Source of the DNA: a virus
DNA: 28,917 nt
Virus record (IMG/VR): IMGVR_UViG_3300046003_001495
Location: 1 to 28,917 of that record
Reading direction: 5' to 3' (one strand)
Shown here: positions 1-28,917 of the stretch, one piece after another
Numbering within the stretch: position 1 is the stretch's first letter
Layout of the letters: each line of letters starts with the position of its first letter
Made by a program: the position numbers and the translations under genes
Notes under the pieces: model-generated
What the model was told of the DNA's origin: nothing
Seen by the model: only the letters and a program-made list of their open reading frames with translations
Databases searched by the model: none

Positions 1-443
1 GTTTCAATATAACTTTGAAGCTCGGCTAATTCACCAACTGAAACTGGCACAGGTGGGTCTGATTTAGCAACCTTAATTAACACCGTTCTATTTGGCGCGG
101 TTATTACTGCACACCTTGTCAATATTTGATTAGCAGTGTTAATGGTTGGGTATTCAATAGTAAATGTTGTTGTGTTCAATTGAGCAACATCGCCTTTTTG
201 ATACTTTAAAACTTTGTTGCGTGTCCATTGCGGTGTGCTTGGTGCTGCTGTGCTTGCAATGGCTTCTAAATCTGCTTTAAATATGTCTTGCAACTGCTCA
301 AATATAGCTATGCAAGAAGCTACGATAAAATAATATAGATTCCATTTGGCAGTTTGACTTGTTGAGGTCAATGCCGATAATGTTGGGTCTGCATTCTTTG
401 CATCCAACATACTTTGTTTGATTTGGGCTACTGTTCTGGCCAT
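1..443 (-). CDS. Baseplate J/gp47-like protein (3' end cut by window edge)
   Basis: The reading frame starts at ATG 443-441, overlaps the previous stop in a TAATG, and runs off the left edge after 147 codons. It begins MARTVAQIKQSMLDAKNADP and continues with an aromatic, hydrophobic helix (KWNLYYFIVASCIAIFEQL) and then TPQWTRNKVLKYQKGD. From memory, this pattern (MAR..IK..M.DA, W..Y.FIVA.CI..lE.L.D, W...K...FQ.GD) is that of a Bacteroidota prophage family annotated as baseplate J-like and sometimes mislabelled H-NS. Its role would be a baseplate wedge subunit. It sits at the end of the head gene block rather than with the other baseplate genes, which is odd. Only the N-terminal part is visible, so the assignment is moderate. 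Confidence 0.5.
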   Translation of the reverse strand, partial: MARTVAQIKQSMLDAKNADPTLSALTSTSQTAKWNLYYFIVASCIAIFEQLQDIFKADLEAIASTAAPSTPQWTRNKVLKYQKGDVAQLNTTTFTIEYPTINTANQILTRCAVITAPNRTVLIKVAKSDPPVPVSVGELAELQSYIE

Positions 444-652
444 TATACTATTGATGTTATAAGTCCTTTAACTACGGTAACTGTTTTGCCGTTAGCAGTA
501 GTAAACGATCCTGTTGCACCTGTTGCAGTTGTATAACCAACGATAGCATCAACAGTTGTTATTGATGTAACTGCATTTTGATTTACTATTACTTTTTCAG
601 TACCTGTAATTGCGCCTGCTGCTGGTAACTCGGAAATTTTTTGCTCTGCCAT
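443..652 (-). CDS. Small structural protein with tail-fibre-type N-terminal motif
   Basis: A 69-residue protein. Its N-terminus (KISELPAAGAITGTEKVIV) resembles the start of the putative tail fibre at 20790-21953 (KISALTSAGALAGTEPLPIV), a motif often found at the N-terminus of phage fibre and trimeric appendage proteins. The C-terminal half is rich in T, G and V (ATGATGSFTTANGKTVTVVK), a beta-strand pattern that I associate with short structural proteins in Bacteroidota phages. It lies one base after the tail terminator candidate and shares a TAATG overlap with the next gene. A minor virion decoration or fibre-anchor role is inference; no enzymatic motif is seen. Confidence 0.55.
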   Translation of the reverse strand: MAEQKISELPAAGAITGTEKVIVNQNAVTSITTVDAIVGYTTATGATGSFTTANGKTVTVVKGLITSIV

Positions 653-653
653 T

Positions 654-1229
654 TTATTGTTGTATTATAAGTGTATAACCTGTTTCTGTTAATAATTCGT
701 AACTTAATTCACTTGTTAACGCTATTGATTCAGGAATAAATCCAGTGCGAATAATTGCGTTATCTAATTGTGGACTGTTGTTTGTAACCAATGTTGTAAC
801 TAACACCTCTGTTGTTGGGCCATCCATTGCAGAATAGTCAAAGCCTTGCATTGTGTAAGTAATGATAAATTCTTGAATATTCGTATGGTCTGCCGATTGA
901 ATTTCACTTCTGCGCAGGAATCTACTGTTATAAGGTGTTGACCAACCATGTATTAAAGCATTTAAGTCTTGTTTTAGTTGCAATACATCGGTGTCTTCTG
1001 TCTTATAACTTTCGAATCCTAAATGCAAAGCTATTGACATTGTGCCTTGTTGTTGCCCTTGTAAGTTTTCAATGTAGTCGGCAGATGGAAACTCAATAAA
1101 ACAACAAGGATAGTTAAATGGAATGTTAATATCCTCACGCTCAAATTGGTTGTTCCATAGTGCAACATACTTCAATGATTGAAGTGTGCTGATACGTGCC
1201 TTTAATTGATTATATATTGCTAATTGCAT
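654..1229 (-). CDS. Putative tail terminator / head-tail joining protein (Mu gp37-like position)
   Basis: 191 residues. The start overlaps the previous stop as TAATG. Mixed alpha/beta sequence: an N-terminal helix (MQLAIYNQLKARISTL), a conserved-looking PCCFIEFPSADY segment, then a long strand-rich middle with MSIALHLGFESY and EFIITYTMQGFDY. Size, position after the gpG-like gene and this pattern fit the minor tail/terminator proteins that sit at this place in Mu-like head-tail modules. The last 40 residues look like an extension ending in a strand repeat (ELLTETGYTLIIQQ), similar in style to the C-terminus of the LysM protein at 21954. No sequence signature is decisive; the call rests mainly on gene order. 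Confidence 0.5.
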   Translation of the reverse strand: MQLAIYNQLKARISTLQSLKYVALWNNQFEREDINIPFNYPCCFIEFPSADYIENLQGQQQGTMSIALHLGFESYKTEDTDVLQLKQDLNALIHGWSTPYNSRFLRRSEIQSADHTNIQEFIITYTMQGFDYSAMDGPTTEVLVTTLVTNNSPQLDNAIIRTGFIPESIALTSELSYELLTETGYTLIIQQ

Positions 1230-1669
1230 TATGTAAATACTTTATCTAATCGTTTAACAATAACTGCTTTTACTTTCTCATTTAAGTTGTAAGAATCGCC
1301 CATAAATTGACGCTTGGGCATATTTTTTAAACCATTGTTATGTCGCGCAGCATAAACCAAATCAGTGCTAATTTTAATAGTTAACGCGGCTCTGTTTGCA
1401 GGATTACGTATAATTGACCGCCTTAAATCTCCAGTCTTAACTAATATTGCGCGTGTTGTGTCATCAACTACCTTACCGCTTCGTGTTGTGTACGATGTGC
1501 GCTTTCTCGGTTTCCATTTCTGCACATTCTTGTCATCAAAACCCTGCTTCCTAAATGAATCAACAAAGAATACTTTAGCAGTATTACCAACATCTACAAT
1601 AGCCGCTTCCATCGCTTTACGCGCTTTCTTTTCTGTCTGTTTTAAATCGAATTTATTGCTTTTTGCCAT
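1229..1669 (-). CDS. Virion morphogenesis protein, gpG/P2 gpS-like
   Basis: 146 residues from ATG 1669, chosen because that ATG forms a TAATG with the upstream stop; an in-frame ATG 24 bases further upstream would need a longer overlap. The sequence is very basic, with WKPRKRTSYTTRSGK followed by ILVKTGDLRRSI and later VYAARHNNG and MPKRQFMGDS. The succession 'W..R..........L..tG.L..Si', 'YA..HN.G' and 'P.R.FmG.s' is the hallmark of the phage virion morphogenesis family (Mu gpG, P2 gpS). Members act in tail completion or head-tail joining. It follows the MuF-like gene, as in Mu. Confidence 0.8.
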   Translation of the reverse strand: MAKSNKFDLKQTEKKARKAMEAAIVDVGNTAKVFFVDSFRKQGFDDKNVQKWKPRKRTSYTTRSGKVVDDTTRAILVKTGDLRRSIIRNPANRAALTIKISTDLVYAARHNNGLKNMPKRQFMGDSYNLNEKVKAVIVKRLDKVFT

Positions 1670-2460
1670 TATGTCGGTATAGGTAAATTCCAATTCTTTT
1701 TAGCCATTTCTTTGTCACCCTTTGCAACATCAAAGTAAGGGTGCTTATCTTTGCCCTTTTCCTTAAACACATAGCCATCAATACCCGCGTTCATCCTAAA
1801 CAATGGCGGCACATCATTAGGCGGTGTAAACTTGCTCAAATCAGTTTCTTGCCCCTCTGATAGTTGTATTACGGTACAACGACAACGCCACCCATTCGGG
1901 GGGTAGTATTGTTTCCAGAATGGGTCGCTTATTGGGCGAATGATGTTATCTAATGCCGCGTGTGTTGGTCTTACTCTGCCATCTCCAATAGTTTGATATT
2001 GCAATAATGGCAATACATCGGCATCGGCTTCTATACGCTTCCAATCTGATGCCATACGTGCTGAAGCTTTCGCAGTTTGATACTCGGCTTGCAAATAGTC
2101 TTCATTGTATAGCTTAAACATCGGTTTAACTGCCTCTTTAAACTTATAGAAGTTTGATTGCAATTCGGGGTCGGCTAACATCGCAGTCATTGCCCTTGTT
2201 TGTTGGTATGTTTTAGCACCCGAAAATATGTAGATGTTATTGGTTAAATCGGCAGTTAATATTTCATCAACCACTGGCGCCAAATCAATGCCATCTCTTA
2301 AATATTTTGCAGTCTTTAAATAAATTCCTTCCGGCAACACTTGGTTATTAATCGCACCAATCCACACATCATTCGACATACGATTAAAATCGTTTTCGTC
2401 AAACGGTGTTGGTGGGTCAACCTCCTTGTCAATATTCAATATGTCGCAGTAGCCGCACAT
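1669..2460 (-). CDS. Mu F-like head morphogenesis (minor head) protein
   Basis: 263 residues. The C-terminal half carries the MuF signature: RVRPTHAAL (about residues 162-170) and YPPNGWRCRCTV (about 186-197), with the PP...W.CRC core intact. Proteins of this family are minor head proteins at the portal vertex and are often coupled to the portal gene, exactly as here: the portal stop codon and this ATG are adjacent. The N-terminus has a short CGYC pair and a proline-rich linker (DKEVDPPTPFDEND). It ends in a TAATG overlap with the gpG-like gene. Family assignment is firm; no toxin domain is fused to it. Confidence 0.9.
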   Translation of the reverse strand: MCGYCDILNIDKEVDPPTPFDENDFNRMSNDVWIGAINNQVLPEGIYLKTAKYLRDGIDLAPVVDEILTADLTNNIYIFSGAKTYQQTRAMTAMLADPELQSNFYKFKEAVKPMFKLYNEDYLQAEYQTAKASARMASDWKRIEADADVLPLLQYQTIGDGRVRPTHAALDNIIRPISDPFWKQYYPPNGWRCRCTVIQLSEGQETDLSKFTPPNDVPPLFRMNAGIDGYVFKEKGKDKHPYFDVAKGDKEMAKKNWNLPIPT

Positions 2461-3681
2461 CTAACTATAAATGTTTCTTAATCGTTTTGCAATGTTGGTT
2501 GGTTCGGTTGGTTCTTCCTCCTCTACACCCATTTCATCCATTAAATCAATGCCGTATTTATGCTCTAAATATTCGTGTTCAAACTTAACGTACGGCATAA
2601 ATGAAGCATCTATCTTTGCTTGCTCCATCAATGGCAGATTCTCACTGTCATCATACTTAAATGTGCAACCTGTTAAGTCAAAACCATTACGAACCATCAT
2701 TGGCACTAACTGGTCTTCAATGATGAACTGCATCTTTAACGTGTCTTGCTTTGCAATCATAGCAGCAACACCCTCATGAACATTAGCACTACCTGAATAA
2801 CTCTTTTCATCAGTTGTGCCTGTTTGCCCTAATATTATTTTGCTGATTTCTGAATTGCAACGCTCCACCATTTTATCAAACACTGCATAAGCATCGGTTC
2901 TGCTCGCTTGCATCAATTCAATGTTATCGTTTAAATCCAACACAGCCCACGAAGCTACACCCATATTTCGGAGCATATTCTCCATGTTTTTGCGTGTCAA
3001 TTCATCGCGCACATCGGTTTTGCCAACTCTTATCGGACTGCCAAACACTTCAGCAAATTCAGCCCATGCGGCCATTGCGTTTTTCTTCCAAATAACGTAT
3101 GGCGCAAGGTACATCATTAATCCTAAATCTTTCTTTTCTCCTACACCTATACACCAGTTGTTGTATGGTGACACATCGAAATGTTTGCCCTCTGTTACGG
3201 TTGCTGTGTTGGTGCGAACTAAACTAAATTCAGGCACTACATAAATGCGCGGAATCAATTCAACACTTGAATACTTATCGTTAATAATTGCGCCAAATTG
3301 AATGCAACTAAAGCCCCAAAATATAGAATCTAAAGATAAACTTTGAAAGTCATAAAACCACTTTTGGTTAAACAATGCAGTTTTAGATTCATCACATTCG
3401 CCATCAGGGCCATAAACCATAAACTTCTTGCTCAATATCTTTGATTTACGTTGCAACATTGCTGATTGCACCTGCCCATCTAACACAATCTGCTGATAGG
3501 TTTGCATCAATAAAAAGCGGTTTGGGTACATCGGGCTTTCGGCCGCTTGTAACGCAATGTTAAACTTTGTCGCATCTTGTCTAACACGTTGCAACTGTTG
3601 CTCAAAGTCAATAGTCTTACGTATGTTAGCCTTTTGCGGTTGTGGTTTATTGAAGTTAAATATATCGTTATACCAAGCCAT
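2461..3681 (-). CDS. Portal protein, Mu gp29-like (DUF935)
   Basis: 406 residues. Diagnostic segments for the Mu gp29/DUF935 portal family: WAEFAEVFGSPIRVGKT, a helix with NMLRNMGVASWAVLD, and SKIILGQTGTTDEKSYSG followed by an acidic helix with VHEGVAAMIAKQD. The portal forms the dodecameric channel through which DNA is packaged and to which neck proteins attach. Length is somewhat shorter than Mu gp29. The C-terminus is acidic (MGVEEEEPTEP). The gene begins in a TAATG overlap with the neck protein gene and is directly followed by the MuF-like gene. Confidence 0.9.
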   Translation of the reverse strand: MAWYNDIFNFNKPQPQKANIRKTIDFEQQLQRVRQDATKFNIALQAAESPMYPNRFLLMQTYQQIVLDGQVQSAMLQRKSKILSKKFMVYGPDGECDESKTALFNQKWFYDFQSLSLDSIFWGFSCIQFGAIINDKYSSVELIPRIYVVPEFSLVRTNTATVTEGKHFDVSPYNNWCIGVGEKKDLGLMMYLAPYVIWKKNAMAAWAEFAEVFGSPIRVGKTDVRDELTRKNMENMLRNMGVASWAVLDLNDNIELMQASRTDAYAVFDKMVERCNSEISKIILGQTGTTDEKSYSGSANVHEGVAAMIAKQDTLKMQFIIEDQLVPMMVRNGFDLTGCTFKYDDSENLPLMEQAKIDASFMPYVKFEHEYLEHKYGIDLMDEMGVEEEEPTEPTNIAKRLRNIYS

Positions 3682-4355
3682 TATTTAAAGAAATTATCTT
3701 GTTTATCTAAACTATTTCCGTAGCGAATTGAATAGCCAGTGCTATCGGTTGAATTGATGTTTAACACCTCTGCCGTATCTGTGCCGCTTGCCCATCTGTC
3801 TAATTGGTCAAGTGCTTCTCTATTGCGTTCTATTCTCAAATCGGGTATGTTTCTTGGGTTAATCCTTGCGTGTAGGTTATACAATGTCATATCCATTGCA
3901 AGCTCCACAAACATCGGGTAACGATTATCGCCAACAGTCCAATAGGTTGCGTTGCTTGTTGCAATGTTAATCATTTTAGACCAATAGGCAGTTAATGTCA
4001 ATGCTTGGTTTGTGCTTGCTGCAATAGCTGTGTAAACAAAGCCGTTGTCATCGGTTACAATGTTGCCTATTATGTATTCGGTTTTATTATCCCAGCGATT
4101 AAAGTCATTAACGTGTGTAATTACTTCGCCTAATATTACTCTGTCACGCGTGCGGTAATGTGTTGCTGCTGAATAGGCATCCATTGTGCCTAATTCAATG
4201 TCAACCATGTAACGCTGCACCAATTTAGTGCGCATTCTACTTATGGCCTTAACCTCGCTATCATACAAATTTTGCGGGGTGTTCTCGGTTATTTGATTGA
4301 GGTCAACCGTTTGAATAATGCTAAGATAGTCGGAGGTTTTTAAGAATCGTGCCAT
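3681..4355 (-). CDS. Mu gp36-like neck/connector protein with an inserted carbohydrate-binding-like module
   Basis: 224 residues. The outer parts look like a head-completion connector of the Mu gp36/DUF1320 type: an N-terminal SDYLSIIQTVDLNQIT, a helix with AISRMRTKLVQRYMVDIEL, and a C-terminal helical part (RYPMFVELAMDMTLYNLHAR, then EALDQLDRWASG). Between them, about residues 87-128, lies a short beta module with the spacing W...TEYIIGNIV...GFVYTAIA....L...YW, the pattern of ChiC/CBM5/12-like carbohydrate-binding modules that are common in phage appendage proteins. Placement between terminase and portal fits a neck protein. An insertion in this family is unusual; see findings. Confidence 0.65.
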   Translation of the reverse strand: MARFLKTSDYLSIIQTVDLNQITENTPQNLYDSEVKAISRMRTKLVQRYMVDIELGTMDAYSAATHYRTRDRVILGEVITHVNDFNRWDNKTEYIIGNIVTDDNGFVYTAIAASTNQALTLTAYWSKMINIATSNATYWTVGDNRYPMFVELAMDMTLYNLHARINPRNIPDLRIERNREALDQLDRWASGTDTAEVLNINSTDSTGYSIRYGNSLDKQDNFFK

Positions 4356-4400
4356 GATGCAAAATAATAATAAAAAATTTGATAAATGCTTAAAATGTAA
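4356..4400. other. Short AT-rich gap between terminase and neck gene
   Basis: About 45 bases, almost only A and T. I see no hairpin and no convincing promoter. It is the only real gap inside the packaging and head gene series. Confidence 0.5.
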
Positions 4401-5785
4401 CTAAAATCTACTTGCTGATTTATATTCAGCATCTCTACCCACAACAACAAGCGGTTTGATAATTCCTGTTTGAAACCTTGCATATTGTGAGGCGAATACC
4501 GATGTGATTAAGTAACGTGTTAAATCTACAATGTGACCAAATGGCTGGTAACTTACTTTGGTCACAGGATCGGTTACTGTGCGCTTATCTACTTTTCCGT
4601 TTTTATCCTCTTTGGTATTCTCAAAATCTAATATTGCCACGCGGCAACTTTCATCAGCTATAAAACTAATGCCTTGCTCATTGTAGCCTAATATCGCATT
4701 AAAGAAATCGGCACTCGGGCGCACATTTGGATTTGATTTAGCCACTCTGCGAATCGGTTTAACTTCATCTAATTCGTTAATTAGTAAGCGGAACAAATCA
4801 AAGCCCTTTTCTTGTTTAACGTCATCCTTTTGCGATGTGCTATCGCCACACACATAAACATGTCCGTTATGCTTCCAATGTCGAAGTCGTTGCATTATAG
4901 CCCTGCCCATTGCTTTGGTTGTGTTATCGGGGTTTTTTAGCGCAATGCAATCAATCAATCTTATTTCGTTGTCATCACTAATTTGAAAGATGCCACATGG
5001 AAAGTAAGGGTTTACGTTTTCATCAAACGAAAGCCAAACTGCTAATGATGGGTCATAGGTTACAATGCCAGTGTGTTTGATAGTTGACCAACTTTTAAGA
5101 AATTCGCCACCAAAATCAACTTTGCCCCATTCGCCTAAAACATAAACTTTGTGCAGGTTTGGGTTTGCTTTAACACGTTCGGTTAAGTGATGGATGTAAT
5201 CGGCATCTAAAAACGAATTATCTTTATACGTTGTATTCATCAACATGGTTTCAGCATCGGGTTCATCAAAGAATCTGCGCTTTATCCAGTGTTGCTCACT
5301 TATTGGGTTAAATGTAATAATAAACTGTTTGTAGTTATTCGTTTCGCCTCGCACCCTTAACTCTAACTGATTAAAATCTAATTCATCCAACTCGGTTGCT
5401 TCCTCACACCAAACTGATGTGATGCCTGCAATTGATTTAATTTTTTCGGGGTCATCCATTCCGGCACAAAGTATTTCGTTGCCTGTTGGATTGTGTGTAA
5501 AGCGCATCTCACTTTTGTTTATCGTAAATTCGCTAAATATATCGTATTCTAATAGCTTATCAACAAATAACTGATACACACTATTACGAATTGTTGTTGC
5601 TACTTTTCTAATGCAAAGAATGCGATGCCCTTGCTCGGTTGTTATGCGCAAAATTATCTTTTGAACTGCCGCTATGGATTTGCCCGATCCAATCAGCCCG
5701 CCCCGCCTTTCAATACCAAGTATCTATGTTGGCTTGAAAGTGCGGGGCGGTATGCTTCGTTAATTTTTACTTTACTTTTTAGCAT
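4401..5785 (-). CDS. Terminase large subunit, reading frame interrupted inside the Walker A motif
   Basis: The packaging ATPase/nuclease. Translation from ATG 5785 (overlapping the end of the small terminase gene by 14 bases) gives MLKSKVKINEAYRPALSSQH, then RYLVLKGGAG and a TGA at 5695-5693. The rest of the protein continues in another frame as GSGKSIAAVQKIILRITTEQ, so the P-loop is split between two frames. Downstream: Walker B-like SVWCEEATELDE, motif III-like ITFNPISEQHW, and a nuclease half with acidic residues in WLSFDEN, VYVCGDSTSQKDD and GHIVDLTRYL. The interval is 1385 bases, not a multiple of three; removing 8 bases gives a 458-residue protein with GGAGSGKS. A TTG at 5651 is open but would lose the P-loop, so it is not a credible start. 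The break may be recoding, a true mutation or an assembly error. The family is certain; the state of the gene is not. Confidence 0.85.
5698..5750 (-). repeat. GC-rich 20-bp hairpin in the terminase coding sequence, just before the frame break
   Basis: Plus-strand arms CCGCCCCGC (5698-5706) and GCGGGGCGG (5742-5750) pair perfectly. CTTTCAA (5707-5713) pairs with TTGAAAG (5734-5740) after a one-base bulge, and CCAA (5716-5719) pairs with TTGG (5729-5732). That is 20 base pairs with a nine-base terminal loop, in a genome that is otherwise AT-rich. In the mRNA (minus strand) the hairpin ends two bases before the in-frame TGA at 5695-5693. It has no T-tract after it, so it does not look like a terminator. 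Confidence 0.85.
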
Positions 5786-6038
5786 CTACAAATTCTACTT
5801 GCCACATTTTAACCGCTTCACCTTTTGTAGTCAAATCAGCATTAACAGATGTTGGAATAAGTTTAGCAGCCAACTTGTAAAACTCGGTTGGGTTTTCTTT
5901 TGCCCAATTAGTCAGTTTAGCTTCTTTGTCTTCCTGTAACTCACTAAACGCTATTTCAAACGCTTCTTTTACCGATTTGGTTAGTTTATTAGTTGCTCCT
6001 TTTGGTTTTCCTTTGTTGCCTTTTTCAAATTGTGCCAT
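5772..6038 (-). CDS. Terminase small subunit candidate (DUF5681-like N-terminus)
   Basis: 88 residues starting MAQFEKGNKGKPKGATNKLT, which matches the 'F.kGn.grPkGa.Nk.tk.vkE' start typical of a short DNA-binding domain found next to large terminase genes in Bacteroidota phages. The rest is helical and charged (KEAFEIAFSELQEDKEAKLT) and ends VEFVDAKK. Its last 14 bases overlap the true start of the large terminase, which supports both starts. The role would be recognition of the packaging site, possibly the 10-base repeats just upstream (6041-6081). It is small for a TerS, so an accessory packaging protein is the alternative. Confidence 0.65.
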   Translation of the reverse strand: MAQFEKGNKGKPKGATNKLTKSVKEAFEIAFSELQEDKEAKLTNWAKENPTEFYKLAAKLIPTSVNADLTTKGEAVKMWQVEFVDAKK

Positions 6039-6040
6039 CT

Positions 6041-6083
6041 TTCGTATATTTTTCGTATTTTTCCGTATTTTTCGGATATTTTA
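6041..6083. repeat. Four near-identical 10-11-base tandem repeats upstream of the small terminase gene
   Basis: On the plus strand the units are TTCGTATATTT, TTCGTATTTT, TCCGTATTTT and TCGGATATTTT, one after another. The period of 10-11 bases places each copy on the same face of the helix. The array directly precedes the small terminase ATG (6038) and lies in the leader of the transcript predicted from the promoter at 6091-6098. A small-terminase binding (pac/cos) site or an operator are the natural readings; both are inference. Confidence 0.7.
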
Positions 6084-6090
6084 CACTTTG

Positions 6091-6098
6091 CAAAGATA
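6091..6098 (-). promoter_or_regulatory. Candidate -7 element for the packaging/head operon
   Basis: On the minus strand TATCTTTG fits the Bacteroidota -7 consensus TAnnTTTG. It lies between the stop of the nuclease gene and the small terminase. No TTTG -33 element is found 19-21 bases upstream, so it is a weak promoter or needs an activator, as a late promoter would. Confidence 0.4.
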
Positions 6099-6102
6099 AG
6101 AA

Positions 6103-6435
6103 TTATTTTAATAAGTTTAGTATTAGGCTTTGAAACTCTGGTAGTGAACGAATGATGTAATATTGAAAACCATTGCTTGTAATCAACCATTGCCAATCTT
6201 TTTGACCTGCTGATTGCACACCATCAGATGTTTTAAATTCAATCATAAACGCTTTTGCATCATAATAAAGCACCATATCACTTCGCCCAGCTATTAGACC
6301 TTTAGCTTTGTTTCTTGCCCCATCAATTTTGTTTTTGCTATTGTTGAGGTTATAGCACAATAAGCCACGCATAGTGGGATAGGTGTTGTGAAACCAAACG
6401 TAGCAATCTTGATGTAACTTATCTTCTGAACACAT
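6103..6435 (-). CDS. VRR-NUC domain nuclease
   Basis: 110 residues, essentially a bare VRR-NUC (PD-(D/E)XK superfamily) domain. Motifs in order: KAKGLIAGRSDMVLYY with the catalytic Asp at about 53, FMIEFKTSDG with Glu 66 and Lys 68, and SAGQKDW with Gln 78, followed by the YYIIRSLPEF strand and helix. Such stand-alone phage nucleases are thought to act on branched or flap DNA during replication and recombination. The gene overlaps the end of the SF2 helicase gene by 17 bases, so the two are probably co-expressed and may act together. Confidence 0.85.
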   Translation of the reverse strand: MCSEDKLHQDCYVWFHNTYPTMRGLLCYNLNNSKNKIDGARNKAKGLIAGRSDMVLYYDAKAFMIEFKTSDGVQSAGQKDWQWLITSNGFQYYIIRSLPEFQSLILNLLK

Positions 6436-7831
6436 TATATCTATCTCTGTTAAAGTGTAACCAACCTTTTTTATATCCCATTAGACCTACAAACTCCATT
6501 GCATCATCAATATCAGTCATTTGATGCAATATGTACGCTGGTTTAACAAGACCAGCCTTGCACATAGCTACTCTCTCTATATTACTTCTTTTCATAGCCA
6601 AAGAATTTAATTTTGGCTTTGGCAAAAGTACTAATTCTGCCATTTCATTTTGCGTTCTTGTTTTCGGTTTGTAAATATAACCACAAAACTTACATTCTAC
6701 TGAACGTGCAGGAATAAGTGCCTCACATTGTTTGCAAGACTTCATTGGTTCTGCTTTCTTATTTTCTTTTTCCTTTTTTTCTAAACTCCAGTATCTATTT
6801 TGCTCCCAATATCCGTGCCTTGAAATATTGCTGCCAAAGTCAAGAATAGTAAACTTTGACTTTGTTGGTGTTACTCTACTACCTCTTCCACACATTTGCA
6901 AGAATAAAGGTAGTGATGTCGTTGCTCGGTAAAGTATAACTACTTCGATATCTGGCTGGTCATATCCAGCATTTAATATTCCGCAATTGCAAACTACTGC
7001 GTTAGGTGTGTTGGCAAACCACTCAAGTATGCTTATCCTTTCAGCATCTGGTGTTGTACCATCAATATGCTTTGCTTTAATGCCACTAATATTAAATTGC
7101 AAGCAAACCTGCTTTGAAGAATTAACATTTGATGCAAAAAGTATAGCTTTTTTATTAGGTGTTAACCTCTTATAATTAGTAACAACTCCTTCGTATATTT
7201 TGTTTTCTTGATAATATTGTTCTGTGTCGTAGTCATCACCTCTTCTCTTTAATTTCTTTAGGTCAATTTCAACTCCATAGGTTATTGAATCTGATAGGTA
7301 ACCATCACGAATGAGGTCTGGTGTGTCAACATTTTGAATCATATCATTGTAGAAATCAGATAATGAATTCTGCTTACCTTTTCGATATGGTGTTGCAGTA
7401 GCACCTATGACATAAGTTTGTGGAGCAAAGTAAGGTAGCAATTTAGTGAAACTCTCAAGGTGTGCCTCATCAATTATAATCAATGTTCTTGATTGCAAAA
7501 AAAGTAGGTAGTCTTCAATTCTTCGGTTAAATGTTTCAACCATTGAAACGTGCAAAGAGAGAGAGAGGTCTGGTGTTGAATTGGCAGTAATTAATTCTGG
7601 TGTTAATCCAAAATTTGCGAATGTTTTTGATGATTGCTTAAGTAGTTCTGTTCGATGGGTAAAAATAAGCACCCTGCCACCTTTTTCGATTGCATTTTTA
7701 ACGATGTAGGTAAACATCACAGTTTTGCCAGAGCCAGTTGGAGAGCATAGTATTACTCTCTTTTTTTTATTGGTAAATGAATTTCTAACCTCATCTACAA
7801 GTTTGGTTTGGTAATCTCTTAATTGTATCAT
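6419..7831 (-). CDS. SF2 (DEAH-box) helicase with C-terminal zinc ribbon
   Basis: 470 residues from ATG 7831, chosen because it forms an ATGA overlap with the primase stop and because MIQLRDYQTKLVDEV is the usual start of this family; an ATG 39 bases upstream would only add a basic stretch. Motifs: Q-like RDYQ, Walker A SPTGSGKT (about 30-37), DEAH (121-124), GATATPYR (143-150), and motif VI in QMCGRGSR. After the helicase core there is a CxxC...CxxC zinc ribbon (CKQCEAL...ECKFCGY). This is the type III restriction/ResIII-like helicase commonly carried by phages for replication or recombination. It lies between primase-helicase and VRR-NUC genes. Confidence 0.9.
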   Translation of the reverse strand: MIQLRDYQTKLVDEVRNSFTNKKKRVILCSPTGSGKTVMFTYIVKNAIEKGGRVLIFTHRTELLKQSSKTFANFGLTPELITANSTPDLSLSLHVSMVETFNRRIEDYLLFLQSRTLIIIDEAHLESFTKLLPYFAPQTYVIGATATPYRKGKQNSLSDFYNDMIQNVDTPDLIRDGYLSDSITYGVEIDLKKLKRRGDDYDTEQYYQENKIYEGVVTNYKRLTPNKKAILFASNVNSSKQVCLQFNISGIKAKHIDGTTPDAERISILEWFANTPNAVVCNCGILNAGYDQPDIEVVILYRATTSLPLFLQMCGRGSRVTPTKSKFTILDFGSNISRHGYWEQNRYWSLEKKEKENKKAEPMKSCKQCEALIPARSVECKFCGYIYKPKTRTQNEMAELVLLPKPKLNSLAMKRSNIERVAMCKAGLVKPAYILHQMTDIDDAMEFVGLMGYKKGWLHFNRDRYNVFRR

Positions 7832-10242
7832 TGAAAATTTGGTTTTTCTTCGTTTCTTAAATCTTCCCACATTTGAGATTCATTCTCAATGGTAAACCAT
7901 CTGCCAATTGGTGTGGAATTACCTTCAGCGTAGTTGTAGCCATAAAATGTGCAATAGTTTTCTAACCATTGTTTAAATTTCTTTTGACTTAACCACTTTT
8001 TAAAATCTTGATACTCTTCAAGAAATTCGTTGTACTTGTCACGCTTGGAAAGCCTATCGTTAAAGCTAAATACTTCGTGAGTCTTTGTCCATTCATAAAA
8101 TTCAAATGATGTGTTCTTAATGAATTTGCGTGTGTGAATGTTTCCAAATTCAGCAGCAACTAATCCGTTGTTGAGGTAATATTGGGCGCATTGAATCATA
8201 TAATTATCGAATCTGCTCCACTCATCATCATCCCACTCATCGAATAGTAGTTTGCCAAACTTCATTAAAGGGGTATTAGCAGCATTAAAGTAATCAGATA
8301 GTTCAACCTCAAACTTTCTGCGTTCAAATGACCCACCGACACCTCCAACTGTATAGTTAGTTGTAATAATTATTTTTGGTGATTTTTGCACTGGTAACTT
8401 GATTGCATCCTGCCCTTTATATTCGATGGTAATACCTTCAGTAATCAAAGAAAATAACCTTTCAAAATCAAAGTTCTTTTTAACATCATCAAAGACCAAT
8501 AGTTGACAATCCGTGCTTACTGTTTGATAGGGAAATGATTTGTTGAAATCAAAAGTTTTACCATCAATACTGCTCACCTTTTTCAAGTGACTTAAAGCAT
8601 TGCAGAATAAACCTTTACCGCTACCTCCGTTTGGGTTCTCACTTATTACACTATCGTTCAAAATTACTGCCTTATTATTGGCAGATGTCTTGAAGCTATG
8701 CATAAGGTAACCTATTACTGATTTAAAAGTATTATACTTTTGTTTATTCTCTCCAGCAATATACCAGATAAAACTTCTATATTCACTATTGTGATGGTCT
8801 TTAATTGCAAAATCTCTATCAATGATTTGGTTCTTCCAAACGTAACCATCAACATCAAGGTAGTCAATAGTTTCAAAGCTATCTTTAGTAATTTTAACAA
8901 CACAATTTTTGTAGTAAAGAAATATCTCATCTTGCGTGTCCTCTTTGATTTTAATGTTGGCACTTGCAAGTAAACCAAGAAAATCAATGTTAAATGCTTT
9001 TGTTGATGATGCCATTGAATCGTACGGAGAATAGCCAATATCTTTACGCTCCATTAAATTATTCAAAACATAATCTTTTATTCTTTTTTCGTTAGTTTCT
9101 TCAACTTGGTTTTGGTCAATCTGAATAAACGTAAATGTCTTGCTTTCGGTTGGAAAGAATTTGCTAAAGTTGTTGTTCTCCAGCCAAAACTTATACTTAT
9201 GTGGTGAAAGTTTAAACTTTCCTTTGTCATCAAATGACCAATAGTCTTCTATGTCAATATTTTCTCTAATTGTTTCCGATGCCTCATCAATTTTTTTAGG
9301 GTCAACATCTGGCAATAGTTTAATTATTTCTTTCGCAGATTTTCCCTGCCTAACTTGTTTCTCAATTTTAAACTTAATGGCATTGTCTTCAAAAAACCTT
9401 GTTCCGTGTACTTCTGATTTTTTGTAGGCTGATTTGCATAATGTTTCAATTTCAGATAACGTAAAATCACTTTCTTGAAATTCATTTAGCACATTCAATG
9501 CTTCGTGCTTGTCAATGCCAAAGCAGTTTAATGCCATTGCTAACTTGAAAAGATTTGTATTCCTGCTCCCTTTAGTGTTGCCATATTTCTTCTTCCACCA
9601 AGTTAAAAGGTTTGAAATTATTCTATTATCGGAATTGATTGCAAATATTGGTGTAACTGTGCCTATGTCACTATACTCTGGTTCTTCAACTTCGTTATAT
9701 ATTAATGCATTTGGGTTAATGTAAATGTTTGGGTCATAGCTTTCGTAGCACAACCTTGAAATGTTACTACTACTAACATCAAAATATTCTGAATCAAAAT
9801 AGTTTTTTAATGAATCAAAATAACCTTTGTAGTTTGATGCACCATCTAAAGGTATCTTAATTATCAATTTAAAGCCATTACCACGTGGCGAAATAAACAT
9901 TGCGAACACATACTCATCATCACGCAAAGAATCCATTAGCGCAATCATTTCAGCCTTATCTTTGAACTTATCAAAATCTAATGGCATTAATCCGCTAAAT
10001 TGCTTTATGCCCTTATCATTTCGTTCTTTGAAAACACCTTGAAAATTGATTGCAGGTAATTCTTTTTTTAGTAATTGCTGCTTTTCCTCATCAGTTTCCG
10101 CTTGTATCTTTTCAATTAACTTTTGTGACTTACCAGAACGAATGCGCTCAAAGACATAGTTGACATCACGTTGAAAGCCATTGGTAACCTCTTTAAGAGA
10201 TTTGTATATTGTAACTATCATAATATTAGAAAACAAAACCAT
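7828..10242 (-). CDS. Primase-helicase (BT4734/VirE-N domain plus SF3-type ATPase)
   Basis: 804 residues from ATG 10242; the ATG at 10221 (MIVTIYKSLKEV) is equally possible and aligns better with the domain start. The N-terminal region (about 10-180) has the features of the BT4734-like/VirE-N primase-polymerase domain of Bacteroidota: LMPLDFDKF (about 85-93) and FISPRGNGFKLIIKIP (about 116-131). A PriCT-like helical part follows (about 205-275). The C-terminal part is an SF3/D5-type helicase: Walker A GGSGKG (539-544), Walker B LLVFDD (581-586), IIITTNY (624-630) and a likely Arg finger in FERRKF. It should unwind and prime the phage origin. It is preceded by a leader with repeats and a strong promoter. 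Confidence 0.88.
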   Translation of the reverse strand: MVLFSNIMIVTIYKSLKEVTNGFQRDVNYVFERIRSGKSQKLIEKIQAETDEEKQQLLKKELPAINFQGVFKERNDKGIKQFSGLMPLDFDKFKDKAEMIALMDSLRDDEYVFAMFISPRGNGFKLIIKIPLDGASNYKGYFDSLKNYFDSEYFDVSSSNISRLCYESYDPNIYINPNALIYNEVEEPEYSDIGTVTPIFAINSDNRIISNLLTWWKKKYGNTKGSRNTNLFKLAMALNCFGIDKHEALNVLNEFQESDFTLSEIETLCKSAYKKSEVHGTRFFEDNAIKFKIEKQVRQGKSAKEIIKLLPDVDPKKIDEASETIRENIDIEDYWSFDDKGKFKLSPHKYKFWLENNNFSKFFPTESKTFTFIQIDQNQVEETNEKRIKDYVLNNLMERKDIGYSPYDSMASSTKAFNIDFLGLLASANIKIKEDTQDEIFLYYKNCVVKITKDSFETIDYLDVDGYVWKNQIIDRDFAIKDHHNSEYRSFIWYIAGENKQKYNTFKSVIGYLMHSFKTSANNKAVILNDSVISENPNGGSGKGLFCNALSHLKKVSSIDGKTFDFNKSFPYQTVSTDCQLLVFDDVKKNFDFERLFSLITEGITIEYKGQDAIKLPVQKSPKIIITTNYTVGGVGGSFERRKFEVELSDYFNAANTPLMKFGKLLFDEWDDDEWSRFDNYMIQCAQYYLNNGLVAAEFGNIHTRKFIKNTSFEFYEWTKTHEVFSFNDRLSKRDKYNEFLEEYQDFKKWLSQKKFKQWLENYCTFYGYNYAEGNSTPIGRWFTIENESQMWEDLRNEEKPNFQ

Positions 10243-10283
10243 CTCCTAAATGGGATACAGCCAAGTAGGTAGATGGTTTGTTG

Positions 10284-10299
10284 TTGGCATTTCTGCCAA
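10284..10299. repeat. Inverted repeat TTGGCA-N4-TGCCAA in the primase-helicase leader
   Basis: A 6-bp perfect stem with a four-base loop (TTTC) between promoter and start codon. It may be a leader hairpin or a small operator. There is no T-tract, so it is not a terminator. Confidence 0.5.
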
Positions 10300-10300
10300 T

Positions 10301-10345
10301 ATTATTATTTAGAATCTGTATCATTCTATTATTATTTAAAATCGG
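10301..10345. repeat. Imperfect direct repeat, 27-base period, upstream of primase-helicase
   Basis: ATTATTATTTAGAATCTG (from 10301) and ATTATTATTTAAAATCGG (from 10328) agree at 16 of 18 positions. They lie immediately downstream of the predicted -7 element (10350-10357), a normal place for a repressor or for replication-initiator binding. Confidence 0.55.
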
Positions 10346-10349
10346 TTTG

Positions 10350-10381
10350 CAAATATATTATAAATTATTGGATAAAACAAA
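10350..10381 (-). promoter_or_regulatory. Bacteroidota-type promoter for primase-helicase operon
   Basis: Minus strand: TTTG (10381-10378), 20-base spacer, TATATTTG (10357-10350). Both elements match the Bacteroidota consensus TTTG-N19-21-TAnnTTTG. It overlaps the 3' end of the upstream gene, with the expected start of transcription near 10343 and a leader of about 100 bases before the primase-helicase gene. Confidence 0.7.
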
Positions 10382-10729
10382 TCCTCTTCCAGTTCCTGCA
10401 CTATTGTATAATTTAATTCTATAATTATTTTCTAATGCAAATTTTTGCAATTCCATTTTTATTCTTTTTGGTGTAGTATCTACTACAACTTCTTTAATAG
10501 AATCAAATAATTCTTTGTTGCTATAGTATCTATTGACCTTTATTGTTTCAAAAAAGGTATGCATATTTTGCATATCCTTTATCGAAAAGTTTAAGTAAAC
10601 ACCTCCATTTTTTGGTGATGGTGCTTCAATACTTTTAGCTATTTTTAAAGATGTGGTTTGATACCACTCTTTTGAGAACATATTAATGGTTTGTTCTCGC
10701 AACACTTTTTCAATTTTGTGACAGTTCAT
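10358..10729 (-). CDS. Hypothetical protein, possible DNA-binding replication accessory
   Basis: 123 residues, not recognised. Begins MNCHKIEKVLREQTINMFSK; the C-terminal third (TPKRIKMELQKFALENNYRI followed by SAGTGRGFVLS) looks like a helix-turn-helix or winged-helix ending with a basic, Gly-containing beta hairpin. It stands alone between the repeat-rich gap (10730-10963) and the primase-helicase promoter, the place where an origin-binding or regulatory protein would be expected. That role is inference from position only. Confidence 0.6.
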   Translation of the reverse strand: MNCHKIEKVLREQTINMFSKEWYQTTSLKIAKSIEAPSPKNGGVYLNFSIKDMQNMHTFFETIKVNRYYSNKELFDSIKEVVVDTTPKRIKMELQKFALENNYRIKLYNSAGTGRGFVLSNNL

Positions 10730-10963
10730 TTTATTTTTTTTTGATTGTGCAACAAATCTAACACTTTGAAACGTATTGATGTGGTGCGTATTAATTACTT
10801 ATAAACATTGATATAAACACTTTATATAATCTGTTTTTGGCTAAAAACAACACATTGAAACCCAAAAAAATTAAAAAATAATATTTTACCATTTTTTTAT
10901 ATTCTATATTGTAAATAATTCGGCTCTCAATGTGTTGCAGCGTTGCGGAATAGTCATAATAAA
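10730..10963. other. AT-rich intergenic region with repeats: candidate origin or control region
   Basis: About 230 bases without a credible gene. It holds a perfect 11-base inverted repeat, CAACACATTGA (10848-10858) and TCAATGTGTTG (10927-10937), enclosing 68 bases of very AT-rich DNA, and a related copy TAACACTTTGAAACG at 10759-10773 (compare CAACACATTGAAACC at 10848-10862). A TAGATTTG at 10760-10753 on the minus strand could be the -7 element of the next gene, but no -33 element accompanies it. The composition and repeats suit a replication origin next to the primase-helicase; this is unproven. Confidence 0.5.
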
Positions 10964-10991
10964 GCCCATAGCTATTTTAGGTGCTATGGGC
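10964..10991 (-). terminator. Rho-independent terminator of the recombination operon
   Basis: Perfect 9-bp stem GCCCATAGC / GCTATGGGC with a ten-base loop, located nine bases after the stop of the Gp157-like gene. On the minus strand it is followed by TTTATTA. On the plus strand it is followed by AATTGTTTTTT, so it could act in both directions, but no gene is seen on the plus strand before it. Confidence 0.8.
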
Positions 10992-11000
10992 AATTGTTTT

Positions 11001-11495
11001 TTACTTAATCTGCAAATTACGATGTGTTGCTATACTGCAACCAGCAACTTGAACACCATCTTTAAGTGCTGCCTTAATTGCTGCCTTATCGGCTTGTTCT
11101 GTTACTTTTACCACCTTGTAAAGTGATGGCAGTTGGTTTACATCATCCACTTCAACTGTTTCCGATTTACGAAAGTTGATTTTTACTAAAGGTGTCTTAA
11201 TCTCATCAATCTGGAATGTGTCCATTGCGTGTTTTATGCGGTCTTTAAGGTATTCACTTGCTTTCTCACGCTGCTTTTTCGCTGCCTGCAATCGTTTTAT
11301 TTCAGCATCAATAATTTCAACATCTGCATCCATTTGCTTAATAACAAATGAATAGGCTACTGATTTGTTTTGTATTTGCTCTTCAGTGATTGCTAACTGC
11401 TCACTTAATTCTGGTGTTAATTCACCATCGTTGTCAATTAACTGCTCTGCTAATTGATTGTAATTTTGTTCGATGTTATAGATAGATATCTTCAT
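11001..11495 (-). CDS. Siphovirus Gp157-like protein
   Basis: 164 residues. N-terminal two thirds is a long coiled coil (EQLIDNDGELTPELSEQLA through DAEIKRLQAAKKQREKASEY), followed by LKDRIKHAMDTF, a beta segment with INFRKSETVEV, LPSLYKVV and ADKAAIKAALKDG ending with a GVQVAG turn. This layout (coiled coil, RxS.svev, lP, dK..ik..lk.G..V.Ga) is that of the Gp157 family, regularly found beside RecT/Erf-type annealases. The biochemical role is unknown. It overlaps the annealase stop and is the last gene before the terminator. Confidence 0.8.
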   Translation of the reverse strand: MKISIYNIEQNYNQLAEQLIDNDGELTPELSEQLAITEEQIQNKSVAYSFVIKQMDADVEIIDAEIKRLQAAKKQREKASEYLKDRIKHAMDTFQIDEIKTPLVKINFRKSETVEVDDVNQLPSLYKVVKVTEQADKAAIKAALKDGVQVAGCSIATHRNLQIK

Positions 11496-12169
11496 TAGTT
11501 TGCTGGTGTTAATTTGGTTTTCATATCATCCTTTGCTGCTAATACTCGTAGGTCTGTTTTCTGGTTAAGTGTTAATTTCTTCCATACCGCTTTGATTTCA
11601 TCAAGTGAAACACACACTTGAATGTCATTAATGATTTCATCAATAGTTGTGTCAACCTCAACGTGTGTAGCCTCTTCAGTTGTTACTACTTGCATTTCCT
11701 CTGGAACGTAAACTGGCCCACTAAAGATGTCTGGGCAATACCATTTCACACCATTACTTATTGCGCGCGCGAATAACATATTTTTAGGAAACTTATCAAT
11801 GTTTTTTGTAAGTGCTTTTCTTGCATCCTCAATGGTGAATGTGCTATTACCTATTTTTGTATTACCTTGATAGAAATCAATGCTGCAAACCTTTTCAGAT
11901 GCATCAACTACACGATAGTCATATTTTCCACTCCCTTTAAGTCTTGATGCAATTAAACCTGCTCCTATTGTCGGCTTACCTTGAATGATATGGATACCAG
12001 TCATAGCAGCAAATGGAGGAATTCCAATTTCTTGCCCTGCTTGAATTTTAACTATTGCTTGCGCTGCTGATTTTGTGTCTGCAAACATTCCGCTTTCTGC
12101 GAATGCTTTCGCCAAATTCATCAATTCTGATATTGGCAACTGTTGTACGATTGAAACTTGTGTGTTCAT
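11495..12169 (-). CDS. RecT-like single-strand annealing protein
   Basis: 224 residues. The family pattern is clear: LAKAFAESGMFADTKSAAQA, then IVKIQAGQEIGIPPFAAMTG with IHIIQGKPTIGAGLIASRL and later NMLFARAISNGVKWYCPDI. These blocks define a phage RecT-like family that anneals complementary single strands during recombination and replication. The C-terminal 50 residues are a helical, acidic tail. It is sandwiched between the DUF3127/SSB-like gene and the Gp157-like gene, the usual setting. No YqaJ or lambda Exo-type partner exonuclease is visible nearby. The start is preceded by the shared leader TTAAAAACTAACAAA. Confidence 0.85.
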   Translation of the reverse strand: MNTQVSIVQQLPISELMNLAKAFAESGMFADTKSAAQAIVKIQAGQEIGIPPFAAMTGIHIIQGKPTIGAGLIASRLKGSGKYDYRVVDASEKVCSIDFYQGNTKIGNSTFTIEDARKALTKNIDKFPKNMLFARAISNGVKWYCPDIFSGPVYVPEEMQVVTTEEATHVEVDTTIDEIINDIQVCVSLDEIKAVWKKLTLNQKTDLRVLAAKDDMKTKLTPAN

Positions 12170-12184
12170 TTTGTTAGTTTTTAA
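12170..12184 (-). promoter_or_regulatory. Leader motif TTAAAAACTAACAAA before the RecT-like gene (one of four copies)
   Basis: Directly abuts the ATG at 12169. The identical 15-mer abuts the ATG of 12840-13052 (13053-13067). TAAAAACTAACAAA abuts 14559-14720 (14721-14734) and TTAAAAACTAACAAT abuts 14725-14994 (14995-15009). None of these genes has a Shine-Dalgarno sequence, so this A-rich element probably serves as the translation initiation region; it decides the start codon in the last two genes. Confidence 0.7.
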
Positions 12185-12190
12185 GGGTTA

Positions 12191-12511
12191 TTAAAATGGT
12201 ACTTCTTGATTATTACTTGGTGCTGCTTCCGTAAACGGATTACTATCCACTTTCCAACACACTATAGTGTTAAAAACCTTAACTTCACCTTGCGGTGATG
12301 TCCACTCTCGCCCACGAATGTTAATGTGAGCTTCAATGTCTTGACCAACTGATAAAGAATCTGCAAGTGCGCAGGCTTTCTGTTGTAGTTCAACTGAAAC
12401 TATTTGTGGATACTGGTCTGCGGTTGTTAGGATTAGTTCTCTCTTTGAGAATTTACCATCACTTACTGATACTGTTGCGCCAATGCGCTTAATCGTGCCT
12501 TTGATTGTCAT
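12191..12511 (-). CDS. DUF3127-like single-stranded-DNA-binding protein candidate
   Basis: 106 residues. Sequence KGTIKRIG....S.GKFSKRELILTT, QYPQIVSVELQQK and GQDIEAHINIRGREWTSPQG resembles DUF3127, an OB-fold-type domain frequent in Bacteroidota. The C-terminus NNQEVPF ends like the acidic-aromatic tip of bacterial SSB proteins (DDIPF), which recruits partner enzymes. Placed upstream of the RecT-like annealase, it most likely coats single strands during phage replication. The C-terminal tip similarity is my reading and short. Confidence 0.7.
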   Translation of the reverse strand: MTIKGTIKRIGATVSVSDGKFSKRELILTTADQYPQIVSVELQQKACALADSLSVGQDIEAHINIRGREWTSPQGEVKVFNTIVCWKVDSNPFTEAAPSNNQEVPF

Positions 12512-12521
12512 AATTGTTTGT

Positions 12522-12812
12522 TTATTTGTTTTTGTGTAAGAAATCTGTTAATACCATTGATAAGAATGAGGTGTGCGGGATGTAATCGTTGAATTGCAAG
12601 TTAATTTCGTGTTTGTCATTAGATACTGCAAGGTCACATAATTGCATTGTCCAGAATGCATCTTTAAGTTCGATTGAAGCAGTTATTTCTCCATCTTTAT
12701 TCCATACATAGAACGTTTCGCTTTCTGATTCATATTCTATGCGTTCTTTAGAATTTTCGATTTGCCACGTTGTAAGTGTAGACACCTTTGTTATTACGTT
12801 TATTGATTGCAT
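12522..12812 (-). CDS. Hypothetical protein in early operon
   Basis: 96 residues, not recognised. Strand-rich and acidic: ERIEYESESETFYVWNKDGE, IELKDAFWTMQLCDLAVS, then HEINLQFNDYIPH. It has no signal peptide or membrane segment. It is followed ten bases later by the SSB-like gene and uses a variant A-rich leader (AAACAAACTAACA) before its ATG. Confidence 0.6.
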   Translation of the reverse strand: MQSINVITKVSTLTTWQIENSKERIEYESESETFYVWNKDGEITASIELKDAFWTMQLCDLAVSNDKHEINLQFNDYIPHTSFLSMVLTDFLHKNK

Positions 12813-12839
12813 TGTTAGTTTGTTTTATTGGGTTTGTAA

Positions 12840-13052
12840 TTATCTTAACATATTAGAGTTAGAGGTTTTTGCCTCTAACTTATTTTTCTTGTCTAAAAAC
12901 TTTGCCCAAAGTTTTAAAAGTGTTTTGTTATTTTCTCCAAATTCTGCATCAAGTTTTTTAAGATTATCTATTCCTGTTTCAAGGTCTGCAATGTCTGTGC
13001 AATTGCTTACTTTTAAGTAAGGGTTGTTGTTGATTTTTTCTGTTAGTGTCAT
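12840..13052 (-). CDS. Small hypothetical protein, first gene after an early promoter
   Basis: 70 residues, not recognised. Predominantly helical and charged (DIADLETGIDNLKKLDAEFG, then LLKLWAKFLDKKNKLEAK). It has the strongest expression signals of the early block: a consensus promoter at 13094-13124 and the exact leader 15-mer against its ATG. A small early host-takeover or regulatory protein would fit, but nothing in the sequence shows a function. Confidence 0.65.
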   Translation of the reverse strand: MTLTEKINNNPYLKVSNCTDIADLETGIDNLKKLDAEFGENNKTLLKLWAKFLDKKNKLEAKTSNSNMLR

Positions 13053-13093
13053 TTTGTTAGTTTTTAAAATTAGTAATTGTTATTTGTTGAGTG

Positions 13094-13124
13094 CAAATCT
13101 ACAACTACTTTTTTAACCTACAAA
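13094..13124 (-). promoter_or_regulatory. Consensus Bacteroidota promoter for the recombination operon
   Basis: Minus strand: TTTG (13124-13121), 19-base spacer, TAGATTTG (13101-13094). Predicted transcription start near 13086, about 35 bases before the ATG at 13052. It lies in the gap between the 80-residue gene and the 70-residue gene and would drive 13052 down to the terminator at 10964-10991. Confidence 0.8.
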
Positions 13125-13150
13125 TTTATTTTAGGTTTATTTTATATCCG

Positions 13151-13393
13151 TTAACATATTTTAACATATCGCTTTGCAAGGTTATAGACCTTAAAATGTT
13201 GTGGCTTCCAGTTAGCAACACGATTTCGGAGGATGTTTTTGACTTGTTCTTGGGTCATAAAGCACTTTTCACCAATGGTCACGAATGCGCCTTTACCTGC
13301 ATTTCTTCCATAGGTTTGCACTCTTTCAAGGTTAATTTGCTTGATAGCATCGTAAATTTCTTGTAGTTGTTGGGGTGTTGGTTTATTTATCAT
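13151..13393 (-). CDS. Hypothetical protein, basic, early operon
   Basis: 80 residues, not recognised by name. It starts INKPTPQQLQEIYDAIKQIN and has a basic C-terminal half (LRNRVANWKPQHFKVYNLAK). The segment FVTIGEKCFMTQEQVKNILR could form a helix-turn-helix, which would suggest DNA binding. It follows the methyltransferase stop by one base and is the last gene before the promoter at 13094-13124. Confidence 0.55.
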   Translation of the reverse strand: MINKPTPQQLQEIYDAIKQINLERVQTYGRNAGKGAFVTIGEKCFMTQEQVKNILRNRVANWKPQHFKVYNLAKRYVKIC

Positions 13394-13394
13394 A

Positions 13395-14210
13395 TTAAAA
13401 TAGTGTTGTTTGTGTTAAATATTGTTTTAATCTTTTTTCTGCTATATCGCAGTATTCTTTTGATATCTCTGACAATATCCAGTTACGTTTCCATTTGTGA
13501 GCCATTTTAGCAGTTGTTCCACTTCCACCAAAACAATCGTAAACTATATCATTTTCATTACTCCAACTTACAATATGGTCTTCAGCAAGTTTTTCGGGAA
13601 ATATAGCTGGATGCAAAAAAGCTAATTCATCTTTACTGCTTCCGTTCATTCCTGTTGCATAATCCCAAATGTTTCCTTTAATCCTTGTTTCATTTACAGT
13701 TAGCTTTTCATCTCTCCATCTAACTGCATCGCCTTTCTCTTTTTTAGCGTCTGTAATTTTGCCGTGATTAAACTTTTTTACATCTCCAGCAAAGTTTGTT
13801 TTTATCTTTATAGGGTTAAATGTGTTTGGTCTTCCTTTGCTAAAAACAAACATATACTCAAACTCTTGCTCATATCTATTATGTGTTAATGGTGGTTTTC
13901 TGCTTGAATAAATCATTGTATCGTGCAATTTAAAACCACAATTTTCAACAAAATAAATAGCTTGCTTAAATGATGTCAAACTTTCGCATCCATCTTTTGT
14001 TGCATCTCCAACTACCCAAACAACCACACCACCATCTTTAGTTACTCTAAACAATTCTTTGGCAATATCCTCAAAAGGAAAACTAAATCCTTTATATTGT
14101 CTCAAATTATCGTAAGGTGGCGAAGTAACTGTTAAGTCAATAAAACAATCTGGCATACGTTTCATTGTATCTAAACAATTTTCATTGTATATCTTATTCA
14201 ATTCCATCAT
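13395..14210 (-). CDS. DNA adenine-N6 / cytosine-N4 methyltransferase (beta class), orphan
   Basis: 271 residues. Catalytic motif IV TSPPYDNLRQY (TSPPY at 29-33) precedes the AdoMet-binding motif I DCFGGSGTTA (225-234), the beta-class order of the N6_N4_Mtase family. Between them lies a variable part with NIWDYATGMNG that probably contributes to target recognition. TSPPY does not by itself separate N6-adenine from N4-cytosine specificity. There is no adjacent restriction endonuclease, so it is an orphan enzyme that probably protects phage DNA from host restriction or marks it. Starts at ATG 14210 in an ATGA overlap with the HTH gene. Confidence 0.9.
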   Translation of the reverse strand: MMELNKIYNENCLDTMKRMPDCFIDLTVTSPPYDNLRQYKGFSFPFEDIAKELFRVTKDGGVVVWVVGDATKDGCESLTSFKQAIYFVENCGFKLHDTMIYSSRKPPLTHNRYEQEFEYMFVFSKGRPNTFNPIKIKTNFAGDVKKFNHGKITDAKKEKGDAVRWRDEKLTVNETRIKGNIWDYATGMNGSSKDELAFLHPAIFPEKLAEDHIVSWSNENDIVYDCFGGSGTTAKMAHKWKRNWILSEISKEYCDIAEKRLKQYLTQTTLF

Positions 14211-14572
14211 AGTTCTGACATTATTAATAATTGATTTGTATTTTCTTTTTTAGCTTTCCGGATAGCCATATAAATGTTATTTGCAATTCGTTGTTTGAAT
14301 TCCATTGCAGCCTGCACAGTTGCAAAGTCTTCGCTCCAGTCTTCTGCTAATTTGCTTTTGTTCTTTAATCTTTCAACAATGCCAGAGATTATACTGGTTA
14401 TTTCGTGTACTTTGATGCCAAAGACCATAGCACATTCAACTGATGTTAGACCACTATTGTATTTTAGCCAGACATCCCAATGTTGTTGCGTTATTGTAGC
14501 AGGTTTTGGAACGTGAATGTATGAATCACAAATGGCTCTGCCAAGTTTGCGTTTAGTTTTAGTTTTTTGCAT
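14207..14572 (-). CDS. Helix-turn-helix protein, putative regulator
   Basis: 121 residues from ATG 14572, which overlaps the end of the previous gene by 14 bases; an upstream ATG at 14623 would need a much longer overlap. N-terminus is basic (MQKTKTKRKLGRAI). The segment ITQQHWDVWLKYNSGLTSVE, then CAMVFGIKVHEITSIISGIV looks like a sigma-region-4/LuxR-type HTH (helix, 'GLTSVECAMVFGI', recognition helix). It is followed by a helical C-terminus. It is coupled to the methyltransferase by ATGA. A role in early transcription control is plausible but inferred. Confidence 0.6.
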   Translation of the reverse strand: MQKTKTKRKLGRAICDSYIHVPKPATITQQHWDVWLKYNSGLTSVECAMVFGIKVHEITSIISGIVERLKNKSKLAEDWSEDFATVQAAMEFKQRIANNIYMAIRKAKKENTNQLLIMSEL

Positions 14573-14720
14573 TTTCCAAATTGAATTTAAGTAATACAAG
14601 TGCAGAATGTATGGCTTCTGCATTATGACCTTTGTACTTTAATATTGAGCCACGTTTTGGTTCAATGGCATTCGGGTTTGGTCTATAACCAAAGAGTAGT
14701 TTTTGAATTAGTGCTTTCAT
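14559..14720 (-). CDS. Small hypothetical protein
   Basis: 53 residues from ATG 14720. That start is preferred because the leader TAAAAACTAACAAA ends exactly there; nine further upstream codons merely translate the leader. Begins MKALIQKLLFGYRPNPNAIE and is basic. It is too short and plain for a functional call. Confidence 0.55.
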   Translation of the reverse strand: MKALIQKLLFGYRPNPNAIEPKRGSILKYKGHNAEAIHSALVLLKFNLENAKN

Positions 14721-14724
14721 TTTG

Positions 14725-14994
14725 TTAGTTTTTAGATATTTTATCAATAGTAATATTATACTTCATTAAATTGCTCATAAATTGATCTAATTCTTTAAGA
14801 GATTTTTTAACATAAAAAACTGATAATTTATTTTTCTTAATCCTAACATAAGATTCTAATATCTTAAATTCTAAATCTGTGCAATATTCAGTTATTGTTA
14901 CCCATCCATAAGTGTTTTCCTTGTGAGTTCCATTGTCTAAATGAAAGTTTTGTTGCTTTTCGTTAAATTCTAATCTAAATAATTTTTGTGTCAT
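14725..14994 (-). CDS. Hypothetical protein, first gene of the leftward early operon
   Basis: 89 residues from ATG 14994, placed at the leader TTAAAAACTAACAAT; a longer start at 15021 would translate the leader as KLLKTNN. Sequence MTQKLFRLEFNEKQQNFHLD then YGWVTITEYCTDLEFKI and a helical C-terminus (KKSLKELDQFMSNLMKY). Not recognised. It is the first gene leftward from the divergent promoter region. Confidence 0.6.
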   Translation of the reverse strand: MTQKLFRLEFNEKQQNFHLDNGTHKENTYGWVTITEYCTDLEFKILESYVRIKKNKLSVFYVKKSLKELDQFMSNLMKYNITIDKISKN

Positions 14995-15018
14995 ATTGTT
15001 AGTTTTTAAAAGTTTCGG

Positions 15019-15026
15019 CAAACCTA
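15019..15026 (-). promoter_or_regulatory. Candidate leftward early promoter (-7 element)
   Basis: TAGGTTTG on the minus strand fits TAnnTTTG and lies 25 bases from the ATG at 14994. The DNA 19-21 bases upstream is T-rich but lacks TTTG. It overlaps the spacing range of the rightward promoter, so the two may be co-regulated. Confidence 0.5.
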
Positions 15027-15050
15027 CTATAAATTTTTATTAAAATAAAA

Positions 15051-15081
15051 TTGTTTGTTAATTATTTTTGTTTTATATTTG
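15051..15081 (+). promoter_or_regulatory. Rightward promoter for the accessory/lysis operon
   Basis: TTG (15051-15053), 20-base spacer, TATATTTG (15074-15081). This is a good Bacteroidota-type match and the expected start of transcription lies near 15088, with the first ATG at 15104. With 15019-15026 it makes a divergent promoter pair in an 109-base gap. Confidence 0.65.
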
Positions 15082-15103
15082 CCAAAATTTAAAACTAATA
15101 ACT

Positions 15104-15271
15104 ATGGAAACAACATTAACATTGCATTGGGAGTATGAAGAAGATGACCGCGAAAACAACATTAGAGGCGGTTGGGTGCTTACCGACATCACGAATGGAA
15201 AAACACCAGTACATTTGAGCCCTAAATTAGAACAATTATTAAACGAAGAATTAGATCCCGAAAACTTATAA
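15104..15271 (+). CDS. Small acidic hypothetical protein
   Basis: 55 residues from ATG 15104 (METTLTLHWEYEEDDRENN). An upstream in-frame TTG at 15068 would start inside the promoter, so it is rejected. Acidic, probably a single strand-rich domain (GGWVLTDITNGKTPVHLSP). Not recognised. First gene of the plus-strand operon. Confidence 0.6.
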   Translation: METTLTLHWEYEEDDRENNIRGGWVLTDITNGKTPVHLSPKLEQLLNEELDPENL

Positions 15272-15273
15272 TT

Positions 15274-15465
15274 ATGAAAACAAAACTATCACTTATCTTA
15301 TGGGCATTATCAGCCCTATTTATGTCATTTTGGGCAATCAAATTCGCAATGACTGGAGTTTTCTTTGGCAATTCCGAGTTGCTTACGTTTACACTATCCT
15401 TTTGTGCCTCGCTAACAAGTGCGGTGTGCGGAGCAGGTTTTATGCAGCAATGGCTTAAGAAATGA
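15274..15465 (+). CDS. Small two-helix membrane protein
   Basis: 63 residues. Two hydrophobic segments are visible, LSLILWALSALFMSFWAIKF and LLTFTLSFCASLTSAVCGAG, joined by a short loop, with a basic end (QQWLKK). It sits at the start of the operon that ends in lysis genes, so a holin-like or superinfection-exclusion role is possible; no family is recognised. The stop overlaps the next start as ATGA. Confidence 0.6.
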   Translation: MKTKLSLILWALSALFMSFWAIKFAMTGVFFGNSELLTFTLSFCASLTSAVCGAGFMQQWLKK

Positions 15466-15878
15466 AACTATTTTACAAACCTACCAAGTTAACCTGCGAA
15501 TTTATTGTACCTGATATCGCGAAAAGCGAAGGAGTGCAGAAAGTCATAGGCTTTTCAAGAGGTTGGCATCACTGGAATAGCATTAGGTTAGGCATCCGCA
15601 AAGAAGACACTTACATTGTGCTATATTTCTATGCGTATATTAATGGAAAAAGAGTTATCCAGCGTTTAGGCAGATTCGAGATTGGCGAAAAGGTATCGGT
15701 TGCGTTGCACTGGGGATATTACATTGAATGTAAAGCTAACGATGGTTATGCTTTTAGAGTAGCACCAAAGCGTTCATTTCCGATTGGTTACCAACTTAAC
15801 AGTTACGCAGAGAAAGATGGTGTAGAGGGCATAGAAGTGCCTATGGATATTAAGATAATGAATTTAAGGATTTATTAA
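15462..15878 (+). CDS. Hypothetical protein preceding the cassette array
   Basis: 138 residues, not recognised. Strand-rich and aromatic (FSRGWHHWNSIRLGIRKED, YIVLYFYAYINGKRVIQRL, ALHWGYYIECKANDGYAFRV). Its TAA stop (15876-15878) lies inside the xxxxAAC core of the first attC-like site, so any cassette exchange occurs directly behind this gene. Probably a resident phage gene, because no GTT-type core matching its 3' end was found upstream. Confidence 0.6.
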   Translation: MKLFYKPTKLTCEFIVPDIAKSEGVQKVIGFSRGWHHWNSIRLGIRKEDTYIVLYFYAYINGKRVIQRLGRFEIGEKVSVALHWGYYIECKANDGYAFRVAPKRSFPIGYQLNSYAEKDGVEGIEVPMDIKIMNLRIY

Positions 15879-16005
15879 CGGTTGGCAGCTAAACGAGGTG
15901 GCTGATTAATACCTCGAAACTTAATACGAAGAACAATGGATAATTTAAACAACAAACTTTCAGACGAAGCACAAAGCCAGCCATCTTGTTTAGGTGCTGT
16001 TAGCA
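15873..16005 (+). repeat. attC-like recombination site A
   Basis: Imperfect long palindrome. Left core TATTAAC (15873-15879), left arm through 15904, loop of 73 bases, right arm 15978-15998 and right core GTTAGCA (15999-16005). Arms pair as CTAAACGAGGTGGCTG against CAGCCATCTTGTTTAG with two mismatches, plus GGCAGC against GGTGCTG near the cores. Overall length 133 bases is in the usual attC range. The cores do not match each other, as expected when the left one belongs to the upstream cassette. The start codon of the next ORF (15936) is in the loop. Confidence 0.75.
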
Positions 16006-16226
16006 GTAGGTTTTTCTTTTTTGTATATTCCTATTGGTGTGAAAATCGAGAAGGAAAAGGAAACTTGTGTATAAAATCAAAAGGTTTCCCAAAGCAAGAA
16101 TATGTAAAAGCTAAAGCTATTGAGCAAGTTTCTAATAGATACGATGAGCCTATGTGGAAAATATCGGCTGTAATTGAAAGTTGGATTGAAATGTCAAAAG
16201 AGGATTATGCAGAATGGTTGTCATAA
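15936..16226 (+). CDS. Cassette-encoded hypothetical protein 1
   Basis: 96 residues. The first 22 residues (MDNLNNKLSDEAQSQPSCLG then AV) are encoded by attC-like site A; the remaining part belongs to the cassette that begins at the GTT core (15999). The cassette part (VYSYWCENREGKGNLCIKSK, then AEWLS at the end) has aromatic residues, two cysteines and a helix (EYVKAKAIEQVSNRY), perhaps a small alpha/beta fold. No family is recognised. It ends 10 bases before the core of site B. It has no promoter of its own and is co-oriented with the operon, as cassette genes normally are. Confidence 0.6.
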   Translation: MDNLNNKLSDEAQSQPSCLGAVSSRFFFFVYSYWCENREGKGNLCIKSKGFPKQEYVKAKAIEQVSNRYDEPMWKISAVIESWIEMSKEDYAEWLS

Positions 16227-16359
16227 ACTTACTGCTAACGTGATGCAGCTACCAGAAGGGCGGGATTTAGAAAACGAAATTATCAATTTAAAAATAAAAT
16301 TATGTTAGAAAACGAAAATATCAATGAACTACAGAACCCCGCCTTTTTGGTAGGTGCTG
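16000..16359 (+). mobile_element. Integron-like gene cassette 1 (360 bp)
   Basis: Boundaries are placed at the G/TT crossovers of sites A and B. The cassette starts GTTAGCAGTAGG (15999-) and its far end carries CTTACTGCTAAC (…16239): GTTAGCA and TGCTAAC are exact reverse complements and the match extends to 10 bases (GTTAGCAGTA). In integrons the left core of a cassette's attC is complementary to the first bases of that same cassette, exactly what is seen. It contains one short promoterless ORF in the array direction. No integrase gene is visible in the window. Confidence 0.7.
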
Positions 16360-16365
16360 TTATGT
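16233..16365 (+). repeat. attC-like recombination site B
   Basis: Left core TGCTAAC (16233-16239), left arm GTGATGCAGCTACCAGAAGGGCGGG split over 16240-16264, loop with the next start codon (16302), right arm 16337-16358 (CCCCGCCTTTTTGG then TAGGTGCT), right core GTTATGT (16359-16365). TACCAGAAGGGCGGG pairs with CCCGCCTTTTTGGTA with two mismatches. It has the same length as site A (133 bases) and the same TAGGTGCTGTTA right end, although the arm sequences differ, which is how attC sites behave: structure and cores conserved, arms variable. Confidence 0.75.
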
Positions 16366-16523
16366 GCAGTGTTTGTGAAGGAACTGGAACATTGACTGAA
16401 CCCGATTGCTGTTGGAATGTAGATTATATTCAAAAATACGGAAGCTGTTGCGGAAACCCTAACCCTATTCAAGTTCAATGCAAGTATTGTCATGGCGAAG
16501 GGTTCTTTAAACATTGCACATAA
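16302..16523 (+). CDS. Cassette-encoded zinc-finger protein with two CxxCxGxG motifs
   Basis: 73 residues. The first 20 (MLENENINELQNPAFLVGAV) are encoded by attC-like site B; the GTT core is codon 20. The cassette-encoded rest has CSVCEGTGTL and CKYCHGEGFF, two DnaJ-type CxxCxGxG zinc-binding motifs, with CCWN and SCCGNPNP between them. A small zinc-binding protein, perhaps a chaperone adaptor or RNA/DNA-binding factor; function unknown. Its stop codon (16521-16523) lies within the core at the end of cassette 2. Confidence 0.65.
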   Translation: MLENENINELQNPAFLVGAVMCSVCEGTGTLTEPDCCWNVDYIQKYGSCCGNPNPIQVQCKYCHGEGFFKHCT

Positions 16524-16524
16524 C
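16360..16524 (+). mobile_element. Integron-like gene cassette 2 (visible part)
   Basis: Starts at the crossover of site B with GTTATGTGCAGTG (16359-). Its far end is CATTGCACATAAC (16512-16524), the reverse complement at 12 of 13 positions, including a perfect 7-base core pair (GTTATGT / ACATAAC). The remainder of its attC (site C) is degenerate: left-arm-like TAACATATATGCGCTAC follows at 16525, and a right-end-like GTGCGTGTTATGG occurs at 16679-16691, but the arms pair poorly. The right boundary is therefore left open. Confidence 0.6.
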
Positions 16525-16532
16525 TAACATAT

Positions 16533-16667
16533 ATGCGCTACATTTACACGCTTATACTACAACCTATCCGTTTCTTAATAATAATAATGTGGTTGCTATT
16601 CAATAGTTGCCACGTAAGTAAAGAAGTAAAAATGATTCGTAAAATGACTAAATGTAATTATATATGA
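16533..16667 (+). CDS. Small lipoprotein (44 residues), possible outer-membrane spanin or exclusion factor
   Basis: Short ORF starting MRYIYTLILQPIRFLIIIMW and then LLFNSC. The hydrophobic signal ends in a lipobox (LFNS followed by Cys 26), after which only 18 mostly polar residues remain (HVSKEVKMIRKMTKCNYI). It lies upstream of the endolysin gene and close behind the cassette array. Tiny phage lipoproteins of this shape include Rz1-type o-spanins and superinfection-exclusion proteins; which one cannot be told. It may instead be a chance ORF in the remnant of site C, although the lipobox makes that less likely. Confidence 0.5.
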   Translation: MRYIYTLILQPIRFLIIIMWLLFNSCHVSKEVKMIRKMTKCNYI

Positions 16668-16735
16668 AACAAAATAGTTGTGCGTGTTATGGCTCAAATG
16701 ACATACACGAATGCTATTGTTTAAAAAATAATAAT

Positions 16736-16984
16736 ATGAAACAAACAGCAATGCAGATTTTATTTGACAGAAATCAAGAAATAATTGATAAACTTGAATT
16801 TACATCAAACCCTTTTCAAGTAGAGTATCGAAAAGCATTAGTTAGTGTTAATGATGACATCGCAACCGAACTGTTAGCAATGGAAAAAAAGCAGATAATT
16901 GATACTTATAGAAAAGGCTTTATGTCAGATGATATTAAATTAGCAGATGATTACTACAACGAAAATTATAACAAAACAATATGA
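16736..16984 (+). CDS. Phage hypothetical protein (TAMQxL...YYNETY-type)
   Basis: 82 residues from ATG 16736 (MKQTAMQILFDRNQEIIDKL). A longer form from 16664 is open but adds a Cys-rich stretch from the degenerate site C and is not preferred. Helical, ending with ELLAMEKKQIIDTYRKGF and ADDYYNENYNKTI. This pattern (TAM..L, lL..EK.qI..ay..g, YYn.tY) is a recurrent unknown family in Bacteroidota phages and conjugative elements, in my recollection. Function is unknown. Its stop overlaps the endolysin start as ATGA. Confidence 0.65.
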   Translation: MKQTAMQILFDRNQEIIDKLEFTSNPFQVEYRKALVSVNDDIATELLAMEKKQIIDTYRKGFMSDDIKLADDYYNENYNKTI

Positions 16985-17403
16985 AACCAAAAGATGAAAG
17001 TAAGCCATACGAATCGAGATTAATTGAGGATTTACACCCAACACTTTCTAATGCGTACAAGAAAGCAGAAGCGCAATTCAATGCAACACACAACGATGTT
17101 CACGTGATCATAGTTTGCACTTACAGAAACAATGCAATGCAGGAAGTTTATTATCATAAGCGACCGAAAATCACGCAAGCCAGAGCCTCGCAGTCACCCC
17201 ATAACCACTACCCTTCCAGAGCCTTTGACATAGCATTTGTAAAGGTTGGTAAACGTGAGTTAGACTACTCTGCAAAGCATTTCAAAGAGTTTTGGGAATT
17301 GCTGCAAACACATAGCAACAAGCTAACTTGGGGTGGTAATTTTAAATCGTTCAAGGATTTACCCCACTACGAATTAACTAACTGGAAAATGACAATCGTA
17401 TGA
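16981..17403 (+). CDS. Endolysin, M15-family peptidase (L-alanyl-D-glutamate type)
   Basis: 140 residues. Zinc and catalytic motifs of the VanY/M15 family: SPHNHYPSRAFDIAF (His 74 or 76 and Asp 83) and DLPHYEL (His 129 with Glu 131). The fold is complete without a cell-wall-binding domain, as is usual for endolysins of phages of Gram-negative hosts. It would cleave peptidoglycan cross-bridge peptides at lysis. No signal peptide is present, so it depends on a holin, candidates for which are at 18406 and 19337-19712. Confidence 0.88.
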   Translation: MKPKDESKPYESRLIEDLHPTLSNAYKKAEAQFNATHNDVHVIIVCTYRNNAMQEVYYHKRPKITQARASQSPHNHYPSRAFDIAFVKVGKRELDYSAKHFKEFWELLQTHSNKLTWGGNFKSFKDLPHYELTNWKMTIV

Positions 17404-17585
17404 CACGCAACACACGCTACACTAATGGCACAGAGGTTATAACTTTTGTTAAGATTGATTTTATTGCAATCGGTGGTCGCAAGATTGACCACGTTTACTT
17501 TAGGCGAAAAGATAAACACGATTTGATAATGCCTTTGGTGGAATGGAATATTAAGGGTAAATTTGAATGGGAAATAATTAATTGA
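17400..17585 (+). CDS. Small hypothetical protein between endolysin and PAPS-reductase-like gene
   Basis: 61 residues, overlapping the endolysin stop as ATGA and ending in TGATG with the next gene. Strand-rich and basic (ITFVKIDFIAIGGRKIDHVY, then MPLVEWNIKGKFEWEI). Not recognised. It is probably co-translated with its neighbours. Confidence 0.55.
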   Translation: MTRNTRYTNGTEVITFVKIDFIAIGGRKIDHVYFRRKDKHDLIMPLVEWNIKGKFEWEIIN

Positions 17586-18394
17586 TGAAAACAATAAATA
17601 GTTTAAGCGGAGGTAAAACCTCAAGTTATTTAGCAGCCCATTACCCTGCTGATTATAATCTATTTGCTCTTGTTAAAATTGATGATGTAAAATGCGCCCC
17701 AAAAGACAAAGCACTTGTAAAATTTATATCCGATAAAATAGGAGAAGAATTTATTGCAACTGCTGAATCTGATATGACACTAAAAGCAGTTATTGACTTG
17801 GAGCAAATGATAGGTCAAGAAATTATTTGGGTACACGGACTATCATTTGAGAAAATGATGAAAAAGAAAAGTGCAATGCCAAATATGGAGTGGAGGTTTT
17901 GCACAACTGAAATGAAGATGAGACCTATATTTGATTGGTGGTTTAAAAACATAAATGAAAAGTGTAAAATGGGCATAGGTTTCAGATACGATGAATTGGA
18001 ACGAGCAAGCAGATTGTCAACTACATTTAAGGGCATTATAGGAAAGTCAAAAAATGGCAATAGAAATAAGTGGGGTGAGTTAGAATGGAGGGAGGGTTAT
18101 TTTCCATTGATTGAAAATAAAGTTACTCATTTGCAAGTAAAAAAATGGGCTGATTCAACAAACTTAATTTTTCCATCTGATTCAAATTGCGTTGGTTGTT
18201 TTCATAAGCCATTACAACAATTGCGTAAAAATTGGGATTTAGAAACTGAAAAGATGCAATGGTTTTCAGACCAAGAAAAAAAGGCTAAATGGAAAAAAGA
18301 GGCTACCTTTGCACAAATAAAAACAATAGGTTTGCAACAAGACTTTAACTTTGGCACTGGAAGCGGTTGTCAAGCAGGTTTTTGCACTGATTAA
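17585..18394 (+). CDS. PAPS-reductase-like / N-type ATP pyrophosphatase (PP-loop) protein
   Basis: 269 residues from ATG 17585 (TGATG overlap). The N-terminal SLSGGKTSSYLA (about residues 6-17) is the SGGKxS PP-loop that binds and adenylates with ATP, as in CysH, DndC and related phage 'phosphoadenosine phosphosulfate reductase' proteins. Further Cys-containing motifs: WRFCTTEMK (about 100-108), DSNCVGCFHKP (about 202-212) and GSGCQAGFC at the very end; together they could hold an Fe-S cluster as in DndC or related enzymes. Substrate is unknown. Such genes in phages are often linked to modification of DNA or small molecules. It lies between lysis genes, so it is an insertion of a metabolic or modification gene. 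Confidence 0.8.
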   Translation: MKTINSLSGGKTSSYLAAHYPADYNLFALVKIDDVKCAPKDKALVKFISDKIGEEFIATAESDMTLKAVIDLEQMIGQEIIWVHGLSFEKMMKKKSAMPNMEWRFCTTEMKMRPIFDWWFKNINEKCKMGIGFRYDELERASRLSTTFKGIIGKSKNGNRNKWGELEWREGYFPLIENKVTHLQVKKWADSTNLIFPSDSNCVGCFHKPLQQLRKNWDLETEKMQWFSDQEKKAKWKKEATFAQIKTIGLQQDFNFGTGSGCQAGFCTD

Positions 18395-18405
18395 AAAACT
18401 AAACT

Positions 18406-18660
18406 ATGAATCTAAAACAAAAGTACAGAAGCCCAGACAACAAGCAACTGAAGAAGATTGCGGATTATTTAATCTATGTTCTATTGCCTTTTATTCAAAC
18501 ATCGTTAGCACTCGCAGAAACGCAAGGTCTAATCAGTTTAAAGCAAGCCTTTTGGGGTGGCTTGGCAGCTACGTTCTTGTTGATTAATACTAAATTCTTA
18601 ACTAAATTCACAACCGAAACACCTGCAAGAACTGCGGTTATTGATGGGGATGGGTGTTAA
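18406..18660 (+). CDS. Holin candidate
   Basis: 84 residues with two hydrophobic helices (YLIYVLLPFIQTSLALAETQ and QAFWGGLAATFLLINTKFL) and a basic N-terminus (NLKQKYRSPDNKQLKK). Size, topology and position three genes after the endolysin and directly before a spanin-like gene fit a class II holin. Leader AAAAAACTAAACT precedes the ATG, similar to the early leaders. No family is recognised. Confidence 0.6.
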   Translation: MNLKQKYRSPDNKQLKKIADYLIYVLLPFIQTSLALAETQGLISLKQAFWGGLAATFLLINTKFLTKFTTETPARTAVIDGDGC

Positions 18661-18670
18661 AATAAACAAT

Positions 18671-19237
18671 ATGAAAACACAACACCAACTTATCACATTC
18701 GCAGCACTATGCTTATTGTTAATTATCGGTCTTAACCATTGCGCAAAGGAGAAACCCAAACCGATTCCATTCGACTACAAGACCGAAGCGGAAATGATTA
18801 AAAAACAATTCGGTATTGAGCAGGCAATTCTACTCAATCAGTTAGAATCAGTTAACCGAAGATTGCAAGTTGCCAACAATGCAAAAGATTCGATTAGAAA
18901 GCGTGAAATATCATTGACTAACACTAACATAGCTTTATTAAAGAAACTGCGTGACAAGTTGCCAAAAGAGTGTGATACTGTCTTTGTTCTATGTGATGAG
19001 ATTATCAATGTTAAAGATTCAAGTTATGCTGCGTTGTTTAATGCGTTTCAGTTGTGTGATTCGGTTTCAACTATTAAGGATTCTTTAATAGTTAACTACA
19101 AAGCGGAGAATGTTACCGATAGCACTCTGTTAGTGATAAGTAAACAAGAAACAAAGCAACAAAGGAGAGGTAAAGTAGCATCGTGGTGTGTTGGTGGGGC
19201 TATGTTTTTATTGTGGTTAGTTGTGGGATTAAAATAG
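18671..19237 (+). CDS. Spanin-like protein: N-terminal signal/anchor, coiled coil, C-terminal TM segment
   Basis: 188 residues from ATG 18671 (MKTQHQLITFAALCLLLIIG). The N-terminus is a hydrophobic signal or anchor with a Cys at its end (GLNHCAKEKPKP; His before Cys is not a good lipobox). Next comes a long helical, coiled-coil-like stretch (EMIKKQFGIEQAILLNQLES through LTNTNIALLKKLRDK), then a second helical part and a clear C-terminal membrane segment (ASWCVGGAMFLLWLVVGL). Two membrane anchors with a periplasmic coiled coil between them is the plan of a unimolecular spanin such as T1 gp11. It follows the holin candidate and is the last plus-strand gene. The weak lipobox leaves room for an ordinary membrane protein. 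Confidence 0.55.
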   Translation: MKTQHQLITFAALCLLLIIGLNHCAKEKPKPIPFDYKTEAEMIKKQFGIEQAILLNQLESVNRRLQVANNAKDSIRKREISLTNTNIALLKKLRDKLPKECDTVFVLCDEIINVKDSSYAALFNAFQLCDSVSTIKDSLIVNYKAENVTDSTLLVISKQETKQQRRGKVASWCVGGAMFLLWLVVGLK

Positions 19238-19239
19238 TT

Positions 19240-19259
19240 TGTTCACGAATTCGTGAACA
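19240..19259. promoter_or_regulatory. Perfect 20-bp palindrome, likely operator
   Basis: TGTTCACGAATTCGTGAACA reads the same on both strands with no loop, three bases after the last plus-strand stop. Loop-less perfect palindromes are typical of homodimeric repressor or activator sites rather than terminators, and no T-tract follows. It lies 15 bases before a TATCTTTG element, so it would cover the -33 region of that promoter. Confidence 0.6.
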
Positions 19260-19274
19260 TTTAAAATAATATAC

Positions 19275-19282
19275 TATCTTTG
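19275..19282 (+). promoter_or_regulatory. Candidate -7 element between palindrome and terminator
   Basis: TATCTTTG matches TAnnTTTG. There is no TTTG 19-21 bases upstream; instead the 20-bp palindrome occupies that place. A transcript starting near 19288 would meet the hairpin at 19308-19335 after about 20 bases. Confidence 0.35.
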
Positions 19283-19307
19283 CCTCGTTCAGTGTTAGTT
19301 ATTAGGT

Positions 19308-19335
19308 AAAGCCCTTGCAGAAATGTGAGGGCTTT
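19308..19335 (+). terminator. Terminator hairpin between convergent operons
   Basis: AAAGCCCT (19308-19315) pairs with AGGGCTTT (19328-19335) around a 12-base loop, followed on the plus strand by GTTATTTAT. It lies between the plus-strand lysis operon and the end of the minus-strand tail operon (stop at 19337-19339), so it can serve both; the minus side has no T-tract beyond the stem. Confidence 0.65.
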
Positions 19336-19336
19336 G

Positions 19337-19513
19337 TTATTTATCATCTATGATGCCCAGCATAACCAACAACGCAATCACACCGCCCTTGAATAGCCTA
19401 CCTACATTCTTGGCTATTTCTCTATACTGATACAACATCGCAATCAAATAAACAAACAAAATAATCAATACTAATATCAATGGTTTTAATGCTACTATTT
19501 CTTGGTTAGTCAT
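19337..19513 (-). CDS. Small membrane protein, holin-like
   Basis: 58 residues (MTNQEIVALKPLILVLIILF, continuing VYLIAMLYQYREIAKN and GGVIALLVMLGIIDDK). Two hydrophobic segments separated by a basic loop (YREIAKNVGRLFKGG). Its start overlaps the previous gene by eight bases (ATGACTAA). Together with the 68-residue neighbour it forms a pair of overlapping small membrane genes at the end of the tail operon, suggestive of holin/antiholin or holin/pinholin. No family recognised. Confidence 0.55.
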   Translation of the reverse strand: MTNQEIVALKPLILVLIILFVYLIAMLYQYREIAKNVGRLFKGGVIALLVMLGIIDDK

Positions 19514-19712
19514 TCTTGTTTTTCTTGGCTACCCTATACGAAGCCCACATCGAAACTATTAATGCACCTAACTTTGCAAAGTCATAAATCGTGTCATATA
19601 TGCCCACTAAATTCATATTACCAAACCAATCTGAAGTCCATACACCTGCTTGAATGATTACGCTTGTAATGATGACTAAAATGCTATTGTCTGGATGGTG
19701 GGAATGTATCAT
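19506..19712 (-). CDS. Small membrane protein, holin candidate
   Basis: 68 residues with two hydrophobic segments (NSILVIITSVIIQAGVWTSD and DFAKLGALIVSMWASYRVAK) and a basic tail (KKNKND). Small size, two transmembrane segments, charged C-terminus and position directly after the tail fibre genes all fit a phage holin. It overlaps the next small membrane gene by eight bases. A second holin candidate lies on the other strand at 18406. Confidence 0.6.
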   Translation of the reverse strand: MIHSHHPDNSILVIITSVIIQAGVWTSDWFGNMNLVGIYDTIYDFAKLGALIVSMWASYRVAKKNKND

Positions 19713-19715
19713 TTT

Positions 19716-19961
19716 TTAAATTTCGTTATATTGTTTTTGAGTATAAGGTATCAAAGGTAATTCTTTTACCCACATAAATTCAAGTGTTATTGTTTGCTCA
19801 ATTTCTTCAACCGATATTATCCAGTTATTGTCAATATCTTGAATAGGATTATAATATGAATATGGAGCATATAACTGCCCGACTAATTCATCTTTTTGTA
19901 ATTCTGTAAGTAAGCCTACATAAAGTAGTTTTTCTTCTTGTGTTAGTTCTGTTAGCTTCAT
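19716..19961 (-). CDS. Small protein downstream of tail fibre (possible fibre chaperone)
   Basis: 81 residues from ATG 19961, which forms ATGA with the stop of the upstream gene; longer in-frame starts lie within that gene and are rejected. Sequence MKLTELTQEEKLLYVGLLTE, then LYAPYSYYNPIQDIDNNWII and an acidic middle. Not recognised. Small genes in this place are often fibre assembly proteins, and this is the only basis for the suggestion. Confidence 0.55.
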   Translation of the reverse strand: MKLTELTQEEKLLYVGLLTELQKDELVGQLYAPYSYYNPIQDIDNNWIISVEEIEQTITLEFMWVKELPLIPYTQKQYNEI

Positions 19962-20788
19962 ACTTGGCGAGATAAAGAAGTTTGAAAATTTTGTATTAAT
20001 GTGTACAATGTACTGATTTCGCCACTTGTTAAACTTGTTCCAATAGTAGCCATTGCACACTCCTTGTCATCGTATTGTACTGTTCCTCCGAATGCATTAC
20101 CCGATAATAAAATGTTTGCAGATGGGTATAATGTTTGAGTAGGAGCAATAGTGTTAGCGCCTAATGATGTGGCATTTCTGCTAACAGTTAAACCACCAAT
20201 TGCATTTGATGCTTTGTTGCCAATAAACCATCCTCTACTATCTGTACTTGCGCCTACGGCAATTTGAGTAAGTGTGCCTGATGTATTTTGGTAGTAGGAG
20301 TTGCCAGTTCCATTTGCTTTTAAAAATAATGCAAGTTGCCTTAATACTGTTGTTGCACTATACGCACCTATGGATACCTTTAAATTTGTACCACTACCAA
20401 CTGCAGTATTAGACCTTGAATAAAAACTTAAATGGTTATCATTTACGGTTAAAATTGTGTTTGCATTTATGGTAGTATTAGCATTTGCATTAGTTCCATT
20501 TGGCAAAGCACCCGTAGCAGAATGTGTCCAACCTCCGTTGAAAGTTAAACTATACAACGATGTATTCATAAAGTTTCTTGCGTGCTTTGCTGATGTCCCA
20601 CCCACCATAGGATATAAAGCAGTAAATTTAGCAGTTAAACTATTCGCAATTAAGCCTGCTTCAAATGTATTAAGTGCATTTAAAATAGTTGTATCGGTTT
20701 CCGATGTTGCTGCTATCCATGCAGTTGTTAATGGTAGATAGCCTTGTTTCTTACCCATTATTCCGATTATGTTTGCAGGTAGTCCCAT
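19958..20788 (-). CDS. Tail/receptor-binding protein, beta-rich
   Basis: 276 residues, rich in N, T, S and G with short beta strands. The C-terminus (MATIGTSLTSGEISTLYTLI, then QNFQTSLSRQV) is the ending 'G..Lt..ei..ly..iq.fqt.lgR.v' that I know from many Bacteroidota phage appendage proteins with concanavalin/LamG-like folds. A central part (SIGAYSATTVLRQLALFLKA) would fit a jelly-roll domain. It follows the fibre gene directly and probably provides the host-recognition tip. The receptor is unknown. Confidence 0.65.
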   Translation of the reverse strand: MGLPANIIGIMGKKQGYLPLTTAWIAATSETDTTILNALNTFEAGLIANSLTAKFTALYPMVGGTSAKHARNFMNTSLYSLTFNGGWTHSATGALPNGTNANANTTINANTILTVNDNHLSFYSRSNTAVGSGTNLKVSIGAYSATTVLRQLALFLKANGTGNSYYQNTSGTLTQIAVGASTDSRGWFIGNKASNAIGGLTVSRNATSLGANTIAPTQTLYPSANILLSGNAFGGTVQYDDKECAMATIGTSLTSGEISTLYTLIQNFQTSLSRQV

Positions 20789-20789
20789 A

Positions 20790-21953
20790 TTAACAAGTAC
20801 CCACGCACCTCCACTTGCTTGTTACACTATTCCAAATAAATGCTACATCTAACCTTGCCGTAGTTACCGTTGTTGTAGGCAATGCAATAGTTGAAGCTTC
20901 AAAACTTGTACCCCAAGTTATTGCCCTTGCTGCAGTTCCAGTAATGGCAATCCACAATGTTTGCCCATCTGTTGGTGTTCCACTTAAATTAGTTGTAAAT
21001 GATGTTATGTCAACTGTTTGTGCAGTTAATGAATAGAAATCAACATTGTCTGTGTTTATCGTTGGTGTTGCGCTACTTGTTGTTGTGCCAATTCTTGCAG
21101 TTATGCGCTTGTTTGTAAGTGTGTTTGTGTCGGTTGTTCCTACAACTTGACTACCTACACCTTTAACCCTTGCTAATTCCGTTAAACTTGGATAGGTTGC
21201 AACTGGCAACGATGCTATCACTTGCCCACTTGTAAAGTAAGATATTTCGTTAGCAGTTCCAACACCCGTAATGGCATCAATCGGAATGCCATCAAGATTG
21301 ATTACCCACGAAGTATAAGTGCCGCTACCAGTATGATGATTCACATCAACAACAAGCGTTGTGCCGCTATAACTTGTAACCTCTCCATGCATGTGGTTTG
21401 ATGGGTCATAAACTATCAATACTTCTTGCAAAGGAATATATGCTAAATCAGCATCAACTGTAAATGTTCTGCTTCCATTGCCTATTGTTATGCTTGATGT
21501 TGATGAGGTCTTATATCTATCCGCTAATGAATTAATAATAGGCGCGGTTGCTGTGCCTGTTACCGATATGTTTGTGCCTGCGCTTACTGATGCAACAAGG
21601 CTTGTTATATCACTCAACATCGCAAATGTTTGCGGGGTTGTTACTTTGTTTGGCAATTCAAAGGTTGTTGCAGTTGTAAGTGTTGGAGATGTTATTGTTG
21701 CCTCACCTAAAGCATTAGTAATCTTTATTTGGTCGTGCTTAATTCCAACGCTTTCAGTTCCATTATCAACAGCAATACCTACTGATGTTGTATTACCCGC
21801 AGTTGTTACTTGTTGTAGGTTAGGTGTTGCTTTTAAATTAGCAATATCCTGCGCGGTTGTTTTTTTAGTTGTACCACCTTGCACAATAGGTAATGGTTCT
21901 GTGCCTGCTAATGCACCAGCACTTGTTAATGCACTTATTTTTAAATCTGCCAT
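20790..21953 (-). CDS. Tail fibre protein
   Basis: 387 residues. The N-terminus ADLKISALTSAGALAGTEPL continues PIVQGGTTKKTTAQDI, a common N-terminal adapter motif of phage fibres. The middle is low-complexity and strand-rich (TITSPTLTTATTFELPNKVT, VNHHTGSGTYTSWVINLDG). The C-terminus (GQTLWIAITGTAARAITWGT, then RLDVAFIWNSVTSKWRCVGTC) is a beta-sandwich type found at the ends of many Bacteroidota phage fibres. It lies between the LysM baseplate protein and the receptor-binding candidate. A 69-residue protein at 443-652 shares the N-terminal motif. Confidence 0.75.
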   Translation of the reverse strand: MADLKISALTSAGALAGTEPLPIVQGGTTKKTTAQDIANLKATPNLQQVTTAGNTTSVGIAVDNGTESVGIKHDQIKITNALGEATITSPTLTTATTFELPNKVTTPQTFAMLSDITSLVASVSAGTNISVTGTATAPIINSLADRYKTSSTSSITIGNGSRTFTVDADLAYIPLQEVLIVYDPSNHMHGEVTSYSGTTLVVDVNHHTGSGTYTSWVINLDGIPIDAITGVGTANEISYFTSGQVIASLPVATYPSLTELARVKGVGSQVVGTTDTNTLTNKRITARIGTTTSSATPTINTDNVDFYSLTAQTVDITSFTTNLSGTPTDGQTLWIAITGTAARAITWGTSFEASTIALPTTTVTTARLDVAFIWNSVTSKWRCVGTC

Positions 21954-22454
21954 TTATAATATTATTTTAGATCCATCTTCTTGCAACAAATAAAATCCAT
22001 CCTCTAATAAAATAAAGTAAGGAATTTCCGGTGCTTCGCTTTCGGATTGAGTTGCAAATATACTACCAAATGGTATATTATTTGGTATTTTAGTAACTTG
22101 AATTATTTGACTGCCAACCGAAGTTGAAGTAATATCTAATCCAGTAAGTTGACAAAATTCGGCAACTCTGTTTAATCCATAACCAAACTGCAAAGCCAAA
22201 TCATAAACCGATTGCGTTTGCTTAATAAAATAACTATTGTCGGGCTGTTGTGGTGTGTTCTGTTGCTTTATCGCAGCAGAAACAACATTGCGCCTCACTG
22301 TGTCATCATAAGTTAATGTAAGGCCCTCAATTGAATCGGTTATTGTCAAATCATTATCAGTGCATAACTTAACCGAATATTGTGCATCGCCATACAATTG
22401 TATCGCAACATCATAAATGCCTTGCCCCGCCTTAACTACGTATTGCATCGACAT
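21954..22454 (-). CDS. LysM-type tail/baseplate protein
   Basis: 166 residues from ATG 22454 (an ATG at 22448 is also possible; both overlap the preceding gene). Two LysM-like units are visible: YVVKAGQGIYDVAIQLYGDA with IEGLTLTYDD, and YFIKQTQSVYDLALQFGYG with VGSQIIQV. The first resembles phage tail protein X (P2 gpX), which links hub and tube. The C-terminus ends in strand repeats (YFILLEDGFYLLQEDG). Gene order after the gp25-like gene suits a baseplate or tail-tip component. Confidence 0.7.
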   Translation of the reverse strand: MSMQYVVKAGQGIYDVAIQLYGDAQYSVKLCTDNDLTITDSIEGLTLTYDDTVRRNVVSAAIKQQNTPQQPDNSYFIKQTQSVYDLALQFGYGLNRVAEFCQLTGLDITSTSVGSQIIQVTKIPNNIPFGSIFATQSESEAPEIPYFILLEDGFYLLQEDGSKIIL

Positions 22455-22737
22455 CAAAATTAGAACTATTATTATCGTTAAAGTTAACGGTTATTGAACT
22501 GAATCCATCCTGCGCTAATTGTAATAATATTTGTTTTTTCAATTGCAATTGTGCGCCACTACTATTTAAGTAATTATCAATACCAACACCACAAAGTATA
22601 TACTCTTTCCAATCCCCTTGCGCTGAATTAATAATGTCAACAATATGGTCTTCATCACTGGCACCAATAACAAAATCGTTGTTAACTATTAGCGCATCCC
22701 CATCGCTATTTTGCAGAAAATCTTTAGCCGTTGCCAT
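22432..22737 (-). CDS. gp25/gpW-like baseplate wedge protein (Mu gp46 position)
   Basis: 101 residues. Pattern: DGDALIVNNDFVIGASDEDH at the start, GDWKEYILCGVGIDNYLNSS, and QLKKQILLQLAQDGF followed by a final strand. This is the layout of the DUF2634/gp25-like proteins that form the wedge lysozyme-like fold (without lysozyme activity) in contractile tails. It overlaps the spike gene by 14 bases and the LysM gene by some 20 bases, a tight baseplate operon. Confidence 0.7.
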   Translation of the reverse strand: MATAKDFLQNSDGDALIVNNDFVIGASDEDHIVDIINSAQGDWKEYILCGVGIDNYLNSSGAQLQLKKQILLQLAQDGFSSITVNFNDNNSSNFDVDAIRS

Positions 22738-23242
22738 GTTTTACAGTTGTGTTTTCAATTTGTGAAATGTTTATTTGTGGTAATACTGCCGCGTTAAATG
22801 CAGCAGCACTTGCACCACTATCTAATATGCCTGAATAAACTGTTATTGCAGTGCCTGTTAATGCTTTCAACGTATTAATTTCGGTTTGTAAGTTATTCAA
22901 TGCAGCATTCAACACTTGCACCTTTACCAATCCGCCATTCGCATCGCCAGCCAAATAAACTTGGTCAACCTTGCTTACCATTGTCACGTAAGCATTTGCT
23001 TGCGATGTTTGTTGTATAATTACTAAACTACCATTTGCAGGTATCAAAGTAAAACCCTTATCAGCATCGGCATTTAGCAGCACATCGTAAAATTCTGCAT
23101 CGCCATTTATCGGGGTGCAAGTGCAAGTGAACGTAGCCAAATCAATGTCGCTCACATTGCACACCACACCCTCATATTGCAGGTCACCAAAGCCACTTAA
23201 TGCTTGTATTGCCTGTCTTATATCTGTTACTTCTTTACTCAT
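22724..23242 (-). CDS. Baseplate spike/assembly protein, gpV (gp45)-like
   Basis: 172 residues. The centre looks like an OB-fold: YEGVVCNVSDIDLATFTCTC, PINGDAEFYDVLLN and FTLIPANGSLVIIQQT, as in the N-terminal domain of P2 gpV and Mu gp45. The C-terminal half is helical then ends TTVKHGNG. It would sit at the tip of the tube beneath the hub. No beta-helical spike with an iron-binding HxH motif is evident, so the tip may be formed by another protein. Confidence 0.65.
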   Translation of the reverse strand: MSKEVTDIRQAIQALSGFGDLQYEGVVCNVSDIDLATFTCTCTPINGDAEFYDVLLNADADKGFTLIPANGSLVIIQQTSQANAYVTMVSKVDQVYLAGDANGGLVKVQVLNAALNNLQTEINTLKALTGTAITVYSGILDSGASAAAFNAAVLPQINISQIENTTVKHGNG

Positions 23243-23243
23243 A

Positions 23244-24230
23244 TTATGCTATTCTACGTTCTAATTCAATCGTTTGCTTCCCGCCATCGGTAACACTTAC
23301 CTCTGTTGTAACTGATTTAATTAAGTATTTACCTTTACGTTCAGGATACTTCCAACTATCAACAACTGCATAATCACCCGGAACAACTAACGGTTCTAAA
23401 AAAGTTTTGAAGCTTCCATAATAACCAGTGTAGTTTGCTTGCTCTAAAAACGAATTACACTTTGCATCTAAATCGGCTTTTGTGCCACCTAACTGAAACA
23501 CAGTGCGAATGTCACCCGATGGGTCACCGTATATAAATTCTTCGCGCTGATTGTTTTTAATTAATATGCCTTTGATTTGCACCTTAACATCATCTTTTTT
23601 AAGATAAGTTAAACTCATTCCCTCTTTAACCATTTTCTCAAACAAAAAAACCGCTTTCATAGCTTCCTCTTTATAAAATGGTAATCCAACACGCAACACA
23701 CCGTTTTTAAAAAACGAAAATAAACCGTATTGGTCGCGTAAAACTTGCAACACTTTACCAATGCTTACTTCTTGTAATCTTATTTGCCCTAATTGTGCGG
23801 TTAAATCAACTTTATATGGCACATTAATGTTAGTTAGCATCTTGCCAATAAACGTGTTTAAGTCAACACTTGGAAACGATAGGTTTGGCGATATAGCTTG
23901 TTTCAACAAAAACATTTCATCCTCGCACAATAGTTCAACAGGCACGTTGTTGTTTATCTTACTTATGTAACCTGTAAATATTACCGTTTCATTTGGAAAG
24001 TATGCAGCAATAATTTTAATCTTATCGCCTCTGCGCATCAAAGCATTTGCGCCCTCGTAAATGTTTTTTTTATTGTAGTTGACATTACGCGGCAATGTTA
24101 CCGATGCCGTTTGTGTTTGCTTATCGTACGACCTCGAAACACTAACTTTGCTAACATTGGCAAATGTAAAGGTATCACTCCGCCCATCGCCTTGTTGCTC
24201 TATTATTACGCGGCAAACGATTCTAAACAT
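23244..24230 (-). CDS. Baseplate hub protein, gpD (late control)-like
   Basis: 328 residues. Strand-rich pattern of the gp27/gpD hub family: VSRSYDKQTQTASVTLPR, RGDKIKIIAAYFPNETVIFT followed by GYISKINNN, and near the end PLVVPGDYAVVDSWKYPERK with KGKYLIKSVTTEVS. The hub joins tail tube and spike. The start overlaps the DUF6046-like gene by eight bases. Length and neighbours (DUF6046, spike) support this assignment. Confidence 0.75.
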   Translation of the reverse strand: MFRIVCRVIIEQQGDGRSDTFTFANVSKVSVSRSYDKQTQTASVTLPRNVNYNKKNIYEGANALMRRGDKIKIIAAYFPNETVIFTGYISKINNNVPVELLCEDEMFLLKQAISPNLSFPSVDLNTFIGKMLTNINVPYKVDLTAQLGQIRLQEVSIGKVLQVLRDQYGLFSFFKNGVLRVGLPFYKEEAMKAVFLFEKMVKEGMSLTYLKKDDVKVQIKGILIKNNQREEFIYGDPSGDIRTVFQLGGTKADLDAKCNSFLEQANYTGYYGSFKTFLEPLVVPGDYAVVDSWKYPERKGKYLIKSVTTEVSVTDGGKQTIELERRIA

Positions 24231-24888
24231 CTTTAGTTGTTTTAGAAATTGTATAATCTATGTCGCTAACACAATTTAACTGAAAATATTGCACATTGCG
24301 AAGCCCTTGTTGCTGCGACATTTGGCAACTTTCAATTACTATTTGACTAACACCAAGTATATTGTTTAAAAAATCACTTGTAACCTTTAGCGATACTGGC
24401 GCACTTGAATATGATTTTATCAATCGCGCATCGTCATCAGGGTATTCATCGGGATTTTGTGATGCCACGTAACCGCGAATAGTTATCGTTAAATCACTTT
24501 CGCCCATGTATTCTTTAACTGTGCCTTTCAAATCAATTACCTCTGTTTTAACGATTGTTTTGTTAACCGTTGCATCAATTATAACACCGTTTAAGAATAA
24601 ACCTTGTGTTTCTCCATTTACTTTATTACTTGCTAAAAAGTTTGGTGTTTCAACATAGTCATTAGTTATATCATTATATTCATAAGTAGTATATTCAGGC
24701 ATTTCAATAAACAATGTGCCATAAACAGGTGTGCCTAAAGATGAAGTTCCATCGGGCTTATCTGTTTTAATATTAAAGTTATTCGCAGCTATTAAAGCAC
24801 GTTGCACCAATGGAAGCCCGAAGCCCTTTGATAGTGTTCTTACATTTTGCTTCTGCGCTGGTGTCGGTATTATAAATTGTAAACTCAT
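24223..24888 (-). CDS. DUF6046-like tail/baseplate protein
   Basis: 221 residues. Features: IKTDKPDGTSSLGTPVYGTL, LFLNGVIIDATVNKTIVKTE and VKEYMGESDLTITIRGYVAS, then YPDDDARLIKSY. The combination (PdG.s.lGtpVyg.l, ...vIve(ls)...tv.iT.v.gr.gTVKEyi...D..i.i.G) is that of the DUF6046 family found between tape measure and hub genes of Bacteroidota myoviruses. It is probably a baseplate/tube adapter analogous to LysM-tube initiators such as T4 gp53/gp54. Function is not experimentally known to me. Confidence 0.75.
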   Translation of the reverse strand: MSLQFIIPTPAQKQNVRTLSKGFGLPLVQRALIAANNFNIKTDKPDGTSSLGTPVYGTLFIEMPEYTTYEYNDITNDYVETPNFLASNKVNGETQGLFLNGVIIDATVNKTIVKTEVIDLKGTVKEYMGESDLTITIRGYVASQNPDEYPDDDARLIKSYSSAPVSLKVTSDFLNNILGVSQIVIESCQMSQQQGLRNVQYFQLNCVSDIDYTISKTTKDV

Positions 24889-24892
24889 ATCT

Positions 24893-26290
24893 TTATTTTG
24901 TTGCCATTAGTTGAAAATCATTAACCGCCTCAATCAATGCCTGCGCTACTTGTTCTTTGATTTGATTTGCACCCTCTTTAATGTTTGTTGTGTTCAAAGT
25001 AACTGCGCCAAATTCTTTAATTGATATGTTAAAGTTTTGCACACCTCTACTTTCTACAATGTTTGTCCCTGTGCCACCTTTGGCAGTTGGTGCGGCAGTT
25101 GGTGCGCCACCCATAGCCGCTGCTGCCGTAGTTGATGCAGGTGTTTTTTGCAATAATGATATTTGATTTTTAACCGCTTCAATAGTACCTAATACAGTTG
25201 CACGTTTGCGACCAAACTCTATTTCATCAATTTCTTTATTATCATACGCTTTCCTAACATTTGATAGTAAATTAAATAATTCAGTTTGATTTGATATTGC
25301 TTGGTTTAATGTTTGCGCAGGTGTATCAACATACATCATATTTAATGCCTTTTGATACTGCGCTTGCTCTGCCTTTGCGCCTATTTCAAAATATGAAAGC
25401 GGGTTAAAACTTGACTTAAACTTTTCAGCACCATATTTAGCAAAGTTTTCAATTTCTTGGTTTGATTCACTAAATGCTTTTGATAAATTTGCTACTAACC
25501 TATCTGCAAAAGATACTGAACTTGCTATAATTCCATCCTGCGATTTGCCTATATTAACTTTTAACTGCTCATAGCTATCACCCAAAGCACTTATTTTCCC
25601 GCCAACAGTTTTGGTTTGTTCCTCCATCATATTAAAGAACATACCACCCTCTGCTGTCATTGATTGAAATGCTTTTTCAACTTCTTTAAAGCCGACTTTG
25701 CCCTCTTCAACCATTTTCATAATTTCAGATTCAGCAACACCAAACTGCTTTGCTAATTCAGCAACAATCGGAATACCGCGACCTGTAAATTGATTAATGT
25801 CTTTTGCAAACGCTCTGCCTTGTGTTTTTAAAGTTCCATATAAATACGCAATGTCACCAAATGGTATCTTTAATGCAGCAGCCACATCGCCTAACATACG
25901 GATGTTTGTAACAACACTTCCCGCGCTAAAACCGTATGCTAATAGTTGCTTTGTTGCATCCTGAACCTCAACTAAACTAAATGGTGTTGTTTTGGCCGTT
26001 TGTACTAACTGATTTTCCAATGCTTTTGCAGCTCCAGCATCGCCTTGCATTAATGTTCTTAATGATGATGAAAAATACTCGTAGTTTACTAAACTATCTA
26101 CAACCGCCTTGCCAAATGATACAACACCAGCAACACCTAAACCAATACCTAAAGCACCACCCAAACCGCCTAATGATTTCTGCGCTTGGTTTACTGCCCC
26201 ATTAAGTTTTTGAGTGTTAGTTGTAGCACTTTTAATGCCACTGCTAAACTTATCTTTAAGGCTTAATATGTATTCAACCGAATTGTTCAT
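24893..26290 (-). CDS. Tape measure protein
   Basis: 465 residues. N-terminal coiled coil (LKDKFSSGIKSATTNTQKLN) is followed by a Gly-rich hydrophobic segment (GGLGGALGIGLGVAGVVSFG) and then the conserved tape-measure N-terminal domain: TTPFSLVEVQDATKQLLAYG, VAAALKIPFGDIAYLYGTLK and QFTGRGIPIVAELAKQFGV. It determines tail length and is extruded on infection. At roughly 1.5 angstroms per residue it predicts a short tail of about 70 nm. It overlaps the end of the frameshifted chaperone by ATGA. The C-terminus has an Ala/Thr linker (TTAAAAMGGAPTAAPTAKG). Confidence 0.9.
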   Translation of the reverse strand: MNNSVEYILSLKDKFSSGIKSATTNTQKLNGAVNQAQKSLGGLGGALGIGLGVAGVVSFGKAVVDSLVNYEYFSSSLRTLMQGDAGAAKALENQLVQTAKTTPFSLVEVQDATKQLLAYGFSAGSVVTNIRMLGDVAAALKIPFGDIAYLYGTLKTQGRAFAKDINQFTGRGIPIVAELAKQFGVAESEIMKMVEEGKVGFKEVEKAFQSMTAEGGMFFNMMEEQTKTVGGKISALGDSYEQLKVNIGKSQDGIIASSVSFADRLVANLSKAFSESNQEIENFAKYGAEKFKSSFNPLSYFEIGAKAEQAQYQKALNMMYVDTPAQTLNQAISNQTELFNLLSNVRKAYDNKEIDEIEFGRKRATVLGTIEAVKNQISLLQKTPASTTAAAAMGGAPTAAPTAKGGTGTNIVESRGVQNFNISIKEFGAVTLNTTNIKEGANQIKEQVAQALIEAVNDFQLMATK

Positions 26291-26759
26291 TTCTTGTCTT
26301 GAATTGTACCGTTAAACTTTAACACCCACATAATGCTCTCAATAGCTTCTGCCCATTGTTCATCATTCATTTGATTTGGGTCTGTTTGATAATAAAAACG
26401 GATGAGTGCATTTTGACGCGCAAACTCATCCGTTTCAAATAACCGCTTTGCCGAATCTAATTTTTTTTTAGTTCACCCGCTTCGGTTTCTAACATCGGCA
26501 AAATTGTTCTTGCTGCGCTACGTAATGCTTTAAAATCACTGATAATAGCATTTACATCGCCATCAACACAAAGTGTTCTTAAAAACGATTCTACACCCAT
26601 CAATTCATCTTTAGCAATTAACGCGCTAACGGTCTTGTAAGCAATCCTATCCATTTCACGCAAGTGAACTGTAATAGGTGCGCCTTGTCTGTTCAATACC
26701 GTTAATGTGTATATTTCAACACCAGCATACTTTGATTTTAATTCTTCAATATTATTCAT
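26287..26759 (-). CDS. Tail assembly chaperone, long form made by -1 frameshift
   Basis: The short product stops at 26457. In the -1 frame an ORF without its own start runs from the slippery site to TGA 26289-26287: LDSAKRLFETDEFARQNALI, then RFYYQTDPNQMNDEQWAEAI and a helical end. It ends in ATGA with the tape measure start. Slippery heptamer A AAA AAA (26469-26463) precedes the stop TAG. The fusion would be about 157 residues. Two overlapping chaperone frames directly before the tape measure gene is the conserved G/GT arrangement. A 12-bp perfect hairpin (26396-26435) lies 25 bases downstream. Confidence 0.75.
26396..26435 (-). repeat. 12-bp perfect inverted repeat downstream of the frameshift site
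   Basis: AAACGGATGAGT (26396-26407) and ACTCATCCGTTT (26424-26435) are exact reverse complements around a 16-base loop, inside the extension frame. In the mRNA the stem starts 25 bases after the slip site. It may stimulate frameshifting, possibly as part of a pseudoknot, although typical spacers are 5-9 bases. Confidence 0.7.
26457..26759 (-). CDS. Tail assembly chaperone, short form (G-like)
   Basis: 100 residues (MNNIEELKSKYAGVEIYTLT; VHLREMDRIAYKTVSALI; ending GELKKN). Acidic, helical, small, located between the tube and tape measure genes, as for all gpG-type chaperones. It binds the tape measure and recruits tube protein in assembly. The last codons CTA AAA AAA AAT TAG contain the slip site for the long form. 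Confidence 0.8.
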   Translation of the reverse strand: MNNIEELKSKYAGVEIYTLTVLNRQGAPITVHLREMDRIAYKTVSALIAKDELMGVESFLRTLCVDGDVNAIISDFKALRSAARTILPMLETEAGELKKN

Positions 26760-26789
26760 TTGTTTTTTGATTTGGTTTCGACAAATTTA

Positions 26790-27218
26790 CTAAACAAATT
26801 CGATATGTGAAACAATTAAATCTAATTCCATCGGTATTGATGTATCGCCAGTTGCTGAAGCTATCATGTTTTTCATAAATCTGCAATTGCGAATCTTATG
26901 CACAACAGGAATCAAATTAGCATCTGTAAATGTTACAACTATGTCAAACTCTGGTATGTCTTGAATGCGACCATTTGGTGCAGCCGATACAATATTCATA
27001 ACCTCATTCATTAATATTGTAACCTTTGCCGATGGTGTGATTTGACCGTAGCCACGTGCAACAGGATAACGACCTGTTGCATAGATGTTTTCGGTTGCAT
27101 CCTCCTCGCCATATTCGATTGCGGTTACCCCTATGATTGGTGTTCCAAGTATGATGCAAGTAATATCTGCGAACTCATACGCTTTGCCGTTAATTAACGG
27201 TAGTCCATTTGCTGCCAT
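26790..27218 (-). CDS. Tail tube protein
   Basis: 142 residues. N-terminal NGLPLINGKAYEFADITCII and GTPIIGVTAIEYGEEDATE, then TGRYPVARGYGQITPSAKVT. The family pattern 'G.aysw.diti...G..i.gi.ai.Y.....ke..yg.G..P......g.....a.itl...E' is that of tail tube proteins of Bacteroidota myoviruses. Position immediately after the sheath agrees. Confidence 0.85.
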   Translation of the reverse strand: MAANGLPLINGKAYEFADITCIILGTPIIGVTAIEYGEEDATENIYATGRYPVARGYGQITPSAKVTILMNEVMNIVSAAPNGRIQDIPEFDIVVTFTDANLIPVVHKIRNCRFMKNMIASATGDTSIPMELDLIVSHIEFV

Positions 27219-27221
27219 GTT

Positions 27222-28787
27222 TTATACTGATTTTACGAAGCCTACGTTTATTTTAATGATACGTGCAACACCTAAAGGAACATTTTGCAATGTCAATTCT
27301 AATGTGCTTGTCGCTAAAACATCTTGGGCTGGATTAATAATAACTTTATGTGCTGATAATTCGCCATCGGCTTCCATTTGAACTAATGGATTGTTTGCTA
27401 ATGTTTCAAAATAACCTATTGTGCCTGCGGTTAGTGTGCCATCTGCATTCACTCTCAATGGTGAACTTAATGCAGGTAACATATTGGCTCTAACAACACG
27501 TGTGATTTTTTGGTAAACACGATTGTTTTCGATTGTTGAATAATCGCTTGTAGGTGTAACAGTTGTTTTGCTATCACTCCAATAGCTACCAGTGATTCCT
27601 GTTAACTTGCGTAAGAAAATATAAGAGTAGTTATTCAAGCTCTCAAATTGACTATCAGCAAGCGCAGTATATAATTGACCGTTGCTGAATGCGATAGTGT
27701 CTAATTCGCTTCCTAATGCCATATTAAACTTGCTTACCCATCCTATTGATTCGCTTACAACTGCTAAAGATACCGCGCCTAACATTGCACCAATAGCACC
27801 AACTGATTTGCCAGTTGCTTTGTAGATGTAATATCCAGCATTTGCGCCATCCTGTGCAATACATACGCTTACATTTGGAGCAGTTTGTGTTGATAGGTCA
27901 ACTAATGATGCCACACTTGCAGTTGCGCTGATTTCAGCGTTTAACATTATTTGCATTGGCTTGTAAACCGCTTCGTTAGCAGTTGCAATAGCTTGCAATG
28001 CTGCACATTGTGCCGCTGCGAAAACTACGTTCTTTTCAAACACTGCCATTTGCTTAATAGCACCACTTGCATAATTCTGCATTAATGTTAACGCTGCAAA
28101 TGTGTATGTGCTTGCTTCTTCTTCGTATAAACCAACATACAATTCGCCTTTAGCTTGTATTCTAAAATACTCGCTAATGTGGTAATGTAATGTGTCAATC
28201 CATGATGCAACACCTAACACTGTTGAACCGCTACCTGTTGGTTGTGTCCATACAGTTGTAACACCACCACCTGTTACTGTTGATGCGTAAGGAGTGCCAG
28301 TGTTTGGGAAAATACCCTCACCGCTTTTAGTTGTCACAAGTAAATTAGCACTTGGTGAACCAGAAACAACATTTGTTGCACTAAAGCCATGTGTTTGTGT
28401 TCCCGCGTTTATAGCCGCTGCAATACCTGTTGCTGCGGTTGTTGCACTTACAGCATCGGCACTTGTTAATGTATAAGTTGCTAATACAGTTTCAACACCT
28501 AAGATGCCAGTGTAAGTAATTGCAACGGTATTACCTGCGGCAGGTGTCCCACCGATAACCGCCTTTGCTACCGCTGCCGTTTCGCCTAAATGTGTATTAG
28601 TAATTCCTAAATTTTCAGCATCTGCAACTGAAAATATTTTTTTGATTCTGTCGCTTGAAGTAAAGCCAGTTGGTAATGTGCCACCACTTGGATAGTAATG
28701 TGCATAACCCGAAATGTAATCTGTGCCGGGTAATGCTCTACCTAAACCGCTTGTACTTTTGACAAAGTTTATATTTGGTAATGCCAT
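27222..28787 (-). CDS. Tail sheath protein
   Basis: 521 residues. N-terminus ALPNINFVKSTSGLGRALPG with ISGYAHYYPSGGTLP is that of DUF2586-like contractile sheath proteins of Bacteroidota phages. The conserved C-terminal domain is visible: FLRKLTGITGSYWSDSKTTV, then YSTIENNRVYQKITRVVRAN and PLVQMEADGELSAHKVIINP. Residues about 85-190 form an Ala/Thr-rich beta insertion (AATGIAAAINAGTQTHGFSA; LLVTTKSGEGIFPNTGTPYA), a typical variable outer domain of sheaths. It contracts on adsorption to drive the tube. The start lies only about 20 bases after a strong terminator. Confidence 0.9.
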   Translation of the reverse strand: MALPNINFVKSTSGLGRALPGTDYISGYAHYYPSGGTLPTGFTSSDRIKKIFSVADAENLGITNTHLGETAAVAKAVIGGTPAAGNTVAITYTGILGVETVLATYTLTSADAVSATTAATGIAAAINAGTQTHGFSATNVVSGSPSANLLVTTKSGEGIFPNTGTPYASTVTGGGVTTVWTQPTGSGSTVLGVASWIDTLHYHISEYFRIQAKGELYVGLYEEEASTYTFAALTLMQNYASGAIKQMAVFEKNVVFAAAQCAALQAIATANEAVYKPMQIMLNAEISATASVASLVDLSTQTAPNVSVCIAQDGANAGYYIYKATGKSVGAIGAMLGAVSLAVVSESIGWVSKFNMALGSELDTIAFSNGQLYTALADSQFESLNNYSYIFLRKLTGITGSYWSDSKTTVTPTSDYSTIENNRVYQKITRVVRANMLPALSSPLRVNADGTLTAGTIGYFETLANNPLVQMEADGELSAHKVIINPAQDVLATSTLELTLQNVPLGVARIIKINVGFVKSV

Positions 28788-28807
28788 TTATTTTTTAGTA
28801 TTAAAAA

Positions 28808-28837
28808 AGGCCTACCTACATTATAGCGGGTAGGCCT
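28808..28837 (-). terminator. Strong terminator between the gene upstream and the sheath gene
   Basis: AGGCCTACC (28808-28816) pairs with GGTAGGCCT (28829-28837), 9 bp and GC-rich, loop of 12 bases. On the minus strand it is followed directly by TTTTTTAA. It would end the transcript of the gene cut by the right edge. Confidence 0.85.
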
Positions 28838-28861
28838 CTTTAGTTTATAATTTATTTAATA

Positions 28862-28917
28862 TTAAGATACCCAAGTTTGAACCAAAGCAGCAACACCTTT
28901 CATATCAGCTCTCCTCT
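28862..28917 (-). CDS. C-terminus of an upstream gene (5' part beyond the right edge), possibly major capsid protein
   Basis: Only the last 17 codons are visible, RRADMKGVAALVQTWVS and stop TAA (28864-28862). The position directly upstream of sheath and a strong terminator suits an abundant head protein such as the major capsid protein, but the visible residues do not prove it. Confidence 0.4.
   Translation of the reverse strand, partial: RRADMKGVAALVQTWVS

Follow-up and report, generated by a model that had tools for sequence, protein, structure and literature searches.

A probable 8-nt translational bypass at the P-loop of a phage large-terminase gene

How can a virus make its large terminase (TerL) from a gene that is broken inside the catalytic P-loop? 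This question is raised by a 28.9-kb uncultivated virus record (28,917 nt, analyzed in full and hereafter called the window), on whose minus strand the TerL gene is split over two frames. A first-pass annotation, made from the sequence letters, had placed the break in the Walker A motif and had named a dead phage, a recoding event, and a sequence error as its possible causes. We confirm the break: from the ATG at 5785, the gene reads MLKSKVKINEAYRPALSSQHRYLVLKGGAG, ending in KGGAG, and then meets a TGA stop (5695-5693), while GSGKS lies in another frame. Omitting TGATTGGA (5695-5688) gives KGGAGSGKS. The 5-nt gap TGATT occupies 5695-5691, the landing codon GGA 5690-5688, and SGKS restarts at TCG 5687. 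On comparative sequence evidence, we propose that TerL is probably made from the broken gene by programmed translational bypassing of these 8 nt, similar in kind to that of phage T4 gene 60 (probability roughly 80%). The features concerned are listed below; carriers are the 41 sequences, window included, that share the broken junction.

4401..5785, minus strand: TerL gene, ATPase N-terminus in one frame and remainder in another; the downstream part matches Terminase_3 (PF04466, E = 5e-43)
5693..5785, minus strand: TerL 5' reading frame by translation, 30 codons, ending KGGAG and then TGA
5698..5750, minus strand: hairpin by folding, with a 9-bp G+C outer stem, a middle stem, a 5-bp inner stem, and a 9-nt loop
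5696..5698, minus strand: take-off codon GGC (Gly); GGC in 39/41 carriers, GGT in 2/41
5693..5695, minus strand: stop codon TGA immediately after take-off; TGA in 38/41 carriers, TAA in 3/41
5688..5695, minus strand: 8-nt coding gap, TGATT plus GGA, the stretch proposed to be skipped; a 5-nt gap plus a GGN landing codon in 41/41 carriers
4404..5687, minus strand: resumed TerL frame, SGKS to the C-terminus (stop 4403-4401); open, with a carrier dN/dS of 0.038
5772..6038, minus strand: upstream gene in the small-terminase position; weak matches to PHROGs of unknown function

The downstream frame is the -1 (equivalently +8) frame and stays open for 429 codons from the landing GGA. Its PF04466 profile match, together with the Walker A motif, places the protein in the Terminase_3/TerL family. 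The intact equivalent of the window TerL, encoded by locus L004, matches the structure of the Sf6 TerL gp2 (E = 4e-20), and the alignment is unbroken through GGAGSGKS/GGRGSGKS. From its position, the gene at 5772..6038 would be the small terminase. Cultured phages include no close relative: the best TerL protein identity is 31.5%, and DNA searches returned only 24-nt chance matches. Scans of the window for tRNAs and Rfam families, introns and ribozymes among them, found nothing. No splicing domain or intron was detected at the P-loop break, where the insert is 8 nt long.

The broken gene is widespread among relatives. We kept 80 of 117 relatives and added the window, L097, and L205, giving 83 sequences. 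The broken arrangement (stop, 5-nt gap, and GGN landing codon) is present in 41 of these; another 35 have an intact gene, and the remaining 7 are truncated at the P-loop or beyond it. The 40 carriers besides the window derive from 35 metagenomes. A DNA-pattern scan that was independent of the protein search also recovered 40 contigs with the same junction, all of them TerL genes of this family. In every carrier, the stop codon directly follows the take-off codon. The commonest junction is GGC-TGATT-GGC (23 carriers), followed by GGC-TGATT-GGA (12) and GGC-TAATT-GGA (3), while GGC-TGATT-GGT, GGT-TGAAT-GGC, and GGT-TGAAT-GGT occur once each. The gap sequences TGATT, TGAAT, and TAATT thus form three lineage-specific types.

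We find that the broken gene is in use. Downstream of the break, dN/dS is 0.038 among carriers and 0.040 among intact genes (Nei-Gojobori method; 40 carriers and 34 intact genes; 578 and 251 pairs with downstream dS > 0.05, saturated dS values omitted from the means). This equality of purifying selection excludes the dead phage that had been considered at first. Conservation is highest in the N-terminal block. Furthermore, L004, which has no break and differs from the window at 10 of 1290 downstream nucleotides, encodes exactly the protein predicted for the window by an 8-nt skip. Two disjoint, out-of-frame coding parts therefore jointly specify one protein that is known from an intact gene.

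The spacing of the predicted product is also that of its family. Skipping 8 nt gives the P-loop pattern R-Y/F-x4-G-G/S-x-G/S-S/G-x-K in 41/41 carriers, as the first-pass annotation had anticipated for the window. The same spacing, with no insert, is found in all 107 loci that hold the motif among 129 scanned (39 distinct strings, with some loci repeating clade contigs) and in 34/34 readable intact clade members. Bypassing does have a weak point. Every carrier pairs one GGN codon with another, but take-off and landing codons are identical in only 24 of the 41; two mix GGC with GGT, and 15 have the third-base mismatch GGC to GGA. One T4 study, cited in PMC3014915, states in its title that minimal pairing can suffice.

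The chief rival is a -1 frameshift at the same codon, which had been suggested as a simpler alternative. Here, the P-site Gly-tRNA would move back one base (GGC to GGG), and the ribosome would read Leu-Ile/Asn-Gly-Ser-Gly-Lys-Ser, giving a TerL with three additional residues. Such re-pairing of GGC or GGT with GGG is possible in 37/41 carriers, no carrier has a stop in the -1 frame across the junction, and the product would still hold a GxxxxGKS string. Four carriers (L054, L068, L069, and L072) even have a U_UUA_AAG heptamer 15 nt upstream. However, no slippery X_XXY_YYZ heptamer is present in the other 37, and in 4/41 (GCT GGC or GCT GGT) the -1 codon is UGG, which Gly-tRNA cannot read. The shift would also add LIG or LNG in every carrier, an insert seen in 0/107 loci and 0/34 intact clade members, and it leaves a hairpin placed 5' of the site unexplained. 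Upstream of the junction, the open stretch of the -1 frame is just 11 codons long in 38/41 carriers. Exact spacing, the unseen three-residue insert, the scarcity of slippery heptamers, and the four junctions that cannot re-pair lead us to prefer bypassing and to regard the -1 shift as unlikely.

The remaining rivals are less probable still. The 8 nt might be removed before translation, by RNA processing or by DNA rearrangement at the strong hairpin that adjoins the insert, and intact versions such as L004 do exist. Yet intact and broken versions alternate together with divergent upstream modules, as recombinants would, the window has no Rfam intron or ribozyme match, and we know of no bacterial machinery that removes 8 nt; we consider removal improbable. 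Synthesis of two separate proteins, by termination and re-initiation at a start overlapping the stop, could draw on the CUG, UUG, or AUU found near the stop in the downstream frame of some carriers. No start codon position is common to the TGATT, TGAAT, and TAATT types, though, and the split would fall inside the P-loop, leaving the preceding strand on the other piece. Both this reading and gene decay with loss of function are at odds with the downstream selection and the conserved N-terminal block, and together they appear very improbable. All sequences are metagenomic contigs, so a sequencing or assembly artefact at the G+C-rich hairpin could be suspected. But the 40 other contigs, from 35 metagenomes, carry lineage-specific variants of the stop, the gap, and both hairpin arms, with the gap length fixed at 5 nt. 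An artefact is thus exceedingly improbable, and we exclude sequence error. Sequence error, a dead gene, re-initiation, and -1 frameshifting were all rejected as the main reading, and the recoding option, as a T4-like 8-nt bypass, is the one that gains support.

A hairpin lies immediately 5' of the junction in all carriers. In the window it spans 53 nt (5750-5698) with 21 bp, and its pairing extends as far as the first base of the take-off codon. The 65-nt stretch that contains it folds at -34.6 kcal/mol (z = -6.0), and none of 200 shuffled sequences is as stable. The 14 distinct carrier sequences all share this kind of fold (-29.3 to -34.8 kcal/mol), differing only in how the middle stem is registered. 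In contrast, 34 intact genes (20 distinct sequences) fold at -3.3 to -14.3 kcal/mol, except L004, a recombinant-looking intact gene that keeps a partial hairpin (-23.2 kcal/mol). The structure is an addition to the first-pass annotation, which had mentioned a hairpin only in proposing that close intact relatives without one would count against its reading. Such relatives do exist (33 of the 34 foldable genes), but they do not overturn bypassing; they support it, because stop, 8-nt insert, and hairpin occur together.

Among carriers, pairing holds in 94.2% of hairpin cells and in 126/126 cells of the outer 9 bp; for the same columns in intact genes, the overall figure is 53.8%. The outer stem has one CG-to-AU double change and some wobble-keeping changes (CG to UG or GC to GU). 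Covariation is thin: 416 of 500 shuffles reach the count of one double-changed pair, which by itself would not establish the structure. Low synonymous change is the stronger sign. Over the 54-nt hairpin region, carrier dS is 0.11 against 1.38 downstream (about 12-fold lower), whereas intact genes have 0.95 against 1.24, although recent spread of one cassette by recombination could account for part of this. The Gly-Ala codons in carriers are GGG (41/41) plus GCG or GCT, as the stem requires; intact genes use GGC, GGA, or GGT for Gly and, in 33/35, GCA for Ala. A take-off stem-loop enclosing the stop is not conserved in carriers, where only a 3-bp mini-hairpin folds, in those with GGC landing codons.

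We propose the following mechanism. The ribosome would read the first 27-40 TerL codons, unwinding the hairpin, and arrive at GGC (or GGT) while the stop codon occupies the A site. At this point the Gly-tRNA would release, the mRNA would slip by 8 nt, and the tRNA would re-pair with the next GGN codon. Decoding would restart at Ser, yielding a single standard TerL with KGGAGSGKS. The force for this forward movement probably comes from the hairpin as it refolds behind the ribosome. The inner 5-bp stem of the window fold ends 17 nt upstream of the P-site codon, a distance that would place it about where the mRNA leaves the ribosome. A pull of 8 nt would free one bulged base and seven further bases, which could close the next seven pairs. 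This match between hairpin geometry and an 8-nt movement is suggestive. The hop itself, the re-pairing, the role of the hairpin, and the efficiency of the process are what we infer from an architecture, a hairpin, and a product spacing that are conserved, with selection on both coding parts.

T4 gene 60 serves as the model here because it combines a Gly take-off codon before a stop with a 5' stem-loop that acts as a motor (PMC5009743). As described there and in PMC11194080, the top 5 bp of that stem-loop are thought to be paired just outside the ribosome at take-off, and further pairing pulls the mRNA. Other likenesses reported for gene 60 are a Gly landing codon in another frame, a position early in a phage gene, and relatives with uninterrupted genes (PMC5009743, PMC3014915, PMC11194080). 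There are also clear differences. The gene 60 gap is 50 nt rather than 8 nt, and the TerL element has one 21-bp hairpin that ends on the take-off codon. The window N-terminal peptide lacks KKYK, the T4 nascent-peptide signal, and take-off and landing codons are not always matched. Finally, the TerL element lies in a different gene and is found in 41 sequences, as against one phage for gene 60.

Other known systems are less similar. Our search of open-licence papers for a comparable terminase bypass led to a single candidate, that of Hau3. It also lies in a terminase gene, with KGWG preceding the take-off region, but as presented in PMC5009743 it relies on a UUA codon, not a stop, in Streptomyces, and the account there mentions no 5' hairpin. 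The byp elements of Magnusiomyces capitatus mitochondria are likewise short frame-breaking blocks that are bypassed; they are said to be independent of mRNA context, reflecting relaxed mitochondrial decoding (PMC5009743). Unlike these, the TerL element occupies one site in one phage gene and has a conserved hairpin. The stop hops of Weiss et al. (1987) also cross a stop between similar codons over a short distance, but they concern synthetic constructs in E. coli, in which a single residue is specified by 9 nt (PMC5009743). Terminase P-loop inteins share the insertion point, GGAG^SGKS, as in L329, but involve protein splicing and hundreds of codons instead of an 8-nt untranslated gap.

Bypassing is a known kind of event, and in phages T4 gene 60 is so far the one gene for which it has been firmly established. 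That shorter equivalents should exist has long been anticipated by reviewers (PMC5009743, section 42). An 8-nt natural gap over a stop, with a single large 5' hairpin, a P-loop site, and a wide, patchy distribution, was not found in the open-licence literature searched. The 41 natural sequences provide 14 distinct hairpin-junction versions of a minimal 8-nt gap, together with near-isogenic intact controls. The break sits in an essential enzyme, at an active site where errors cannot be tolerated. Two questions thereby become testable: how the ribosome is moved by a 5' hairpin, and why a phage keeps a break in an essential catalytic loop.

We searched for the element elsewhere with five DNA-pattern scans and two model searches. 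In one scan, 40 of 54 contigs were this terminase and 14 were unrelated chance contexts; in another, the figures were 36 of 45, the other nine being one unrelated family in another frame. Two further scans gave 40 of 57, with 17 chance matches, and 0 of 5. Looser patterns (gaps of 2-32 nt, other P-loop residues) returned only chance matches outside this TerL family. The first model search covered 617,955 bases without finding another copy: opposite-strand matches are the inverted repeat matching itself, and weak plus-strand matches (E = 1e-4 to 3) fall on the corresponding, homologous part of intact genes. The second, over 64 of the 128 loci L218-L345, gave only L272 below E = 1. This locus retains an element-type 5' arm, but its P-loop is 1 nt short. 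A second break in its match, close to the C-terminus, suggests an error-rich contig or a decaying recombinant, and we regard the contig as doubtful.

The intact form of TerL looks ancestral, since none of the 128 further loci examined as distant homologues shows the element. Of these, 125 have tblastn TerL matches, most at 31-62% identity and some repeating clade contigs, and some of the P-loops are not readable. Two TerLs of about 56% identity (L283 and L327) have the P-loops GGAGSSKS and GGAGSAKS rather than GGAGSGKS.

The distribution of the element is patchy. In a tree built from 74 downstream sequences (39 carriers and 35 intact; 58 different rows), the carrier/intact label must switch 19 times, and well-supported branches force at least 12 of these switches. 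The intact L061 and the carrier L054 are 93% identical overall but only 60% identical in the 60 nt at the P-loop. Identity is 85-98% in the next five 60-nt blocks upstream, then 77%, then below 55% beyond, and 82-100% in downstream blocks. Because close pairs can differ in just this block, the element behaves, in some cases at least, as a short cassette that is exchanged. Larger exchanges occur too: L031/L034 and other pairs differ throughout the upstream stretch.

What such a cassette might be for is a matter of speculation. The P-loop is the commonest TerL1 intein site in mycobacteriophages (PMC5050341), and a 43%-identical TerL (L329) has an intein exactly between GGAG and SGKS, the point of the 8-nt insert. 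The T4 gap may derive from a degenerate intron that protects against a homing nuclease (PMC5009743). The element could, speculatively, protect the P-loop site in the same manner. In its full form, this idea is of a hairpin-powered short hop within a mobile coding cassette of about 65 nt that leaves the protein unchanged yet shields the P-loop codons against homing endonucleases or inteins targeting this site; so stated, it is possible but doubtful. In L056, L060, and L073, the nuclease domain in the C-terminal part of TerL is interrupted by an intein-like insert of about 325 residues (GHF^C...HN^CD[IL]TRYL), and L056 has both this intein and the bypass element.

The nearest named phages, at the 31.5% TerL identity given above, infect Flavobacterium, and the sequences upstream of 11 window genes have no clear Shine-Dalgarno motif. 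A Bacteroidota host would fit both observations, which weakly suggest it; the host group probably differs from that of T4. The window genome is myovirus-like, with a tail sheath at 27222-28787, and a gene on its plus strand (17582-18394) resembles phage PAPS reductases (phrog_424). On the minus strand, 26759-26290 likely encodes a tail-assembly chaperone pair. Its 100-aa frame ends GELKKN* at a nine-A run near 26465, and the -1 frame continues LDSAKRLFETDEF..., making the pair a candidate for ordinary -1 frameshifting.

Follow-up and report, generated by a model that had tools for sequence, protein, structure and literature searches.

Two small genes in the lysis region of a phage are each preceded by a long imperfect palindrome, which raises the question of whether they are integron-type cassettes and what would move them. 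The window, that is, the whole stretch of 28,917 nucleotides analysed here, is a genome fragment (IMG/VR record IMGVR_UViG_3300046003_001495, positions 1-28,917) that carries terminase, portal, helicase, tape measure and tail sheath genes. The terminase was recognized via PHROGs; neither the Pfam profile PF03354, used as a terminase control, nor an Rfam scan gave a match in the window. Its gene content appears to be that of a Caudoviricetes phage, and its relatives point to a Bacteroidota host. The stop codon TAA of the 138-aa gene to the left of the array forms the first part of the constant left core, TTATTAA/C (a slash in a sequence marks the crossover point). We consider it very likely that the locus holds two tandem integron-type cassettes at an attI-like site of the phage, moved by a recombinase of the Bacteroidia host and with their genes reversed. 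The features are collected in table 1.

Table 1. Features of the array and of the phage genes around it, in window coordinates.
Feature	Position	Strand	Evidence or remark
138-aa phage gene, no assigned family, left of array	15462..15878	+	kept in relatives; constant up to TTAAC, variable beyond
Site A, attC-like, cassette 1	15876..16002	- (folding strand +)	R1 E 4.7e-20, R2 E 7.6e-22
Cassette 1 as it would excise, between TAA/C crossovers; distal from attI	15879..16238	-	TAA/C breakpoints in relatives
Cassette 1 gene, 96 aa, no family	15936..16226	+	start codon inside site A
Body 1 start (GTTAGCA...), GTTAGCAGTAGGTTT	15999-16013	+	complementary to 16225-16239, pair I3, 93%
Body 1 end (...TGCTAAC), AAACTTACTGCTAAC	16225-16239	+	pair I3, 14/15 positions pair
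Site B, attC-like, cassette 2	16236..16362	- (folding strand +)	R1 E 9.2e-23, R2 E 9.7e-23
Cassette 2 as it would excise, between TAA/C crossovers; proximal to attI	16239..16523	-	same junction logic as cassette 1
Cassette 2 gene, 73 aa, CxxCxGxG repeats	16302..16523	+	start inside site B; stop TAA is the crossover core
Body 2 start (GTTATGT...), GTTATGTGCAGTGTTT	16359-16374	+	complementary to 16509-16524, pair I2, 94%
Body 2 end (...ACATAAC), AAACATTGCACATAAC	16509-16524	+	pair I2, 15/16 positions pair
attI-like site, TAGCGCATATATGTTAG/TT	16522..16540	-	same motif downstream of Bacteroidia recombinase gene
Small lipoprotein-like phage gene (Rz1-like by eye), right of array	16533..16667	+	directly after 138-aa gene in cassette-free relatives
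M15 peptidase (endolysin-like) gene	16981..17403	+	anchor for fetching 60 relatives

We built two attC covariance models for the present analysis, R1 from 35 sites, none of them in the window, and R2 from 36 sites of bacterial arrays only. Both matched the two window palindromes from end to end, and folding confirmed the long imperfect palindromes that an earlier note on this DNA had pointed out. When both strands of each site were folded as DNA, site A gave -15.2 on the plus against -9.6 on the minus strand and site B -17.7 against -12.7; in both, the bottom strand of the array, here the plus strand, is the more stable. This preference held for 50 of 52 short sites, the bottom strand folding better as in integrons. 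Pairing at inner stem positions 7-12 mostly exceeds 90% (lowest 84%), all four Watson-Crick types occur there, and RNAalifold found compensatory changes in 15 of 18 pairs of a viral-rich set and 16 of 23 pairs of a bacterial set. A G.G mismatch and an unpaired spacer of 5 versus 1 are also conserved. With this covariation and the asymmetry of spacer and mismatch, the sites are imperfect palindromes that conserve structure over sequence, like attC sites. The pattern of a left end, a variable middle and a right end was found in at least 120 viral stretches and in 16 in genome contigs, all of the latter Bacteroidota MAGs. At L050:2265-2500, an entire ORF (MKYLKILID...) lies within the palindrome loop and the body after it measures only about 30 nt.

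The ends of each gene body pair with one another across the gene. The complementary cores lie exactly where the earlier note had put them and are longer than it stated, 15-16 nt with one mismatch each. In 39 of 65 bodies, taken from many contigs, the three variable positions of the core matched the body's own far end; when the 65 bodies were shuffled 2000 times, the mean was 4.9 and the highest value 15. Chance, which had been called very unlikely for the window's two matches, is excluded at the level of the population. In bodies of bacterial arrays, at least 8 of the first 9 positions matched the far end in 43 of 43. Across the cassette, the outer ends pair as far as position 15, and position 11 is kept as G opposite T. 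The window cores are GTTAGCA and GTTATGT, and the consensus GTTRRRY/RYYYAAC does not describe this family: 42 of 65 bodies have T as the fifth base, and the first core bases, GTTA[TG], misfit GTTRRRY in most.

Site A encodes the first ~21 residues of the cassette 1 protein (MDNLNNKLSDEAQSQPSCLGAV) and site B the first ~21 residues of the cassette 2 protein, a leader that is probably translated. The cassette 2 protein resembles a DnaJ-type zinc finger weakly (DnaJ_CXXCXGXG, E 0.03) and DUF5351 (E 0.0017), both below cut-off. In a search of viral contigs, the match between each cassette protein and its relatives ended at residue 20-26, at the core, with unrelated sequence beyond; relatives of the cassette 1 protein align to the leader alone and then diverge at the core. 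Searches of deposited phages with the cassette 1 gene (tblastn) and one short site (blastn) gave no match. The coupling, the folding and the covariance matches bear out the proposal of two consecutive integron-type cassettes with structured recombination sites.

The relatives reveal where the exchange takes place. Of 60 relatives of the M15 gene, 7 have nothing between the 138-aa and the lipoprotein-like genes and others carry different genes there; related phages thus vary exactly at the cores, as had been expected of cassettes, with different cassettes or none between constant flanks. On the left, relatives are constant up to ...TTATTAAC, and beyond it even the palindrome varies. On the right, the variation ends with xxxTAAC; the sequence after it is constant (TAACATATATGCGC or TACCTTATATGCGC) and contains no palindrome. 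In the window, the right junction of cassette 2 reads ACATAA/CTAACATATATGCGC. Because the constant flanks end and start at TAAC cores, the exchanged block extends from TAA/C to TAA/C. Contigs sharing ~195-204 nt up to the left core (L006/L116, L007/L008, L102/L142, L108/L119, L147/L158, L186/L215, L113/L124 and window/L061/L075) have different palindromes in every pair, and among 204 unique sites no pair of these left-sharing contigs had both the left body and the palindrome in common. Contigs L007 and L008 differ by a 686-bp insertion that is bounded exactly by TAA/C and holds two cassettes with their own coupled ends, the flanks matching at 100% (1810 nt) and 99.8% (462 nt). As far as the alignments can resolve them, the junctions fall at TAAC, which we read as TAA/C, equivalent to G/TT exchange with RYYYAA/C on the other strand.

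Shared left ends with differing palindromes, a palindrome-free right junction and a right flank matching attI together argue for exchange at xxxTAA/C. They also indicate that the array reads on the minus strand, a cassette being, in plus-strand order, a palindrome and the gene after it. The earlier note had taken a cassette to be a gene and the palindrome after it, exchanged at G/TT of the right core; this polarity has to be reversed, as the breakpoints are at the left core. Some contigs have the same gene body with different palindromes (L008/L087, L112/L197, L116/L139 and L174/L187), which simple cassette exchange does not explain.

Other kinds of variation occur in and around this locus. 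Relatives L047, L053, L068 and L076 have a second attI-with-cassette locus downstream of the M15 gene, a position at which the window has a PAPS-reductase-like gene (17582-18394) whose edges are without TAAC/GTTA cores. In L066, another relative, the cassettes are replaced by an ORF (2090-2990) that looks by eye like an HNH/NUMOD homing endonuclease.

The attI of the window lies on the right of the array, at 16524, and the motif TAGCGnnTATAAnnnAG/TTA recurs at phage junctions. In bacteria, the core TATAAnnnAG/TTA follows the stop codon of a tyrosine recombinase gene by 68-102 nt in 19 of 27 loci, counting all loci drawn from random Bacteroidia genomes. Under the stricter limits applied in the control comparison (40-200 nt past the stop), it was found at 18 of 24 bacterial loci versus 1 of 15 viral Xer-type genes. 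The bacteria have the recombinase gene beside attI, and the phage has attI without the recombinase. No attI without cassettes turned up when the window's phage family was searched by exact match (0 matches); the cassette-free relatives are without the whole attI segment, which suggests that attI and cassettes may have arrived together.

The same sites are widespread in the Bacteroidia, R1 finding them in 108 of 149 sampled genomes. Genomes with the recombinase mostly have sites (79 of 84), compared with 29 of the 65 without it; canonical IntI was present in 1 of the 149. One contig of MAG-332 (L246/L247) carries six sites together with a 371-aa tyrosine recombinase; the junction closest to the recombinase gene, GAACATAAC/TAGTTTATACCCGCTAC, is similar to the right flank in phages. 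Five of the fetched arrays contain a full-length recombinase gene (L387, L388, L389, L391 and L397), and in all five the sites lie on the other strand. A more distant recombinase in L401 and L404 and a shorter one in L393 are on the same strand as the sites; judging from L401 and L404, the rule of array direction may not hold for every clade. Many Bacteroidia recombinase genes end ~100-250 nt from a contig end and point outward (G119:C19, G048:C132, G179:C21, G065:C3, G050:C16, G126:C51, G177:C239, G095:C14 and G051:C24), as if assemblies break at a repetitive array.

The recombinase consists of a SAM-like and a catalytic domain, with the catalytic residues R, H, R, H and Y invariant across nine proteins. 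Its catalytic part is closest by sequence to XerA-type structures (NF040815; PDB 5hxy, 4a8e); the Bacteroidia gene instead adjoins attI and an array, and its product adds an N-terminal domain. Residues 175-243 of VchIntIA align to residues 267-293 of the recombinase, a segment ~40 residues shorter, so that the IntI-specific insertion is missing. TIGR02249 matched the recombinase in two pieces and was over the cut-off in 0 of 12 genomes. The Bacteroidia enzyme is thus without the additional domain by which integron integrases are recognized (Messier and Roy 2001, as cited in PMC9668308) and which earlier work holds to be required for recombination in integrons. Most of these recombinases have an extra N-terminal domain of ~75-95 residues with invariant tryptophans. 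It matched DUF5710 in 7 of 20 (best 5e-6) and HARP weakly (0.007), a PDB search with it gave no match, and it is possibly DNA-binding.

The phages themselves do not appear to carry this enzyme. No PF00589 recombinase was found in 26 phage records (the window fragment and 25 relatives), so that the window, with two attC-type sites, falls under the definition of a CALIN (at least two such sites and no integrase). As the window is a fragment, its genome may still encode an integrase in the missing part, although the 25 relatives have none either. Among 49 array-bearing viral records none has a full-length recombinase, and the Xer-type genes present in five of them do not encode the N-terminal domain. 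The earlier note had looked to the host for an IntI-type integrase: the Bacteroidia do have a tyrosine recombinase with attI and arrays, but it is not a canonical IntI. As the phages encode no such recombinase, we infer that the host's probably acts on their cassettes in trans.

Phage and bacterial cassettes differ in the direction of their genes. Viral cassette genes are oriented toward attI in 111 of 113 resolved cases, and 31 of 111, about a quarter, start inside their own site. In bacterial arrays, 37 of 38 resolved genes follow the array direction, and they do not start inside sites (111:2 versus 1:37 toward attI, Fisher p 1e-31). A smaller mixed set of bodies from genome contigs, some of them maybe prophage, had 5 toward attI and 7 in array sense. 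The split argues that the phage pool is not a plain copy of host cassettes. Among the 134 viral cassette proteins, 15 match N6/N4 DNA methylase, 4 C5 methylase, 3 Mom and 4 YopX, a cargo that fits anti-restriction.

Could the phage simply have captured canonical integron cassettes, each a gene with a downstream attC, exchanged at the right GTT core by an IntI-type integrase? Core complementarity and folding would fit any integron, and recombination of phage attC clusters by IntI1 is on record (PMC9892861). Such a capture is nonetheless very improbable given that the breakpoints are at the left core and the right flank is an attI motif with no palindrome, that IntI was found in a single Bacteroidia genome against sites in 108, and that GTTA[TG] misfits GTTRRRY in most bodies. 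Dead remnants of host arrays, gained by homologous recombination and moved by no recombinase, would account for the 26 phage records without an integrase and for a family without an empty attI. We regard this as unlikely, because near-identical contigs differ by an exact two-cassette insertion, many cassettes occur at one junction and the viral gene orientation differs from that of host arrays, which were therefore not simply copied.

The start codons in the sites of 31 of 111 viral cassettes, and the palindromes that are sometimes swapped alone, could also point to palindromes that work as RNA or expression elements, either attenuators or 5' leaders providing start codons, and that ordinary homologous recombination shuffles between phages. 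This can hardly be the case: each core pairs with the gene's far end and not inside the palindrome, universally so in bacterial arrays, and in bacteria the same sites adjoin attI and a recombinase and contain no gene starts. Two further candidates were dropped, an IS200/IS605-like model because there is no link to a Y1 transposase and the cores couple across the gene, and pdif/Xer modules because the sites covary as long hairpins. Xer recombinases act on double-stranded dif sites.

The reading we prefer, tandem cassettes at a phage attI served by a host recombinase, predicts the following cycle. The host tyrosine recombinase, whose gene in Bacteroidia directly precedes its own attI and cassette array, would act in trans on the bottom strand in its folded form (the plus strand in our case) and cut at xxxTAA/C (G/TT on the other strand), and cassettes would move in and out of attI. 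Phage transcription from the left would read each site as a 5' leader and then the gene. Since the phage genes are reversed relative to the site, the operon transcript would pass through the site, which can supply a start codon and a leader peptide.

Much of this is shared with chromosomal integrons (IntI, attI and attC; class 1, Vibrio): a recombinase, an adjacent attI, tandem cassettes, imperfect-palindrome sites, outer cores coupling within the cassette, a bottom-strand folding bias and G/TT exchange. The integrase gene points to attI in the Treponema-type integron (PMC3607928), as in the Bacteroidia system. The differences are a recombinase without the IntI-specific insertion and with an extra N-terminal domain, the core GTTA[TG]nn instead of GTTRRRY, outer pairing to about 15 bp, an unpaired spacer of 5 versus 1 nt and, in phages, reversed genes. 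The Bacteroidia and phage system works like an integron but has neither the integrase-specific domain nor GTTRRRY cores. A survey with IntegronFinder 2.0 reported a single complete integron in Bacteroidetes, in Salinibacter ruber (PMC9024848).

Phage attC clusters without an integrase (CALIN) are known, as is their recombination by IntI1, with Polaribacter phage P12002L among the examples (Qi 2023, PMC9892861). The suggestion that cassette arrays in Bacteroidota phages were undescribed does not hold, since the P12002L clusters are in print, although R2 did not recognize their sites (best E 0.06). These sites (L256, KR136259; 30008-30056, 38035-38090 and 38879-38936, minus strand) have a similar spacer asymmetry and belong to a sequence family different from that of the window sites. 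Phage CALIN share with our arrays structured sites, cassettes without an integrase and DNA methyltransferase cargo; an attI motif, a counterpart in host arrays and systematic gene reversal are not among the features reported in the accessible part of PMC9892861. The integron-like class, its integrase type and the phage inversion were undescribed in the literature searched, whose scope excluded bioRxiv and most subscription journals, so that absence there is not proof.

On balance we lean towards a wider interpretation, in which the Bacteroidia hold a widespread, overlooked class of integrons whose Xer-like integrase lacks the IntI insertion and has its own N-terminal domain. Phages with an integrase-free attI, a flipped cassette pool and the site as 5' leader would rely on the integrase of their host to exchange small genes, those for anti-restriction among them. 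With sites in 108 of 149 Bacteroidia genomes and the recombinase in over half, a major gene-capture system may have been missed because its integrase is without the diagnostic domain. The need for the IntI insertion in folded-site recombination becomes testable. On the phage side, nature would provide a clean example of host machinery put to use by a virus for exchanging small genes, DNA methyltransferases among them, and also one of cassette genes reversed relative to their site.
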